From Salinisphaera orenii subsp. orenii MK-B5 (GTDB lineage Bacteria > Pseudomonadota > Gammaproteobacteria > Nevskiales > Salinisphaeraceae), in NCBI RefSeq assembly GCF_003788635.1, contig NZ_AYKH01000005.1, positions 62,001 to 126,000 of the forward strand: a stretch of 64,000 nt of DNA, written 5' to 3'. The notes under the pieces are model-generated. The model made no database searches. It had not been told where the DNA came from and saw only the letters and a list, made by a program, of their open reading frames with translations. The position numbers and the translations under genes are program-made. Below are positions 1 to 64,000 of this stretch, piece after piece. The stretch's first letter is position 1. Each line of letters begins with the position of its first letter.

Positions 1-1
1 C

Positions 2-364
2 GACGACATGCGCGAGGCCCCGGCGTGCACGCTCATGGAGTCGCTCTGGGCGGCGGGCGCGCGGGTGCGCGCCTACGACCCCGAGGCCATGGGCGAGACG
101 CGACGCATCTACGGCGAGCGCGACGACCTGACCCTGTGCACGGACGGCGAGACGGCGGCCACCGGCGCGGATGCGCTCGTGCTGGTCACCGAATGGCATA
201 TCTTTCGCACGCCGGACTTCGATGCCCTGGCGGGGCTGATGAACACGCCGGTGCTGGTCGACGGCCGCAACATCTACAAACCGTCGTACGTCGCGCAGGC
301 CGGGTTTGCATACTACGGAATCGGTCGTTCGGCCGCCTCTGGCGCCCGCACGACGCTTGGATAG
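2..364 (+). CDS. ugd: UDP-glucose 6-dehydrogenase family protein, C-terminal part (5' end outside window)
   Basis: C-terminal part of a UDP-glucose/GDP-mannose dehydrogenase family enzyme, which oxidises a nucleotide sugar to its uronic acid with NAD for surface polysaccharides. The first visible residues, DDMREAP, match the conserved motif that opens the UDP-binding C-terminal domain. VLVDGRNIYKP near the end matches the conserved region before the family's C-terminus. The Rossmann domain and catalytic Cys lie upstream of the window, so the substrate (UDP-glucose or another nucleotide sugar) cannot be settled here. The reading frame is open from base 2 to the TAG at 362-364, and that stop is embedded in a -10-like TAGAAT just before fmdB. 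Confidence 0.85.
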   Translation, partial: DDMREAPACTLMESLWAAGARVRAYDPEAMGETRRIYGERDDLTLCTDGETAATGADALVLVTEWHIFRTPDFDALAGLMNTPVLVDGRNIYKPSYVAQAGFAYYGIGRSAASGARTTLG

Positions 365-400
365 AATAGGCGTCTTCACCGATGTTGCGAGGCAAGCGAC

Positions 401-805
401 ATGCCCATCTATGAATATGTGTGCCGTGACTGCGGCCATGAGCTGGAACGTCTCCAGCGCCTGTCCGATGATCCGCTGACCGAATGCCCCGACTGCGGGG
501 AGGCCGCCCTCAAGCGCAAGGTCTCGGCGGCCGGCTTCCGGCTGGCCGGCGGCGGCTGGTACGAGACCGACTTCAAGTCCGAGGGGCAGCGCAACCTGTC
601 CGGGGACAAGAGCGACAGCGCGAAGTCGTCCGAGACCAATGGCGCCGGCAAGAAGGACGGCGACGGCGCCTCTGCCGCCAAACCCAAGGAGGGCGCGGGC
701 AAGGCCGCGCCGGACAAGGGCAGCGGCAAGACCGACGCCGCCAAGCCGGCGCGTGAAAGCGGCGACAAGAGCAGCCGCAAGAGCGCATCCGGCGACAGCG
801 GCTGA
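401..805 (+). CDS. FmdB-family zinc ribbon protein with long Lys/Ser/Gly/Asp-rich tail
   Basis: Small predicted zinc-binding protein of the FmdB (CxxC_CXXC_SSSS) family, 134 residues. The N-terminal zinc ribbon has Cys8, Cys11, Cys29 and Cys32, and the family-typical GGGWYETDFK follows at about 50-60. From about residue 65 the protein is low-complexity and rich in Lys, Ser, Ala, Gly and Asp, which is common in proteobacterial members and probably disordered. It sits directly upstream of aspS, the usual gammaproteobacterial position. The start ATG is preceded by GAGG. The biochemical role of the family in bacteria is not established. Confidence 0.9.
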   Translation: MPIYEYVCRDCGHELERLQRLSDDPLTECPDCGEAALKRKVSAAGFRLAGGGWYETDFKSEGQRNLSGDKSDSAKSSETNGAGKKDGDGASAAKPKEGAGKAAPDKGSGKTDAAKPARESGDKSSRKSASGDSG

Positions 806-907
806 CGCCGGCGGACCGGCGCGCCGGGGGCTCGTCGACGACGGGCTACCGGCGCGGCGGCCGGAGTTGCTAGACTCGCGCTCTTTTGACAGGGCGACAC
901 GCGAGTC

Positions 908-2695
908 ATGATGCGATCCCACTACAGCGGCGACGTAACCGCCGCGACCATCGACACCGACATCACGGTCTGCGGGTGGGTCCACCGCCGTCGCGATCAC
1001 GGCGGAGTCATCTTCATCGATCTGCGTGATCGCAGCGGTCTCGTACAGGTCGTCTTCGACCCGGACGAGCCGGACATCTTCGCGGTGGCCGAGGATCTGC
1101 GCAGCGAGTACGTGATCCAGGTCACCGGCCGCGTGCGCCATCGCCCGCAAGGCACGGTCAATGCCAGTCTCGCCTCGGGTGAGGTCGAGATCTACACCAC
1201 CGAGCTGACCGTGCTCAACGCCTCCGAGACGCCGCCGCTGCAGCTCGACGAGACCGAGAACGTCGGCGATGCCGCGCGTCTGCGCTATCGCTATGTGGAG
1301 CTGCGCAAGCCGCGCATGCAGCGGCACATGCAGCTGCGCGCCCAGGTCACGCGGGCCGTGCGCAAGGCGCTGGACGACCAGGGGTTTCTCGATATCGAGA
1401 CGCCGATTCTCACACGCGCCACCCCCGAGGGCGCGCGCGACTACCTGGTGCCGAGCCGCACGCAGCCGGGCCACTTCTTCGCGCTGCCGCAGTCGCCGCA
1501 GCTGTTCAAGCAGCTGCTGATGGTCTCCGGGATGGACCGCTATTACCAGATCGCCCGGTGCTTCCGTGACGAGGACCTGCGCGCCGACCGCCAGCCCGAG
1601 TTCACCCAGATCGACATCGAGGCGTCGTTCGTCGACGCTGACGACATCATGGCCATCAACGAGACCATGATCCGCGCGCTGTTCGCGGACGTGCTCGGCG
1701 TCGCGTTGCCCGACCCGTTCCCGCGCATGAGCTATGCGGAGGCGATGCGCCGCTTCGGCTCCGACAAGCCCGACCTGCGCATCGACCTGGAACTCGTCGA
1801 CATCGCCGATCTGGTCGCGGATGCCGAGTTCAAGGTCTTTTCCGGACCGGCCAACAGCGACAGCGGACGCGTGGCGGTGCTGCGCGTGCCGGGTGGCGCG
1901 AGCCTGACGCGCAAGCAGATCGACGACTACACCGACTTCGTCGGCCGCTACGGCGCCCGGGGCCTGGCCTATGTGAAGGTCAACGACGCGGCTGCCGGCC
2001 GCGACGGCCTCGCCTCGCCGATCCTCAAGTTCCTGTCGGACGAGGCCGTGGACGGCATCATGGCGCGCAGCGGTGCCGCCGACGGCGACCTGCTGTTCTT
2101 CGGCGCCGACCGCGCCACCGTGGTCAACGACGCGCTGGGCGCGCTTCGGGTGCGACTCGGCCACGATCTCGGCCGTGTTGCCGGCGAATGGGCGCCGCTG
2201 TGGGTCGTGGACTGGCCGATGTTCGAGTACGACCCCGACGCCAAGCGCTGGGAGGCCCTGCATCATCCGTTCACCGCGCCTGCGGTCGACGACCCCGAGG
2301 CGCTGCGAGCGGATCCGGAGAGCGCGCTGTCACAGGCCTATGACATGGTGCTCAACGGTACCGAAGTCGGGGGCGGCTCGGTGCGTATCCATACCCCCGA
2401 GATGCAGCAGGCGGCCTTCGACGTCCTCGGTGTACCGCGTGAGGCGGCCGAAGAGAAGTTCGGCTTCCTGCTCGAGGCGCTCAAGTACGGCGCGCCACCG
2501 CACGCCGGCATCGCCTTCGGCCTGGATCGGCTGGTCATGCTCATGGCCGGCGCGGATTCGATTCGCGAGGTCATCGCCTTCCCCAAGACCCAGACCGCGA
2601 CCGATCTGCTGACCGGGGCCCCGGGGCTGGCGGACAACGCCCAGCTTCGCGAACTCGGGATTCGATTGCGCACGACCGGGAAGGCCGAGGGCTGA
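908..2695 (+). CDS. aspS: Aspartyl-tRNA synthetase (probably non-discriminating Asp/Asn type)
   Basis: Class II aminoacyl-tRNA synthetase of 595 residues, the usual bacterial AspRS length. It has the N-terminal OB-fold anticodon-binding domain (about 1-105), class II motif 2 with [16 protein letters not shown] (from about 218), the GAD insertion domain, and motif 3 GLDRLVML (about 538-545). His31 and Gly82 are both present. From memory of the Pseudomonas aeruginosa enzyme, these two residues mark non-discriminating AspRS, which also charges tRNA-Asn with Asp for amidation by GatCAB. Two adjacent ATGs (908 and 911) are possible starts. The relatives also begin MMRSHY, so 908 is kept. A rho-independent terminator follows. 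Confidence 0.97.
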
Positions 2696-2746
2696 ACCGA
2701 GCTGCGGCCGCGGCCGCTTGATCGCGGCTTTTCCGTGAACTGAAAG

Positions 2747-2783
2747 GGCCGGCGCCTGCGACAGCGGGCGCTGGCCTTGTTGT
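2747..2783 (+). terminator. Rho-independent terminator of aspS
   Basis: GGCCGGCGCC at 2747-2756 pairs with GGCGCTGGCC at 2767-2776 (one G-T pair) around a 10-nt loop, followed by TTGTTGT. It lies 52 nt after the aspS stop codon. Confidence 0.75.
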
Positions 2784-2839
2784 ATTAGCCACCTTGTTTT
2801 GACGTTTCCCGGCGGGTGCTGGAAAGTGAGCGACACAAA

Positions 2840-2859
2840 TTTGGGACAAAAATCCCAAA
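2840..2859. other. Inverted repeat upstream of the beta-helix gene
   Basis: TTTGGGA (2840-2846) and TCCCAAA (2853-2859) form a perfect 7-bp inverted repeat around six A-rich bases, 45 nt before the start codon of the beta-helix protein. This AT-rich patch stands out in a very GC-rich region and could be an operator or a leader hairpin. No T-tract follows, so a terminator is less likely. Confidence 0.4.
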
Positions 2860-2904
2860 AAGGGTGGCGCGCCCTTCGCGCCGTGTCACAGGGGACGAAA
2901 CGTT

Positions 2905-5900
2905 ATGTCTATCAATCGCAACGGCGTCGGCCGCCTGCACCGTCAGGTGCGGGCCGCGATCGCCGGATCGGTACTGGTGGCGGCGGCGCCGGGCGCCATG
3001 GCCGCGACGATCATGGTCGACAGCGGCGGCGACATGAGTGGCGGCGACGGCTGCACGCTGCGCAGCGCCATCATGGCGGCCAACGACAACGCGACCGTCG
3101 GTGGCTGTGCCGCCGGCGACGACAACAACGACACCATCGTCTTCGCCGACGGCGTGGCCGGCGGCACGATCATGCTGGCCGGCGAAGCCCTGCCGACGAT
3201 CGAGGGTGGCTCTACGCTCACCATCGGCGCGGCCGACGGCGATGGCGGCGACTCGGATGAGGACGCGGATGGTGTGACCATCGATGCGAACGGGCAGAGC
3301 CGCATCTTCACCAACCAGGGCCAGCTCACGCTCAATCACCTGGTGCTGATCAACGGCATGACGGCCGGCGGCGACGCCGGAGCCGACGACCGTTCGGGCG
3401 GCGCGATTCTGAACGACGACGGCGGCGTGCTCACGGTCAACGGCGGTGCCATGCGCGACAACACCGCCGACCGTGCCGGCGGCGCGATCGAGGAAGCCTC
3501 GGGCGTGTCGATCGACGACGATGACGACGACGATTCGCTCGACAACGTGCGTGTCACGCTCAACGGCGTCGAATTCTCCGGCAACGACGCCGGCATGAAC
3601 CCGGGTAACGGCGGTGCGCTCCACGTGACCGGCGGCGGCGACATCCGGATCGACGGCGGTGCGTTCAGCGACAATATCGCGGTCGAGGGCGGTGCGCTGT
3701 GGAACAACGGCGGCACCATGCACGTCGACGGCGTCGCATTCAGCGGCAATACCGCGACCGGACCCGCGGCGGACCAGGGTGGCGGCGCCATCTACGCCGA
3801 GAGCAACGGCGGTACGCTGATCATTGATGACTCACGCTTCGTGGAGAATCGCGCGGGCGCCGACGACAGTGATCAGATGGACGGCGCGGACAGCGCCAGC
3901 TCCGGCGGCGCCATCCTGGCGTCGTCCGGCACGACGCTGCGCGTTCACGACTCCAGCTTCCGCATGAACGCCGCGCGCCGCGCCGGCGGGGCGATCGAGG
4001 TCCTCGCGGGGACCGACACCATGCTGGACAACGTGACCGCCACCGGCAACGACGCCGGCATGAATCCCGGCAATGGCGGCGTGGTGCACGTCACCGGCGA
4101 TGGCGATGTGGACGTCGACGGCGGCATCTTCGCCCGCAACACGGCCGTCGAAGGTGGCGCGTTCTGGAACAATCAGGGCGACATGCACTTCGACGGCGTG
4201 TCGATCGTGAACAACGAAGCCACCGGAGACGGCGCCGATCAGGGCGGCGGCGGCATCTTCGCCGAAGCCGAAGCCAATGAAGGCGAAGGCAGCGGCATGG
4301 TGACCATCCGCAACAGCCGGATCGCGACGAATCGCGCCACCGGCGATGCCGGTTCCGGGGGCGCTCTGCTCGTGAGCCCGGGGGCAACGGCCGAGATCAC
4401 CGACAGCCGCATCGAGGGCAACCGTGCGAACCGCGCCGGCGCCGGCATCGAAGTGGCCGACGGTACGGTCACGATGCTGCGGGTCACCCTCGGCGGCGCG
4501 TCCTCGGCGCTGGGCAACGCCATCGACCCGAGTGCGAATCCGGGCAACGGCGGCGGGCTGCACATCGGCGGCGCCGGGTCCGTGACCATCGAGCGCTCCA
4601 GCGTGGGCTACAACAGCGCGGTCGAAGGCGGCGGACTCTGGAACTCGGGCGCCGGTACGCTCGATCTGGACAACGTCACGGTGTCGAACAACAGTGCGGA
4701 CACTGGTGCGGGCGTCTATCTCGACGGCGCCGGCGGCAGCATCACGCTGGACTATGTCACGGTCACCGACAACGCGGGCACCGGCGTCGACGCCGCGGAA
4801 GAGGCCGGCGGGTCGATCGCGATCCGAAACAGCCTGATCTCGGGGAATGATACCGATCTGGGTTCCGGAATCGCGGCCGAGGCGGATGACGGCAACGTCA
4901 CCGGCGACGTGGCGCTGGACGGCGCCTATCGCCTGTTCGGTGGCACCACGCCGACGCAGCCGCTGGCGACGGGCAGTGCCGCGCTCGACAGCAACGCCGA
5001 CTGCGACGACATGGACGTCGATCAGCGCGGTGCCGATCGCGGCTTCGACGCCGGCGACTCGGATGCCGGCGACTGCGATGCCGGCGCCTTCGAGCTGACC
5101 GACGACCCGGTCCTCACCGCGACCGCCGTCGATCTGGACGACGTCGTGATCGAGGCGGACGACGAGGCCGACTCGGTCGCCGTGCTGGGCGTGACGCTGA
5201 GCAACGACAGTGACGACAGCGTCAACGTCGGTGGCTTTTCCGGCTATCTCGAGCGCGACGACATGCTGCCCGAGGACGTGGATCCGGCCGACCTCGACCT
5301 CACGGTCTATGTCGACGGCAACGACAACGGTCGCTTCGACGCCGGCGGTGACATGGCGGTCGGCAGCGGTTCGGTGGCCGACAACGGCACCACGTTCAGC
5401 GTGACCTTCGCCGACGGCGCCGGCGTGTCGATTCCCGCCAACGACAGCGTGACCTATCTGCTGGTGGCGGACGACGGCGACGACGATGCGGACTCCGAGG
5501 CGATGATTGGCCTGATGGACCTCGGCGGCTCGGGCACGAATGCCGGTGTGCTGTATGCCGGTGGGGCGCTGCTGGGCCTGGTCGGTCTGCTCTCGGTCGG
5601 CGGCATGCGTCGTCGTACCCAGCTCCTGCTGGTCGTGGCCGTGATCGCGCTCACGCTCACCGCGTGCAGCGACAGTGATGGCGACGGCGTCGATCTCGGA
5701 CAGCCGGGAGATAACGGCGACATGAATGACGACATGGACGACGACGTCATGGGCATGGGCCAGCTGCGATTCGTGCTGCAGTCGCTCGATACTACCGACG
5801 GTGCTGACGAAACGGACCTCGTCGTGGGTGACGGCCTGCCGGTGCGCGGGGCGACGGTCGCGTTCGAGGTCGAACAGTCGGCCTCGGCGTCGGACGATAT

Positions 5901-5907
5901 GCGCTAG
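2905..5907 (+). CDS. CSLREA-type right-handed beta-helix surface protein with a C-terminal lipoprotein-like extension
   Basis: Exported acidic protein of 1000 residues. A signal peptide ends at about Ala33 (AMA|A). GCTLRSAIMAAN at 49-60 resembles the CSLREA motif found at the start of many beta-helix surface proteins. Residues 164-640 are Gly/Asn/Asp-rich parallel beta-helix rungs in three tandem units starting at about 164, 333 and 484. Near the end, a hydrophobic stretch (about 880-898) is followed by Met901-Arg-Arg-Arg, then a second hydrophobic stretch ending in a lipobox-like LTAC (Cys921), and an acidic tail. The second part reads like a complete lipoprotein signal peptide, so this may be an in-frame fusion of two genes. 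AGGGGAC precedes the ATG at good spacing. Adhesion or another surface role is plausible but unproven. Confidence 0.85.
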   Translation: MSINRNGVGRLHRQVRAAIAGSVLVAAAPGAMAATIMVDSGGDMSGGDGCTLRSAIMAANDNATVGGCAAGDDNNDTIVFADGVAGGTIMLAGEALPTIEGGSTLTIGAADGDGGDSDEDADGVTIDANGQSRIFTNQGQLTLNHLVLINGMTAGGDAGADDRSGGAILNDDGGVLTVNGGAMRDNTADRAGGAIEEASGVSIDDDDDDDSLDNVRVTLNGVEFSGNDAGMNPGNGGALHVTGGGDIRIDGGAFSDNIAVEGGALWNNGGTMHVDGVAFSGNTATGPAADQGGGAIYAESNGGTLIIDDSRFVENRAGADDSDQMDGADSASSGGAILASSGTTLRVHDSSFRMNAARRAGGAIEVLAGTDTMLDNVTATGNDAGMNPGNGGVVHVTGDGDVDVDGGIFARNTAVEGGAFWNNQGDMHFDGVSIVNNEATGDGADQGGGGIFAEAEANEGEGSGMVTIRNSRIATNRATGDAGSGGALLVSPGATAEITDSRIEGNRANRAGAGIEVADGTVTMLRVTLGGASSALGNAIDPSANPGNGGGLHIGGAGSVTIERSSVGYNSAVEGGGLWNSGAGTLDLDNVTVSNNSADTGAGVYLDGAGGSITLDYVTVTDNAGTGVDAAEEAGGSIAIRNSLISGNDTDLGSGIAAEADDGNVTGDVALDGAYRLFGGTTPTQPLATGSAALDSNADCDDMDVDQRGADRGFDAGDSDAGDCDAGAFELTDDPVLTATAVDLDDVVIEADDEADSVAVLGVTLSNDSDDSVNVGGFSGYLERDDMLPEDVDPADLDLTVYVDGNDNGRFDAGGDMAVGSGSVADNGTTFSVTFADGAGVSIPANDSVTYLLVADDGDDDADSEAMIGLMDLGGSGTNAGVLYAGGALLGLVGLLSVGGMRRRTQLLLVVAVIALTLTACSDSDGDGVDLGQPGDNGDMNDDMDDDVMGMGQLRFVLQSLDTTDGADETDLVVGDGLPVRGATVAFEVEQSASASDDMR
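3394..4810 (+). repeat. Three tandem intragenic repeats of about 450-510 nt
   Basis: Repeat units begin with SGGA(I/L)L at 3394 (residue 164), 3901 (residue 333) and 4354 (residue 484). Each unit then carries, in the same order, a PGNGG block (residues near 226, 381 and 537), an (N/S)xAVEGG block and an acidic or Gly-rich rung. The first 20 bases at 3580 and 4045 are identical. The third unit is the most diverged. Confidence 0.7.
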
Positions 5908-5930
5908 TCGCGCGTTTGGCATGGCCCTTG

Positions 5931-5963
5931 GGCCGGATCGGGGTGACCCGGTCCGGCCTTTTT
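5931..5963 (+). terminator. Rho-independent terminator of the beta-helix gene
   Basis: GGCCGGATCGGG (5931-5942) pairs with CCCGGTCCGGCC (5947-5958) with one G-T pair and a 4-nt loop, followed by five T (5959-5963). It is 23 nt after the stop codon. Confidence 0.9.
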
Positions 5964-6885
5964 CGTCTCCGGCCGAGATCGAGCCGTTTTGCGACTCGCG
6001 TGGTCCGGACCTGCGATCGCCGTCGGCGATGTCGATATGGCGGCTCTCGCCGTAGGTCGGCTTGGTGACATTCGGTTCGCTCGCTCGCGGCGCCATTGCG
6101 CTGTCGCCCAGGTGTCGGCGGGCCGAGGTATCCATTTCGGCCGTCGAGCCCACGCTAGTCTTGGCCGCGGCAGGCGCATCACCGATCGTTCGTCCGTTGG
6201 GAAGGTCGACCGACCGCCGCCGCCGCGCCGATGCCGCGGGCCGATATGGCCCAAGTGCCTGTCAGGCGATCGTAGGAATGAAAAGAGGAGTGGTGGCAAA
6301 CCTGCGCTCATTGGCCTGGTGCCAGCTCCCGCTCACCTGTCAGGGACACCGCACCCGGGCCCCGCGGCGCGTCCTGCAAAGACCGTGCAGGAGCGGTGTA
6401 GTGGATCGACTGGCCGACACTCGGCGAGGCCGTCGTGGACATGGGGCGCGCCGGCCCGTCCGGGCGCTTGTGCCGCGCCTCGGCCCTGCAGTGGGGCATC
6501 GCGCCTCATCCGGCCGCGTTGCGCTATTGCGCCGCATGCCGGGACTGGGCGTAGTGGCAGGACTTTGCTAAAGCCATCGGCCTGCCGGCGACCGCTGCCG
6601 AGCGTGGGGCCATCGCGCCCCGTTGCACCGTTCACACGGGGGCGCGGCGCAGGCTGTCGACGGGATCGCGTAAGTCGAGTGTGTCCGGCGCGCAACGCGC
6701 GTCGCCGGCAATGGCGGTACGTGCTTAGCGGGCGATGCCGAGGGGGCGGCCGATCTCGGTCCGGCCGGGGGTGCCCGCGCATCGTCGGTTGTCACTGCCT
6801 GCAGACTGATGGGCGCGCGTGCGAGGCGGTATCGCAGGGCGGTCGTCGATCGCGGGACCGGCGTATTCCGGCTGTCGTGGAGCGA
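5964..6885. other. About 0.9 kb without a recognisable gene
   Basis: Between the terminator of the beta-helix gene and the end of the DUF5666 gene. The open frames here are Arg/Pro/Ala-rich out-of-frame readings without family motifs or consistent start and SD signals. The only slightly gene-like item is a 39-codon GTG-started frame at 6435-6554 (see findings). No repeat or RNA gene was recognised. Confidence 0.5.
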
Positions 6886-6908
6886 CCCGGCGGCGCGCTG
6901 CCGCCGGG
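6886..6908 (-). terminator. Hairpin after the DUF5666 gene, possible terminator
   Basis: CCCGGCGGC (6886-6894) and GCCGCCGGG (6900-6908) form a perfect 9-bp stem with a 5-nt loop, 11 nt beyond the stop codon of the minus-strand DUF5666 gene. No T-tract follows on the minus strand, so termination is uncertain. Confidence 0.4.
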
Positions 6909-6919
6909 CCGAGATGGCG

Positions 6920-8353
6920 TCAGCGCTCGATCAGGCGCAGCGTGCGGGCTGTATCGATGCGACCGTCGTTGTCGGGGCCCGTGGCCTCCACGATCGCGCC
7001 GTCTTCCGCCCGGGTGCGGAACGCGGCGGCGTCGAGGCGCTCGCCGTCGGCGTCTTCGAACTCGGTGACGTCGTCGCGGGCGATGACCGGGATGCCGGCG
7101 ACTTCCAGTGACAGCGCGTCGCCGCTCCCCGATACGCGCGCGACCGGCCCGCGCGTGCGGGTCGTCGCCGAATCGACGCGCGTGACCCGGGTCGCGGTCA
7201 CGCCGGTGTCGGTGGCGTAGCCGGAGATACGCACCGAATTGCCGCGGGCGAGCCCGTCGAAGCGAAGCCGGCGGTCGGCCGCGTCGCGCTCGTCCACGTA
7301 GAGCGTGTCCGAGCGGGTCCGGACGTCGACGCTCAGTAGGGTCAGCGCGTCGTTCGCCTCGTCGATGTCCCGGATCCGGGCCTCGATCACCACGTTGGGG
7401 GCGGGGCGAACGGTCAGGGTATCGGCGACGAGCACATTGTCGCGCATCGTCCCGTATACCCAGGCGAACACGCCCTCTGCCGGATCGATCGAGGCGTCGT
7501 CGTTGCGGCTGGCATCCTCGGCGTCGATGCGTTGGCCGGCGATGGTGAAGTCGCCCGGGCCGTCGAAGTTCTCGATACGGCCGGTGCGAAAGACGTGCCC
7601 GCTATCCGATGCCGGCCCGCGCGAGCGCACGATCACGCTGTCGGCGACCAGCGGGGCATCCGCCGCCGCGCCCTGGGTGCCGAAGACCTGGACGAAGGCG
7701 CCGTCCTTGAGTTCGCCCGCGGCGGGGTCGACGGTGGCGCCGCCGTAGTCGATCTCCAGCGGACCGATGTAGAAGCGGTCGGCCGCCAGATCCCGGACGC
7801 GGCCCTCGATGTCGATGCGCGTGCTGTCCGGCCGATAGGTGGGGCCCTGTTCGATCGAGGTCGCGCGCAGATCGCCGTCGTCCGCGGCGACGCCGCTGAC
7901 GGCGATGAGATCGCCTGCGGCCAGTTCGTCCGCGGGCGTGTTGATGAGGCGCGTATCGGTGTCGATATGCACGGTCTCGCCCAGCGCCACGAGCCGGCCG
8001 ACGCCGTTGCGGACCTCGATCCGGCTGATCGGCCCGTCGAGCACGCGGTCGAACACGATCCGATCGGCCTCGGCGCGATCGTCCTCGATCGTGCCGCGAA
8101 CCGTGACGATGTCGCCGACACGCAGCGCGTCCTCGCCGACCGGTTCGCCGTTGAACACGATCTCGGCGTCGTCGGTCTCGAACTCGATGCCGTTGATCCA
8201 GACGCTGCCGAACCCGGAGACGATACCGGTGCCCTCGATGCCGGCGATCTGTCCGCCGCCGTCGTCGCCGCCGCCGCAGGCGGCCAGGGCGACGCACGTC
8301 AGCAGGGCGATGCCGCGGCGAAGCGAGCGAACGAATCGTCGGTCAGTCGTCAT
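6920..8353 (-). CDS. DUF5666-repeat lipoprotein
   Basis: Predicted lipoprotein of 477 residues. The N-terminus has a basic region, a hydrophobic stretch and the lipobox VALAAC, then a Gly/Asp linker (GGGDDGGG). The rest consists of about six beta-rich repeats of the DUF5666 kind, each with patterns such as LRVGDIVTVRG and LAAGDLIAVSG, which resemble small beta-barrels. The ATG at 8353 was chosen because GAGGAG precedes it and it places the signal peptide at the N-terminus; the frame stays open further upstream. It overlaps the end of the DUF6502 gene by 11 nt, suggesting translational coupling. The function of DUF5666 is unknown; an envelope location is inferred from the lipobox. Confidence 0.85.
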   Translation of the reverse strand: MTTDRRFVRSLRRGIALLTCVALAACGGGDDGGGQIAGIEGTGIVSGFGSVWINGIEFETDDAEIVFNGEPVGEDALRVGDIVTVRGTIEDDRAEADRIVFDRVLDGPISRIEVRNGVGRLVALGETVHIDTDTRLINTPADELAAGDLIAVSGVAADDGDLRATSIEQGPTYRPDSTRIDIEGRVRDLAADRFYIGPLEIDYGGATVDPAAGELKDGAFVQVFGTQGAAADAPLVADSVIVRSRGPASDSGHVFRTGRIENFDGPGDFTIAGQRIDAEDASRNDDASIDPAEGVFAWVYGTMRDNVLVADTLTVRPAPNVVIEARIRDIDEANDALTLLSVDVRTRSDTLYVDERDAADRRLRFDGLARGNSVRISGYATDTGVTATRVTRVDSATTRTRGPVARVSGSGDALSLEVAGIPVIARDDVTEFEDADGERLDAAAFRTRAEDGAIVEATGPDNDGRIDTARTLRLIER

Positions 8354-9182
8354 TCTTGTTCTCCTCGGACCGGGGTGCATCCTGAAAATAATAGATGCCG
8401 ACGCCGGTTCGCACGACCGGGGTCTCGGTGTCCTGTTCGTCGATCTCATGGCGTTCCAGCCAGTCGTCGAGCGTCTCCAGCAGCTGCTGGCCGTGTTCCG
8501 AGGCTAGCCGGTGGAACACCGGCAGGGCGCGCACGTCGACGCGGGCATTGAACACCGTGCGCTGGAAACGAGCCGGGGTGTCCGCATGCCGGCCGATGTT
8601 GTGGGCGATCGTGGCCAGCAGATCGTGGCTGGCGGTGCCCAGCATGCGCAGACTCTCGGGGTCGCTGGCCATGGGCACATAGGCGCGGCCGAGCACGCTG
8701 ACCTGATCGCGATCGTCGATGTCGACCGCGCCGACGCGCTCGAGCTCCTCGAATACGGCGTTGACCGGAATGTCGCCGCTGTATCGACGTACGAGTGCGG
8801 TGAAGCCGCTGTCGGCGTCGCCGAAATCGAGCACCCGGGGATGGCCGCGATCGTCGTTGAAGTCCGGGTCGCGGTGCCAGCCCGCCAGCACGCGGGTGGC
8901 CCGGTTGGCACCGCCCCAGGTGGGATCGACGTAATCCTGATCGCCAGCCTCGCGCAGGCGCCGCACTTCCTTGCGGGTCAGGCCGGTGACCACGGCGACG
9001 CGTGAGTCGGTCGGCGGTCGGCCGCGGGCGTCGCTCGCCTCGCGGGCGACGTCGACATACACGCCGCGTGCGATCTCGGCAAAATCCCGGTATGCGATCC
9101 CGTGCTGCAGCAGGATGCGCACGACCGGGCGAAGCAGGCGGCGGCAGGCCCGTGCCAGCCATTGGCGGGCGTCGTCTTTCAT
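8343..9182 (-). CDS. DUF6502 family protein (putative HTH regulator)
   Basis: Protein of 279 residues matching what I know of the DUF6502 family. The N-terminal region has the family pattern GIAYRDFAEIARGVYVDVA. It is followed by SRVAVVTGLTRKEVRRLRE (about 65-85), which reads as a helix-turn-helix where a DNA-recognition helix would be expected. The C-terminal half is alpha-helical without recognised catalytic motifs, and no signal peptide or membrane segment is seen. It is the first gene of a two-gene operon with the DUF5666 lipoprotein, so regulating that lipoprotein or an envelope response is an inference. The ATG at 9182 has no clear SD; a TATAAT ends only 6 nt upstream, so the mRNA may be leaderless. 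Confidence 0.8.
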   Translation of the reverse strand: MKDDARQWLARACRRLLRPVVRILLQHGIAYRDFAEIARGVYVDVAREASDARGRPPTDSRVAVVTGLTRKEVRRLREAGDQDYVDPTWGGANRATRVLAGWHRDPDFNDDRGHPRVLDFGDADSGFTALVRRYSGDIPVNAVFEELERVGAVDIDDRDQVSVLGRAYVPMASDPESLRMLGTASHDLLATIAHNIGRHADTPARFQRTVFNARVDVRALPVFHRLASEHGQQLLETLDDWLERHEIDEQDTETPVVRTGVGIYYFQDAPRSEENKNDD

Positions 9183-9188
9183 TCGTGA

Positions 9189-9194
9189 ATTATA
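9189..9194 (-). promoter_or_regulatory. Consensus -10 hexamer immediately before the DUF6502 gene
   Basis: A perfect TATAAT on the minus strand (9194 to 9189) ends 6 nt before the ATG at 9182, which would put the transcription start at or within a base or two of the A of the start codon. No good -35 is visible at 17 nt. The 99-nt interval also has to hold the divergent nadA promoter. Confidence 0.5.
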
Positions 9195-9281
9195 TAGACA
9201 TACGCGGCTCGCGGCTTGTGGCGGGGAGCGGCGCCGGCGGACTGTGATACATTCTAAGGACAATATCCGCCTGCAATCATC

Positions 9282-10382
9282 ATGACTGCGAACGCATTCG
9301 CCCTGCAGGATTACTCCTTCTACGACGATGCGACCTGCGACGAGCGCATTCGGGCCGCCAAGGCCGCACTCGGCTCGCGCTGCGCGATTCTCGGTCACCA
9401 CTACCAGCGCGACGAGGTCTTCGCACACGCCGATTACACCGGCGACTCGCTGAAGCTGTCGAAGCTGGCAGCGAATTCCGACGCCGAATACATCGTCTTC
9501 TGTGGCGTGCACTTCATGGCCGAAGTCGCCGACATCCTGTCGCGGCCCGACCAGCAGGTGATCCTGCCGGATATGGCCGCCGGTTGCTCGATGGCGGACA
9601 TGGCCAACCTGCGCAACGTCGAGCGCGCCTGGCGCGAGCTCTCCGAAGTGCTCGAGCCCGACGAGCAGGTCACGCCGGTCACCTACATCAACTCGGCGGC
9701 CGATCTGAAGGCGTTCTGCGGCCGCCACGGCGGCATCGTGTGTACTTCGTCCAACGCCCGCGGCGTGCTCGACTGGTCGTTCTCGCGTCGCGAGAAGGTG
9801 CTGTTCTTCCCCGATCAGCACCTGGGGCGCAATACCGGCCACGACATGGGCATCCCGCTGGACGAGATGGTCGTCTGGGATTTCTCGAAGCCGATGGGCG
9901 GGCTCACCGCGGACGAGATCCGCGGCGCGCGCATCATCCTCTGGAAGGGATTCTGCTCGGTCCACCAGATGTTCCACCCCAATCACATCCACAAGTTCCG
10001 GGAGGAACATCCGGAAGGCCGGGTGATCTCCCATCCCGAGAATGCCTTCGAGGTCTGTCAGGCCTCCGACGTGGTCGGTTCCACCGAGACCATTCTCCGG
10101 CACGTGCGTGCCAGCGAACCGGGCACGCACTGGCTGGTGGGCACCGAACTCAATCTGGTCAATCGCCTGCACCACGAGATGGCCGACAAGGGCGTGAAGG
10201 TGCAGTTCATGTCGCCGGTCGTGTGCATGTGCTCGACCATGTTCCGCACCGATCCCCAGCATCTGGCCTGGGTTCTGGACAATCTGGTCGAGGGCGAGGT
10301 CGTCAACCGTATTCAGGTGCCGGCCGACGAGGCGCGCGAAGCCAAGGCGACGCTCGATCTCATGCTCGAGATCACGGCCTAG
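9282..10382 (+). CDS. nadA: Quinolinate synthase
   Basis: NadA condenses iminoaspartate with dihydroxyacetone phosphate to quinolinate, the entry to NAD synthesis; it is cytosolic and oxygen-sensitive, with a [4Fe-4S] cluster. The 366-residue length fits the longer NadA subtype. Recognisable motifs are GHHYQRDEV near residue 38, the substrate-site segment [10 protein letters not shown], and cysteines in [18 protein letters not shown] and VCMCSTM that fit the cluster ligands. nadB and nadC are not nearby. The SD is weak (AAGGAC lies about 20 nt upstream). The gene is divergent from the DUF6502 operon. Confidence 0.97.
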
Positions 10383-10540
10383 GCCGCGGCAGCGAGCGGC
10401 ACGCGCCGGGCGCCACGCCTGAGCGTGCGCCGCGTCTGCGCTACACTATGCGGCCTTACCGGATCAGACAACGCGTCGACGCCCGCGCCCGCAGGCGGCG
10501 ACGCTACGGCTTCTTCGTTTTACAGACAGATCATTTGCCC

Positions 10541-11830
10541 ATGTTTGATGCCATGCAACGCATTGTCGATTTCGACCCCGAGCTGGCGTCGGCCATCGCC
10601 GACGAGGACCAGCGCCAGGAAGATCACATCGAGCTGATCGCCTCGGAGAACTACACCAGTCCTCGGGTGATGGAAGCCCAGGGATCGCTGCTGACCAACA
10701 AGTACGCGGAAGGTTATCCGGGCAAGCGCTTCTACGGCGGCTGCGAATACGTCGATGTGGCCGAGCAGCTGGCGATCGATCGCGCCTGCCGGCTGTTCGA
10801 ATGCGACTATGCCAACGTGCAGCCGCATTCGGGTGCCCAGGCCAACGCCGCGGTCTATCTCGCGCTGGTCAAGCCCGGCGACACGATTCTGGGCATGAGC
10901 CTGGACGCCGGCGGCCATCTGACCCACGGCGCGGCGCCGAACTTCTCCGGTCGCAATTACAACGCGGTGCAGTACGGCCTCAACGAGCAGACCGGCGAGC
11001 TCGATTACGACGAGATCCAGCGGCTGGCCGACGAACACCGGCCGAAGATGCTCATCGGCGGCTTCTCGGCCTATTCCCGCCGGATCGACTGGGCGCGGAT
11101 GCGTCAGATCGCGGACTCGGTGGGTGCCTGGCTGCTCGTGGACATGGCGCACGTCGCCGGTCTCGTGGCTGCGGGTGAATACCCGAGCCCGCTGCCGCAC
11201 GCGCACGTGGTCACGACCACGACCCACAAGACCCTGCGCGGCCCGCGCGGGGGGCTGATCCTGTCCGCTCACGGCGACGAGGCCCTCTACAAAAAGCTGA
11301 ATTCCGCGGTGTTCCCGGGTACGCAGGGCGGCCCGCTCATGCACGTCATCGCCGGCAAGGCGGTCGCGTTCAAGGAAGCGCTCGAACCCGAGTTCCAGAC
11401 CTATTCGCGCCAGGTCGTGGCCAATGCCCGGGCGATGGCGCAGGTCTTCATGGACCGCAATTACGAGGTCGTGTCCGGCGGCACGGACAACCACCTGATG
11501 CTGGTCAGCCTGGTGCGCCAGGACATCACCGGCAAGGATGCGGAAGCGCTGCTCGGCAAGGCGCACATCACCGCGAACAAGAACGCCGTGCCCGGCGACC
11601 CGCGCTCGCCCTTCGTCACCTCCGGGCTGCGCATCGGTACGCCCGCGGCCACCACGCGCGGTTTCGACGAGAACGAAATGCGCCAGGTCGCCGGCTGGAT
11701 CTGCGACGTGCTCGACACGCTGGCCGATGGCGGCGATGTCGACGCCATGGTCGCCCGGGTGCGCACGGCGGTCACCGAGCTGTGCGCCCGGCACGCGGTG
11801 TATCGCGCGGCCGAGAAGGGCGCCGCCTAG
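10541..11830 (+). CDS. glyA: Serine hydroxymethyltransferase
   Basis: PLP enzyme that interconverts serine and glycine while loading tetrahydrofolate with a one-carbon unit. It is 429 residues, close to the E. coli enzyme, and starts [11 protein letters not shown]; an in-frame ATG at 10553 is an alternative start. The conserved [13 protein letters not shown] and [14 protein letters not shown] blocks are present, and the PLP lysine is Lys230 in [13 protein letters not shown]. The gene leads the glyA-nrdR-rib cluster, and nrdR begins 24 nt after its stop. A TACACT -10-like hexamer lies about 100 nt upstream. Confidence 0.98.
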
Positions 11831-11854
11831 GCTGCGCCGTCCGCGGGGTTCGCC

Positions 11855-12361
11855 GTGCAGTGTCCGTTCTGCGACGAGCGCGCCACGCGCGTGGTCGACT
11901 CGCGCCTGGCCGCGGAAGGCAGCCAGGTGCGGCGTCGGCGCGAATGTCCGGCGTGCAGCGCCCGCTTCACCACCTTCGAGACCGCGGAGCTGGTGCTGCC
12001 ACGCATCGTCAAGAGCGACGGTACGCCCGAGCCCTTCGACGAAAACAAGCTGCGCCAGGGGATCGAACGGGCGCTCTACAAGCGCCCGGTGGCGGCCGAG
12101 GCCATCGACACCGCGATCATCCACATACTCCAGCGCCTGCGTACGGACGCCGAGCGCGAGGTCGCCTCGCGTCAACTCGGTGAGTGGGTGATGGCGGAAC
12201 TGCGCGAACTCGACCAGGTGGCCTACGTCCGCTTCGCCTCGGTGTATCGCCGTTTCGAGGACGTCAACGCCTTTCGCGAGGAGATCGAACGGCTCGAGGC
12301 GGCGCCCGACCCGGACAGCGGCCAGCTGTCGCTGATCGACGCCGGCGGAAAGGACCGGTGA
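11855..12361 (+). CDS. nrdR: Transcriptional repressor NrdR
   Basis: ATP/dATP-sensing repressor of ribonucleotide reductase genes, 168 residues. The N-terminal zinc ribbon has Cys3, Cys6, Cys31 and Cys34 (MQCPFC and ECPACSARF), followed by an ATP-cone domain from about residue 49. The start codon is GTG, chosen because it gives the family N-terminus M(Q/H)CPFC. The stop overlaps the GTG start of ribD (GTGA), suggesting translational coupling. Its usual NrdR-box targets (nrd operons) are not in this window. Confidence 0.97.
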
Positions 12362-13488
12362 GCGCGCCCGGCGTGCGCGAGGCCGTGCACCGCTACTTTA
12401 TGCAGGGTGCGATCGAGCTGGCCCGGCGCGGCTGGTACACCACGCGCCCGAACCCCCGCGTCGGCTGCATCCTGGTCGCGGACGAGCGGATCATCGGCGA
12501 GGGCTGGCACGAACGGGCCGGCGAGGGACACGCCGAGCGGCGCGCCCTCGACGACGCCGCCGGCCGCGGGCACGCCACGCGCGGCGCCACCGCCTACGTC
12601 ACGCTCGAGCCCTGCAGCCATGTCGGCCGCACGGCGCCCTGCACCGAGGCGCTCATCGAGGCCGGCGTGTCGCGGGTGGTGATCGGCGCGGGCGACCCGA
12701 ATCCGGCGGTGGACGGTCGCGGCGTTTCGGCGCTGCGCGCGGCCGGCATCGACGTCGTCACCGGCGTGCTCGCCGATCGCTGTCGTGAGTTGAACCCGGG
12801 CTTCAACCGGCGAATGACCAGCGGCCGGCCGCGGGTGCGCGTCAAGCTCGCCATGAGCCTCGACGGCCGCACGGCCGCGGCCAACGGCGAGAGCCAGTGG
12901 ATCACCGGCGAGGCGGCGCGCGCGGACGTGCACCGGCTGCGCGCCGAATCCGGCGCCGTGCTGGTCGGCCGAGGCACGCGCCAGGCCGACGATCCGTCGC
13001 TGACGGTACGCCTCGACGGCGAGTGGCCGCAGCCGCTGCGCGTGGTGGTCGACACCCACCTCGAGATCACGCCGGCCGCACGGATGCTCGAGCCACCCGG
13101 CGCCGTGCGCATCTTCACCGCCAGCGCGGACGACGCCCGCATCGATGCGCTCGAACGGGCCGGTGCCGCGGTCGAGCGCGTCGCCCTGGCCGGCGAGGGT
13201 CTGGATCTGCCGGCCGTGCTCGACAGCCTCGGCGCGCAGGAGATCAACGACGTACTCGTCGAAGCCGGACCGACGCTGGCCGGTTCGCTGGCCGAGGCCG
13301 GCTGCGTCGACGAGTACCTCCTCTACATGGCGCCGATGCTCATCGGCGACACCGGCCGTGGGCTGGTGCATCTGCCCGGCGCGAACCGCCTCGCCGATGC
13401 GCGGCCGCTCGAGATCATCGCGGTCGAGCCGGTCGGATCCGACTGGCGCATTCGGGCTCGCCCCGCGGCGGCCGACAACAGGAACTGA
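12358..13488 (+). CDS. ribD: Bifunctional riboflavin deaminase/reductase
   Basis: RibD carries out the deamination and side-chain reduction steps after GTP cyclohydrolase II in riboflavin synthesis. It is 376 residues. The N-terminal deaminase domain has zinc ligands His58 (in HAE, with Glu60), Cys86 and Cys95 ([11 protein letters not shown]). The C-terminal NADPH-dependent reductase domain starts near [15 protein letters not shown]. The GTG start at 12358 overlaps the nrdR stop by 4 nt and has GGAAAGGA upstream. ribE follows after 7 nt, so nrdR, ribD and ribE are probably one transcript. Confidence 0.97.
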
Positions 13489-13495
13489 AAAACGC

Positions 13496-14089
13496 ATGTT
13501 CACCGGAATCATCAAGGGCATCGGCACCGTGGCCGAGATCGAGCCCGTGGGCGGCGACACCCGTCTGGTCATCGACACCGGCGACGCCGATCTCGGCCCG
13601 ATCGCCCTCGGCGACAGCATCGCCGTATCCGGCGTGTGCCTGACCGCCACCGCGCTCGACGGCCGGCGCTTCGCCGCCGACGTCTCCCAGGAAACGCTGT
13701 CGCTGACGACACTGGGCGCACTCGCGGTCGGCTCGCACGTGAACCTGGAGGCGGCCCTGCGCGCCGGTGAACCGCTGGGCGGACATCTCGTGTCCGGCCA
13801 CGTCGACGGCTTCGGGACCCTGGCCGAGAAGACGGCGGATGCGCGTTCCTGGCGGCTGGTCTTTTCGGTGCCGGCGGCCCTGTCGCGCTTTTTCGCCGCC
13901 AAGGGCTCGGTCTGTGTCGACGGCATCAGCCTGACGGTGAACGAAGTCGCCGACGACCGCTTCGGCGTCAACATCGTGCCGCACACCATGGCGCACACCA
14001 CGCTGGGTGAGCGCGAGGTCGGCGACCGGGTCAACCTCGAGATCGACGTCATCGCGCGCTATCTCGCGCGTCTGGTTGACGCCCGCTGA
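13496..14089 (+). CDS. ribE: Riboflavin synthase alpha chain
   Basis: Dismutates two 6,7-dimethyl-8-ribityllumazines to riboflavin plus the pyrimidine that RibH reuses. It is 197 residues with the two tandem lumazine-binding barrels expected: MFTGIIKGIG opens the first and GGHLVSGHVDG starts the second. CVDGISLTVN is the second-repeat counterpart of GVCLTAT. The start lies 7 nt after ribD and its SD (AGGA) sits inside the end of ribD. Confidence 0.97.
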   Translation: MFTGIIKGIGTVAEIEPVGGDTRLVIDTGDADLGPIALGDSIAVSGVCLTATALDGRRFAADVSQETLSLTTLGALAVGSHVNLEAALRAGEPLGGHLVSGHVDGFGTLAEKTADARSWRLVFSVPAALSRFFAAKGSVCVDGISLTVNEVADDRFGVNIVPHTMAHTTLGEREVGDRVNLEIDVIARYLARLVDAR

Positions 14090-14192
14090 GGCGCCGGCAC
14101 CCGGCGGGGCCCACGCCCGAGGCCGGAACGCGGTGCTAGAATGCGCGCCGCCGCCGCAGCTCTCGCGGCGGCCAATCGATCAAGGACACACC

Positions 14193-15326
14193 ATGCCCAT
14201 CAGCCCCATCGAGGATGTCGTTGCGGACATGCGCGCCGGGCGCATGGTCATCATGCTCGACGACGCCAACCGCGAGAACGAAGGCGATCTCATCATGGCC
14301 GCCGAATGCGTGCGGCCCGAGGACATCAACTTCATGGCCCGCTACGGGCGCGGGCTGATCTGTCTGACGCTGACGCGGGAGCGCTGTCGGCAGTTGCACC
14401 TGCCACTGATGGTCGCGGCCAGCGACGCCGAGCAATCGACCAACTTCACGCTCTCGATCGAGGCCGCGGAAGGGGTGACCACCGGCATCTCCGCGCACGA
14501 TCGCGCCCAGACGGTGCGCGCGGCGGTGCAGAAGGACGCCCGGCCGTCGGATCTGGTCCAGCCCGGTCACATCTTCCCGCTGATGTCGCAGCCGGGCGGC
14601 ACGCTGGCGCGCGCGGGCCATACCGAAGCCGGCTGCGATCTCGCCCGTCTGGCCGGCCTGGAGCCGGCCTCGGTGATCGTGGAGATCCTCAACGAGGACG
14701 GCACCATGGCGCGGCTGCCGGATCTGGAGGCCTTCGCCGCCGAGCACGACATCCGGCTCGGCACCATCGCCGATCTCATTCGCTATCGCATCGAGAACGA
14801 GCGCACGGTCGTGCGCGTGACCGAGTCCGAGGTCGAGACCGAGTTCGGTCCGTTCACGCTGGTCTCCTACGAGGACGAGGTCGACAAGGTCGTGCATTTC
14901 GCGATGGTGCGCGGCGCGATCGACCCCGAGACGCCGACGCTGGTGCGCGTGCACGTGCGCAACACGCTCTCCGACGTGCTGGGCGTGCGCCACGGCGATT
15001 TCGGCTGGCCGCTGCGCGACACGCTGGCGCGGGTGGCCGCGGAGGGCTGCGGCGTGGTGGTCGTGCTGCGCAAGCCCGAATCCGCGCGCGAACTCATCGA
15101 ACGCATCCGTCTGGTCGAGGGCGCGGAGGCTGCTGCGGCGCCGGACGGCGGCGATCCGGGCGGCGACGAAAGCCGTATTCTGCGCACCTACGGCGTCGGC
15201 GCCCAGATTCTGACCGATCTCGGCGTGCGCCGGATGCGCGTGCTCTCGGCGCCCATGCGGCTGCAGGCGATCTCGGGCTTCGGGCTCGAGGTCGTCGAGT
15301 ACGTGCAGGGCGACGACGGCGACTGA
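14193..15326 (+). CDS. ribB: 3,4-dihydroxy-2-butanone 4-phosphate synthase with inactive GTP cyclohydrolase II-like domain (RibBX type)
   Basis: Makes the four-carbon unit for lumazine from ribulose 5-phosphate. It is 377 residues. The N-terminal DHBP synthase domain is intact: [17 protein letters not shown] at 22-38, and [13 protein letters not shown] further on. The C-terminal half resembles GTP cyclohydrolase II, but the zinc-binding Cys triad of RibA is absent: where RibA has SECLTGD and RCDCG, this protein reads VRNTLSD and RHGDFG (about 255-271). It should therefore lack GTPCH II activity, matching the RibBX proteins known in proteobacteria, and a separate ribA is needed elsewhere. AAGGA precedes the ATG, and a TAGAAT -10-like hexamer at 14137 suggests its own promoter. 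No FMN riboswitch was recognised upstream. Confidence 0.95.
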
Positions 15327-15392
15327 TTCATTCCGCGTGGCCGCGCACGCCGCGCGTGCGATAATGGGCCAACGCTCAAGCGAGGACGCGCC

Positions 15393-15875
15393 ATGCGCAC
15401 GCTGCAAGGGGAATTCGACGGCAGTGGTCTGAAGATCGCGGTGCTGTGCACCCGCTGGAACGACGACGTCGTCGATCGGCTGGTCGACGGCGCCATGGAT
15501 GTGCTCAGCGACTGCGGTGTTGACGACGATGACATCACGCTCGTGCGAGTGCCGGGCGCCTTCGAGCTGCCGCTGGTGGCGGATCGTCTCGCCGATCGCT
15601 ACGCCGAGGACGGCGGCCTCGACGGCATCGTGGCGCTGGGTGCGGTGATCCGCGGCGAGACGCCGCACTTCGACTACATCTGCACCGAATGCGCCAAGGG
15701 GCTGTCGGCGACGGCGCTGGAATACGGTCTGCCCGTGGGCTTCGGCGTGATCACCGCCGACACCGCAGAGCAGGCCGATGCGCGGGCGCAGGCCGACGAG
15801 GACCACAACAAGGGCGCCGAGGCGGCCAGCGCGGTCGTGGAGATGATCACGTTGCTGCGCTCCATCGAGGACTGA
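15393..15875 (+). CDS. ribH: 6,7-dimethyl-8-ribityllumazine synthase
   Basis: Condenses the RibD product with dihydroxybutanone phosphate from RibB, the penultimate riboflavin step. It is 160 residues. Family landmarks are IAVLCTRWND near the start, VPGAFELPL at about 54-62, and GAVIRGETPHFDYIC at about 84-98, which includes the catalytic-site His. It assembles into icosahedral 60-mers or smaller oligomers in relatives. The 66-nt gap from ribB contains GATAAT at 15360, so an extra promoter is possible. Confidence 0.97.
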   Translation: MRTLQGEFDGSGLKIAVLCTRWNDDVVDRLVDGAMDVLSDCGVDDDDITLVRVPGAFELPLVADRLADRYAEDGGLDGIVALGAVIRGETPHFDYICTECAKGLSATALEYGLPVGFGVITADTAEQADARAQADEDHNKGAEAASAVVEMITLLRSIED

Positions 15876-15882
15876 CAACGCA

Positions 15883-16395
15883 GTGCCGATCGAGAACCAA
15901 TCCCTGGGCGACGCCGCCGACTCATCGGACGACGACGATCGCCTGCCGGAACTGCCGCCGCGGATGGCGGGCGGCGCCCGCATCCGTGCGCGCATGGCCG
16001 CCGTGCAGGCGCTCTACCAGTGGCGCATGACCGGCACCGAGCTCGGCGCGCTGGTGCTGCAGTTCGCCCAGGCCGGGCGTCTGAGTGCGCTCGATCGTGA
16101 GTATTTCGAGACGCTCCTGCGCGGCGTGGCCTACGACGCCGAAGCGCTGGAAGCGATCTTCGACGCGCATCTGAGCCGACCGGCTGCACAGCTGGACCCG
16201 GTGGAGCACGCCATCCTGCTGCTGGCGACCTACGAACTGCGCGATCGCGTCGAGATTCCGTTCGCTGCGGTCATCAACGAGGCGACCAATCTCGCCAAGG
16301 TGTTCGGCGCGACCGACGGCCATCGCTTCGTCAACGGCGTGCTGGACGCCACCGCGCGCGATCTGCGCGCCCGCGAGACGCCGGCCGGCGACTGA
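15883..16395 (+). CDS. nusB: Transcription antitermination factor NusB
   Basis: All-helical RNA-binding protein that joins NusE (S10) on boxA RNA during rRNA antitermination. It is 170 residues, with the family core from RARMAAVQALYQW (about 37) to GHRFVNGVLDA near the end. The first 30 or so residues are an acidic, probably disordered extension (SSDDDDRLPE). It starts with GTG 7 nt after ribH; the ribH-nusB-thiL order is typical for gammaproteobacteria. Confidence 0.95.
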   Translation: MPIENQSLGDAADSSDDDDRLPELPPRMAGGARIRARMAAVQALYQWRMTGTELGALVLQFAQAGRLSALDREYFETLLRGVAYDAEALEAIFDAHLSRPAAQLDPVEHAILLLATYELRDRVEIPFAAVINEATNLAKVFGATDGHRFVNGVLDATARDLRARETPAGD

Positions 16396-16408
16396 CACGA
16401 CCGCCCGC

Positions 16409-17386
16409 GTGCGCGAGTTCCAGCTGATCGACCGGCTCGCCGCTCGCCTGGCCGCGCGCCGCGCCGATACGCAGCTGACCATCGGCGACGACGCCGCGGT
16501 TGTCGCGCCCGCGCCGGGCCAGGTTCTGGCGATCACCACCGACACCCTGATCAGCGGTCGTCATTTCCCGGACGACACGCCGGCCTTCGATATCGGCTGG
16601 AAGGCGATCGCGGTCAATCTGAGCGATCTGGCCGCCATGGGCGCGGCGCCGGCGTGGCTGACCGTGGCGCTGTCGACGCCCGTGCTGGATGGGCCCTGGT
16701 GCGATGATTTCGTCGACGGCGCGCTGGCTGCCATCGGCGACGCGGCCGTGGATATCGTGGGCGGCGACACGACGCGCGGTCCGCTGTCGATCACCGTGAC
16801 CGCGATCGGCATGCTGCCCGCGGGTGCGGCGCTGACGCGCGCCGGTGCCGTCCCCGGGGACGTGGTGGCCGTGACCGGAACGCTCGGCGACGCCGCGAAG
16901 GGGCTGGGGCTGTGGCCCGCGCGCGCGGACACGGGCGGCGATCCGGACACCGCGTTTCTGCTCCGACGCCTGGCCCGGCCGCAGTGGCGAAACGGCGCCG
17001 CCGTTCGGGCACTGGCGCATGCGGGCATCGACGTGTCCGACGGCTTCGGCGCCGATCTGGGCCACGTGCTGGCGGCCAGCGGTGTGGGCGCACGCATCGA
17101 GCTCGCGGCGCTGCCGGCCTCGGAGGCGCTGCGACGCCGGGCGGCGACCGACGAGGAGCGTCGCGATCTGCAGTGGCGGGGCGGCGACGACTACGAGCTG
17201 TGTCTGACTCTGCCGGCCGCGAGCGTCGACGCCGCGCGGGCGCGGCTGGACTGCGGACTCACGGTCGTCGGCGTGATCGAGTCCGAGCCCGGTCTGCGCG
17301 TGGTCGATGCCCATGGTCGACGCTGTCCGCCGTTCGAGTCGGACGCCGCGGGCTGGGACCATTTCGGCGGCCGCGGCGCGGTCTAG
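16409..17386 (+). CDS. thiL: Thiamine-monophosphate kinase
   Basis: Phosphorylates thiamine monophosphate to the active diphosphate. It is 325 residues of the PurM/ThiL ATP-binding fold. Motifs are TIGDDAAVV near residue 30, TTDTLISGRHF (about 46), and GGDDYELC in the C-terminal part. The start is GTG, 13 nt after nusB. The gene is followed not by pgpA, the common neighbour, but by a decayed gene on the opposite strand. Confidence 0.95.
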   Translation: MREFQLIDRLAARLAARRADTQLTIGDDAAVVAPAPGQVLAITTDTLISGRHFPDDTPAFDIGWKAIAVNLSDLAAMGAAPAWLTVALSTPVLDGPWCDDFVDGALAAIGDAAVDIVGGDTTRGPLSITVTAIGMLPAGAALTRAGAVPGDVVAVTGTLGDAAKGLGLWPARADTGGDPDTAFLLRRLARPQWRNGAAVRALAHAGIDVSDGFGADLGHVLAASGVGARIELAALPASEALRRRAATDEERRDLQWRGGDDYELCLTLPAASVDAARARLDCGLTVVGVIESEPGLRVVDAHGRRCPPFESDAAGWDHFGGRGAV

Positions 17387-17399
17387 CGGCAGGCGGGGC

Positions 17400-17901
17400 C
17401 AAACCCCGGGCCGCGAGCATGGGCGAAACCGACGGTCGTCGTCTCGGTCTCGTCCGGGCCTTGATGGTTCTCGCCAGGCAGATGCCACGCCCGCGCGTTG
17501 TCGGGCCGAGCCGTCAGCGGGCGCTGCGGGGCCGGGCCTGCGTCGGCGTAGTCGTCCCCGTCGACATGGAGCCGGGCCAGGGTCTCGTGGGCGTCCGTGG
17601 TTGGCCGTGTCGATCCGCAGCGCGTCGATGAGGTCGGGCTGCGCCTGCGTGCCGGCGCCTGCCCGCGCCGGATCGGCGCATCCCCGGACGCGCCGGCGGC
17701 CAGGGCCGATTCGACGACTCCGAAATCGCCGCGCGCGGCGGCATAGGGGACACGGGGCCAGCCGGCGTGTCCGGCGGGCGTGGTCGCGCAGCCGCTCGAT
17801 CGCACGGCGGGCGTCCAAAGGCGGCGCCACCGCGAGCGTGGCCAATACCGCAGTCGCGGCGACCGCGATGATGACCGTAATCCCGCGCGTGCCGTCATCA
17901 T
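17400..17901 (-). pseudogene. Remnant of a membrane-anchored TPR protein (CcmI-like)
   Basis: The minus strand carries gene-like fragments that alternate between two reading frames. From the 5' end: MMTARA (ATG at 17901 or 17898); then in the other frame ITVIIAVAATAVLATLAV, a membrane segment, and a basic linker; then GWPRVPYAAARGDFGV in the first frame; QAQPDLIDALRIDTANH in the second; and a TPR-like DAHETLARLHVDGDDYADA ending LTARPDNARAWHL in the first. The order (N-terminal membrane anchor, then TPR units) resembles CcmI/CycH-type or other anchored TPR proteins. Several frameshifts are needed to join the pieces, so the gene is most likely dead. It converges on thiL. Confidence 0.55.
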
Positions 17902-17987
17902 GATCCAGGCGCGAAGGCTATCGGCGAGACCCGAAGACGCGCGCACGTATAGAATATCGCGCTTTGCCACCGATCCGTCGTAGCCGC

Positions 17988-19388
17988 ATGCTGCAACTGC
18001 ACGACAGTCTCACCGGCGCGCGCCAGGCGCTGGTCACGCTCGAACCCGGCCACGTGCGTCTTTACGTCTGCGGGGTCACGGTCTACGACTACTGTCATCT
18101 CGGGCACGCCCGGGTGATGATCGTGTTCGACATGTTCGTGCGCTATCTGCGCGCGACCGGCTGGCGGGTGACCTTCGTTCGAAACGTCACCGACATCGAC
18201 GACAAGATCATCAACCGTGCCGCGGAGACCGGCGCCGCGCCGGAGGCCATCGCCGAGCGCTTTGCCGCCGCGATGAGCGAGGATGAGGCCGCGCTCGGGC
18301 TGATCGCGCCGGACCACGAACCGCGGGCGACCGCACACGTCGAACAGATCCTGGCCATGATCGAGCGTCTGGTCGACAACGGTCACGCCTATGTCGGCGA
18401 CAACGGCGACGTTTATTACGACGTGAGCACCTTCGACGACTACGGCGCGTTGTCGAAACGGCGAACCGAGGATCTGCGGGCGGGCGCGCGCATCGCCGTC
18501 AACGAGGCCAAGACGGATCCGCTCGATTTCGTGCTCTGGAAGGCAGCCAAGGCCGACGAGCCGAGCTGGGACTCGCCGTGGGGCCCGGGGCGGCCGGGCT
18601 GGCATATCGAATGCTCCGCGATGTCGACGCATTGCCTGGGCGAGAGCTTCGATATCCACGGCGGCGGGCTGGATCTGCAGTTCCCCCACCACGAGAACGA
18701 GATCGCGCAGAGCGAGGCCGCCACCGGCAAGCGTTTCGCGACGCTGTGGATGCACAACGGCTTCGTGACCGTGGACGACGAGAAGATGTCGAAATCGCTC
18801 GGCAACTTCCTGACCATTCGCGACGTTCTGGACACCTTCGACGCGGAGACGGTGCGCTACTTCGTGCTCTCGACGCACTACCGCAGCCCGCTGGCCTACA
18901 ACGCGGATGCCATGAGCGCGGCGGCCAGCGCGCTCGCCCGGCTCTACACAGCGCTGCGCGATACCGCCGGCGACGGCGACCCGGGATCCGAGGCGGTGCA
19001 GCGCTATCGCTCGCGCTATGCCGAGGCCATGGCGGACGACCTGAACACGCCCGCGGCGATCGCCGTGCTGTTCGAGATGGCGCGTGAATGCAATCGGCAG
19101 CGCGAAGAGGCGCCGGCTGTGGCGGCCGATATCGCCGCCGGGCTGCGCGACCTTGGCGGCTGGATCGGTCTACTGCAGCAGGATGCTTCGCGCTATCTGC
19201 AGGGTGGCACGGGCCGCGCGGGTGACGAGACCTACGACGCGGAAACCATCGAGGCCATGCTCCGCCAGCGGCGCGACGCCCGTGCGGCGCGGGATTTCGA
19301 CACGGCCGATCGCATCCGCGACGAGCTCCAGGCCAACGGCATCCTGCTGGAGGACGGCGCGGACGGCACCCGCTGGCGGCGTGGCTGA
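17988..19388 (+). CDS. cysS: Cysteinyl-tRNA synthetase
   Basis: Class I synthetase that charges tRNA-Cys, 466 residues, normal length. Zinc ligand Cys28 is in YVCGVTVYD, the HIGH signature is HLGH (37-40), KMSKS is at 266-270, and the zinc-site segment WHIECSAM is present. The ATG at 17988 was chosen over an in-frame TTG at 17964 because [10 protein letters not shown] aligns with the family N-terminus. A TAGAAT -10-like hexamer at 17950 suggests a promoter in the gap. Its stop lies 124 nt before tRNA-Pro. Confidence 0.97.
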
Positions 19389-19512
19389 GTGCGCCGTGGA
19401 TTGCCGGCGTTGCGATGTGCCGGTATACCGCTCGGCGCGGTAACGGATGGCGCTCTGATTGGAGAAAGGATGGCCACGAGCATGCAACCGCGCTAGAGTC
19501 TGCGACGATCGA

Positions 19513-19589
19513 CGGGGCATAGCGCAGCCTGGTAGCGCGTCTGCTTTGGGAGCAGAAGGTCACAGGTTCGAATCCTGTTGCCCCGACCA
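19513..19589 (+). tRNA. tRNA-Pro (UGG)
   Basis: 77 nt including an encoded CCA. Acceptor CGGGGCA pairs with TGCCCCG. The anticodon loop TTTGGGA sits on a TCTGC/GCAGA stem and gives anticodon UGG. The T loop GTTCGAATC is canonical. Confidence 0.95.
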
Positions 19590-19675
19590 ATTCCAGAATG
19601 CACCGGGTCAGCCCGGGCCGGATCAGCCATGGCGTTGATCGGTCACCGGCATCCGGCCCATCATTCGCCGCCTCG

Positions 19676-19751
19676 GCGCCCGTAGCTCAGGGGATAGAGC
19701 AATGGCCTTCTAAGCCATTGGTCGCTGGTTCGAATCCAGCCGGGCGCGCCA
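19676..19751 (+). tRNA. tRNA-Arg (UCU)
   Basis: 76 nt with an encoded CCA. Acceptor GCGCCCG pairs with CGGGCGC, the anticodon stem is ATGGC/GCCAT with loop CTTCTAA, and the anticodon is UCU. The 3' end is unusual in context: its GCCA end is the first part of a 13-bp terminator stem, and pieces of its T-arm and acceptor are repeated downstream. Confidence 0.95.
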
Positions 19752-19792
19752 TTGCCAGAGTGCGCCGCAGGCGTGCTCTGGCAATGGCTTTT
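19748..19792 (+). terminator. Terminator hairpin incorporating the tRNA-Arg CCA end
   Basis: GCCATTGCCAGAG (19748-19760) and CTCTGGCAATGGC (19776-19788) form a perfect 13-bp stem with a 15-nt loop, then TTTT (19789-19792). The left arm starts at the discriminator base of tRNA-Arg, so the hairpin and the mature tRNA end compete for the same bases. Confidence 0.8.
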
Positions 19793-19801
19793 CCAGTCAG
19801 C

Positions 19802-19816
19802 ATTCGAACCAGCGAC
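19802..19816 (-). repeat. Inverted 15-nt copy of the tRNA-Arg T-arm
   Basis: This segment is the exact reverse complement of 19721-19735 in tRNA-Arg (variable region, T stem and part of the T loop). Confidence 0.8.
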
Positions 19817-19836
19817 GGATAATGAGCATGGTTCGA

Positions 19837-19908
19837 CGGATGCGCGCAGGCGCATCCGAGCAGTGCGGCTTGAGCCGCACTGGCCCGAAGGGTGAGCGGC
19901 GCAGCCGC
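19837..19908. repeat. Cluster of three tight hairpins
   Basis: CGGATGCGC/GCGCATCCG (19837-19845/19850-19858), CAGTGCGGC/GCCGCACTG (19861-19869/19874-19882) and GCGGC/GCCGC (19896-19900/19904-19908) are consecutive perfect stems with loops of 3-4 nt. No T-tracts follow. They resemble a structured intergenic repeat, but no second copy was seen in this window. Confidence 0.55.
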
Positions 19909-19913
19909 GAGTG

Positions 19914-19927
19914 ATCCAGCCGGGCGC
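19914..19927 (+). repeat. Direct 14-nt copy of the tRNA-Arg 3' end
   Basis: Identical to 19734-19747 of tRNA-Arg (T-stem 3' side plus acceptor 3' strand), 180 nt downstream. Duplicated tRNA 3' ends are typical attachment-site scars, but only about 166 nt lies between the copies and no integrase is present. Confidence 0.65.
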
Positions 19928-20584
19928 AGTCTTTCAGTGGGCTTTGAGGAGCAACGAAAAGAGCCGGGTTGGCGGAAACTCGTGGCTTGTTAGAAGGACG
20001 CGTCAGCGAGCGCGGCGGCGAGACGCGCGATGCGGTCCCATGTCGGTCATGCGTCGTCGAGACCGGCTGTCGCGACGGCCGCGCGGCTTGCCACGGAGCT
20101 TCCCGGCGCTGAACCTGTCGCGTTGGCGAATACTTTCTTCCTCACGGTGCGGGGTGCGCTCGGCCTGGGGGCATGATGCGAAGCGCCGGTCGCGAGCGCA
20201 TCGGCCGGGCATCGATTCGGTGGCATCGCGACGGGCCACCGTCAAGCGCAGGGTGTCGACGCGACGATCGCGGTCCGCGCCCGAATTCGCGGCGTTTAGA
20301 GCCGTCCGATCGCCGGCGCCGGCGGGAAGACTCGGCGACGGTGACACCTGTCTGCCCATCCGTTCGGATCCAGCGTACCTTGCGCTGTGGGTTCCGGGCT
20401 CCCGTCTCGTGCTGCGACAACAGCCGCAGGAACGACGTGAGCGGCAGGGCGCGTCCGGATCCACCGTATGGCGCAAGTTCCTGGGCATGGCTGCGCACCG
20501 TTTGGAGTGTGGCGGCGTTCGGCATAACGCGGTGCGATTCGGCGCCCGCCATCATGTCGGGCATACGTCAGTGATGCCGGAAGG
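19928..20584. other. About 0.65 kb without a recognisable gene
   Basis: Between the tRNA-Arg-derived repeats and the tRNA-His promoter. Long open frames exist on both strands but their translations are Arg/Ser-rich, lack family motifs and do not look like those of neighbouring genes. No further tRNA or strong terminator was recognised. Confidence 0.5.
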
Positions 20585-20613
20585 TTGGCATCGTGCGCGA
20601 AGATGGCTAGAAT
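20585..20613 (+). promoter_or_regulatory. Promoter of the tRNA-His/tRNA-Lys unit
   Basis: TTGGCA (20585-20590), a 17-nt spacer and TAGAAT (20608-20613) make a good sigma-70 promoter about 45 nt before tRNA-His. Confidence 0.75.
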
Positions 20614-20659
20614 ACGCCGCCTGTCGCGCAGCAGTGCGGCAGCGCGGACAGATGTCGAT

Positions 20660-20736
20660 GGTGGGCGTAGCTCAGTTGGTAGAGCCCCGGATTGTGATTC
20701 CGGTCGTCGTGGGTTCGAGTCCCATCGTCCACCCCA
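20660..20736 (+). tRNA. tRNA-His (GUG)
   Basis: 77 nt counting the extra G(-1) at 20660 that pairs with the discriminator C at 20733, the tRNA-His identity feature. Acceptor GTGGGCG pairs with CGTCCAC (one G-T). The anticodon loop TTGTGAT gives GUG, and CCA is encoded. Confidence 0.95.
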
Positions 20737-20774
20737 TCTCTGTGCGACAAGGGCATCGCTTGTCCTTGACGGTC

Positions 20775-20849
<75 letters not shown>

Positions 20850-20943
20850 TTTTCCCGCCCGATTGCCGCTCGGCCGCCGGGCTGCGGTTGAATGCGTGCC
20901 GCTTGATCCCATCTCCCGGGTGTATCGGATCAAGGAGTCACGC

Positions 20944-21936
20944 ATGGAAACGCTGGATCTCGACGGCAACGGTCTGACGGCGTCGCGCATCGGCCTGGGC
21001 ACCTGGGCGATCGGCGGCTGGATGTGGGGTGGCACCGATGAAGCCGAATCCATCCGCACCATTCAGAGCGCGCCCGATCACGGGGTGACGCTGATCGATA
21101 CCGCGCCGGTCTACGGTTTCGGCGCCTCCGAGGAACTGGTCGGCAAGGCCGTGAAACAGGGCGGCATGCGCGATCGGGTCGTGCTCGCGACCAAATGCGC
21201 GCTGGAATGGGACGCCAAGGAGCGCGTCGCGCGCAACGCCAGCCGCAAGCGCATCGTCAAGGAGGCCGAGGATTCCCTGCGCCGGCTGCAGACCGACGTC
21301 ATCGATCTGCTGCAGGTGCACTGGCCCGACCCGCAGGTGGACGTGCGCGAGACCGCGGAAGCCATGGCGGAGCTGCGCGAAGCCGGCAAGATCCGCGCGA
21401 TCGGCGTCTCGAATTTCTCGCCCGAGCAGCTGGATGCGTTCAGCGAGATCGCGCCGGTGGATGTCGCGCAGAATCCCTACAATTTGTTCGAGCGCCAGAT
21501 CGACGCCGACGTGCTGTCGTGGATCCGCGAACACGACACTCGACTGCTCGCCTACGGGGCGCTGTGCCGCGGCCTGCTGTCGGGGCGCATGCACGCCGAT
21601 CGCGAGTTCCCGGGCGATGACCTGCGCAATGCCGATCCGAAATTCGAGCAGCCGCGCTTCGGTCAGTATCTCGCCGCGGTCGACGCGCTCGAGACCTTCG
21701 CCCAGGAGCAGTTCGGCAAGCACGTGCTGGAGCTGGCCATCCGCTGGGTGCTCGACCAGTACCCGCGGAGCGTGGCCCTGTGGGGCGCGCGCCAGCCCAC
21801 GCAGCTCGATCCGGTCGACGGCGTCTGGGATTGGCACCTGGACGACGATGCCCGCGGCGAGATCGAGCGCATCGTGGACACGCATGTGACCGATCCGGTG
21901 GGGCCGGAATTCATGGCACCGCCGACGCGCGGGTGA
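20944..21936 (+). CDS. Aldo/keto reductase
   Basis: Cytosolic NADPH-dependent oxidoreductase of the AKR superfamily, 330 residues. The catalytic tetrad is visible as Asp52 and Tyr57 (DTAPVYGFG), Lys84 (ATKC) and His126 (LQVHWPD). ALWGARQPTQL near the C-terminus is the cofactor-binding region. The ATG at 20944 has an ideal AAGGAG. The substrate cannot be told from sequence. It appears to be a single-gene unit between the tRNAs and tig. Confidence 0.93.
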   Translation: METLDLDGNGLTASRIGLGTWAIGGWMWGGTDEAESIRTIQSAPDHGVTLIDTAPVYGFGASEELVGKAVKQGGMRDRVVLATKCALEWDAKERVARNASRKRIVKEAEDSLRRLQTDVIDLLQVHWPDPQVDVRETAEAMAELREAGKIRAIGVSNFSPEQLDAFSEIAPVDVAQNPYNLFERQIDADVLSWIREHDTRLLAYGALCRGLLSGRMHADREFPGDDLRNADPKFEQPRFGQYLAAVDALETFAQEQFGKHVLELAIRWVLDQYPRSVALWGARQPTQLDPVDGVWDWHLDDDARGEIERIVDTHVTDPVGPEFMAPPTRG

Positions 21937-22053
21937 TGGCCCGGAATAATGGCCTTCCCCACGCTTGATATACTCGTAGGTTGATCGACGCGCGCGCCGC
22001 CGCCGTCCGGTCGGCTTGATTCAACGCAGATACTGGATAATTCGAGGTAATTG

Positions 22054-23379
22054 ATGGACGTTTCCGTAGAAAACCCCGGTGGCCTGGCCCGTCGGCTCAA
22101 GGTGCAGATCCCGGCGGAGCGCGTGACCGAGGCGGTCGACGCCAAGGTTCGGCGCGTGGGCGAACACGCCAAGATCCCGGGTTTTCGTCCGGGCAAGGTG
22201 CCGACCAAGGTGCTGTATCAGCGCTATGGGGCGCAGGCGCGCCAGGAGGCCGCCGGCGAGCTCGTGCAGAGCGTCTATCCAGAAGCCATCGAGCAGAGCG
22301 AGCTCAAGCCTGCGGGCCAGCCGCAGATCGAACTCGGTGAAGTCAAGGAGCACGAACCCCTCGAGTTCACCGCGACCTTCGACGTCTATCCCGAGATCGA
22401 GCTCAAGGGCCTGGACGATATCGCGGTCGAAAAGCCTGTGGCCGAAGTCACGGATGCCGACGTCGACAAGACGATCGAACGCATCCGCGATCAGAACAAG
22501 ACCTGGGAGAGCGTCGAGCGTGAATCCCGTGACGGCGATCAGGCCGTGGTCGACTACGTCGGCCGGATCGACGGCGAGGCGTTCGAGGGCGGCTCGGGCG
22601 AGGATATCGAGGTCAATCTCGGCGAGCAGCAGTTCCTGCCGGATCTCGAGCGCGCGCTGGTCGGGCGCAAGGCCGGTGAGGAATTCGACGTCGACGTGAG
22701 CTTCCCCGACGACTACGGGGCCAAGGATCTGGCCGGCAAGACCGCCAACTTCGAGGTCACCGTCAAGGACATCAAGGAGCCCAAGCCGGCCGAGATCGAT
22801 GAGGCCTTCCTGCAGCAGATGGGCATCGAAGAGGGCGGCGTGGACGAGCTCAAGTCCAAGGTCCGCGAGTCGCTGGAGCAGGAGGCGCGCCACGCCGCCG
22901 ACACGCGCGTGAAGACCCAGACCATGGACGCCCTGCACGGCGCCAATCCGATCGACGTGCCCGAGTCCATGGTGGCGCAGGAAATCGAGCGCATGCGCAA
23001 GGAAGCGATGCAGCGCATGCCCGAGCAGATGCAGCAGGACGAGGAGCAGGCCAAGCAGCTGCTGCCCGACGAGGCGCTGCGCGAGCAGGCCGAACGCCGC
23101 GTGGCGCTGGGTCTGCTGATCGCCGAGGTCATCTCGGAAAAGGAGCTGGAGCTCGATCAGGAGCGCGTCAACGCCAAGATGGAAGAGGTGGCCGCCGGCT
23201 ACGGCGACCAGGCCGAGCAGGTCAAGCAGTACTATCAGCAGAATCCGCAGCTGATGCAGGGCCTGCAGGCCATGGTCATGGAAGAGCAGGTCATCGACAA
23301 GCTGCTGGAGGGCGCGACCGTGACCGAGAAAACGGTCGAGCTCGACGAACTACTCAACGCCAATCGCGAGGACGGCTAA
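22054..23379 (+). CDS. tig: Trigger factor
   Basis: Ribosome-bound chaperone and prolyl isomerase that meets nascent chains at the exit tunnel. It is 441 residues. The N-terminal ribosome-binding domain contains GFRPGKVP (about 45-52), the family's ribosome-contact signature. The central FKBP domain (about 160-245) carries [14 protein letters not shown], and a helical C-terminal chaperone domain follows. It starts the tig-clpP-clpX-lon block seen in most gammaproteobacteria. GAGG precedes the ATG. Confidence 0.97.
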
Positions 23380-23407
23380 CCGCCGCGCGATCGAGGAAGC
23401 AACGGTT

Positions 23408-24052
23408 ATGGCAGATCGCAACGACGACAACGTGCCGGCCCAGAATCTGGGCCTCATCCCCATGGTCATCGAGCAGACCGCCCGCGGCGAGCGCTCGTTC
23501 GACATCTATTCGCGCCTGCTCAAGGAGCGCGTCATCTTCGTGGTCGGTCCCATCGACGACCACATGGCCAATCTGATTGTCGCGCAGCTGCTGTTCCTGG
23601 AGTCCGACAATCCGGACAAGGACATCCAGCTCTACATCAACTCGCCGGGCGGCGTGATCACGGCCGGTATGTCGATCTACGACACCATGCAGTTCATCAA
23701 ACCGGACGTGGCCACGATGTGTCTCGGCCAGGCCGCGAGCATGGGGGCGGTGCTGCTGGCCGGCGGCGCCCAGGGCAAGCGCTACGGCCTGCCCAACTCG
23801 CGCGTGATGATCCATCAGCCGCTGGGCGGCTTCCAGGGTCAGGCCACGGACATCGAAATCCACGCGCGCGAGATCCTGCATGCGCGCGAGCGCCTCAACG
23901 AGGTGCTGGCGCATCACACCGGCCAGCCGCTCGACCGGATCAAGCGTGACACCGAGCGCGACTACTTCATGAGCGCGAAGGACGCCACCGAATACGGCGT
24001 CATGGACGATGTGCTCACCTCGCGTGCGGCGCTTGCGGAGAAGTCCAAGTAG
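23408..24052 (+). CDS. clpP: ATP-dependent Clp protease proteolytic subunit
   Basis: Serine peptidase that forms the double-heptamer chamber fed by ClpX. It is 214 residues. The catalytic triad is Ser111 (GQAASMGA), His136 (MIHQPLGG) and Asp185 (in the [10 protein letters not shown] region). A short N-terminal propeptide is expected, as in E. coli. The gene starts 28 nt after tig, and clpX follows after 160 nt. Confidence 0.98.
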
Positions 24053-24212
24053 TCACTTGCCGTTCATTCGGCACGCCCGCGGCACGGCCGACGATCGATC
24101 GGCTGTGCCGCAGCGCGATGCGGGGTTTGACGGTTGAAACTTCGTGACAAGCGTTCGCGCGATATGCCATACAGGGTATATCGACCGCCTGTTTTTTGAG
24201 AGGTCCCAGACC

Positions 24213-25490
24213 ATGGCAGAAGAATCCAACGGCAACAGCGGCTCCAACGGCAACTCGGGGCGCACGCTCTACTGCTCCTTCTGCGGCAAGTCCGAACACG
24301 AGGTGCGCAAGCTGATTGCCGGCCCGTCGGTATTCATCTGCGACGAGTGCGTCGATCTGTGCAACGACATCATGCGCGAGGAGCTTGCGAGCAAGCCGGC
24401 CAAGCAGGGCCTGCCGAGCCCGCAGGAGATCCGGCGCGTCCTCGACGACTACGTCATCGGCCAGGAGCCGGCCAAGAAGATTCTGGCCGTCGCCGTGTAC
24501 AACCACTACAAGCGCCTGAACGCCGAGGCCGCCGAGGACGACGTCGAGCTGCAGAAGTCCAACATCCTGATGATCGGGCCGACCGGCTGCGGCAAGACGC
24601 TGCTCGCCGAGACCCTGGCCCGGCTGCTGGACGTGCCCTTCGCAATCGCCGACGCCACCACGCTCACGGAAGCGGGCTACGTCGGTGAGGACGTCGAGAA
24701 CATCATCCAGAAGCTGCTGCAGAAGTGCGACTACGATGTCGACAAGGCCCAGCGCGGCATCGTCTACATCGACGAGATCGACAAGATCTCGCGCAAGTCG
24801 GAGAACCCGTCCATCACCCGCGACGTGTCGGGCGAGGGCGTGCAGCAGGCCCTGCTCAAGCTGATCGAGGGCACCACGGCCTCGATCCCGCCGCAGGGCG
24901 GGCGCAAGCACCCGCAGCAGGAGTTCCTGCAGGTCGATACCTCGGGCATCCTGTTCATCGTGGGCGGCGCGTTCGCCGGCCTGGATCAGACGATCCAGAC
25001 TCGCGAAGGGCGCTCCGGCATCGGCTTCTCGGCCGAGGTCAAGGGCGCGTCCGAAAAACGCTCGCTGGGCGAGATGCTGGCCACCGTGGAGCCGGAGGAT
25101 CTGGTCAAGTACGGGCTGATTCCCGAGTTCGTCGGTCGGCTGCCGGTCGTGGCCACGCTCGAGGAGCTGGACGAGACCGCGCTCATCTCGATCCTGCGCG
25201 AGCCCAAGAATGCGCTGACCAAGCAGTATGCGAAGCTCTTCGAAATGGAGAACTGCGAGCTCGAGCTGCGCGAGGATGCGCTCCGGGCGATCGCACACCG
25301 CGCGATGGAACGCAAGACCGGCGCCCGCGGCCTGCGCACGATCCTGGAATCGATCCTGCTCGACGTGATGTACGAACTGCCGGCGATGGAGAACGTCTCC
25401 AAGGTGGTCGTCGACGAGGCGGTGGTCAAAGGCGATGCTCAGCCCTATATCGTCTACGAGAACGCCGACGCCAGCCGCGCGGGGGCGTGA
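24213..25490 (+). CDS. clpX: ATP-dependent Clp protease ATP-binding subunit ClpX
   Basis: AAA+ unfoldase that delivers substrates to ClpP. It is 425 residues. The N-terminal zinc-binding domain has CSFCGK and CDECVDLC. Walker A is GPTGCGKT, Walker B is IVYIDEIDK, the pore loop is GYVG, and GIGF in [11 protein letters not shown] is the ClpP-docking loop. The start at 24213 is chosen because GAGAGG precedes it and MAEESNG begins the family-typical flexible N-terminus. A hairpin terminator follows the stop. Confidence 0.98.
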
Positions 25491-25515
25491 CCCGAAGGCC
25501 CGGTCGCGGCCGGGC

Positions 25516-25558
25516 GGCGCCGGCGTCGATTGAAATCGGCCCCGGCGCCCGCATTTTT
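25516..25558 (+). terminator. Terminator of clpX (overlaps lon promoter region)
   Basis: GGCGCCGG (25516-25523) pairs with CCGGCGCC (25542-25549), with an inner CGAT/ATCG stem and TGAA loop, then TTTTT at 25554-25558. The same bases contain a heat-shock-like promoter for lon. Confidence 0.7.
25530..25556 (+). promoter_or_regulatory. Sigma-32-like (heat shock) promoter of lon
   Basis: TTGAAA (25530-25535), 13-nt spacer, then CCGCATTT (25549-25556) resembles the sigma-32 pattern CTTGAAA-N11-15-CCCCATNT. lon is a classical heat-shock gene. Predicted start near 25563. Confidence 0.5.
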
Positions 25559-25574
25559 CAAGCAAATTCACAGG

Positions 25575-25600
25575 GGCCGGCGCAATGCCGGCCGCTTTTT
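25575..25600 (+). terminator. Terminator-like hairpin in the lon leader
   Basis: GGCCGGC (25575-25581), loop GCAAT, GCCGGCC (25587-25593), then GC and TTTTT (25596-25600). It ends 14 nt before the lon ATG, immediately before the SD (GAGG at 25605-25608), so all transcription into lon must pass it. Confidence 0.75.
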
Positions 25601-25614
25601 ACGCGAGGCTTCCA

Positions 25615-28002
<2,388 letters not shown>

Positions 28003-28045
28003 TCACGACCGGGCCGGGCGATGCGCGAGTCGGCGAAAGCCTTTG

Positions 28046-28075
28046 TTGACGCTGCAAAGAGGCGCTTGGTATAAC
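28046..28075 (+). promoter_or_regulatory. hupB promoter
   Basis: TTGACG (28046-28051), 18-nt spacer, TATAAC (28070-28075): a strong sigma-70 match about 140 nt before the HU gene, implying a leader of roughly 130 nt. Confidence 0.75.
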
Positions 28076-28214
28076 AGCCGCTTATGCCCGCGCCGCCCGG
28101 CTTGATCGAGGCGGCGCGGACGCGCATGGTCGGCGATGCGTTCGCGATCGAGCGTTGCTTGAAGGCCCGGTCCCGCGGGTTCAAAATCGTATTCACTCCT
28201 CAGGGGATTTAGTT

Positions 28215-28487
28215 ATGAACAAAACCGAACTTGTCGATGCGGTCGCCGCCGATGCGGACCTGTCGAAGGCGGACGCCTCCCGGGCGGTAGACGCCATGAT
28301 CGATTCGGTCACCGATGCACTGAAGAAGGGCGACAAGGTATCGCTGGTCGGCTTTGGCGTGTTCTCCGTTCGTGAACGTGCCGCCCGTCAGGGCCGCAAT
28401 CCGAAGACCGGTCAGTCGATCACGATCCCTTCCGGAAAAACTCCTGGCTTCAAGGCTGGTAAAGCACTCAAAGACGCTGTAAACTAG
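28215..28487 (+). CDS. hupB: DNA-binding protein HU-beta
   Basis: Nucleoid protein that bends DNA as a dimer, 90 residues. The HU/IHF fold is clear: [11 protein letters not shown] start, [18 protein letters not shown] (about 46-63, the HU signature) and [26 protein letters not shown] at the end. The ATG at 28215 has AGGGG upstream, and the protein has the usual length. Its place after lon is the conserved gammaproteobacterial order. Confidence 0.98.
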
Positions 28488-28530
28488 CGCGCCTTCGCTG
28501 GGTGAACGGCGAAAGCCGACACGCCGGGCA

Positions 28531-28606
28531 GGGTGCTTAGCTCAGTTGGTAGAGCGTCGCCCTTACAAGGCGAATGTCGGCGGTTCGAATCCGTCAGCAC
28601 CCACCA
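28531..28606 (+). tRNA. tRNA-Val (UAC)
   Basis: 76 nt with an encoded CCA. Acceptor GGGTGCT pairs with AGCACCC, anticodon stem TCGCC/GGCGA, loop CTTACAA, anticodon UAC. Confidence 0.95.
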
Positions 28607-28617
28607 AAAAAGTTTTC

Positions 28618-28694
28618 GGAGCGGTAGTTCAGCTGGTTAGAATGCCGGCCTGTCACGCCGGAGGTCGCGGGTTCGAGTCCCGTCCGCTCCGCCA
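28618..28694 (+). tRNA. tRNA-Asp (GUC)
   Basis: 77 nt with an encoded CCA, 11 nt after tRNA-Val. Acceptor GGAGCGG pairs with CCGCTCC, anticodon stem CCGGC/GCCGG, loop CTGTCAC, anticodon GUC, discriminator G as required for Asp identity. Confidence 0.95.
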
Positions 28695-28737
28695 TACGAT
28701 GGATGCCGATCGCCACGATCGGCACATATCGAGAAAA

Positions 28738-28763
28738 GGGCGCACTTCGGGCGCCCTTTTTTT
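28738..28763 (+). terminator. Terminator of the tRNA-Val/tRNA-Asp unit
   Basis: GGGCGC (28738-28743), loop ACTTCGG, GCGCCC (28751-28756), then seven T; the flanking AAAA/TTTT extend the stem. Confidence 0.92.
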
Positions 28764-28898
28764 ATGCGTGCAACCACTGCGTGATGCAGTCGAAGGCTGC
28801 CGCGCGAACGCCCATGCGGCACAATGGGCGGTCGGTGCCGGCCCAACGGCCGCGCCGGTCATCGCATTCAAGGACTGAGGGACGCGGGAGCGAGATCA

Positions 28899-30785
28899 AT
28901 GCTGCAGAAAATTCGCGATAACGCGAGCGGACCGCTTGCCTATGTGGTGGTGGCGGTCATCGCGGTGGTTTTCGGTGTCTGGGGCATCGGTTCCTATTTC
29001 ACGCCGTCGTCGGACCCGGTGGTCGCCAGCGTCGGCGGCACCGAGATCACGCGCTATCAGCTCCAGCAGTCCTACAATCAGCGCTATCAGCGCCTGCGTC
29101 AGGCCATGGGCGATAGTTTTGACGCCGACATGTTCCCGCCGGAGCAACTGCGCCGTACGGTTCTGCAGGGCCTCATCAACGAAGCGGTGCTCACGCAGTA
29201 CGCCGACGAGGCCGGTTATCGCGTGACCGACGCGCGGCTGCTGGCGGCCCTGCGCAGCAACGAGCAGTTCCAGGTCGACGGCCAGTTCTCGCCCGAGCGC
29301 TATCGCAGCCTGCTTTCGCAGGCCGGGATTCCCGCCGGCCGGTATGAGGCGCGCCTGCGCGAGGATCTCAAGAGCCAGCAGCTGCGCCGTGACGTGACCA
29401 CGAGTGCGTTCGCGTCGCCGGCCGAGGTCGATCAGGCCTATCGTCTGGTCAACCAGGAGCGTCGCGTGCGCTATCTCGCCTACGATGCCCAGCGCTATAT
29501 CGACGATGTCGATGTCAGCGATGCCGAGCTCGAGTCGTACTACGAGGATCATGCGGATCAGTTCCAGCGGCCCGAGCGTGTGAAGCTCTCCTACGTCTCC
29601 TTGTCCCGCAGCAATGCCGCGGCCGGCGATGCCGCTCCGGACGAGGCGGCACTGCGCGAACTCTACGAGCAGAACAAGGCCCAGTTCGGCGAACCGGAGC
29701 GACGCAGGGGTGTACAGGTGCGCGTGCCGATCGAGGGGGACGGCGACGCGGCGCGCGATCGCATCCAGCAGCTTGCCTCTGCGGCGCAGGACGCGGATCT
29801 GGAGGCGGCCGCCGGATCGGTGGATGGTGCCGAATACAGCCGCATTGACGGCGCCGCACCCGGCGACCTGCCCGACGCCGTTGCCGAGACGCTGTTCGAG
29901 CTCGATACCGGCGAGACGTCGTCCCCGGTGCGCGGTGAGCAAGCCTGGTATCTGCTGCGTCTCAGCGATGTCACGCAGGCGAGCACGCCGTCGTTCGATG
30001 ATCCGGAAGTCCAGTCCCAGCTGAAAGCGATCGCTTCGGCGCAGCGCGAGGTCACCGCCTACAGCGACAAGAGCGATCGGATGGAGACGCTGGCCTACGA
30101 GGCGCCGAACGACCTGCAAACGCTGGCTGACGAGCTGAATCTCGAGATACAGGACACCGGGTGGATCACCCGCGAGGGCGGCGACGGCATCGGCCAATAC
30201 GACGCGATACGCAAGGCCGCCTTCTCGGATTCGGTGCTGCAGGACGAACTCAACAGCACGCCGATACAGCTCGGGTCTGACCGCCGGGTGGTGCTGCGGG
30301 TGGAGTCGCATCAGACGGCCGAGCGCCGGCCGCTCGACGAGGTGCGCGACACCGTGCGCGAGCGCGTGGCGCGGCAGAAGGCCGAGGACCGCGCGCGGGA
30401 GTCGGCGCGCGAGGCGATGACTGCCCTCGAAGCGGGTGAGTCGCTGCAATCGCTGACCGGCGAGGACGGGCCGACGCTGGAGTCGCCCGGCTTCATCCGC
30501 CGTTCCGACCGCGAGGTCGACCCGCGCGTGCGCGAGGCGGCGTTCAGCCTGCCGAGCCCCGAGAATGACACGCGGCGCCTCGACGTGACCGCGACCGCCG
30601 ACGGGCGTGTCGCCCTTGTGGTGGTCGACGGCGTGCGGGCCGGTGACGACAGCGATAGCGCCACGCCGCGCGAGCAGTTCGCCGAGCAGCAGCGCCAGTA
30701 CGTGGCACGCCAGGAATACGGCGCGCTGAACGCGTATCTGCGTAACCAGGCCGACGTCGAGATCAACGAGAACCGCATCGACTGA
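28899..30785 (+). CDS. ppiD: Periplasmic chaperone PpiD-like SurA/parvulin-family protein
   Basis: Inner-membrane-anchored periplasmic folding factor that meets proteins leaving the Sec channel. It is 628 residues, like E. coli PpiD. A single membrane anchor is at about 13-32 (MLQKIRDNASGPL then a hydrophobic stretch), with a SurA-N-type helical chaperone domain next (about 40-190). The expected parvulin domain (about 250-350) keeps the C-terminal pattern LFELDTGETSSPV but lacks a clear HI(L/V) strand and other PPIase residues, so isomerase activity is doubtful. It is downstream of hupB and the tRNAs, the usual place. The ATG at 28899 begins the conserved MLQKIRD. Confidence 0.93.
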   Translation: MLQKIRDNASGPLAYVVVAVIAVVFGVWGIGSYFTPSSDPVVASVGGTEITRYQLQQSYNQRYQRLRQAMGDSFDADMFPPEQLRRTVLQGLINEAVLTQYADEAGYRVTDARLLAALRSNEQFQVDGQFSPERYRSLLSQAGIPAGRYEARLREDLKSQQLRRDVTTSAFASPAEVDQAYRLVNQERRVRYLAYDAQRYIDDVDVSDAELESYYEDHADQFQRPERVKLSYVSLSRSNAAAGDAAPDEAALRELYEQNKAQFGEPERRRGVQVRVPIEGDGDAARDRIQQLASAAQDADLEAAAGSVDGAEYSRIDGAAPGDLPDAVAETLFELDTGETSSPVRGEQAWYLLRLSDVTQASTPSFDDPEVQSQLKAIASAQREVTAYSDKSDRMETLAYEAPNDLQTLADELNLEIQDTGWITREGGDGIGQYDAIRKAAFSDSVLQDELNSTPIQLGSDRRVVLRVESHQTAERRPLDEVRDTVRERVARQKAEDRARESAREAMTALEAGESLQSLTGEDGPTLESPGFIRRSDREVDPRVREAAFSLPSPENDTRRLDVTATADGRVALVVVDGVRAGDDSDSATPREQFAEQQRQYVARQEYGALNAYLRNQADVEINENRID

Positions 30786-30788
30786 ACG

Positions 30789-30819
30789 AAAAAAAGGCGG
30801 CCGGGTCGCCCCGGCCGCC
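30789..30819 (-). terminator. Terminator of fabI (minus strand)
   Basis: GGCGGCCGGG (30796-30805) and CCCGGCCGCC (30810-30819) form a perfect 10-bp stem; on the minus strand it is followed by seven T (A-run 30789-30795). It lies 25 nt beyond the fabI stop and may also block transcription from ppiD. Confidence 0.9.
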
Positions 30820-30844
30820 GTGTGCGCGTTATTGAGACGCGGGT

Positions 30845-31639
30845 CTAGTCGTCCGACTCCGCGCCCGGGGTCATGCCCATGATCCGGTATCCGGCATCCA
30901 CATAGAGCACTTCGCCGGTGATGCCCGAGGCCAGGTCCGAGGCGAGAAAGGCCGCGGCGTTGCCGACTTCGGTCTGGGTTACGTTGCGCTGCAGGGGGGA
31001 GCCGGCCGCGGCGTGGCTCAGCATGGAGCGAAAGCCGCGGATGCCCGCCGCGGCCAGCGTCTTGATCGGACCGGCCGAGATCGCGTTGGCGCGAATGCCG
31101 CGCGGTCCGAGGTCATAGGCGATGAAACGCATGCTCGACTCGAGGCTGGCCTTGGCCGGACCCATGATGTTGTAGCCCGGCATGGCGCGGTCGGCGCCGA
31201 GATAGGTGAGGGTGATCAGCGACGCGTTGTCCGAGAACATGCCGCGACCGGCCTTGGCCAGCGCCGCGAAGCTGTAGGCACTGATGTCGTGCGACACGTG
31301 GGCGGCCTCGCGCGTCAGGCTGTCGAGGTAACCGCCGGCCAGCGCTTCGCGCGGCGCATAGCCGATGGCATGGACCAGGACATCGAGCTGATCCCAGTGT
31401 CGGCCGAGCTGCTCGAACAGTCCGTCGATCTGCTCGTCCTCGGCGACGTCCAGCGGCAGCACGATATCGGTGCCGAGCGCGGCGCCCATCTTCTCCACGC
31501 GTGCCTTGAGCTTGTCGCCCTGATAGGTCAGCGCGAGTTCCGCGCCCTGGTCGCGCATCGCCTGGGCGATGCCGTACGCGATCGAGCGCTCACTGGCCAG
31601 GCCGGTGATCAGCGCCTTCTTGCCGTCTAGAAATCCCAT
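30845..31639 (-). CDS. fabI: Enoyl-[acyl-carrier-protein] reductase (NADH), FabI type
   Basis: Catalyses the last reduction of fatty acid elongation. It is 264 residues. It is a short-chain dehydrogenase fold with the FabI N-terminus GKKALITGLASERSIAYGIA, and catalytic residues Tyr146, Tyr156 and Lys163 at exactly the E. coli positions. AGGAGA precedes the ATG. It is followed on the minus strand by its own terminator; mltD lies 39 nt upstream and may share the transcript. Confidence 0.97.
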   Translation of the reverse strand: MGFLDGKKALITGLASERSIAYGIAQAMRDQGAELALTYQGDKLKARVEKMGAALGTDIVLPLDVAEDEQIDGLFEQLGRHWDQLDVLVHAIGYAPREALAGGYLDSLTREAAHVSHDISAYSFAALAKAGRGMFSDNASLITLTYLGADRAMPGYNIMGPAKASLESSMRFIAYDLGPRGIRANAISAGPIKTLAAAGIRGFRSMLSHAAAGSPLQRNVTQTEVGNAAAFLASDLASGITGEVLYVDAGYRIMGMTPGAESDD

Positions 31640-31678
31640 GTCGTCTCCTGGAATGCGTCTGCCGTGGGAACGGCCTTG

Positions 31679-33361
31679 TTAGCCGGACACAGCCGGCTGC
31701 AGCCGTAACCGCTGGCCGGGCTGAATAGTGCTGTTGGAACTCATGTCGTTCAAGCTGCGCAGCGTCGTCACCTGCATCGAGAAACGACTCGCGATGGACC
31801 AGAGCGAATCGCCGGACTCGACCTCGTAGAAGTCCGGCAACGGCGCGGGCCCGTCGACGGCCAGCTCCCGACCCGGCTGCAGCGTTGCGCCCGGCTCGAG
31901 CCGATTCCAGCGCCGCAGGTCGGCGATGGCGACGTCGTTGGCGTCGGCGATCGACCACAGCGACTCGCCGCGTTGGACGACATGCGTGGTCGGCGCCGGC
32001 GGTGTCGCGGCGCCCGGAATGGTGAGCGAAGCGCCCGGTCGAAGGGTGTCAACGTCGGCGTTGGCGCGCTGCAGCGCGTCCACGGCCACGTTATAGCGAT
32101 GCGCGATGTCCCAGAGCGTATCGCCCGACTGGACCACGTAGCGCCGGGTTGGCTCCGCCGGGGGCGCCTTGCCGCCCCGCGGGATTTGCAGCGTCTGCCC
32201 CGCGCGGATGCGATCGCCGGCCAGATGATTGGCCTGGCGCAGGGCCGAGACGCTCACGCCGTAAGCGTTGGCGATCCGGCCCAGGATTTCGCCGCGGCGC
32301 ACGGTGTGGGTGCGGCGATGAACCAGTTCAGAGGGTTCGGCGGCGGCGAGCTGCCGGCTGAAGGCGGCCGCCTTGTCCGCGGGTACAAGCAGCGTGCGAC
32401 CGCCGTCCGGGGTGCTCGCCCAGCGGCGCATGCCGGGATTGAGGCGTCGCAGCGCGGCCTCGGACATGTCCAGCATGTCGGCGGCGACCGCGAGTTCGAC
32501 CTGCTTCGACAGGGTCACCGCACGCGTGCGGGCTTCGTTGTCCAGCGACGGCCAGGTCATTCCGAAGCGACGCGGGGAGACAAGAATGCGCCGTATGGCG
32601 AGCAGCTTGGGGACGTATTCCGTGGTCTCGCGCGGTAGCTCCAGATGCCAGTAGTCGGCCGGGATACCCTCGGCGGTGGCGCGTTCGAGGGCCGCATCGA
32701 CGCGCCCGGGCCCGGCATTATAGGCCGCCAGCGCCAGCAGCCAGTCGCCGTCATAGCGCGATACCAGCATCTCGAGGTAGTCGAGCGCGGCGTCGGTGGA
32801 AGCGATGACGTCGTTCCGGCCGTCATACCACCAGTCGCGCGCCAGGCCGACGTGGTCCGCAGTCCCCGGCATGAACTGCCACAGGCCGCTGGCGCCGACA
32901 TAGGAGCGGGCGGCGGCGTTGTAGCCGCTCTCGACGATGGGCAGCAGCGCCAGCTCGCCCGGCAGGTCGCGCGCGTCGACTTCCCGGACCACATGCCAGA
33001 GGTAGGGCTGCGCGCGTTCCAGCGAGGCGTCCACATGCCCCTGATGCGTGGCGTAGTATTGCGTCCACTCGCGCACCTCGCGACGCTGTGCGTGCGGGTC
33101 GAGGCTCAGTTCGTCGCGTACCTGCGCCCACAGATCCTCCGACGGATCGCGCCAGGATTGCGGCTGGTAGTCCTGACGCGCCACGGACGTTTCAGCGGGA
33201 GTGTCGGAGGGCTGCACCGGCTTGGGCGAAGGCCGTTCGACCGACGGGGCGGATGGCGGGTTGGTGGTACGAGTCGTTTGGGGCGGTTCGGTGGCGCAGC
33301 CGGCCAACAGCAGCGCCAGGACCGCGGCTGCGCCGGCGTGGCGACGGCGCCTAGGAGGCAT
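31679..33361 (-). CDS. mltD: Membrane-bound lytic murein transglycosylase D with four LysM repeats
   Basis: Outer-membrane lipoprotein that cleaves peptidoglycan glycan strands. It is 560 residues. Lipobox LLLAGC puts the lipid on Cys22. The lysozyme-like SLT domain spans about 110-270 with catalytic Glu144 (PIVESGYN). Four C-terminal LysM modules begin at HTVRRGEIL, YVVQSGDTL, HVVQRGESL and YEVESGDSL, two more than E. coli MltD has. The start overlaps the end of gloB by 11 nt, the conserved gloB-mltD pairing. The long Pro/Ser/Thr linker (about 25-65) is typical of lipoproteins. Confidence 0.96.
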   Translation of the reverse strand: MPPRRRRHAGAAAVLALLLAGCATEPPQTTRTTNPPSAPSVERPSPKPVQPSDTPAETSVARQDYQPQSWRDPSEDLWAQVRDELSLDPHAQRREVREWTQYYATHQGHVDASLERAQPYLWHVVREVDARDLPGELALLPIVESGYNAAARSYVGASGLWQFMPGTADHVGLARDWWYDGRNDVIASTDAALDYLEMLVSRYDGDWLLALAAYNAGPGRVDAALERATAEGIPADYWHLELPRETTEYVPKLLAIRRILVSPRRFGMTWPSLDNEARTRAVTLSKQVELAVAADMLDMSEAALRRLNPGMRRWASTPDGGRTLLVPADKAAAFSRQLAAAEPSELVHRRTHTVRRGEILGRIANAYGVSVSALRQANHLAGDRIRAGQTLQIPRGGKAPPAEPTRRYVVQSGDTLWDIAHRYNVAVDALQRANADVDTLRPGASLTIPGAATPPAPTTHVVQRGESLWSIADANDVAIADLRRWNRLEPGATLQPGRELAVDGPAPLPDFYEVESGDSLWSIASRFSMQVTTLRSLNDMSSNSTIQPGQRLRLQPAVSG

Positions 33362-34127
33362 TCTTCCATTCGCGCAGTGTGGCGAAAATCTCGGCCGGGT
33401 CCGTCAGGTCGCGACCGGCGCGATCGCTGGCAGCGGCGATGACTGTCGGTTGGTCCCAGCGTAGGAACGGGTTGATCTCGAACTCTTCGGCCAGGGTGCC
33501 GGGCAGGCTCGGCCGGTCGTCATCCCGCAGGGCGGTGACGGCCGCCACGGCGTCTATTACCGCCGTGTTGTCGGGCTCCACCATGCGGGCGAAGGCGAGA
33601 TTCTTCTGCGTGTATTCGTGTCCGGCATAGACGCGTGTATCGGCCGGCAGTGCCCGCAGCGTGGCCAGCGAAGCCTGCATCTGCGCGGCCGTGCCCTCGA
33701 ACACGCGGCCGCAGCCGCCGCGGAACAGGGTGTCGCCGGCCAGCAGTTCACCCGGCGCGAGATAGGCGATGTGACCGAGGGTATGGCCCGGTACGTCGAA
33801 GACTTCGAATTCGGTGTCGAGACAGTCGAGGGTGAAGCGGTCTCCCCCGGCCAGCGGATGCGTCAGCCGCTTGATCGTCGCCGCCTCCGCGCGCGGCCCG
33901 TAGACCGGGGCGTCGTGCTCGGCGAGCAGCGCATCGAGGCCGCCGATGTGATCGCCGTGGTGATGCGTGATCAGGTAGGCGCCCACGCGTTTGCCCTGTT
34001 CGGCCAGAAAACGTTGCACCGGCGCGGCCTCGCCCGGATCGACGATCGCGACGCGATCGTCCCCCTCGCGGCCGAGAACCCATACGTAGTTGTCGGACAG
34101 TGCCGATAGCGGTTTAATGTCGATCAT
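33351..34127 (-). CDS. gloB: Hydroxyacylglutathione hydrolase (glyoxalase II)
   Basis: Hydrolyses S-lactoylglutathione to lactate and glutathione, the second glyoxalase step. It is 258 residues, normal for the family. The metallo-beta-lactamase metal site is THHHGDH (His55, His57, Asp59, His60), with VPGHTLGH and AGHEYTQKNL downstream. The ATG at 34127 gives the canonical start MIDIKPLSALSDNYVW; the frame stays open upstream into the divergent methyltransferase gene, which is not coding for this protein. Confidence 0.96.
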   Translation of the reverse strand: MIDIKPLSALSDNYVWVLGREGDDRVAIVDPGEAAPVQRFLAEQGKRVGAYLITHHHGDHIGGLDALLAEHDAPVYGPRAEAATIKRLTHPLAGGDRFTLDCLDTEFEVFDVPGHTLGHIAYLAPGELLAGDTLFRGGCGRVFEGTAAQMQASLATLRALPADTRVYAGHEYTQKNLAFARMVEPDNTAVIDAVAAVTALRDDDRPSLPGTLAEEFEINPFLRWDQPTVIAAASDRAGRDLTDPAEIFATLREWKNAS

Positions 34128-34162
34128 CGGAAGATGTTGCCAACGGCCTGAGCCAAAATCAA

Positions 34163-34912
34163 TTGTTACGCTTTCTACCTGCACGGTACACGGAATCGCG
34201 GGACTGGCTCGAGACCCCAAGAGCACGTCTTTTCCTGCAGTACGAGCAACGACTACTGCGTGAGCTGCTGCCAAGGCTCACCGGGTATCGCTGCGTGCAG
34301 GTCGGCCGCTGGGGCATCGATCGCGCCTTGCTCGATCATGCCGGTACACTTCGCCAGTGGCGGCTCGCCTGGTCGGCGGGCACGGATGCCGACGCCCTGT
34401 TCGACGGCCAGCATCTGCCGCTGGCCTCCGGCAGTGTTGATGCGCTCGTGCTGGCGCACAGCCTGGAGCAGGTTGCGGCGCCGCACGCGTTGTTGCGTGA
34501 ATGCGCGCGGGTACTGAGCGCGCGCGGCCAGTTGATCGTGCTCGTGTTCAATCCGTGGTCGCTCTGGGCGCTGTGGCAGGGCATGCCCGGACGGCGCGCA
34601 CCGCGCTTCACGCCGTGCGCAGCGCCGCCCAGCGCCGGCCGGCTGTTTGATTGGCTGCGGTTGCTCGAGTTCGAGCCGGATCTGCTCTGGCGCTACGGTC
34701 TCGGCTTTCCGCTGTTCGGTGGCCGCTATGCCGTGGGCAGCGGCAAGCGCTGGCTGGAACCGCTGGCATGTGCCGCGCAGGCGTATGCCGTGCTGGCGCG
34801 GCGGCAGGTGGTATCGCGCAACCGGGAGCACGGGCGAACCGCGCGCAGCCGGGCCGCAGCACCCGCCGCCTTGGCGCGCACCGGCACCGGTGGGCTACCA
34901 TATCGACGATGA
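34163..34912 (+). CDS. SAM-dependent methyltransferase (YafS-like)
   Basis: Class I SAM methyltransferase-like protein of 249 residues between gloB and rnhA, the position held by yafS in E. coli. The fold is suggested by [20 protein letters not shown] and [21 protein letters not shown], the post-I and motif III regions of Methyltransf_11 proteins. The glycine-rich motif I is weak ([14 protein letters not shown]). The only start in the conserved N-terminal region is TTG at 34163, without a clear SD. Its stop overlaps the rnhA start (ATGA). The substrate is unknown. Confidence 0.8.
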
Positions 34913-35358
34913 CGAAAACGGTTGTGATCTATACGGACGGCGCCTGCCGCGGTAATCCTGGCCCCGGCGGCTGGGGCGCGCTGCTGAGCTGCGACGGGCG
35001 CACGCGCGAACTGTTCGGCGGCGAGCGCGAGACCACCAACAACCGGATGGAGCTCACCGCCGCTATCGAGGCATTGTCCGCGCTCAAGCGCGGCTGCCGG
35101 GTGGAGCTGCACACCGATTCCACCTACGTGCGTCAGGGCATCATGTCGTGGCTGGCCAACTGGAAGCGCAACGGCTGGAAGACCGCGGCGAAAAAGCCCG
35201 TCAAGAACGCCGATCTGTGGCGGGCCCTCGACGCCGCCTGCGAACGCCACGAGATCGAGTGGCACTGGGTCAAGGGACACAGCGGCAACGACGGCAACGA
35301 AGCCGCGGATGCGCTCGCCAACCGCGGTATCGACGAACTGCCGCGCGCGCGCGGCTGA
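34909..35358 (+). CDS. rnhA: Ribonuclease HI
   Basis: Cleaves RNA in RNA-DNA hybrids. It is 149 residues with the complete catalytic set at E. coli positions: Asp10, Glu48, Asp70, His124 and Asp134. The basic handle [12 protein letters not shown] is present. The start overlaps the methyltransferase stop by 4 nt. dnaQ follows in the same direction, as in E. coli. Confidence 0.98.
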
Positions 35359-35388
35359 TCGCCGGCCACAGGCCAGGAGAAACCGAGC

Positions 35389-36126
35389 ATGCGTCAGATC
35401 GTGCTGGACACCGAAACCACCGGCCTCGAGCCGGCCCAGGGTCACCGCATCATCGAGATCGGCTGCGTGGAACTGGCCGATCGCCGGCTGACGGGCAACG
35501 ACCTGCATCTGTACATCCACCCGGATCGCGATATCGATCAGGGCGCGATCGACGTGCACGGGATCACGCTCGAGTTTCTAGACGACAAGCCGCGCTTTCA
35601 TGAAATCGCGGAAACCCTGACCGATTACCTGGCCGGGGCGGAGCTGATCATCCACAACGCGCCCTTCGATCTGGCCTTTCTCAACCACGAACTCCGTCTG
35701 GTCGATGCCGGGCATACCGCGCTCGAGGAGCGACAGTCGGTGATCGATACCCTGGTGGAGGCCCGCCAGGCCTATCCCGGCCAGCGCAACAGCCTGGATG
35801 CCCTGTGCAAGCGCTTCGAGATCGACAACTCCAACCGCGAACTGCACGGCGCGCTGCTCGACGCCCAGCTGCTGGCGGACGTGTATCTATCGATGACCGG
35901 CGGTCAGATCGACATCGCGCTGGCCGCGGAATCGGAGGCCGGGGCGGCGGCCGTGGCGACCGCGGGTCTGGCCGAGCACCTGGCCGGCGCAGGCCGCCGG
36001 CCGCGTGTGACGCGCGCCAGTGAGGTGGAGCAGGCGGCGCACCGGCGCTATCTGGAGATGTTGTCAGAGGCCAGTGGCCAGCCCTGTCTCTGGCAGGCGA
36101 TGGAAGCCGCGCAGACGAACGGCTGA
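35389..36126 (+). CDS. dnaQ: DNA polymerase III epsilon subunit (proofreading exonuclease)
   Basis: 3'-5' exonuclease of the replicative polymerase, 245 residues. DEDDh motifs: Asp7 and Glu9 in LDTETTG (ExoI), HNAPFDLAF (ExoII), and HGALLDAQ (ExoIII His and Asp). The C-terminal tail after about 185, including EVEQAAHRRYLEML, corresponds to the alpha-subunit-binding segment. The SD is AGGAG. It is convergent with the Mrp operon. Confidence 0.97.
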   Translation: MRQIVLDTETTGLEPAQGHRIIEIGCVELADRRLTGNDLHLYIHPDRDIDQGAIDVHGITLEFLDDKPRFHEIAETLTDYLAGAELIIHNAPFDLAFLNHELRLVDAGHTALEERQSVIDTLVEARQAYPGQRNSLDALCKRFEIDNSNRELHGALLDAQLLADVYLSMTGGQIDIALAAESEAGAAAVATAGLAEHLAGAGRRPRVTRASEVEQAAHRRYLEMLSEASGQPCLWQAMEAAQTNG

Positions 36127-36206
36127 GCGCGATAGCGCCCCATGCGCGGTCGGTCACGGCTTGATCGCGGCGAGAGGCCGCGCCAGGCTTTGATGTCGTC
36201 GATCTG

Positions 36207-36229
36207 GCCGGTGCGACGCTCGCACCGGC
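36207..36229. terminator. Hairpin between convergent dnaQ and the Mrp operon
   Basis: GCCGGTGCGA (36207-36216) and TCGCACCGGC (36220-36229) make a perfect 10-bp stem with a 3-nt loop, 12 nt from the end of the Mrp operon. Neither strand has a T-tract; it may act as a transcript 3'-end stabiliser or weak terminator for both genes. Confidence 0.45.
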
Positions 36230-36240
36230 GTTGGATGACG

Positions 36241-37932
36241 CTAGTAGTAAAGCGCCAGATAGACGATGAGCAGAATCGCCACCCAGAGCGCCATCCAGCC
36301 CGTGCTCCAGGTGCGCGAGAGTACCCCGGTCGCCCCGTAGCGCACGCGCAGCCGCGTCATGGCGGTGTCCGCAAGCGAGCCGGCGCCGGCTCTGAAGCGG
36401 CGGTTCGCGGTCTGGAACAGCCGTTCGCCGACATGACCCAGCGCCGGCAGAACGCGACGATAGAGCCAGTCCGTGTCCAGATGGACCGCGCGCATCGGGC
36501 GCGGGTAGAGCCCCGCCCGCCAGGCCAGCCAGAACGCCAGCCCGGAGAAGGCGAGCAGCTGCATCTGGGTCACCACGTGATCGACCGTGCAGGGCTGATA
36601 GTCCACGGGGTAGGGCAGGATCGAATACAACAGCCCGGGCGCCAGGCCGAGCGCGATGCAGGCCGTCGCGGTCAGCCCCATGGCGATCTGCATGTTGCGC
36701 GGCGCGGGATCGGCCTTGATCTGGTCGTTCGGCGCGAAGAAGGCGAAGTAGGGGATCTTGATCCCGACATAGAGCAGCGCGCCGGCCGAAGCGGCGGTCA
36801 GCGTCACCCAGGTGGCGGCCCATTTCTCCTCGGCCACGGCGGACAGGATGAGCGACTTGCTCACGAACCCGGCCATCAGCGGGAAGGCGCTGATCGAGGC
36901 CGCGCCGATGACGCAGAACGCGGCCGTCCAGGGCATCTGACGGGCCAGCCCCCCGAGTTCGGTCGCCCGGACGTGCCCGGTCTGATGCAGTACCGCCCCG
37001 ATCGACATGAACAGCAGCGCCTTGTAAAGGATGTGGGTCACGGCATGGGCCGCGGCGCCGTTGATCGCCAGTTCGGTGCCGATCCCCACGGCCACCACCA
37101 TGAAACCCAGCTGCACGTTGAGGCTGTAGGAGAGCACGCGGCGCAGATCGTTGGCGAGCATGGCATAGACGATCGGGAAGATCGTCATCACCGCGCCGAT
37201 CGGAATGAGTAGCTCGGTGCCCGCGTAGCCGCGTGCGAGCGCGTAGATGGCCATCTTGGTGGTGAAGGCCGACAGCACCACCGTGCCGGTCGGGCTGGCC
37301 GAAGGGTAGGCGTCCTGCAGCCAGTTGTGCAGTAGGGGGAAGGCGGCCTTGATGCCGAATGCGAACAGAATCAGCCAGCCGCCCGGGGCATCGAGGCCGA
37401 GGTGGGTGAAGGCGACGTCGCCCGTGGCGTGAATGTGGATCGCGGCGCCGCCCATCAGGAACAGGCCGGAGCCGATCTGCACCAGTAGATAGCGCCGGGC
37501 CACGATCATGGCGTCGCGCAGGCCGCGGATGACCAGCAGCAGCGCCGAGGCGATCGCGGTCACCTCCCAGAACATGAACAACGTGATCAGATCGCCCGCC
37601 AGCACCGCCCCGATGGCCGAACCGGCATAGATCAGCGCCGCGGCCGGCTCCAGCCGGCTGCGCGTGTGCCACATGTAGACACCCGCCAGAAAGGCGGCGA
37701 TGTGGAAGATCACGCCGAACGTGAACGCGAGCCCGTCGACCCGCAGAGGCGTGAGGGTGTATTCCAGCAGCGCCATCTGCGTGGTGGTGCCCAGCGGAAT
37801 CTGCCACAGCCAGGCCAGCCCGGCGGCCGGGGCGCCGAGCAGCACCACCATGCGCGCGCGATAGGGCAGCAGGGGGATGATGCAGCCGGCGATGATCAGC
37901 AGCATGCCGGGATTGTTCAGCCATGCGGGCAT
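36241..37932 (-). CDS. Mrp/Mnh antiporter, third MnhD/NuoN-type subunit (long form)
   Basis: Polytopic inner-membrane protein of 563 residues of the complex I-like antiporter family (proton-conducting membrane transporter). Conserved charged residues survive: Glu in the MFWEVTA helix and Lys in FGIKAAFPLLHNWL, both needed for ion transfer in relatives. After the 14-helix core comes a C-terminal extension with RAVHLDTDWLYRR and a last hydrophobic helix. It is the last gene of the operon, 1 nt after the small membrane protein. Whether it takes the place of MnhA or duplicates MnhD cannot be decided by eye. Confidence 0.9.
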   Translation of the reverse strand: MPAWLNNPGMLLIIAGCIIPLLPYRARMVVLLGAPAAGLAWLWQIPLGTTTQMALLEYTLTPLRVDGLAFTFGVIFHIAAFLAGVYMWHTRSRLEPAAALIYAGSAIGAVLAGDLITLFMFWEVTAIASALLLVIRGLRDAMIVARRYLLVQIGSGLFLMGGAAIHIHATGDVAFTHLGLDAPGGWLILFAFGIKAAFPLLHNWLQDAYPSASPTGTVVLSAFTTKMAIYALARGYAGTELLIPIGAVMTIFPIVYAMLANDLRRVLSYSLNVQLGFMVVAVGIGTELAINGAAAHAVTHILYKALLFMSIGAVLHQTGHVRATELGGLARQMPWTAAFCVIGAASISAFPLMAGFVSKSLILSAVAEEKWAATWVTLTAASAGALLYVGIKIPYFAFFAPNDQIKADPAPRNMQIAMGLTATACIALGLAPGLLYSILPYPVDYQPCTVDHVVTQMQLLAFSGLAFWLAWRAGLYPRPMRAVHLDTDWLYRRVLPALGHVGERLFQTANRRFRAGAGSLADTAMTRLRVRYGATGVLSRTWSTGWMALWVAILLIVYLALYY

Positions 37933-37933
37933 G

Positions 37934-38197
37934 TCAGGTCCGATGCTCGTAATAGTCCTCGCCGCGGATGATCAGCCGTCGCAGGATGATCGCGGCCAGC
38001 ACCAGCACGCAGCCGGTGACGAAGGCCAGCAGGGCGTGGAACGCCGGCAGCTCGGCGAATCCGAACTTGGCGTGCGGGTGAATGAACAGGCTCGGTACCA
38101 GCGTCAGCGCGCAGACCGCGTACAGCAGCCAGGCGGCGCGCCGACGCGCCGGCGTACTCGGGCGGCGCAGCGACTGCGGATTGCGTTCGATCAGCAT
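37934..38197 (-). CDS. Small two-helix membrane protein in the Mrp operon
   Basis: 87 residues. N-terminal basic segment, then two hydrophobic helices (about 24-40 and 53-74), then RRLIIRGEDYYEHRT. I do not recognise a family. It lies between two MnhD-type genes, 13 nt after one and 1 nt before the next, so it is probably an accessory subunit of the complex. The ATG at 38197 with upstream GAGG is preferred over a TTG two codons earlier. Confidence 0.75.
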   Translation of the reverse strand: MLIERNPQSLRRPSTPARRRAAWLLYAVCALTLVPSLFIHPHAKFGFAELPAFHALLAFVTGCVLVLAAIILRRLIIRGEDYYEHRT

Positions 38198-38210
38198 GAC
38201 CAACCTCGGA

Positions 38211-39671
38211 TCACTGGGGCGCCCACGGCGAGAGCAGCGCCGTGAACGGCAGGGGATACAGGAACCAGACGATGCAGCCGGCCGCCGTGATCGACAGCGG
38301 GATCACGCAGGCCCAGGGCGCCTCCTGCCAGTTGCGCGGCGTGTCCGGGCGCGGATTGTGGAAGAACGCGCGGGTCGGAATCTCCAGGAGATAGACGATG
38401 TTGAGCAGCGAGCTCAGCGACAGCACCAGAATGATCGCGATGTGGCCCGCGTCCGCGGCGCCCTCCATCAGATACCACTTGCTCCAGATCCCGCCCATCG
38501 GCGGAATGCCGATCAGCGACAGCGAGGCGATGAAGAACGCCGAGAAGGTGATCGGCATCGCATAGCCGAGGCCGTCGAGGTCGCTGACGTTCTTGCGATG
38601 CGTGGCGGTGTAGATGGCGCCGGCACAGAAGAACAGCGTGATCTTGGCGAAGGCGTGCATGGCGATGTGCATGGAGCCGCCGAGAATGCCCAGGCTCGAG
38701 GCCATGGTGGCGCCGAGCACGATGTAGGACAGCTGGCTGACGGTGGAATACGCCAGCCTTGCCTTGAGATTGTCCTTCGTCATCGCGATCAGCGAGGCGC
38801 CCAGTACCGTGATCGTGGCGATCCACATCATCGGCTGCGAGGCGCCGGTCTCGGCGAGGAAGTCGACGCCGAAGACATACACCGTCAGCTTGAGCACGAT
38901 GAACACGCCGGCCTTGACCACGGCCACGGCGTGCAGCAGCGCGGAGACCGGGGTGGGGGCGACCATCGCCGCCGGCAGCCAGCGGTGGAACGGCATCAGC
39001 GCTGCCTTGCCGGTCCCGTACAGGAACAGGGCGTACAGCAGGCCGGCTCCGAGCGCGCCGAGGCCCGAGCCGGCCATCAGCCCGCCGTCGGTGAAGGTGA
39101 TGCTGCCGGTGAGCAGCCACGTGGCCACGATCGCCGGCAGGAAGAAGCCGATCGAGGTCGTGAGCAGGATGCCGAGATACACCCGCCCGCCGTCGCGAGA
39201 CTCGGCGTCGCCGTGGTGGGTGACCAGCGGATAGGTCGACAGCGTGAGCATCTCGTAGAAGATGAACAGCGTCATCAGATTGCCCGCGAAGGCGATGCCG
39301 ATGGCCGCCGAAATCGCCAGCGCGAAGCAGACGAAGAAACGCGTCTGCGCATGTTCGGCGTTGCCGCGCATGTAGCCGGCGGCGTAGACGGTGGTCAGCG
39401 ACCACAGCCCCGAGGCGATCATCGCGAACAGCAGGCCGATCGGCTCCAGCGTGAAGGTCAGGCTGGCGCCGGGCAGGATCTCGAACAGGGTGAAGCTCGG
39501 TCGCCCGCCGGCCGTGACGTCGCCGATGAACCCGGCGATTCCGGCCAGCAGCGCGAGTGCGGTGGCCACGCTCACGCCCTCGCGCAGGTTCGGCCAGCGG
39601 CCGCTGATGGCGACCACGAGACTCATCACGGCCGGCAGCGCGACCAGCAGGGGAAGCCAGAGCGCGTTCAT
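38211..39671 (-). CDS. Mrp/Mnh antiporter, second MnhD/NuoN-type subunit
   Basis: 486-residue polytopic membrane protein of the NuoN/MnhD antiporter family. Conserved Glu in IFYEMLTLSTYPL and Lys in GTGKAALMPFHRWLPAAM are kept, as is a Lys-containing helix NLKARLAYSTVSQLSY. The start MNALWLP overlaps the stop of the preceding subunit (ATGA). A much longer open frame upstream overlaps that gene and is not used. Confidence 0.92.
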   Translation of the reverse strand: MNALWLPLLVALPAVMSLVVAISGRWPNLREGVSVATALALLAGIAGFIGDVTAGGRPSFTLFEILPGASLTFTLEPIGLLFAMIASGLWSLTTVYAAGYMRGNAEHAQTRFFVCFALAISAAIGIAFAGNLMTLFIFYEMLTLSTYPLVTHHGDAESRDGGRVYLGILLTTSIGFFLPAIVATWLLTGSITFTDGGLMAGSGLGALGAGLLYALFLYGTGKAALMPFHRWLPAAMVAPTPVSALLHAVAVVKAGVFIVLKLTVYVFGVDFLAETGASQPMMWIATITVLGASLIAMTKDNLKARLAYSTVSQLSYIVLGATMASSLGILGGSMHIAMHAFAKITLFFCAGAIYTATHRKNVSDLDGLGYAMPITFSAFFIASLSLIGIPPMGGIWSKWYLMEGAADAGHIAIILVLSLSSLLNIVYLLEIPTRAFFHNPRPDTPRNWQEAPWACVIPLSITAAGCIVWFLYPLPFTALLSPWAPQ

Positions 39672-41158
39672 GCCCCGCTCCCGAGCAGCCCGGCTGCGGC
39701 GCGTTCGGCGGTTTCCACCAGTGGTGAGGCGTACAGGCCGAGTGCCACGCTCGCGCCGACCAGCACCCACGTGGCGGCCACCATCGACACCGGCGCTTCG
39801 GCGGTCTTGCCGTCATTATCGGCGGGATCGCGGAAATACAGGGCCTCGACCACGCGCCCGATGTAGATGACCGACAGCAGCGAGCTGACCAGAATGGCCG
39901 CCGCCAGGCCGTAGTGCGCGTCCTCCATGACCGCCTCGAGCAGGAGCCACTTGCTGATGAAGCCGCCGGTGGCGGGCACCCCGATCAGGGCGAGTCCGGC
40001 GACCACGAAGGCCGCCGCGGTCAGGGGCATGCGCCGGCCGAGACCGGCCACGTCGTTGATCGAGATCGCGCGCATGCGCCAGAACAGCGCGCCGGCCGCC
40101 ATGAACAGCGCGCCCTTGATGATGCCGTGATTGACGATGTGGGCGAGTGCGGCGGTCAGGCCGGTGGCGCTGGCCATCGACAGTCCGAGCACGATGTAGC
40201 CCATCTGGGCCACGCTCGACCAGGCCAGTAGCCGCTTGACATCGGTCTGGAAGATCGCCGCCACCGATCCCGAGAGCATCGCCACGACGGCCAGCACCAT
40301 CAGCACCTCGCCGAGCGGCAGCTGACCGAAGGCGTAGGCCGCGCCGAAGACCGTGAACAGGAACCGGATCAGCGCGTAGACCGCGACCTTGGTGGCGGTT
40401 GCGGCGATGAACGCGCTGACCGCCGACGGCGCGTAGGTGTAGGCGTTGGGCAGCCAGATGTGCAGCGGAAACAGAGCGAACTTCAGGCTCAGGCCGATGA
40501 CGATGAACGCCAGGCCCGCCTCGACGGTGCGCGTGTCCGAGACCGCGGGCAGGCGATCGGCGATGTCGGCCATGTTAAGGCTGCCGGTCATCATGTAGAG
40601 GAAACCGATGCCGATCAGCAGGAAGGTGCCGCCGATCGTCCCCATGATCAGATACTGGAACGCCGACAGCAGCGCCCGCCGCTTCGCCCCCATCGCGATC
40701 AGGCTGTACGAGGACAGAGACGAGATCTCGAGAAAGACGAACAGATTGAACGCGTCGCCCGTGATGCTGATGCCGAGCAGCCCGCAAAGACAGAGCAGCA
40801 GCGCGGCATAGAACAGGTAGGCCCGCTCGCGCGGGATCTCGGCGGCGATGCTCGCGCGTGCATAGATCGAGGCGATCGCGGCGATGCCCGTCACCAGCAG
40901 GACGACGAGCATGTTCAGCGCGTCCAGCCGCAGCTCGATGCCGAAGGGCGGCGGCCAGCCGCCCAGGATGTAGCTGATCGGACCGCCGATGCGGACCTGC
41001 ACGAACAGCAGGAAGGCGATCGCGAAGCAGGCCCAGGAGATCAGCGCATAGATGAACCAGGCGGGCGCTGCACGGTGGACGATCACGCACACGGGCGCCG
41101 CCAGCAGCGGCAGCACCACGAGCAGCACCGGCATCTGGGAGAGAAACTGCGTGATCAC
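39668..41158 (-). CDS. mnhD: Mrp/Mnh antiporter subunit D
   Basis: 496-residue NuoN/MnhD-type membrane subunit placed directly after MnhC, the normal MnhD position. Glu in FVFLEISSLSSYSL and Lys in GLSLKFALFPLHIWLP are conserved and essential in studied Mrp systems. The second channel Lys is in DVKRLLAWSSVAQMGY. The GTG start overlaps the mnhC stop by 4 nt (GTGA). Confidence 0.95.
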   Translation of the reverse strand: MITQFLSQMPVLLVVLPLLAAPVCVIVHRAAPAWFIYALISWACFAIAFLLFVQVRIGGPISYILGGWPPPFGIELRLDALNMLVVLLVTGIAAIASIYARASIAAEIPRERAYLFYAALLLCLCGLLGISITGDAFNLFVFLEISSLSSYSLIAMGAKRRALLSAFQYLIMGTIGGTFLLIGIGFLYMMTGSLNMADIADRLPAVSDTRTVEAGLAFIVIGLSLKFALFPLHIWLPNAYTYAPSAVSAFIAATATKVAVYALIRFLFTVFGAAYAFGQLPLGEVLMVLAVVAMLSGSVAAIFQTDVKRLLAWSSVAQMGYIVLGLSMASATGLTAALAHIVNHGIIKGALFMAAGALFWRMRAISINDVAGLGRRMPLTAAAFVVAGLALIGVPATGGFISKWLLLEAVMEDAHYGLAAAILVSSLLSVIYIGRVVEALYFRDPADNDGKTAEAPVSMVAATWVLVGASVALGLYASPLVETAERAAAGLLGSGA

Positions 41159-41673
41159 GTGCGCTCGTCCCCGTGGCCGTCGTCCGCGCGTTCGCCGCCG
41201 GCCCGGTGGCCGTCATCGGCATCGTCGCGGGCGCCGGCTTGCTGTCGTGCCTCGGCCGACCGCTGCCGGGCGCGCTCGGTCGCCGCCTCGCTGTCCTGGG
41301 TTTCGAAATCCGCGGCCAGAACGTCGTCCTCCTCGATCGAGCCGTAGGCCTCGTGGATGCGCACCACCAGCGCCAGGCCGAGGGCCATGGTCGCCACCCC
41401 GACCACGATGGCGGTGAGGATCAGCACGTGCGGCAGGGGATGGGCGTAGACGGCATCGTCGCCTTCGGTGAGGATCGGCGCCGTCGATCCCGCGATCTTG
41501 CCCATGCTGATGTAGAAGATGAACACCGAGGTCTGGAACAGGTTCAGGCCGATCAGCTTCTTCACCAGGTTGTCGTGCGAGATGACGATGTAGAAGCCGA
41601 TCATCATCAGCACGATGACGATCCAGTAGTTGAACAGGCCGAAGAACGCGTCGGCGATCGTGGCCAGGCTCAT
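41155..41673 (-). CDS. mnhC: Mrp/Mnh antiporter subunit C
   Basis: NuoK-like subunit of 172 residues. Three hydrophobic helices occupy about 12-110 with KKLIGLNLFQTSVFIFYI and HVLILTAIVVGVATMALGLA, the MnhC/NuoK landmarks. A highly charged tail from about 120 (rich in Glu, Asp, Arg, Gln) is longer than usual. Start and stop overlap both neighbours by 4 nt, indicating tight translational coupling. Confidence 0.94.
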   Translation of the reverse strand: MSLATIADAFFGLFNYWIVIVLMMIGFYIVISHDNLVKKLIGLNLFQTSVFIFYISMGKIAGSTAPILTEGDDAVYAHPLPHVLILTAIVVGVATMALGLALVVRIHEAYGSIEEDDVLAADFETQDSEAATERARQRSAEARQQAGARDDADDGHRAGGERADDGHGDERT

Positions 41674-42101
41674 GACTGCTCCCGCCGCCGGCCGCGGCCG
41701 GCAAAGACGTAGAAGACGCTGGTGATCACCGAACTTACGGTCAGACCGACGCCGAACTCGACCAGCAACAGGCCGTAGTGCTGACCGTGAACGGCGTCGT
41801 GGGCGAGATAGTCGTAGTCGAGGAAATTGCCGCCGCTAAGCATGGCGTAGACGCCGGTGCCCGCGTACAGCAGCACGCCCAGGGCGCCGATCACGCGCAG
41901 CACGCCCGGCGGCACCGCCCGGCGGGCCTCGGCCAGGCCGAAGATCAGGGCGTAGAGAATGATCGCCGCCGCGAATATCACGCCGGCCTGGAAGCCGCCG
42001 CCGGGGCTGTAGTCGCCGTGGAACTGCACGTAGAGCGCGAAGATGAGAATCGGCGCGATGAGCAGCTTCACCACGACGCGCAGGACGGTGTGCTCGCGCA
42101 T
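41670..42101 (-). CDS. mnhB: Mrp/Mnh antiporter subunit B
   Basis: 143-residue membrane protein with the MnhB motif YVQFHGDYSPGGGFQAGVIFAAAIIL and four predicted helices; LLVEFGVGLTVSSVI is the conserved last helix. The ATG at 42101 overlaps the preceding stop by one base (TGATG). The long open frame running upstream is an overlap shadow. Confidence 0.94.
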   Translation of the reverse strand: MREHTVLRVVVKLLIAPILIFALYVQFHGDYSPGGGFQAGVIFAAAIILYALIFGLAEARRAVPPGVLRVIGALGVLLYAGTGVYAMLSGGNFLDYDYLAHDAVHGQHYGLLLVEFGVGLTVSSVITSVFYVFAGRGRRREQS

Positions 42102-42664
42102 CAGGGCTCCTTGTCGTCGTCGTGGCGGCCGCGGCGGCTCACGCCCAGCAGCATGAGCACGCCCACCCCGGCGGTGAGCACCACGGTCACCTCGCCGAGG
42201 GTGTCGTAGCCGCGATAGCTGGCCAGCACGGCGGTGACGGCGTTGGGCACGTCGATCTCCTCGCGCACCGTCTCCAGATAGCGCTCGCGCAGCGGATGCT
42301 CCTGAACGGGGGTGTCCGCGGCGCCGAAGTGGGGCATGTCGAGGCTGGCGTAGAACAGCGCTGCGCCCGTCAGCCCGGTCACCACCAGGCCGATGGCCGT
42401 GCGTGACCGCGGCACCGACTTCTCCCGCGCCCGGGTCAGGCCGAAGGTCGCCAGGAACAGGACCGTCATCACGCCGGCGCCCACGGCGGCTTCCGTGAGG
42501 GCCACGTCGACGGCGTCGAGCAGCTGGAACAGGCTGGCGGAAAGCAGACTGTACAGGCCGGTCAGCATCGCCACCGGAAACAGATTGCGCACACGGGCGA
42601 TCGCCAGGCCGGTGATCGCAAGAAAACTCAGCAGCAGGACGTTGAGCGCGATATCCACGGTCAC
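42101..42664 (-). CDS. Stand-alone DUF4040/MbhD-MbhE-type subunit of the Mrp complex
   Basis: 187 residues. Helices in the first 85 residues with TGLYSLLSASLFQLLDAVDVALTEAAVGAG match the DUF4040 (MbhD) domain. The later part, with LASYRGYDTLGEVTVVLTAGVGVLMLLG, matches the MbhE-type segment. In classical Mrp systems these domains are the C-terminal part of MnhA; here they form a separate protein. The GTG start overlaps the mnhG stop (GTGA). Confidence 0.88.
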   Translation of the reverse strand: MTVDIALNVLLLSFLAITGLAIARVRNLFPVAMLTGLYSLLSASLFQLLDAVDVALTEAAVGAGVMTVLFLATFGLTRAREKSVPRSRTAIGLVVTGLTGAALFYASLDMPHFGAADTPVQEHPLRERYLETVREEIDVPNAVTAVLASYRGYDTLGEVTVVLTAGVGVLMLLGVSRRGRHDDDKEP

Positions 42665-42996
42665 GGCTCGATCTCCGTGTGTCGACGACGATCGTGGTCG
42701 AGCTGGGGGCGCACTCCGTCATGCAGCGCCGCCCGCGCCAGCGCATGGGTGGCGGTCGGGCTGGTGATGATCAGAAAGACCATGATGAACACCAGCTTCG
42801 CGGTGACCAGCGTGAGGCCGGCCTGGAGCATCAGGCCGGCGAGCATGAGCGCCATGCCGGCCGTGTCGGTGATCGAGGCCGCGTGCATGCGGGTGTAGAA
42901 ATCGGGCATGCGGAGGATGCCGATGCCGCCGATGACGCTGAACACGGCGCCGCCCGCCAGCAGCACCCAGCTCGCCATGTCGATGAGGGCCGTCAT
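42661..42996 (-). CDS. mnhG: Mrp/Mnh antiporter subunit G
   Basis: 111-residue protein with three hydrophobic helices and the MnhG pattern GGIGILRMPDFYTRMHAAS followed by TDTAGMALMLAGL. The charged His/Arg tail is short. It lies 33 nt after mnhF and overlaps the next start by 4 nt. MnhG is required for Mrp activity in studied systems. Confidence 0.95.
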   Translation of the reverse strand: MTALIDMASWVLLAGGAVFSVIGGIGILRMPDFYTRMHAASITDTAGMALMLAGLMLQAGLTLVTAKLVFIMVFLIITSPTATHALARAALHDGVRPQLDHDRRRHTEIEP

Positions 42997-43029
42997 GCGT
43001 TCTCCGTCGCCGCGCGTGCTCGCCGGGGG

Positions 43030-43317
43030 CTATACATCGGGCTTGTCCTTGCTGGCTTCGTCCCAGCCGAGGTCGCCGTACTGCATGAACTTAAGCACCG
43101 CGATGGTCCCGGTGAAGTTGATCAGGGCGTAGACGAGCCCGAGGTCGAGAAATTCCGGCCGGCCGTTGAGAAAGCCGAGCACGGACACGAACAGCACGGT
43201 TTTCGTGCCGAACAGATTCAGCGCCAGGATGCGGTCGTAGGCTGACGGCCCGAGCAGCGCCCGGATGAGGATGAGCAGCATGGTCACGGCCACGCCGATG
43301 ATCGCGGCAAGAAACAC
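43030..43317 (-). CDS. mnhF: Mrp/Mnh antiporter subunit F
   Basis: 95 residues with three helices and the MnhF motif RALLGPSAYDRILALNLFGTK. The frame is open further upstream, but that part overlaps mnhE. The GTG at 43317, 4 nt after the mnhE stop and with a G-rich SD, gives the family length. Confidence 0.93.
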   Translation of the reverse strand: MFLAAIIGVAVTMLLILIRALLGPSAYDRILALNLFGTKTVLFVSVLGFLNGRPEFLDLGLVYALINFTGTIAVLKFMQYGDLGWDEASKDKPDV

Positions 43318-43321
43318 GGGT

Positions 43322-43831
43322 TCAACCCCCGTCGTGGCTGTGGTCGTCGCGCACGCCGCCGCGCCGCTCGAATGCCTGTACCCGTCGATCCATATCACCT
43401 TCCTCGATGTCCCGGGCGTTGGCGTCGGTCAGGGCGTGCACCTCGGCGAGGCCGTCACGCAGCCCCACGGTCACCGTGCCGGGCGTGAGCGTGACCGAAT
43501 TGGCGTAGATCGTGCGGCCCAGATCGGTGGCCGGGCCGACGCGGCGCGTGGTCATGGTCGGCGATATCGAACGGCCCGGCGACAGGATGCGGCGCGCCAC
43601 GTCCCCGTTGGATTTGGCGATCTCCCAGCCCAGCCAGGCGATATACACCGGCGCGTGCGCCAGCAGATGAAGCGGCACGGTTTCGTTGTCCACGATCCGC
43701 ATCCGCCAGCAGATCCAGGCCGTCAGCAGGCAGGATCCGGTGCCGAAGGCGTAGAACAGCGGCGAGTAGTGGCCCGACAGAAGCAGCCAGAGGGCTGCTA
43801 GGCCCACGATCAACCCGAGCAGGTAGCGCAC
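43322..43831 (-). CDS. mnhE: Mrp/Mnh antiporter subunit E
   Basis: 169 residues; first gene of the antiporter operon, starting with GTG. Two N-terminal hydrophobic helices, then the MnhE core with VYIAWLGWEIAKSN and ANSVTLTPGTVTVGL, the family signature. A His/Asp-rich tail closes the protein. Order on the transcript is E-F-G-DUF4040-B-C-D-D2-small-D3. The complex exchanges Na+ (and sometimes K+) for protons across the inner membrane. Confidence 0.95.
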   Translation of the reverse strand: MRYLLGLIVGLAALWLLLSGHYSPLFYAFGTGSCLLTAWICWRMRIVDNETVPLHLLAHAPVYIAWLGWEIAKSNGDVARRILSPGRSISPTMTTRRVGPATDLGRTIYANSVTLTPGTVTVGLRDGLAEVHALTDANARDIEEGDMDRRVQAFERRGGVRDDHSHDGG

Positions 43832-43884
43832 GTCGCCCCCGGAAGCAGTGCCAACCGAGAGGCTACAAAGCGGGGTTCACCCCG

Positions 43885-44613
43885 TCAATCCGAGCGTTCG
43901 CCGGCGCGGGCGGCCAGGCGCTTGCGCCGGCGATGTGCGAGCCAGGCGATGATGGCGCTGGCCACGAGCAGACCGGCCGATATGAGCAGCTGCCGCGAGT
44001 CGATGAGCTGCTCCGGCGAGAACGACTGCTGCGCCAGCAGCTCCGGCAGATTGACCGTCGCCCCGAAGCTCACGAAGGTGATCATCGGCGGCAGCATGCC
44101 GACGATGCTGGCCAGGGCGTAGGGCAGCCAGGGGACCCGAAGCAGGCCGCAGGCGTAGTTCACCAGATCGAAGGGCAGAAACGAGGCGCGCAGCACGACC
44201 GTGGTCGGAAACGCCTGCTCGACCAGCAGTCGGCGGAAGGCGGCGATGCGCGGATTGCGGGCCTCGCGCATGTCGCCTTCGCGCCGGAAGAAGCGGGCCA
44301 GGGCATAGGCGATGTTGGCCGACAGGTTCTCGCCGATCAGGGCGTAGACCAGGCCCGGCAGGAAACCGAACAGACTGCCGGCCGCGATGGTCAGCCACAT
44401 GGCCGGGAAAAAGGTGAACGAGCGCAGGCTGTAGATGATGATGTAGATGATCGGGGCGATCGGGTTGTCGACCACATAGTCGTAGACCAGGCCCGTGATC
44501 TCGCGTATCGACAGCCCTTGGGCGTAAATCCAGCCGGCGGCCGCCGCGAGTGCCAGCCCCCAGATCAGCCCGGCGACGATGCGGACGTTGCGGCCCCGCG
44601 TCTCGGCATTCAT
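43885..44613 (-). CDS. TVP38/TMEM64 (DedA-like) membrane protein
   Basis: 242-residue integral membrane protein of the TVP38/TMEM64 (SNARE-associated, VTT) family, related to DedA and possible lipid scramblases. Landmarks are FFPAMWLTIAAGSLFGFLPGLVYALIGENLSANIAY and RASFLPFDLVNYACGLLRVPWLPYALAS. The ATG at 44613 overlaps the stop of the upstream ArsR-methyltransferase gene by 4 nt, so the two are translationally coupled. Function in bacteria is not fixed. Confidence 0.9.
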   Translation of the reverse strand: MNAETRGRNVRIVAGLIWGLALAAAAGWIYAQGLSIREITGLVYDYVVDNPIAPIIYIIIYSLRSFTFFPAMWLTIAAGSLFGFLPGLVYALIGENLSANIAYALARFFRREGDMREARNPRIAAFRRLLVEQAFPTTVVLRASFLPFDLVNYACGLLRVPWLPYALASIVGMLPPMITFVSFGATVNLPELLAQQSFSPEQLIDSRQLLISAGLLVASAIIAWLAHRRRKRLAARAGERSD

Positions 44614-45542
44614 GGCTTGCACGCGCTGGCGGTGATCAGGCGGAAATACGGCGGGTGCGGCTCACGAGCGCGCTCGGCGCAATCGGTCACCGAAAGCTCC
44701 GATTCGCGCAGCCAGGCCGCGATCTGCTCGACCTCGAAGCCGAGGTTGACGTGATCGTAGGCGGCGACGGTCGCTTCGTGGTCGTGCCGGGCGATGGTCG
44801 CCACGATCAGACGGCCGCCGGAACGCAGCACCCGCGCGCTCTCGGCCAGCACCGCCTCCGGTGTCCGCGTGTAGCTCAGCGCGTGCAGCACGAACACCTG
44901 ATCGAAGGCGTTGGACTCGAAGGGCAGACCATGCATGTCACCGTTCTTGTAGAAGATGTTGTCCTGACTGCTCAGACGGCTGCGCGCCGCTTCGAGCACC
45001 CGTGTGCTGATGTCCAGGCAGGTCACGCTGTGCGCGCGCCGGCACAGCAGCTCGGCGAGCACGCCGTCGCCGGAGGCCACATCCAGCACGTCGCCGAGGT
45101 CCAGCAGTTCGATGAGCGAACGGCTCATGGCCTCCCACGTGCGTCCGGGGGAATACTGGCGCTCCATGCGTCCGGCCACCGACTCCGCCCAGCCCCCGCG
45201 CGTGCTGCGCCGGCGCACGATCTCCGCGGCCCGCTCGCGGTCGCGGTGGACGCGGGTATCGTCGAGCTGGTCGATCAGCGCGCCCCACAGCGGCTGGATG
45301 TCGCGCTGCCAGCGGGCGGTGTCCACGGCGTAGTAGTTGGCGTTGCCCGCGGCGCGGTCCTGTACCAGGCCGGCCTCGCGCAGACGCCCGAGGTGGCTGG
45401 ATACGCGGCTCTGGATGAGCCCGGTGACGGCCGTCAGCTCCGCGACCGTCAGGGGTTCGTCGATCAACAGCAGGAGCAGCCGCAGCCGGGTGGGTTCGGC
45501 GAGCAGTCGCAGTATCTGGGTGCTGGCGGCGAGGTCGAGCAT
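44610..45542 (-). CDS. ArsR-family HTH regulator fused to a SAM-dependent methyltransferase
   Basis: 310 residues in two domains. Residues about 1-85 are an ArsR winged helix (EPTRLRLLLLLIDEPLTVAELTAVTGLIQSRVSSHLGRLREAGLV) without an obvious metal-binding Cys pair. The rest is a class I methyltransferase with motif I VLDVASGDGVLAELL and post-motif FESNAFDQVFVLHAL. Such fusions are common in proteobacteria, and related ArsR proteins (SahR) control methionine/SAH genes, but no methionine gene is adjacent here. The ATG at 45542 begins MLDLAASTQIL. Confidence 0.9.
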   Translation of the reverse strand: MLDLAASTQILRLLAEPTRLRLLLLLIDEPLTVAELTAVTGLIQSRVSSHLGRLREAGLVQDRAAGNANYYAVDTARWQRDIQPLWGALIDQLDDTRVHRDRERAAEIVRRRSTRGGWAESVAGRMERQYSPGRTWEAMSRSLIELLDLGDVLDVASGDGVLAELLCRRAHSVTCLDISTRVLEAARSRLSSQDNIFYKNGDMHGLPFESNAFDQVFVLHALSYTRTPEAVLAESARVLRSGGRLIVATIARHDHEATVAAYDHVNLGFEVEQIAAWLRESELSVTDCAERAREPHPPYFRLITASACKP

Positions 45543-45598
45543 GCAGGTTCGAAACGAGAAACCGACGCGCCGGCCCTCGGACCCGCGCTGCACCAACG

Positions 45599-45624
45599 AA
45601 AAAGCCGCCCGTTCCCGAGCGGCT
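45599..45624 (-). terminator. Terminator of the phasin gene (minus strand)
   Basis: On the minus strand AGCCGCTC (45624-45617) pairs with GGGCGGCT (45610-45603) with one T-G pair and a 6-nt loop, then TTTTT. It lies 19 nt past the phasin stop. Confidence 0.85.
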
Positions 45625-45643
45625 GGGGCACAGGATAGCCTAT

Positions 45644-46708
45644 TCAGCTATCCGAGTCGCTGCCGGTCTTGTCCGATCCGTGCGCGGACGAGGTTTTCGA
45701 CGCCCCCGAGCCCCCGCGCTTGCCGGCGCTCGAGCCGCCGGCCGTGCCGCTGCCCGAAGAGGACGCCTTGCGCCCCGATTGGCCGGTCGAACTGCCCGAC
45801 CCGGATTTCTTCGTGCCCGACGTCTTCTTGGCGCCTCCGCTGCTGGCAGAGGCCGCGCGATTGGTCGTCGACTTCGTCGTGCTGCCGGACTTGCCTGTCG
45901 TGCTTGACTTGGCGGTCGAACGGCCGTTCGTCGACGATTTCTTCGAGCTGCTCGCTCGTTTCGTCCGGGTAGAGCTCTTGGACTTGGCCGTACTGGCGGT
46001 CTTGCCACCGCCCGTCCCGCCGCCGCTCTTTCCGGCCGACTTCGAGCCGCTCGCCTTCGACTGTTTCGACGTGCGCTCCGAACTGCGGGTCGAGCTGCTG
46101 CGGCGTTTGGCGGTCGTGGAGGTCGACGACGCCGAGCGTGGTGAGGCCGCCTCGGCCTTGCGGGCGGTGGTGTCGGCCGCGGCCGCAACCGTGTCGGCCG
46201 TTTCCGCGACGGCATCCTTGGCCCGGTCGCGTGCCTCGCGTGTGGCCGCCCGGGTCTCGGCTTCGACGTCCCCGGCCCGGCGCTCGGCCTCGTCGCGGGC
46301 CTTGCCGGCCGCGGTGCGCGCCGCGGCCTCGGCCCTTTCGCCCGCATCCGTCATCGCGGCCTCGCTGCCGTCCAGGTTCTGCCGGATCTCGACGCTGATC
46401 TGGCGCCGTGTCTGATCGAGGATCGTCAGGCTCTCGCGGGCGTTGTCGAGGATGCGGTCGACCGTCTGCTGCAGCAGTTCGAGCTGGCTGGCCGCGAGAT
46501 CCCGCGGCGAGCCGCCCCGGCGCAGCTGCTTGAGATTCTCGAGCGCTTCTTCATAGTGCGTTCGTATGGCCGCGAGTTCGTGCTCGGCGAGCTGTTCGAT
46601 GCCGTCGTACACCGCACGGTTGGCGGACGCGAAGGCGCCGGTGTAATTGCGGCGGAGCTTGTCGATGTCCTTGCGGATCCGGGTGATGCGATTGTCCGAT
46701 TTCGTCAT
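45644..46708 (-). CDS. Phasin-family protein with long Ser/Lys/Thr/Gly-rich tail
   Basis: 354 residues. The first 115 or so form the helical phasin domain; RRGGSPRDLAASQLELLQQ and the following VDRILDNARESL are typical of proteins that coat polyhydroxyalkanoate granules. A helical Ala/Glu/Arg segment follows to about 185. The remaining half is low-complexity SSK/TSK/GKS repeats with strong positive charge, reminiscent of the histone-H1-like tail of Pseudomonas PhaF, which links granules to DNA. No pha genes are in the window. It is divergent from fadB across a 241-nt interval. Confidence 0.85.
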   Translation of the reverse strand: MTKSDNRITRIRKDIDKLRRNYTGAFASANRAVYDGIEQLAEHELAAIRTHYEEALENLKQLRRGGSPRDLAASQLELLQQTVDRILDNARESLTILDQTRRQISVEIRQNLDGSEAAMTDAGERAEAAARTAAGKARDEAERRAGDVEAETRAATREARDRAKDAVAETADTVAAAADTTARKAEAASPRSASSTSTTAKRRSSSTRSSERTSKQSKASGSKSAGKSGGGTGGGKTASTAKSKSSTRTKRASSSKKSSTNGRSTAKSSTTGKSGSTTKSTTNRAASASSGGAKKTSGTKKSGSGSSTGQSGRKASSSGSGTAGGSSAGKRGGSGASKTSSAHGSDKTGSDSDS

Positions 46709-46862
46709 GGGATTCACGCGGTGCGGAAACAGTGGGGTTAGAAAACCATGCACGCCGAGGGCTGTCAAAACACGGTGTGCGTGAAAACGGTCTTCGCGCG
46801 CTGCGCTGCATCATTTTCGCCGAGCGCCCGCGCCGCGGGCCTTTGCCGCGTTGTCCGGGCCT

Positions 46863-46886
46863 GCACAGTACGCTACCGTACTGTGC
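46863..46886. promoter_or_regulatory. 24-bp perfect palindrome, putative operator of fadBA and/or the phasin gene
   Basis: GCACAGTACG (46863-46872), spacer CTAC, CGTACTGTGC (46877-46886), 64 nt before the fadB start and 155 nt before the divergent phasin start. It has no T-tract, so it looks like a dimeric repressor site rather than a terminator. It does not match the FadR or PsrA site patterns as I remember them. Confidence 0.6.
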
Positions 46887-46949
46887 GCCGAGTTTACTGC
46901 CCCGGCCCTCGTGGCCGGGCGCATCATTCAATGTCAGTGGAGTTCGTCC

Positions 46950-50363
<3,414 letters not shown>

Positions 50364-50391
50364 GCGCTCGCCGCTCGCTCGCGAGTCGTTC

Positions 50392-50425
50392 CGGGGCCGG
50401 CCTGTCGCCGGCCCCGCTTTGTCTT
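50392..50425 (+). terminator. Terminator of fadBA
   Basis: CGGGGCCGGC (50392-50401), loop CTGTC, GCCGGCCCCG (50407-50416), then CTTTGTCTT. Perfect 10-bp stem 28 nt after the fadA stop. Confidence 0.85.
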
Positions 50426-50489
50426 GCGGGACAATCGATTGCCCGCGGTAAACGCTGACAGCAGGCGGTGACGCGGTTACTATCGCGGC

Positions 50490-51428
50490 ATGCGATGCGT
50501 TGTCCGACTCGGTTGGTTTCTGTCTTTGCTGTTGCTGATGGCGGCGCCGGCCGCCGTTGCACAGAACGTGGCGCCGGCCGTCTCGCCGCCCGAGGGCGCC
50601 GAAATCGTGGGCGAGTCCCGGGAAGCGTTCGCCACCTACCCGTTGATCACCGATCGTATCGTTCAACGCGGCGGTATTCAGGGCAATATATCGGCGACAC
50701 GCACGGTCGAGGGCGCGCTCGCGCGCCGTACCTATCGGCTGGCCGAGGCCGCGGATGCGGAATCGATCGCCGAGGGCTACGCGACGCGTCTCGCCCGCGC
50801 CGGCTTCGACACGCTCTACGCGTGCGAAGCCGAGGCCTGCGGGCCGATGTTCGAGCGCGCCTCGCCGGGCGCCCGCGCCGCCGCCGATCTCTTTTCTCGC
50901 CGTAGCGGGTCGTACTATCGCGCGGTCCGGCGCTCAGCCGGTGGCGGCGACGTCTATGCGGCCGTCCAAGTGACGCCGATCGGCAACGGCGTCGTCGCCG
51001 TTCAGCTGGATACGCTGCAGGTGCAGGCCCGTGAGATCGGCGCCATCTCGGTCAACGCCGCCGAGATGGCCGATGAGTTGGACACCAAGGGCCGGGTGGC
51101 GCTCTACGGCATCTTCTTCAATACCGACAGTGCGCAGATCAAGTCCGAGTCTCAGTCCACGCTCGGCGAGATCGCCAAACTCATGGCGGAACAGCCGGAT
51201 CGGCGTCTGCTCGTGGTCGGCCACACCGACAGCCGCGGCGGTTTCGATTACAACATCGATCTGTCCAAGCGGCGGGCCGAGGCGGTCGTGGAGGCCTTGA
51301 CCGCCCGCTACGGGGTCGATCCGGATCGGCTCAAGCCGTGGGGCGTGGGCTACACCGCGCCGCGGGCGAGTAACGAAAGCGATATAGGGCAGGCCAAGAA
51401 TCGCCGCGTGGAGCTGGTCGCCTGGTAG
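50490..51428 (+). CDS. OmpA-family protein with N-terminal DUF4892-like domain
   Basis: 312-residue exported protein. A signal peptide ends at about Ala24 (AVAQ). Residues about 40-200 resemble DUF4892 (YPLITDRIVQ, then a conserved strand pattern). The C-terminal OmpA domain (about 200-312) has ALYGIFFNTDSAQIKSES and VGHTDSRGG followed by LSKRRAEAV, the peptidoglycan-binding signature. There is no beta-barrel, so it is a periplasmic protein that binds the cell wall. It is convergent with the TonB operon; a functional link is only positional. Confidence 0.85.
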   Translation: MRCVVRLGWFLSLLLLMAAPAAVAQNVAPAVSPPEGAEIVGESREAFATYPLITDRIVQRGGIQGNISATRTVEGALARRTYRLAEAADAESIAEGYATRLARAGFDTLYACEAEACGPMFERASPGARAAADLFSRRSGSYYRAVRRSAGGGDVYAAVQVTPIGNGVVAVQLDTLQVQAREIGAISVNAAEMADELDTKGRVALYGIFFNTDSAQIKSESQSTLGEIAKLMAEQPDRRLLVVGHTDSRGGFDYNIDLSKRRAEAVVEALTARYGVDPDRLKPWGVGYTAPRASNESDIGQAKNRRVELVAW

Positions 51429-51616
51429 GCCGCGACGTCGCGTCGCCGGGCCGTGTCAGCGCGCGTCGGGGCGATTCGTTCGAATAGTCCGCGCCGCACG
51501 GGTGATGCACCCTTGCCCGTGTCGGCCGCTCGCGGAAGGGACCTTGTACACCGGAACCGCTTGCGCCGGCAGTTCTGTGCCCGGACAAACAGGTCGCGTC
51601 GCGCCCGGCCATCCGG

Positions 51617-52462
51617 CTAGCGCAATGAGAATACCACCGGCACGATCAGCTCGAGCCGGTTGCGCCGCATGCGCTGCGGCATGCTCGGCAACGGCTGGGC
51701 CTGACGCAGCATCTGCTCTGCGGCGGCGTCGAGCACGGCTGAACCCGAACTGCGCTCGATGTGGTGGCTGATCACCTGGCCATCCTGGTCCACGACGATA
51801 TAGAGCCGTACCGTCCCCTCGATGTCGTCGTTGCGCGCCTGTTGTGGATACTGCTTGTGGCGCGACAGCCAGGCGCGCAGCCGCACGATATAGTCGTCCG
51901 TCGCCTGGTCGCTCGTCCCGCCGGCTCCGTTGCCGGGTGTTTCGTCCGTTCGCGCCGCCGGCGTATCCAGCTCCGGCGTATGCGCGGTCACGCGCTCGCT
52001 CGGAGACACGGATTCGAGGCTGTCGCCGGGGCCGATCTCGACCGGTGCCGCCTGTGACGGTTCCGCGGCGGTCGCCGGGGCGATCTCCGCCGCCTCGGCG
52101 ATGGCCGGGCCCTGCGATTGCGCGGGTTCGATCGCGTCCGCCAGCACGGGCGCCGGCTGGGCTTCGGCCGCGGGCGCCGGCGTCGGCGCGCTGTCCTCGA
52201 CGGCCGGCACCTCCGCAGCCGACGGTGCAGGAGCGGGAGCCGCGGCACTGGCCGGCTCGGGCGCCTCGACTGGCTGGCTGGGCGTCGTCGGTGCCGGAGG
52301 CGGACCGGCGTCAAGCTCCTCGAGCGACACCATCACGCCCCGCGGCGTCTCGGCAGGCCTGTCGTTGGCCGTGTCGCCGAGCCAGAGTCCGGCCAGCAGG
52401 AGCAGATGCGCGACCACGGCGGCCGCGATCGCGAGCAGCCATTGCCGGGAGGAGATGCCCAT
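51617..52462 (-). CDS. tonB: TonB-family energy transducer
   Basis: 281 residues. N-terminal anchor helix (about 8-28, with the conserved His in the helix: VVAHLLLLAGLWL), a long Pro/Ala/Glu-rich periplasmic spacer (about 45-180), and a C-terminal TonB domain with YIVRLRAWLSRHKQYPQQAR and GTVRLYIVVDQDGQV. It transmits motor force to outer-membrane receptors. The start overlaps the preceding exbD stop by one base (TGATG). No TonB-dependent receptor gene is in the window, so the substrate is unknown. Confidence 0.93.
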   Translation of the reverse strand: MGISSRQWLLAIAAAVVAHLLLLAGLWLGDTANDRPAETPRGVMVSLEELDAGPPPAPTTPSQPVEAPEPASAAAPAPAPSAAEVPAVEDSAPTPAPAAEAQPAPVLADAIEPAQSQGPAIAEAAEIAPATAAEPSQAAPVEIGPGDSLESVSPSERVTAHTPELDTPAARTDETPGNGAGGTSDQATDDYIVRLRAWLSRHKQYPQQARNDDIEGTVRLYIVVDQDGQVISHHIERSSGSAVLDAAAEQMLRQAQPLPSMPQRMRRNRLELIVPVVFSLR

Positions 52463-52869
52463 CAGCGCTGCGGTGCAACCGTGATCAGGCGCAGTCGCTC
52501 CGCCCCCGCGTCATGCAGACGGCGCATGATCGCCACGACGCGTGTCGCATCGCCGGCGCCGTCGGCACGCAGACGAATCGGCATCCCGGGCCGCGCCTCG
52601 AGTCTGGCGCGCACGGCCTCCACCAGGGCGTCGAGGGTGACCGTCTCGCCGTCGAGGGCGAGGCGGCCGTCGGCGGCCAGTTGAATCTCCAGGCCGTCCG
52701 CGCGCGCGTTCGTCTCGCTCTGGGAGGCTGGCGGATCGATGTCGAACGGCTCGGGTGTGACCAGCCGGCCGGCCAGCATGAAGAAGATGAGCAGCAGGAA
52801 CACGACGTTGGTCAGCGGCAGGATCGCTTCGTCGTTGCTGGCCCGGCGGCGGTTGCGGGGAAAGTGCAT
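52462..52869 (-). CDS. ExbD-family protein lacking the membrane aspartate
   Basis: 135 residues with one N-terminal membrane helix and a periplasmic ExbD domain. The helix reads ILPLTNVVFLLLIFFM; where ExbD and TolR have the proton-carrying Asp (as in TPLIDVVF of the neighbouring paralogue) this protein has Asn21 (codon AAC at 52809-52807). It probably pairs with the second ExbD but cannot by itself relay protons. It lies 3 nt after the first exbD and is coupled to tonB. Confidence 0.9.
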   Translation of the reverse strand: MHFPRNRRRASNDEAILPLTNVVFLLLIFFMLAGRLVTPEPFDIDPPASQSETNARADGLEIQLAADGRLALDGETVTLDALVEAVRARLEARPGMPIRLRADGAGDATRVVAIMRRLHDAGAERLRLITVAPQR

Positions 52870-52872
52870 GGA

Positions 52873-53322
52873 TCAGCCTCCGCCGCCGCCGCTCGCGCCC
52901 TGGTCCATCAGCGAGAGGTTGCGGACCCCCGCGTTCGACAGCCGATCCAGAACCCGCACCGTGGCCTGCAGATCCACCCCGGCCGCCGGCTGGACCAGAA
53001 CACGCCGGTCGGGCTGACGGGCGAGCTGGCCGCGGATGCGTGCCGCGAGGTCGTCGAGCGAGAGATAGCGACCGGCAAAACGCACGCCGTCGACGCGCAC
53101 CTCGATCAGCAGCGCGCCCTCGATCGACGGTGCGCCCCCGCCCGCGGCGGGCGTATCGAGTGTGATCGAGCGCAGGTCGACAAAGCTCGAAGCCAGCATG
53201 AAGAACAGCAGCAGGATGAACACCACATCAATCAGTGGCGTCAGGCTGACGAGCGAGCGGCGCCGGCGGGCGCTGCCGTGGTCGCTAAATGAACGGGGTG
53301 CTGTGGTCCGACTCGTCGTCAT
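52873..53322 (-). CDS. exbD: ExbD-family biopolymer transporter
   Basis: 149 residues. Basic cytosolic N-terminus, membrane helix SLTPLIDVVFILLLFFMLASSF with the essential Asp32, and a periplasmic domain ending in a Gly-rich tail. It is the standard proton-relay subunit of the ExbB-ExbD motor. Its first 38 nt overlap the end of exbB in another frame, an unusually long overlap. Confidence 0.94.
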   Translation of the reverse strand: MTTSRTTAPRSFSDHGSARRRRSLVSLTPLIDVVFILLLFFMLASSFVDLRSITLDTPAAGGGAPSIEGALLIEVRVDGVRFAGRYLSLDDLAARIRGQLARQPDRRVLVQPAAGVDLQATVRVLDRLSNAGVRNLSLMDQGASGGGGG

Positions 53323-54001
53323 CGTTGCCCAGCGCCGCGCTCGGCGAGCGCGAGAGATCGACCGTGAATACGCGAGTGACCACGCTGTCCATTTCGTGAG
53401 CAGCGCGGTCGATGGTGCGCTCCAGCCAGTTCAGGGCGACGATGACGGGCATGGCGACCGCCAGGCCGACCGCGGTGGTCAGCAGGGCCTGCCAGATACC
53501 GCCCGACAGCAAGGCCGGGTTCACCTGGCTGCCGGCGGTTTCCAGGTCGCGAAAGGCCTCGATCATGCCGAGTACGGTGCCGAACAGGCCGAGCAGGGGC
53601 GCGAGCGCGGCAATGACCTCGAGCGGGCGCAGATGGCTGCGCAGCGACTCGAGCATGTCGCCGCCGTACTGGAGAATCTCCTCGCGCAGTATCGGTTCCG
53701 GTGCGTTCTGGCGGCTGCGCAGCTGAATCGCGCGGGCCAATACGCGGGCCGCCGGGTTGGGCGAGCGACGCGCCATGGTCACGGCGCCGGCCGCGTTGCC
53801 GGAGCGATAGACGCCGAGCGCGCTGCGCGCGGTGCGCCGATCGTTGATGCGCACGCGGCGAAACTGCAGCAGCTTGGCCACCACGATCGTCAGCGCCAGG
53901 ATCGACATGGCGATCAGGATGAGCACCACCGGGCCGCCGAGTGCCAGCGTGCGGTTGAGGCCCGAGAACAGCCCACCGAGCGTTTCCAGCAGGCCGCTCA
54001 T
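53285..54001 (-). CDS. exbB: ExbB/TolQ/MotA-family proton channel protein
   Basis: 238-residue inner-membrane protein with three helices: about 22-42, and two in the conserved block LRPLEVIAALAPLLGLFGTVLGMIEAF plus WQALLTTAVGLAVAMPVIVAL, the ExbB/TolQ channel signature. With ExbD it harvests the proton gradient for TonB. The gene order exbB-exbD-exbD-tonB rather than with tolA/pal argues for a TonB rather than a Tol system. Confidence 0.95.
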   Translation of the reverse strand: MSGLLETLGGLFSGLNRTLALGGPVVLILIAMSILALTIVVAKLLQFRRVRINDRRTARSALGVYRSGNAAGAVTMARRSPNPAARVLARAIQLRSRQNAPEPILREEILQYGGDMLESLRSHLRPLEVIAALAPLLGLFGTVLGMIEAFRDLETAGSQVNPALLSGGIWQALLTTAVGLAVAMPVIVALNWLERTIDRAAHEMDSVVTRVFTVDLSRSPSAALGNDDDESDHSTPFI

Positions 54002-54076
54002 CGCGGCGATCCCGTCGACGTGGACTCGGTCGCATGGTGCGGGCCTGGGGGAATCGGCGGGCGCGACATGACGGGC

Positions 54077-54625
54077 CTACTTGATGAAGGGGACCGAGCC
54101 CCGCTGCGATACCGACAGCAACGACAGGCAGTCGTCGCGGCCGCCGGTATCGGTGCGGCACTCGATCACGTTGTTGAGCAGCAGCTGACCGATGTCGTCG
54201 CAGGCCAGGTCCTGAATGTCGAAGACCTTGAGGCCGGTCTTGGTCGGCGGCATCGGCGCGATCTGAACGGCCAACCGGCGAGCGACAATGCCGTCGTTGT
54301 CGAACATGACGACATCCAGCGACACGCTTTCGAAACGCGACTCCGTGAGGTTCTGCGTCACGAGGTAGGCGCGACAGGCGCCATCGACCGGCTCGAGCTT
54401 GTTGAGCTCGACCTCGATGCCGCCCGCCGACCGCGCCGCGCGGACGCCGCCGCTCGGCTCATCGTCCGGCGGTGACGCCTCGTCGCTGTCCCGCGACATC
54501 GAGGTGGGGTCGGACGCCGCGGCGGCACGCGCATCCTCGTCCGGACTCGAATCGCTGTCGGTCTGGGCCATGGCGCTTGCGGCCAGAAACAGTCCGAGCG
54601 CCGCGACAGTTGCGCGTGTCAGCAT
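54077..54625 (-). CDS. Exported protein of unknown function leading the TonB operon
   Basis: 182 residues. A signal peptide ends at about Ala20-Gln21 (AMAQ), followed by an acidic Ser/Asp-rich linker to about 62. The folded part has a beta-strand pattern, ELNKLEPVDGACRAYLVTQNLTESRFESVSLDVVMFD, and cysteines at CRAY, DLACDD, IECR and DDCL that could form disulphides. I do not recognise a family. It lies 75 nt upstream of exbB in the same direction, so it may be a periplasmic partner of the motor. Confidence 0.75.
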   Translation of the reverse strand: MLTRATVAALGLFLAASAMAQTDSDSSPDEDARAAAASDPTSMSRDSDEASPPDDEPSGGVRAARSAGGIEVELNKLEPVDGACRAYLVTQNLTESRFESVSLDVVMFDNDGIVARRLAVQIAPMPPTKTGLKVFDIQDLACDDIGQLLLNNVIECRTDTGGRDDCLSLLSVSQRGSVPFIK

Positions 54626-54834
54626 AGTGTGTCCCGTGTCTGCGGCATCGCGGCTCCCCGCAGCCCGGAGCGCCCGGGCGTGAGTCGCTGAAATTCTTTC
54701 TATTGTTATGCCCACAGTATTGCGGCCCCTGCGATGTCGCGCAAGCGTCGTGCCCGCCCTGCGGTCGACAGCGGCCGGTGCGAGGGCGAGAATCGCGTCG
54801 ATCGTCGGTCCTACAATGCCGCTGGAGTCCCCGA

Positions 54835-55878
54835 ATGAGTGTTTTCGCGTCCATGGCCGCGCCCGGCCACGAGCAGGTCTGCCACTATTTCGATGCCGAT
54901 ACCGGCCTGCGGGCGATCGTGGCGGTCCACTCCACGGCGCGCGGGCCCGGCGTCGGTGGGGTGCGCATCCGCGCCTACGATGACGACGAGGCGGCGCTGG
55001 CCGACGTGCTGCGGCTCTCGGAGGCGATGAGCTACAAGGCCGCCTGCGCCGGTCTGCATTGCGGCGGCGCCAAGGCGGTCGTGATGGCGCCGTTCCCGGC
55101 GGATCGAACCGCCGGCATGCACGCGCTGGCGCGGGCGGTGGAGAGCCTGGGCGGGCGTTATGTGGCGACCGAGGACATGGGCATGAGCGAGTCCGACATC
55201 GCGCTGCTCAACGAAGTGACCCGGCACGCGGTCGGCCGGAGTCTGGCGGCCGGCGGTTCGGGCGATCCGTCGCCGTATACGGCCGATGGCGTGATCGCCG
55301 GCATGCGCGCGGCGCTGCGCGCGGCCGGACGCGAGCCGGCGTTCGACGGTCTGAGAGTGGCGGTGCAGGGTGCCGGCAGCGTCGGCCTCGCGGTCATCGA
55401 ACGGCTGCTCGCGGCGGGCGCGAGCGTTGTCGCCTCCGACATCGCCGCCGAGCCCTGCGAGCGGGCGAGCGCGGCGGGGTCCACGATCGTGGACAACGAG
55501 GCGATCCTGCGCGAGCCGGTCGACATCCTCGCTCCCTGCGGTGTCGGCGGCGTGCTTAACGTCGACACCATCCCGTCACTGGCCTGCCCGATCGTGGCCG
55601 GCGCCGCCAACAATCAACTCGCCACCGACGCCGACGGCCGGCGTCTGGCCGAGCGCGGCATCGTCTACGCGCCCGATTTCGTCATCAACGCGGGCGGTCT
55701 GATCAACGTCAGCGACGAGCTGGATCCGGACGGCTACAGCGTCGAGCGGGTCCGCTTTCGTGTCGCCGGGATCGAGAGCACGCTCAACACGATCTTCGCC
55801 GAGGCCGCTGCACACGGCGAGACGCCGGCGGCCACTGCGTTGCGGATCGCGCGCGAGCGCATCGCCGCGGGGCGGTAG
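54835..55878 (+). CDS. Leucine dehydrogenase family amino acid dehydrogenase
   Basis: 347-residue Glu/Leu/Phe/Val dehydrogenase family enzyme that reversibly deaminates branched-chain amino acids with NAD. Lys68 (SYKAACAGLHCGGAK) and Lys80 fall at the catalytic positions of leucine dehydrogenase. The Rossmann motif VAVQGAGSVGLAVIERL is present and the length matches leucine dehydrogenase rather than glutamate dehydrogenase. The ATG at 54835 gives the family N-terminus. It is divergent from the TonB operon. Confidence 0.9.
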   Translation: MSVFASMAAPGHEQVCHYFDADTGLRAIVAVHSTARGPGVGGVRIRAYDDDEAALADVLRLSEAMSYKAACAGLHCGGAKAVVMAPFPADRTAGMHALARAVESLGGRYVATEDMGMSESDIALLNEVTRHAVGRSLAAGGSGDPSPYTADGVIAGMRAALRAAGREPAFDGLRVAVQGAGSVGLAVIERLLAAGASVVASDIAAEPCERASAAGSTIVDNEAILREPVDILAPCGVGGVLNVDTIPSLACPIVAGAANNQLATDADGRRLAERGIVYAPDFVINAGGLINVSDELDPDGYSVERVRFRVAGIESTLNTIFAEAAAHGETPAATALRIARERIAAGR

Positions 55879-55893
55879 ATGTCCACAGATCCG

Positions 55894-55923
55894 CCGCCCC
55901 GGGGTGACACGCCCCCGGGGCGG
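55894..55923. terminator. Hairpin between convergent genes
   Basis: CCGCCCCGGGG (55894-55904) and CCCCGGGGCGG (55913-55923) form a perfect 11-bp stem between the dehydrogenase and the minus-strand aldo/keto reductase. No T-tract on either strand. Confidence 0.45.
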
Positions 55924-55939
55924 GCACCGAACGCGGCGC

Positions 55940-56770
55940 TTAGGCGGCGGTGTCCCAGTCCGGGGCGAACGAGGGATCGATGATGCGGCCATCGGCGGTG
56001 TGCAGGCCGGCGATCTCGCGCATCTGCTCTTCGGTGAGCTCGAAGTCGAAGACCTCGAAGTTGTTCTCGATATGCGCCGGCCGGGTCGAGCGTGGGATCG
56101 CGACGACGTCATCGTGCTGGAGCAGCCAGCGCAGGGCGACTTGGCCGCCGTTCTTGCCGTGCGCCCGACCGATCCGCTCCAGCGTCGGCTCGCGGAAGAC
56201 GCGGCCCTGCGCCAGCGGGCAATAGGCGGTCAGTGCCATGCCGTGGTGGGCCAGCCGGTCCAGCACCGGGCGCTGATCGAGAAAGGGATGGTACTCGACC
56301 TGATCGGTGACCAGCGGCGCGCTCGAATGGGTCACGGCCGCGTCGATCAGCGGCGTGGTGAAGTTGCTCACGCCGATGTGCCGGGCCAGACCCTGGGCGC
56401 GGACGTCGTTGAGCGCGGCGATGGTCTCGTCGAGCGCGACGTCCGGATTGGGCCAGTGCAGCAGCAGCAGGTCGACGTAATCGGTGTCGAGTCGGGCCAG
56501 GCTTTCGCGCACCGAGGCCTGCAGGTCGCCGTCGTTGAAGCGATCGGTCCAGACCTTGGTGGTCAGGAAGAGGTCGCCGCGTTCGACGCCGCCGGCCTTG
56601 AGACCGCGGCCGACCGCTTCCTCGTTGTTGTACATCTGGGCGGTGTCGATATGGCGATAACCGACCCCGAGTGCGTGCGCGACCATCGCTTCGGCGTCGG
56701 CCGGGGCGAGTTCGAAGGTGCCGAAACCGAGCGCCGGAATCGTCGCGCCGTTGGCGTTGACGTACTGCAT
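55940..56770 (-). CDS. Aldo/keto reductase (2,5-diketo-D-gluconate reductase-like)
   Basis: 276-residue AKR of the short AKR5-type group. Catalytic tetrad: Asp42 and Tyr47 (DTAQMYNNE), Lys72 (TTKVW) and His105 (LLLHWPNP). The C-terminal cofactor motif AIPRSTRPAHIENNF is typical. The ATG at 56770 has AGGAG; the upstream GTG is not favoured. Likely a general carbonyl/methylglyoxal reductase, but the substrate is not encoded in the motifs. Confidence 0.93.
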   Translation of the reverse strand: MQYVNANGATIPALGFGTFELAPADAEAMVAHALGVGYRHIDTAQMYNNEEAVGRGLKAGGVERGDLFLTTKVWTDRFNDGDLQASVRESLARLDTDYVDLLLLHWPNPDVALDETIAALNDVRAQGLARHIGVSNFTTPLIDAAVTHSSAPLVTDQVEYHPFLDQRPVLDRLAHHGMALTAYCPLAQGRVFREPTLERIGRAHGKNGGQVALRWLLQHDDVVAIPRSTRPAHIENNFEVFDFELTEEQMREIAGLHTADGRIIDPSFAPDWDTAA

Positions 56771-56870
56771 CGTCTGCTCCTGTGAGGACACGGTGTTTTA
56801 GGTAAGGTCTGTTACTGGCGATTCAACGATTCGTCGATGCGGTCCGGATGACCGTCGACACGGAGACACC

Positions 56871-58148
56871 ATGGCGGTAGCGGGAGGCATGGCGACGGCG
56901 CTGAAACTGGAGCCGGGCGAGCTCACGCCCGTAGTCTGGTCGTTCGCGTATTTCTTCTTTCTGCTGTCCGGCTATTACGTGTTGCGACCGGTGCGCGATG
57001 AAATGGGGATTCAGGGCGGCGTGGACGCGCTGGCGTGGGTCTTCACCGGCACCTTCGTGCTCATGCTGGCGGTGGTGCCGGCCTTCGGCTGGGCGGTCGG
57101 ACGTTTCTCGCGCCGGGGGCTGGTGATCGCGAGCTACGGCTTCTTCATCGTCAATCTACTGGTCTTCTTCGCGCTGCTGCGGGCCGGCGTGGCGCCGGAG
57201 TGGACCGCGCGGGCGTTCTTCATCTGGGTCAGCGTGTTCAATCTGTTCGTCATCTCGCTGTTCTGGAGCGTGATGAACGACGTGTTCTCGCAGACGCAGG
57301 CCCTGCGGCTGTTCGGCCTGATCGCCGCCGGCGGCAGCCTCGGGGCGATCGTCGGGCCGGGGCTGACCGCGGTGCTGGCCGAGCGCGTCGGCCCGACCAA
57401 CCTGCTGCCGCTTTCGGCGGTGCTGCTGGGCGCGGCCGTGGTCTGTGCGCTGGTGATCATGCACTGGGCCGGAACCGGCGGCGTGCGCGCCCGTGCCGAT
57501 CGCGTGCGCGAGAGCGTCTGGGCGGGAGCGACCCACGTCGCGCGGTCGCCGTATCTCCTGGGCATCTGCGGCTTCATCGTCCTGTATTCGACGCTGTCCA
57601 CGTTCCTGTATTTCGAGCAGGCGCGAATCGTGGAGGACGCCTTCGCCGACAGCGGTCAGCGCACCCAGGTGTTCGCGGTGATGGATCTGATCACCAACGC
57701 GCTCACACTCGGGCTGCAGTTCTTCGCCACCGCGCGCCTGGTCGCCTGGCTGGGCCTGCCGGTGGCGCTCGCGCTGATTCCGCTGGCCGTGGCCGCGGGT
57801 TTCGGCATGCTGGGGCTCGCGCCGACACTGGCGGTGCTCGTCGTGTTCCAGGTAGTGCGGCGCGCGGGCAATTACGCGATCACCAAGCCGGCGCGCGAGA
57901 TGCTGTTCTCGGTGGTCAGCCCGGAGGACAAGTACAAGGCCAAGAACTTCATCGACACGGTGGTCTATCGCGGCGGCGACGCGGCCTCGGGATGGCTGTT
58001 TACCGGCCTCTCGGCGATCGGCCTCGGACTGTCCGCACTGGCCTTCACGGCCGTGCCGCTGGCCGGACTCTGGGCCGTGCTCGGACTCGCACTCGGCCGC
58101 GCCCGCCGGCGCCGCGAGGACGGGCTGGGTGAGAACACGACGGACTGA
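56871..58148 (+). CDS. ATP/ADP translocase (TLC, NTP/NDP exchange) family or related MFS transporter
   Basis: 425-residue polytopic membrane protein with about 11-12 hydrophobic helices. FAYFFFLLSGYYVLRPVRDEMGIQGG near the N-terminus is the signature segment of the bacterial NTP/NDP exchange transporter family. NYAITKPAREMLFSVVSPEDKYKAKNFIDT is a second conserved block. In obligate intracellular bacteria relatives import host ATP; free-living relatives have no assigned substrate. It precedes the Tat-exported aldo/keto reductase by 28 nt, so the two may be co-transcribed. Confidence 0.82.
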   Translation: MAVAGGMATALKLEPGELTPVVWSFAYFFFLLSGYYVLRPVRDEMGIQGGVDALAWVFTGTFVLMLAVVPAFGWAVGRFSRRGLVIASYGFFIVNLLVFFALLRAGVAPEWTARAFFIWVSVFNLFVISLFWSVMNDVFSQTQALRLFGLIAAGGSLGAIVGPGLTAVLAERVGPTNLLPLSAVLLGAAVVCALVIMHWAGTGGVRARADRVRESVWAGATHVARSPYLLGICGFIVLYSTLSTFLYFEQARIVEDAFADSGQRTQVFAVMDLITNALTLGLQFFATARLVAWLGLPVALALIPLAVAAGFGMLGLAPTLAVLVVFQVVRRAGNYAITKPAREMLFSVVSPEDKYKAKNFIDTVVYRGGDAASGWLFTGLSAIGLGLSALAFTAVPLAGLWAVLGLALGRARRRREDGLGENTTD

Positions 58149-58176
58149 AGCCAAAACCCTGCGGAGGGACGACACC

Positions 58177-59139
58177 ATGACGGACAACCAAACGACTGCG
58201 GACCGATATGTCACGCGCCGCCGCGTGCTGCAGGCCGGCGCCGCCGGCGCCGGCCTGGCGCTGGCGCCCTGGCAGCTATCGCTGGCCGCCGGTGCGGGCG
58301 ATGACAACGCCGAGCAGCGCATGCGCCAGCGCGCCATTCCTGCGACCGGCGAGCAGGTGCCGGTCGTGGGCATGGGCTCGTCCGGCTCCTACGAGCGGAT
58401 GACCTCCGACAACGCCGAGGCGCTGCGCACGGTGATGAAGCAGTTCGTGGCCATGGGCGGCACGCTCGTGGACACGTCGCCGTCGTACGGCCGGGCCGAG
58501 ACCCACATCGGCGAGGTAGCGCGCGAGACTGGCGTGCGCGACGAGCTGTTCATGGCCACCAAGGTGCGCAAGGATAGCCGCGAGCAGACGCTGGACCAGT
58601 TCCGGGCGTCGATCGACAAGCTCGGCGAACCGATCGATCTGCTCCAGATCCACAACTTCATCGGCCTCGAGAGTCAGTGGAAAACGCTCAAGCAGCTCAA
58701 GGACGAGGGTCGGGTGCGCTACATCGGCCTCACCCATTACCTGACCAGCGCGTTCGATGAACTCGAGCACCAGATGTCGAGCAAGGACATGGACTTTGTC
58801 CAGTTCAACTATTCGATCATGACACCCGAGGCCGAGGAGCGGCTGTTGCCGCTGGCCGCCGATCGCGGCATCGCCGTGCTGGTTAACCGTGCCTTCAATG
58901 ACGGCGCGATCTTCGGCCGGGTCGGCGATCAGGAGCTGCCCGCTTATGCACGCGAGTTCGATTGCAATTCCTGGGCCCAGTTCGCGCTCAAATACGTGCT
59001 GGCGAACGAGGCAGTCACTGCGGTGATTCCGGCAACCAGCGATCCGGAGCATCTGGTCGACAACATGCACGCCGGCTACGGCGCGCTGCCGGATGCCGCG
59101 ATGCGCAAGCGCATGCGGGATACGATCCGGAACCTATAG
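58177..59139 (+). CDS. Tat-exported aldo/keto reductase
   Basis: 320 residues. The N-terminus TRRRVLQAGAAGAGLALAP (Arg14-16) is a twin-arginine signal, so the folded enzyme should go to the periplasm. The AKR domain follows with VDTSPSYGRAE (Asp and Tyr), MATKVRK (Lys) and LLQIHNF (His), so the catalytic tetrad is intact, and VIPATSDPEHL is the cofactor loop. The ATG at 58177 has GGAGGG upstream and starts just before the signal; the frame is open further but overlaps the transporter gene. An NADPH-type enzyme outside the cytosol is unusual and suggests cofactor-loaded export. Confidence 0.88.
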   Translation: MTDNQTTADRYVTRRRVLQAGAAGAGLALAPWQLSLAAGAGDDNAEQRMRQRAIPATGEQVPVVGMGSSGSYERMTSDNAEALRTVMKQFVAMGGTLVDTSPSYGRAETHIGEVARETGVRDELFMATKVRKDSREQTLDQFRASIDKLGEPIDLLQIHNFIGLESQWKTLKQLKDEGRVRYIGLTHYLTSAFDELEHQMSSKDMDFVQFNYSIMTPEAEERLLPLAADRGIAVLVNRAFNDGAIFGRVGDQELPAYAREFDCNSWAQFALKYVLANEAVTAVIPATSDPEHLVDNMHAGYGALPDAAMRKRMRDTIRNL

Positions 59140-59221
59140 CGGGCGTCCGGCACACGCCGGTAGCCCAGCGGCGCGGCTGGGCATGGCGTGGGTCGGTCAG
59201 GGCGGACGATGCAGGCGTCGG

Positions 59222-59701
59222 CTAGGCGGGATGCTCCTCGAATACGGTCGCGCCATCGGCGCCGAGCAGCCAGGTTCTGAAGGCCTCGCGTCGACCGCCG
59301 GCCTCCATGCCCGGCGAGCCGAGTGGCATACCGGGTACGGCCAGACCGCGTGCGCGCGGCCGCTCGGCCAGCAGGCGGCGTATGTCCGCGGCGGGCACGT
59401 GGCCCTCGACGACGTAATCGTCGACGACCGCGGTGTGGCAGGCGCGCAACGTCGGCGGGACGCCGAAGCGCGCCTTGATCGCGGCCATGTCGGATCGGTT
59501 CTCGCCGGTCGCCGCGAAGCCGCTGGCGTTCAGATGATCGATCCAGGCGCTGCAGCAGCCGCAGTCCGGATCCTTGTACACACGGAGTTCGGGCGCGTCA
59601 TCGGCCGCGCGGGCGAAGCCGGCGACTGGCAGCGCCCCGGCCAGCGCCAGGCTGAACCCGGTCCGGACGATTCTGCGGCGACTGTAGTTGAAGCGACTCA
59701 C
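59222..59701 (-). CDS. DUF411 metal-binding protein with Tat-like signal
   Basis: 159-residue exported protein. SRRRIVRTGFSLALAGALP resembles a twin-arginine signal (Arg8-10) with cleavage near Ala32-33. The mature part is DUF411: VYKDPDCGCCSAWIDHL (Cys47, Cys49, Cys50), GVPPTLRACHTAVVDDYVVEGHVPA and GLAVPGMPLGSPGME. DUF411 proteins are often next to copper-resistance genes and predicted to bind copper, but no such gene is adjacent here. GTG start with AGGAGC upstream. Convergent with the Tat aldo/keto reductase. Confidence 0.88.
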   Translation of the reverse strand: MSRFNYSRRRIVRTGFSLALAGALPVAGFARAADDAPELRVYKDPDCGCCSAWIDHLNASGFAATGENRSDMAAIKARFGVPPTLRACHTAVVDDYVVEGHVPAADIRRLLAERPRARGLAVPGMPLGSPGMEAGGRREAFRTWLLGADGATVFEEHPA

Positions 59702-60038
59702 GGCGTTTTTGCTCCTGTTGAGCGGCTGCGATGACGCAGCCGTGGGCGATCCGTTATCGGACTTTGGCGAATGTAGCGAAAAACCGCGGGCGGTGCTGTG
59801 CTCGGGCCGATCCGCGGCGCGACTGCCAGCCCGCGGCCGCCGGGAAGGGGCGCGTCATTACGACGCGCTCGCCGTCGCCATCGTGTCGGCAGAGCCGATC
59901 GAGCGGCGTCCACGCCGCGGCCTGGCGGCCGCCGGTCGGCTGAGACACTCCCGGCGTCTCGGGTGATCGCGCGGCCCGAGGGCGACGCCGTGATGGCAAC
60001 GGTCGAAGCGCCGCGCGTTAGGTGGCGCCGGTGCGCAG
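59702..60038. other. 337-nt gap between the DUF411 gene and the clpB terminator
   Basis: No credible gene seen. Just upstream of the DUF411 start on the minus strand is an 8-bp perfect hairpin (59723-59730 with 59735-59742), possibly a leader structure. TACATT-like -10 elements occur but no clear promoter pair. Confidence 0.45.
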
Positions 60039-60065
60039 AAAAAGCCCGCGGCGGGTGCCGCGGGC
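60039..60065 (-). terminator. Terminator of clpB (minus strand)
   Basis: GCCCGCGGC (60044-60052) and GCCGCGGGC (60057-60065), perfect 9-bp stem with 4-nt loop, followed on the minus strand by TTTTT (A-run 60039-60043), 35 nt past the clpB stop. Confidence 0.9.
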
Positions 60066-60099
60066 GGGACGACTCGGACAACGCCGTTCGGCGACGCGC

Positions 60100-62691
<2,592 letters not shown>

Positions 62692-62750
62692 TCGGGATTT
62701 CTCCTGTTCGGTCGCGGCCTGTCTTTTCGTGCCGCGTATCGCTTGACCTG

Positions 62751-62780
62751 ATGAATAGGTCCGCGAGGCGACATTTCAAC
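62751..62780 (-). promoter_or_regulatory. Heat-shock-like promoter of clpB
   Basis: On the minus strand GTTGAAA (62780-62774), 14-nt spacer and CCTATTCAT (62759-62751) resemble a sigma-32 promoter; TTGAAA-N16-TATTCA is an alternative sigma-70 reading of the same region. The -35 is also half of the inverted repeat TTTCAA/TTGAAA. Confidence 0.5.
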
Positions 62781-62890
62781 CACTGTTTGAAACATACAGC
62801 ACGTGACGCGCCCCGGGGCCTCTGAACGCGCTGATATACTCGCGCGAACGACGCTTTCGACACTCCATCTTTTCGATTCTAGGGGCTTCG

Positions 62891-63631
62891 ATGACCAAGG
62901 CCTACAACGATGCCGAGTTCATGCTCAGCGACGAGGCGCGTCCGATACGCGTGCTCTCGGAATATCTCGAACCCCGGACCCGACTCGCGAAGCTCGAGGT
63001 CAACCGGGCGCTGATCTTCTGGGGGTCGGCGCGTCTGCGTCCGCACGACAAGGACCCGGTGGCCGAGTCGGTCGATTTCTACAGCGAGGCGCGATCCCTT
63101 GCCGCTCGCATGGCCCGCTGGACCAAGGACACACATGCCCCGTGCGACCACTACTACATCTGCACGGGCGGCGGGCCCGGCATCATGGAGGCCGCCAACC
63201 GCGGCGCGGCGGATGTCGATCGCGACCTGTCGATGGGCTACAACATCGAACTGCCGCACGAACAGGGAGCGAACCCCTATGTCAGCGACCAGCTGAACTT
63301 CGAGTTCAAGTATTTCTTCATGCGCAAGTTCTGGTTCATGAACATCGCCAAGGGACTGATCATTTTTCCCGGCGGTTTCGGCACCATGGACGAGCTGTTC
63401 GAAATGCTCACGCTCATCCAGACGGGCAAGCAGCCGCGGATTCCGGTGGTGCTCTACGGTCGCGACTTCTGGCAGCGTCTTATCAACTTCGACGTGTTTG
63501 TGGAACTCGGTCTGATTGCCGATACAGATCTGGACCTGTTCTATTGCGCGGACACGGTCGACGAGGCGTACCGGTTCCTGACCGATGCGCTCGACGAGAG
63601 CACGGCCCGGGCGCAGCAACGCCACGGCTAG
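62891..63631 (+). CDS. LOG-family (TIGR00730-type) protein
   Basis: 246 residues of the LOG/lysine-decarboxylase-like fold. GGGPGIMEAANRGA (about 95-108) and PGGFGTMDELFE form the nucleotide-binding/active-site signature PGGxGTxxE. Plant and some bacterial LOG proteins release nucleobases from cytokinin or nucleoside monophosphates. This longer proteobacterial version may hydrolyse nucleotides such as AMP, which is uncertain. Divergent from clpB; the next gene starts 18 nt after its stop. Confidence 0.9.
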   Translation: MTKAYNDAEFMLSDEARPIRVLSEYLEPRTRLAKLEVNRALIFWGSARLRPHDKDPVAESVDFYSEARSLAARMARWTKDTHAPCDHYYICTGGGPGIMEAANRGAADVDRDLSMGYNIELPHEQGANPYVSDQLNFEFKYFFMRKFWFMNIAKGLIIFPGGFGTMDELFEMLTLIQTGKQPRIPVVLYGRDFWQRLINFDVFVELGLIADTDLDLFYCADTVDEAYRFLTDALDESTARAQQRHG

Positions 63632-63649
63632 AGACACGACAGGGGCGAC

Positions 63650-64000
63650 ATGGGAAAGCGGTGGTTCCGTACGGGGAACGAGATCAAGAGCATGCACGGC
63701 ATGGGGCGGCGGCCGGGCCTGCTCGCGCTCGGTTGGCTCGCGAGCCTGGTGCTTGTCGCCGCGGTCGCGGTGATGCTGACTGAGCGCTGGTCGACGCCGC
63801 CGGGCGGTGATGCGGGCGATGACCGGATCGCCGATGCGCAGCGGACACCCGGCTCGGAGCAGACCGGCGGGGCGGCGTCGTCGGCCGACGCCGAGCGTGA
63901 CGCGCCCGCGGCGGAATCGGCGGATACGCGGATCGTCGAGGCGCCGGCCTCGGCAGGGACGGCAGGCGCCCCGGCAGCGGATGACCGGGCCGAATCGGCG
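63650..64000 (+). CDS. Single-pass membrane protein with acidic/Ala-rich periplasmic region (3' end outside window)
   Basis: First 117 residues of a protein cut by the window edge. ATG with AGGGG upstream. A basic N-terminal segment is followed by one membrane helix (about 24-42: LLALGWLASLVLVAAVAVML), then a low-complexity Ala/Asp/Glu/Pro-rich stretch that is presumably periplasmic. No family recognisable yet; such architecture is common in SPOR, OmpA-type or TonB-like proteins. Same direction and 18 nt after the LOG gene, so likely one operon. Confidence 0.7.
   Translation, partial: MGKRWFRTGNEIKSMHGMGRRPGLLALGWLASLVLVAAVAVMLTERWSTPPGGDAGDDRIADAQRTPGSEQTGGAASSADAERDAPAAESADTRIVEAPASAGTAGAPAADDRAESA

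Follow-up and report, generated by a model that had tools for sequence, protein, structure and literature searches.

A conserved putative Ton motor operon of Salinisphaera orenii with paired ExbD proteins, one carrying Asn in place of the proton-carrying Asp

Current models of the 5:2 motors (MotAB, ExbBD and TolQR) assume two identical axle sites, each an Asp residue, that alternate in 36-degree steps (PMC12905483, PMC12583513, PMC9389320, PMC12215075), with ten protons used per turn. In the published motors, one axle Asp is bound to the threonines of ExbB/TolQ and its counterpart is turned towards the cavity or proton path (PMC12905483, PMC12583513). Systems with two ExbD-like or TolR-like genes have also been described: the exbD2 gene of Xanthomonas campestris is dispensable for iron uptake (PMC3551730), and the AglQ and AglS proteins of Myxococcus both possess the conserved Asp, with a heterodimer suspected but not known (PMC9389320).

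The window analysed here, a 64,000-nucleotide stretch of S. orenii subsp. orenii MK-B5 (contig NZ_AYKH01000005.1, positions 62,001 to 126,000), contains four genes in the order exbB-exbD1-exbD2-tonB, all on the minus strand and all encoding products that pass their Pfam cut-offs. The 238 aa product of exbB (53285..54001) is a MotA/TolQ/ExbB proton-channel pentamer subunit (PF01618, 101 bits) with both pore threonines present (equivalents of E. coli Thr148 and Thr181), residues that are invariant in 153/153 tandem-type ExbBs. Its neighbours exbD1 (52873..53322, 149 aa) and exbD2 (52462..52869, 135 aa) score 73.6 and 79.5 bits against PF02472, for which the curated cut-off is 25.4 bits; both fall short of the NCBIfam equivalog cut-offs for ExbD or TolR of the E. 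coli type and are thus divergent members of the family. The last gene, tonB (51617..52462), encodes a 281 aa protein composed of a membrane helix at the N-terminus that carries a conserved His (as judged by comparing the N-termini of relatives), a Pro/Ala-rich linker and a TonB_C domain (PF03544, 62.7 bits). No receptor is encoded within the window; in some relatives, receptors for haem or siderophore lie beside the operon, three of which (haem/haemoglobin) exceed the TIGR01785 cut-off and one (siderophore) the TIGR01783 cut-off. Since TonB C-terminal domains directly follow the ExbD pair and receptors adjoin the operon in relatives, the most likely role of the tandem system is to energise iron or haem uptake as a Ton motor.

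The original prediction described an ExbD pair in which ExbD1 retains the proton-carrying Asp32 in a TPLIDVVF helix and ExbD2 carries Asn21 instead (LPLTNVVF), the second gene lying 3 nt behind the first and coupled to tonB. Both points were borne out: the codons, read on the minus strand, are GAT for Asp32 (53227..53229) and AAC for Asn21 (52807..52809), the spacing between exbD1 and exbD2 is 3 nt, and the exbD2 stop and tonB start overlap in an ATGA. From this spacing, exbD1 and exbD2 appear to be co-expressed from one operon.

Two further features in or near the operon deserve mention. Directly upstream of exbB lies a gene (54077..54625, minus strand) for a secreted protein with four conserved Cys and without a Pfam or NCBIfam match, which belongs to an unnamed family that recurs in Alpha- and Gammaproteobacteria at Ton loci. 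All homologues in the first locus set (55/55) accompanied the tandem operon; a search of the phylum then ruled out specificity for this operon, as homologues were found beside ordinary exbB-exbD genes, beside receptor-tonB pairs and alone. By its distribution, the protein appears to be Ton-associated and not a fifth subunit of the tandem type. The window ExbB itself has Gln at the position of E. coli Glu176, a site that varies widely in tandem and single systems. A tandem-specific relaxation at this site was considered and rejected, the first set being biased and single-ExbD systems varying equally in an unbiased comparison (Fisher p = 0.67, 0.51); the E. coli ExbB reference in the first comparison served for numbering only.

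Alignment of a profile of ExbD2 relatives placed Asn21 on Asp25 of E. coli ExbD (6tyi) with no gap, and an acidic residue was found at helix positions 18–34 in 0/154 ExbD2 sequences, which removes the possibility that another Asp or Glu of ExbD2 occupies the same membrane position. AlphaFold2 predicts the membrane helix of ExbD2 at residues 17–36; that of ExbD1 is predicted at 28–48. The periplasmic domain of ExbD2 is modelled with confidence, and the PDB structures it resembles most are ExbD and TolR domains (TMt 0.84–0.86 against 8vgd, 8vgc and 8p9r). ExbD2 thus has the sequence match and fold of the ExbD/TolR family and lacks the protonatable helix Asp that is present in ExbD1; judged on these features, it is an ExbD homologue but not a proton-carrying ExbD.

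Conservation around the substitution is strong. P18, Asn21, L25, L26 and F29 are invariant in a 59-row ExbD2 alignment, as are D32, L37, L38, F40 and F41 in a 65-row ExbD1 alignment, and the invariance of the pore-helix residues P18, L25, L26 and F29 equals that in Asp-type ExbDs. Asn did not vary in any of the 15 Asn-type relatives (15/15) of the first alignment. Relatives encode it as AAC (93) or AAT (34), each one transition away from the GAC/GAT codons used by Asp-type ExbDs. Between close Salinisphaera species, exbD2 has a dN/dS of 0.05–0.16, similar to that of exbD1, which indicates that exbD2 is under purifying selection.

The Asp/Asn pair extends far beyond one window and occurs in many bacteria. 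The window's ExbD2 and that of a near relative, Salinisphaera halophila YIM 95161, have the same sequence, and the same S. orenii genome carries a further exbB-exbD(Asp)-exbD(Asn) set on contig C4 (L005, L006; TPLIDVVF then LPLINVVF) as well as single-ExbD systems (L001, L002). The downstream tandem member has Asn throughout the genus, family and order. Scanning 84,980 species genomes with the Asn-seeded pattern LP[LV][TIL]N[VI]V[FL]LL yielded 264 confirmed relatives, the best 80 of which are Alpha- and Gammaproteobacteria. In a set of 236 loci from these two classes, in which some genomes give several loci so that the counts are not independent events, the upstream tandem member has Asp in 156/156 cases, whereas the downstream member has Asn in 151, Ser in three and Asp in two (n=156). 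In operons of this type, Asn is therefore fixed, or nearly so, in the downstream ExbD, and the possibility of an isolated change in one strain can be dismissed; because Asn occurs in 151/156 downstream against 0/156 upstream members, it is by these counts neither chance nor strain noise.

Searches that were not seeded on Asn, using a profile of ExbD1 over 398 genomes of the phylum and a profile of the operon's accessory protein, with retrieval of the neighbourhoods, gave the same result and ruled out an artefact of the search seed. The ExbD1 profile returned 23 D-N and two D-D tandems together with 37 single ExbDs, all with Asp; the accessory-protein profile returned D-N tandems only, some genomes being counted twice. 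Searching with the ExbD2 profile within the class gave 25 D-N tandems, three D-S tandems and 30 single Asp-type ExbDs.

Asn-type ExbDs appeared alone at four loci, three in one genus (L020-L022) and one (L105) in which the upstream copy is damaged. For the former, solitary occurrence was ruled out in the two genomes examined (L237 in G019, L238 in G029): exbD1 is found ~5.5 kb upstream of the Asn-type exbD2 in the same orientation, and both genes are retained despite the imu/dnaE2-type insert between them; a dnaE2-type polymerase gene directly upstream of exbD2 was seen in L021. Among the loci seen, then, the Asn-type ExbD is paired with an Asp-type partner, the exception being L105, with its broken upstream gene.

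Several unusual loci were also recorded. Ser replaces Asn/Asp in the downstream ExbD of one genus only (DMTPLVSVIF; L213, L229 and L146). Locus L047 carries, in addition to a normal Asp and Asn exbD pair, an exbD ahead of exbB (L047:1687-2118) that combines an ExbD1-like helix (Asp, LTPLIDVIF) with an ExbD2-like periplasmic domain, an arrangement suggestive of recombination. Finally, the record NZ_JAGHQU010000010.1 (L038), titled Endozoicomonas sp. G2_2, has an operon matching those of Salinisphaera and shares its contig with G009 of the window's genus; it is probably misnamed.

Two ExbD trees were built, one from 132 sequences and one, in which the trait column was masked, from 71. The underlying alignment is short, at 122 columns; the deep forks lack resolution, and the trees are without a known root. 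In the masked tree, the ExbD1s form one group (95/92) and the ExbD2s another (99/93), the latter in 98% of bootstraps, and ordinary single ExbDs fall on the ExbD1 side of the trees. The two Asp-bearing ExbD2s (L156 and L202) are nested within Asn-bearing relatives (100/93 and 100/99), and their Asp is for this reason most simply explained as a reversion from Asn.

Taken together, the obligate pairing, the gene order, the conserved pore helix and the purifying selection lead us to favour, as the probable explanation and in line with the asymmetric motor raised by the original prediction, a conserved Ton motor whose axle is an obligate heterodimer of ExbD1 and ExbD2 with a single working Asp. 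The ExbB pentamer would enclose one ExbD1 helix (Asp) and one ExbD2 helix (Asn) in a shared pore, leaving the axle with a single protonatable site. Because the axle sites of published motors are non-equivalent and MotB with Asn in place of its Asp resembles the protonated form (PMC9389320), ExbD2 would be permanently neutral while ExbD1 cycles, ExbD2 occupying the place taken by the protonated, threonine-bound Asp of symmetric motors. Proton loading and release by ExbD1 only would turn the two power strokes of the normal cycle into one, with either 72-degree cycles costing ~5 protons per turn or a back-and-forth movement in place of ten equivalent 36-degree steps; the co-encoded TonB would receive the stroke and serve iron or haem receptors. 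Rather more tentatively, we suggest that this may be a widespread natural 5:1:1 motor (ExbB5-ExbD1-ExbD2) with exactly one protonatable axle site, in which each stroke comes from that single site, as a 72-degree cycle or a reciprocating swing. Several points weigh against these proposals: a review calls the Asp absolutely required (PMC12905483), both sites alternate in current models, which might leave a D/N axle unable to turn, two lineages seem to have regained Asp in ExbD2, implying that Asn is not indispensable everywhere, and operon linkage alone could account for co-inheritance with no physical heterodimer.

Other explanations were considered against the same data. That ExbD2, a copy without the catalytic Asp, is merely a decaying duplicate is extremely improbable, since its dN/dS rules out pseudogene decay, Asn has been retained although one transition would restore Asp, and the gene is found across alpha- and gammaproteobacterial lineages. 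It is also unlikely, though less so, that ExbD2 acts as a built-in throttle or idle state, with ExbD1 homodimers doing the work, mixed or all-Asn axles being inactive or weak, and the ExbD1:ExbD2 ratio setting the number of running motors. An Asn that mimics the protonated site could lock an axle, and expression of both genes from one operon, as their spacing suggests, would suit such a role; however, throttle genes are usually lost or placed under separate control, and near-fixed 1:1 pairing with a fixed order in two proteobacterial classes fits an obligate subunit better.

We consider it similarly unlikely that ExbD2 sits outside the ExbB pore as an accessory membrane-anchored periplasmic subunit, binding TonB or peptidoglycan and no longer needing the Asp. 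The confidently predicted periplasmic domain, which matches ExbD-TonB peptide structures, agrees with this, but the pore-facing helix residues of ExbD2 are near-invariant, and the Asp has been replaced only by Asn and rarely by Ser, not by scattered hydrophobics, a pattern that fits continued contact of this residue with the ExbB threonines. Lower still do we place a one-Asp motor with another stoichiometry or coupling ion, for example a non-5:2 complex of one ExbD1 with ExbD2 as structural filler. Salinisphaera is a halophile genus, which would be in its favour, yet neither the ExbB pore threonines nor the ExbD1 Asp motif differs from those of ordinary proton motors. This doubtful reading also draws on purified ExbBD, which has been reported with non-5:2 stoichiometries (PMC5903867).

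If the heterodimer is real, its subunits can be told apart, so that step size, proton cost and the roles of the two chains would be open to measurement with no need for engineered tandem fusions. A motor one of whose sites has been held silent by evolution over a very long time would be a direct natural test of alternating-site models, and if the 5:1:1 reading is true, these rotary motors do not require two Asp residues in strict alternation. In the open-licence literature on tandem, heteromeric or Asn-bearing ExbDs, we found no ExbD pair in which one member lacks the Asp, which is not proof of novelty.

With the E. coli Ton motor (6tyi, 9ddp), the window system shares the ExbB pore threonines, the ExbD1 Asp, the TonB helix and C-terminal domain, and the ExbD fold; E. 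coli, however, has one exbD and a two-Asp homodimer, whereas the window type has two ExbD clades, one of them without Asp. The original prediction had drawn a parallel with the tandem exbD genes of Xanthomonas, and this stands insofar as both have a tandem exbD pair within a ton cluster. It fails on gene order, as tonB comes first in the Xanthomonas type (tonB-exbB-exbD1-exbD2) and last in the window type (exbB-exbD-exbD-tonB), and on the site itself: the two Xanthomonas-order loci found (L253, L255) have Asp in both ExbDs, with an NVTPLVDVML-type helix, while the second ExbD of the window type has Asn. The Myxococcus AglRQS gliding motor likewise has a TolQ-like gene and two TolR-like genes in a row, but it lacks a tonB, functions in gliding and is described with Asp in both AglQ and AglS, unlike the window system, where Asp is present in ExbD1 only. 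Another parallel to the axle proposed here is TolQ with paired TPH-vWA proteins, for which a heterologous axle pair in a TolQ-like pentamer has also been proposed (PMC12204202); there, each chain contributes one of a conserved pair of Asp residues, and vWA domains replace the ExbD periplasmic domain (PMC12204202).
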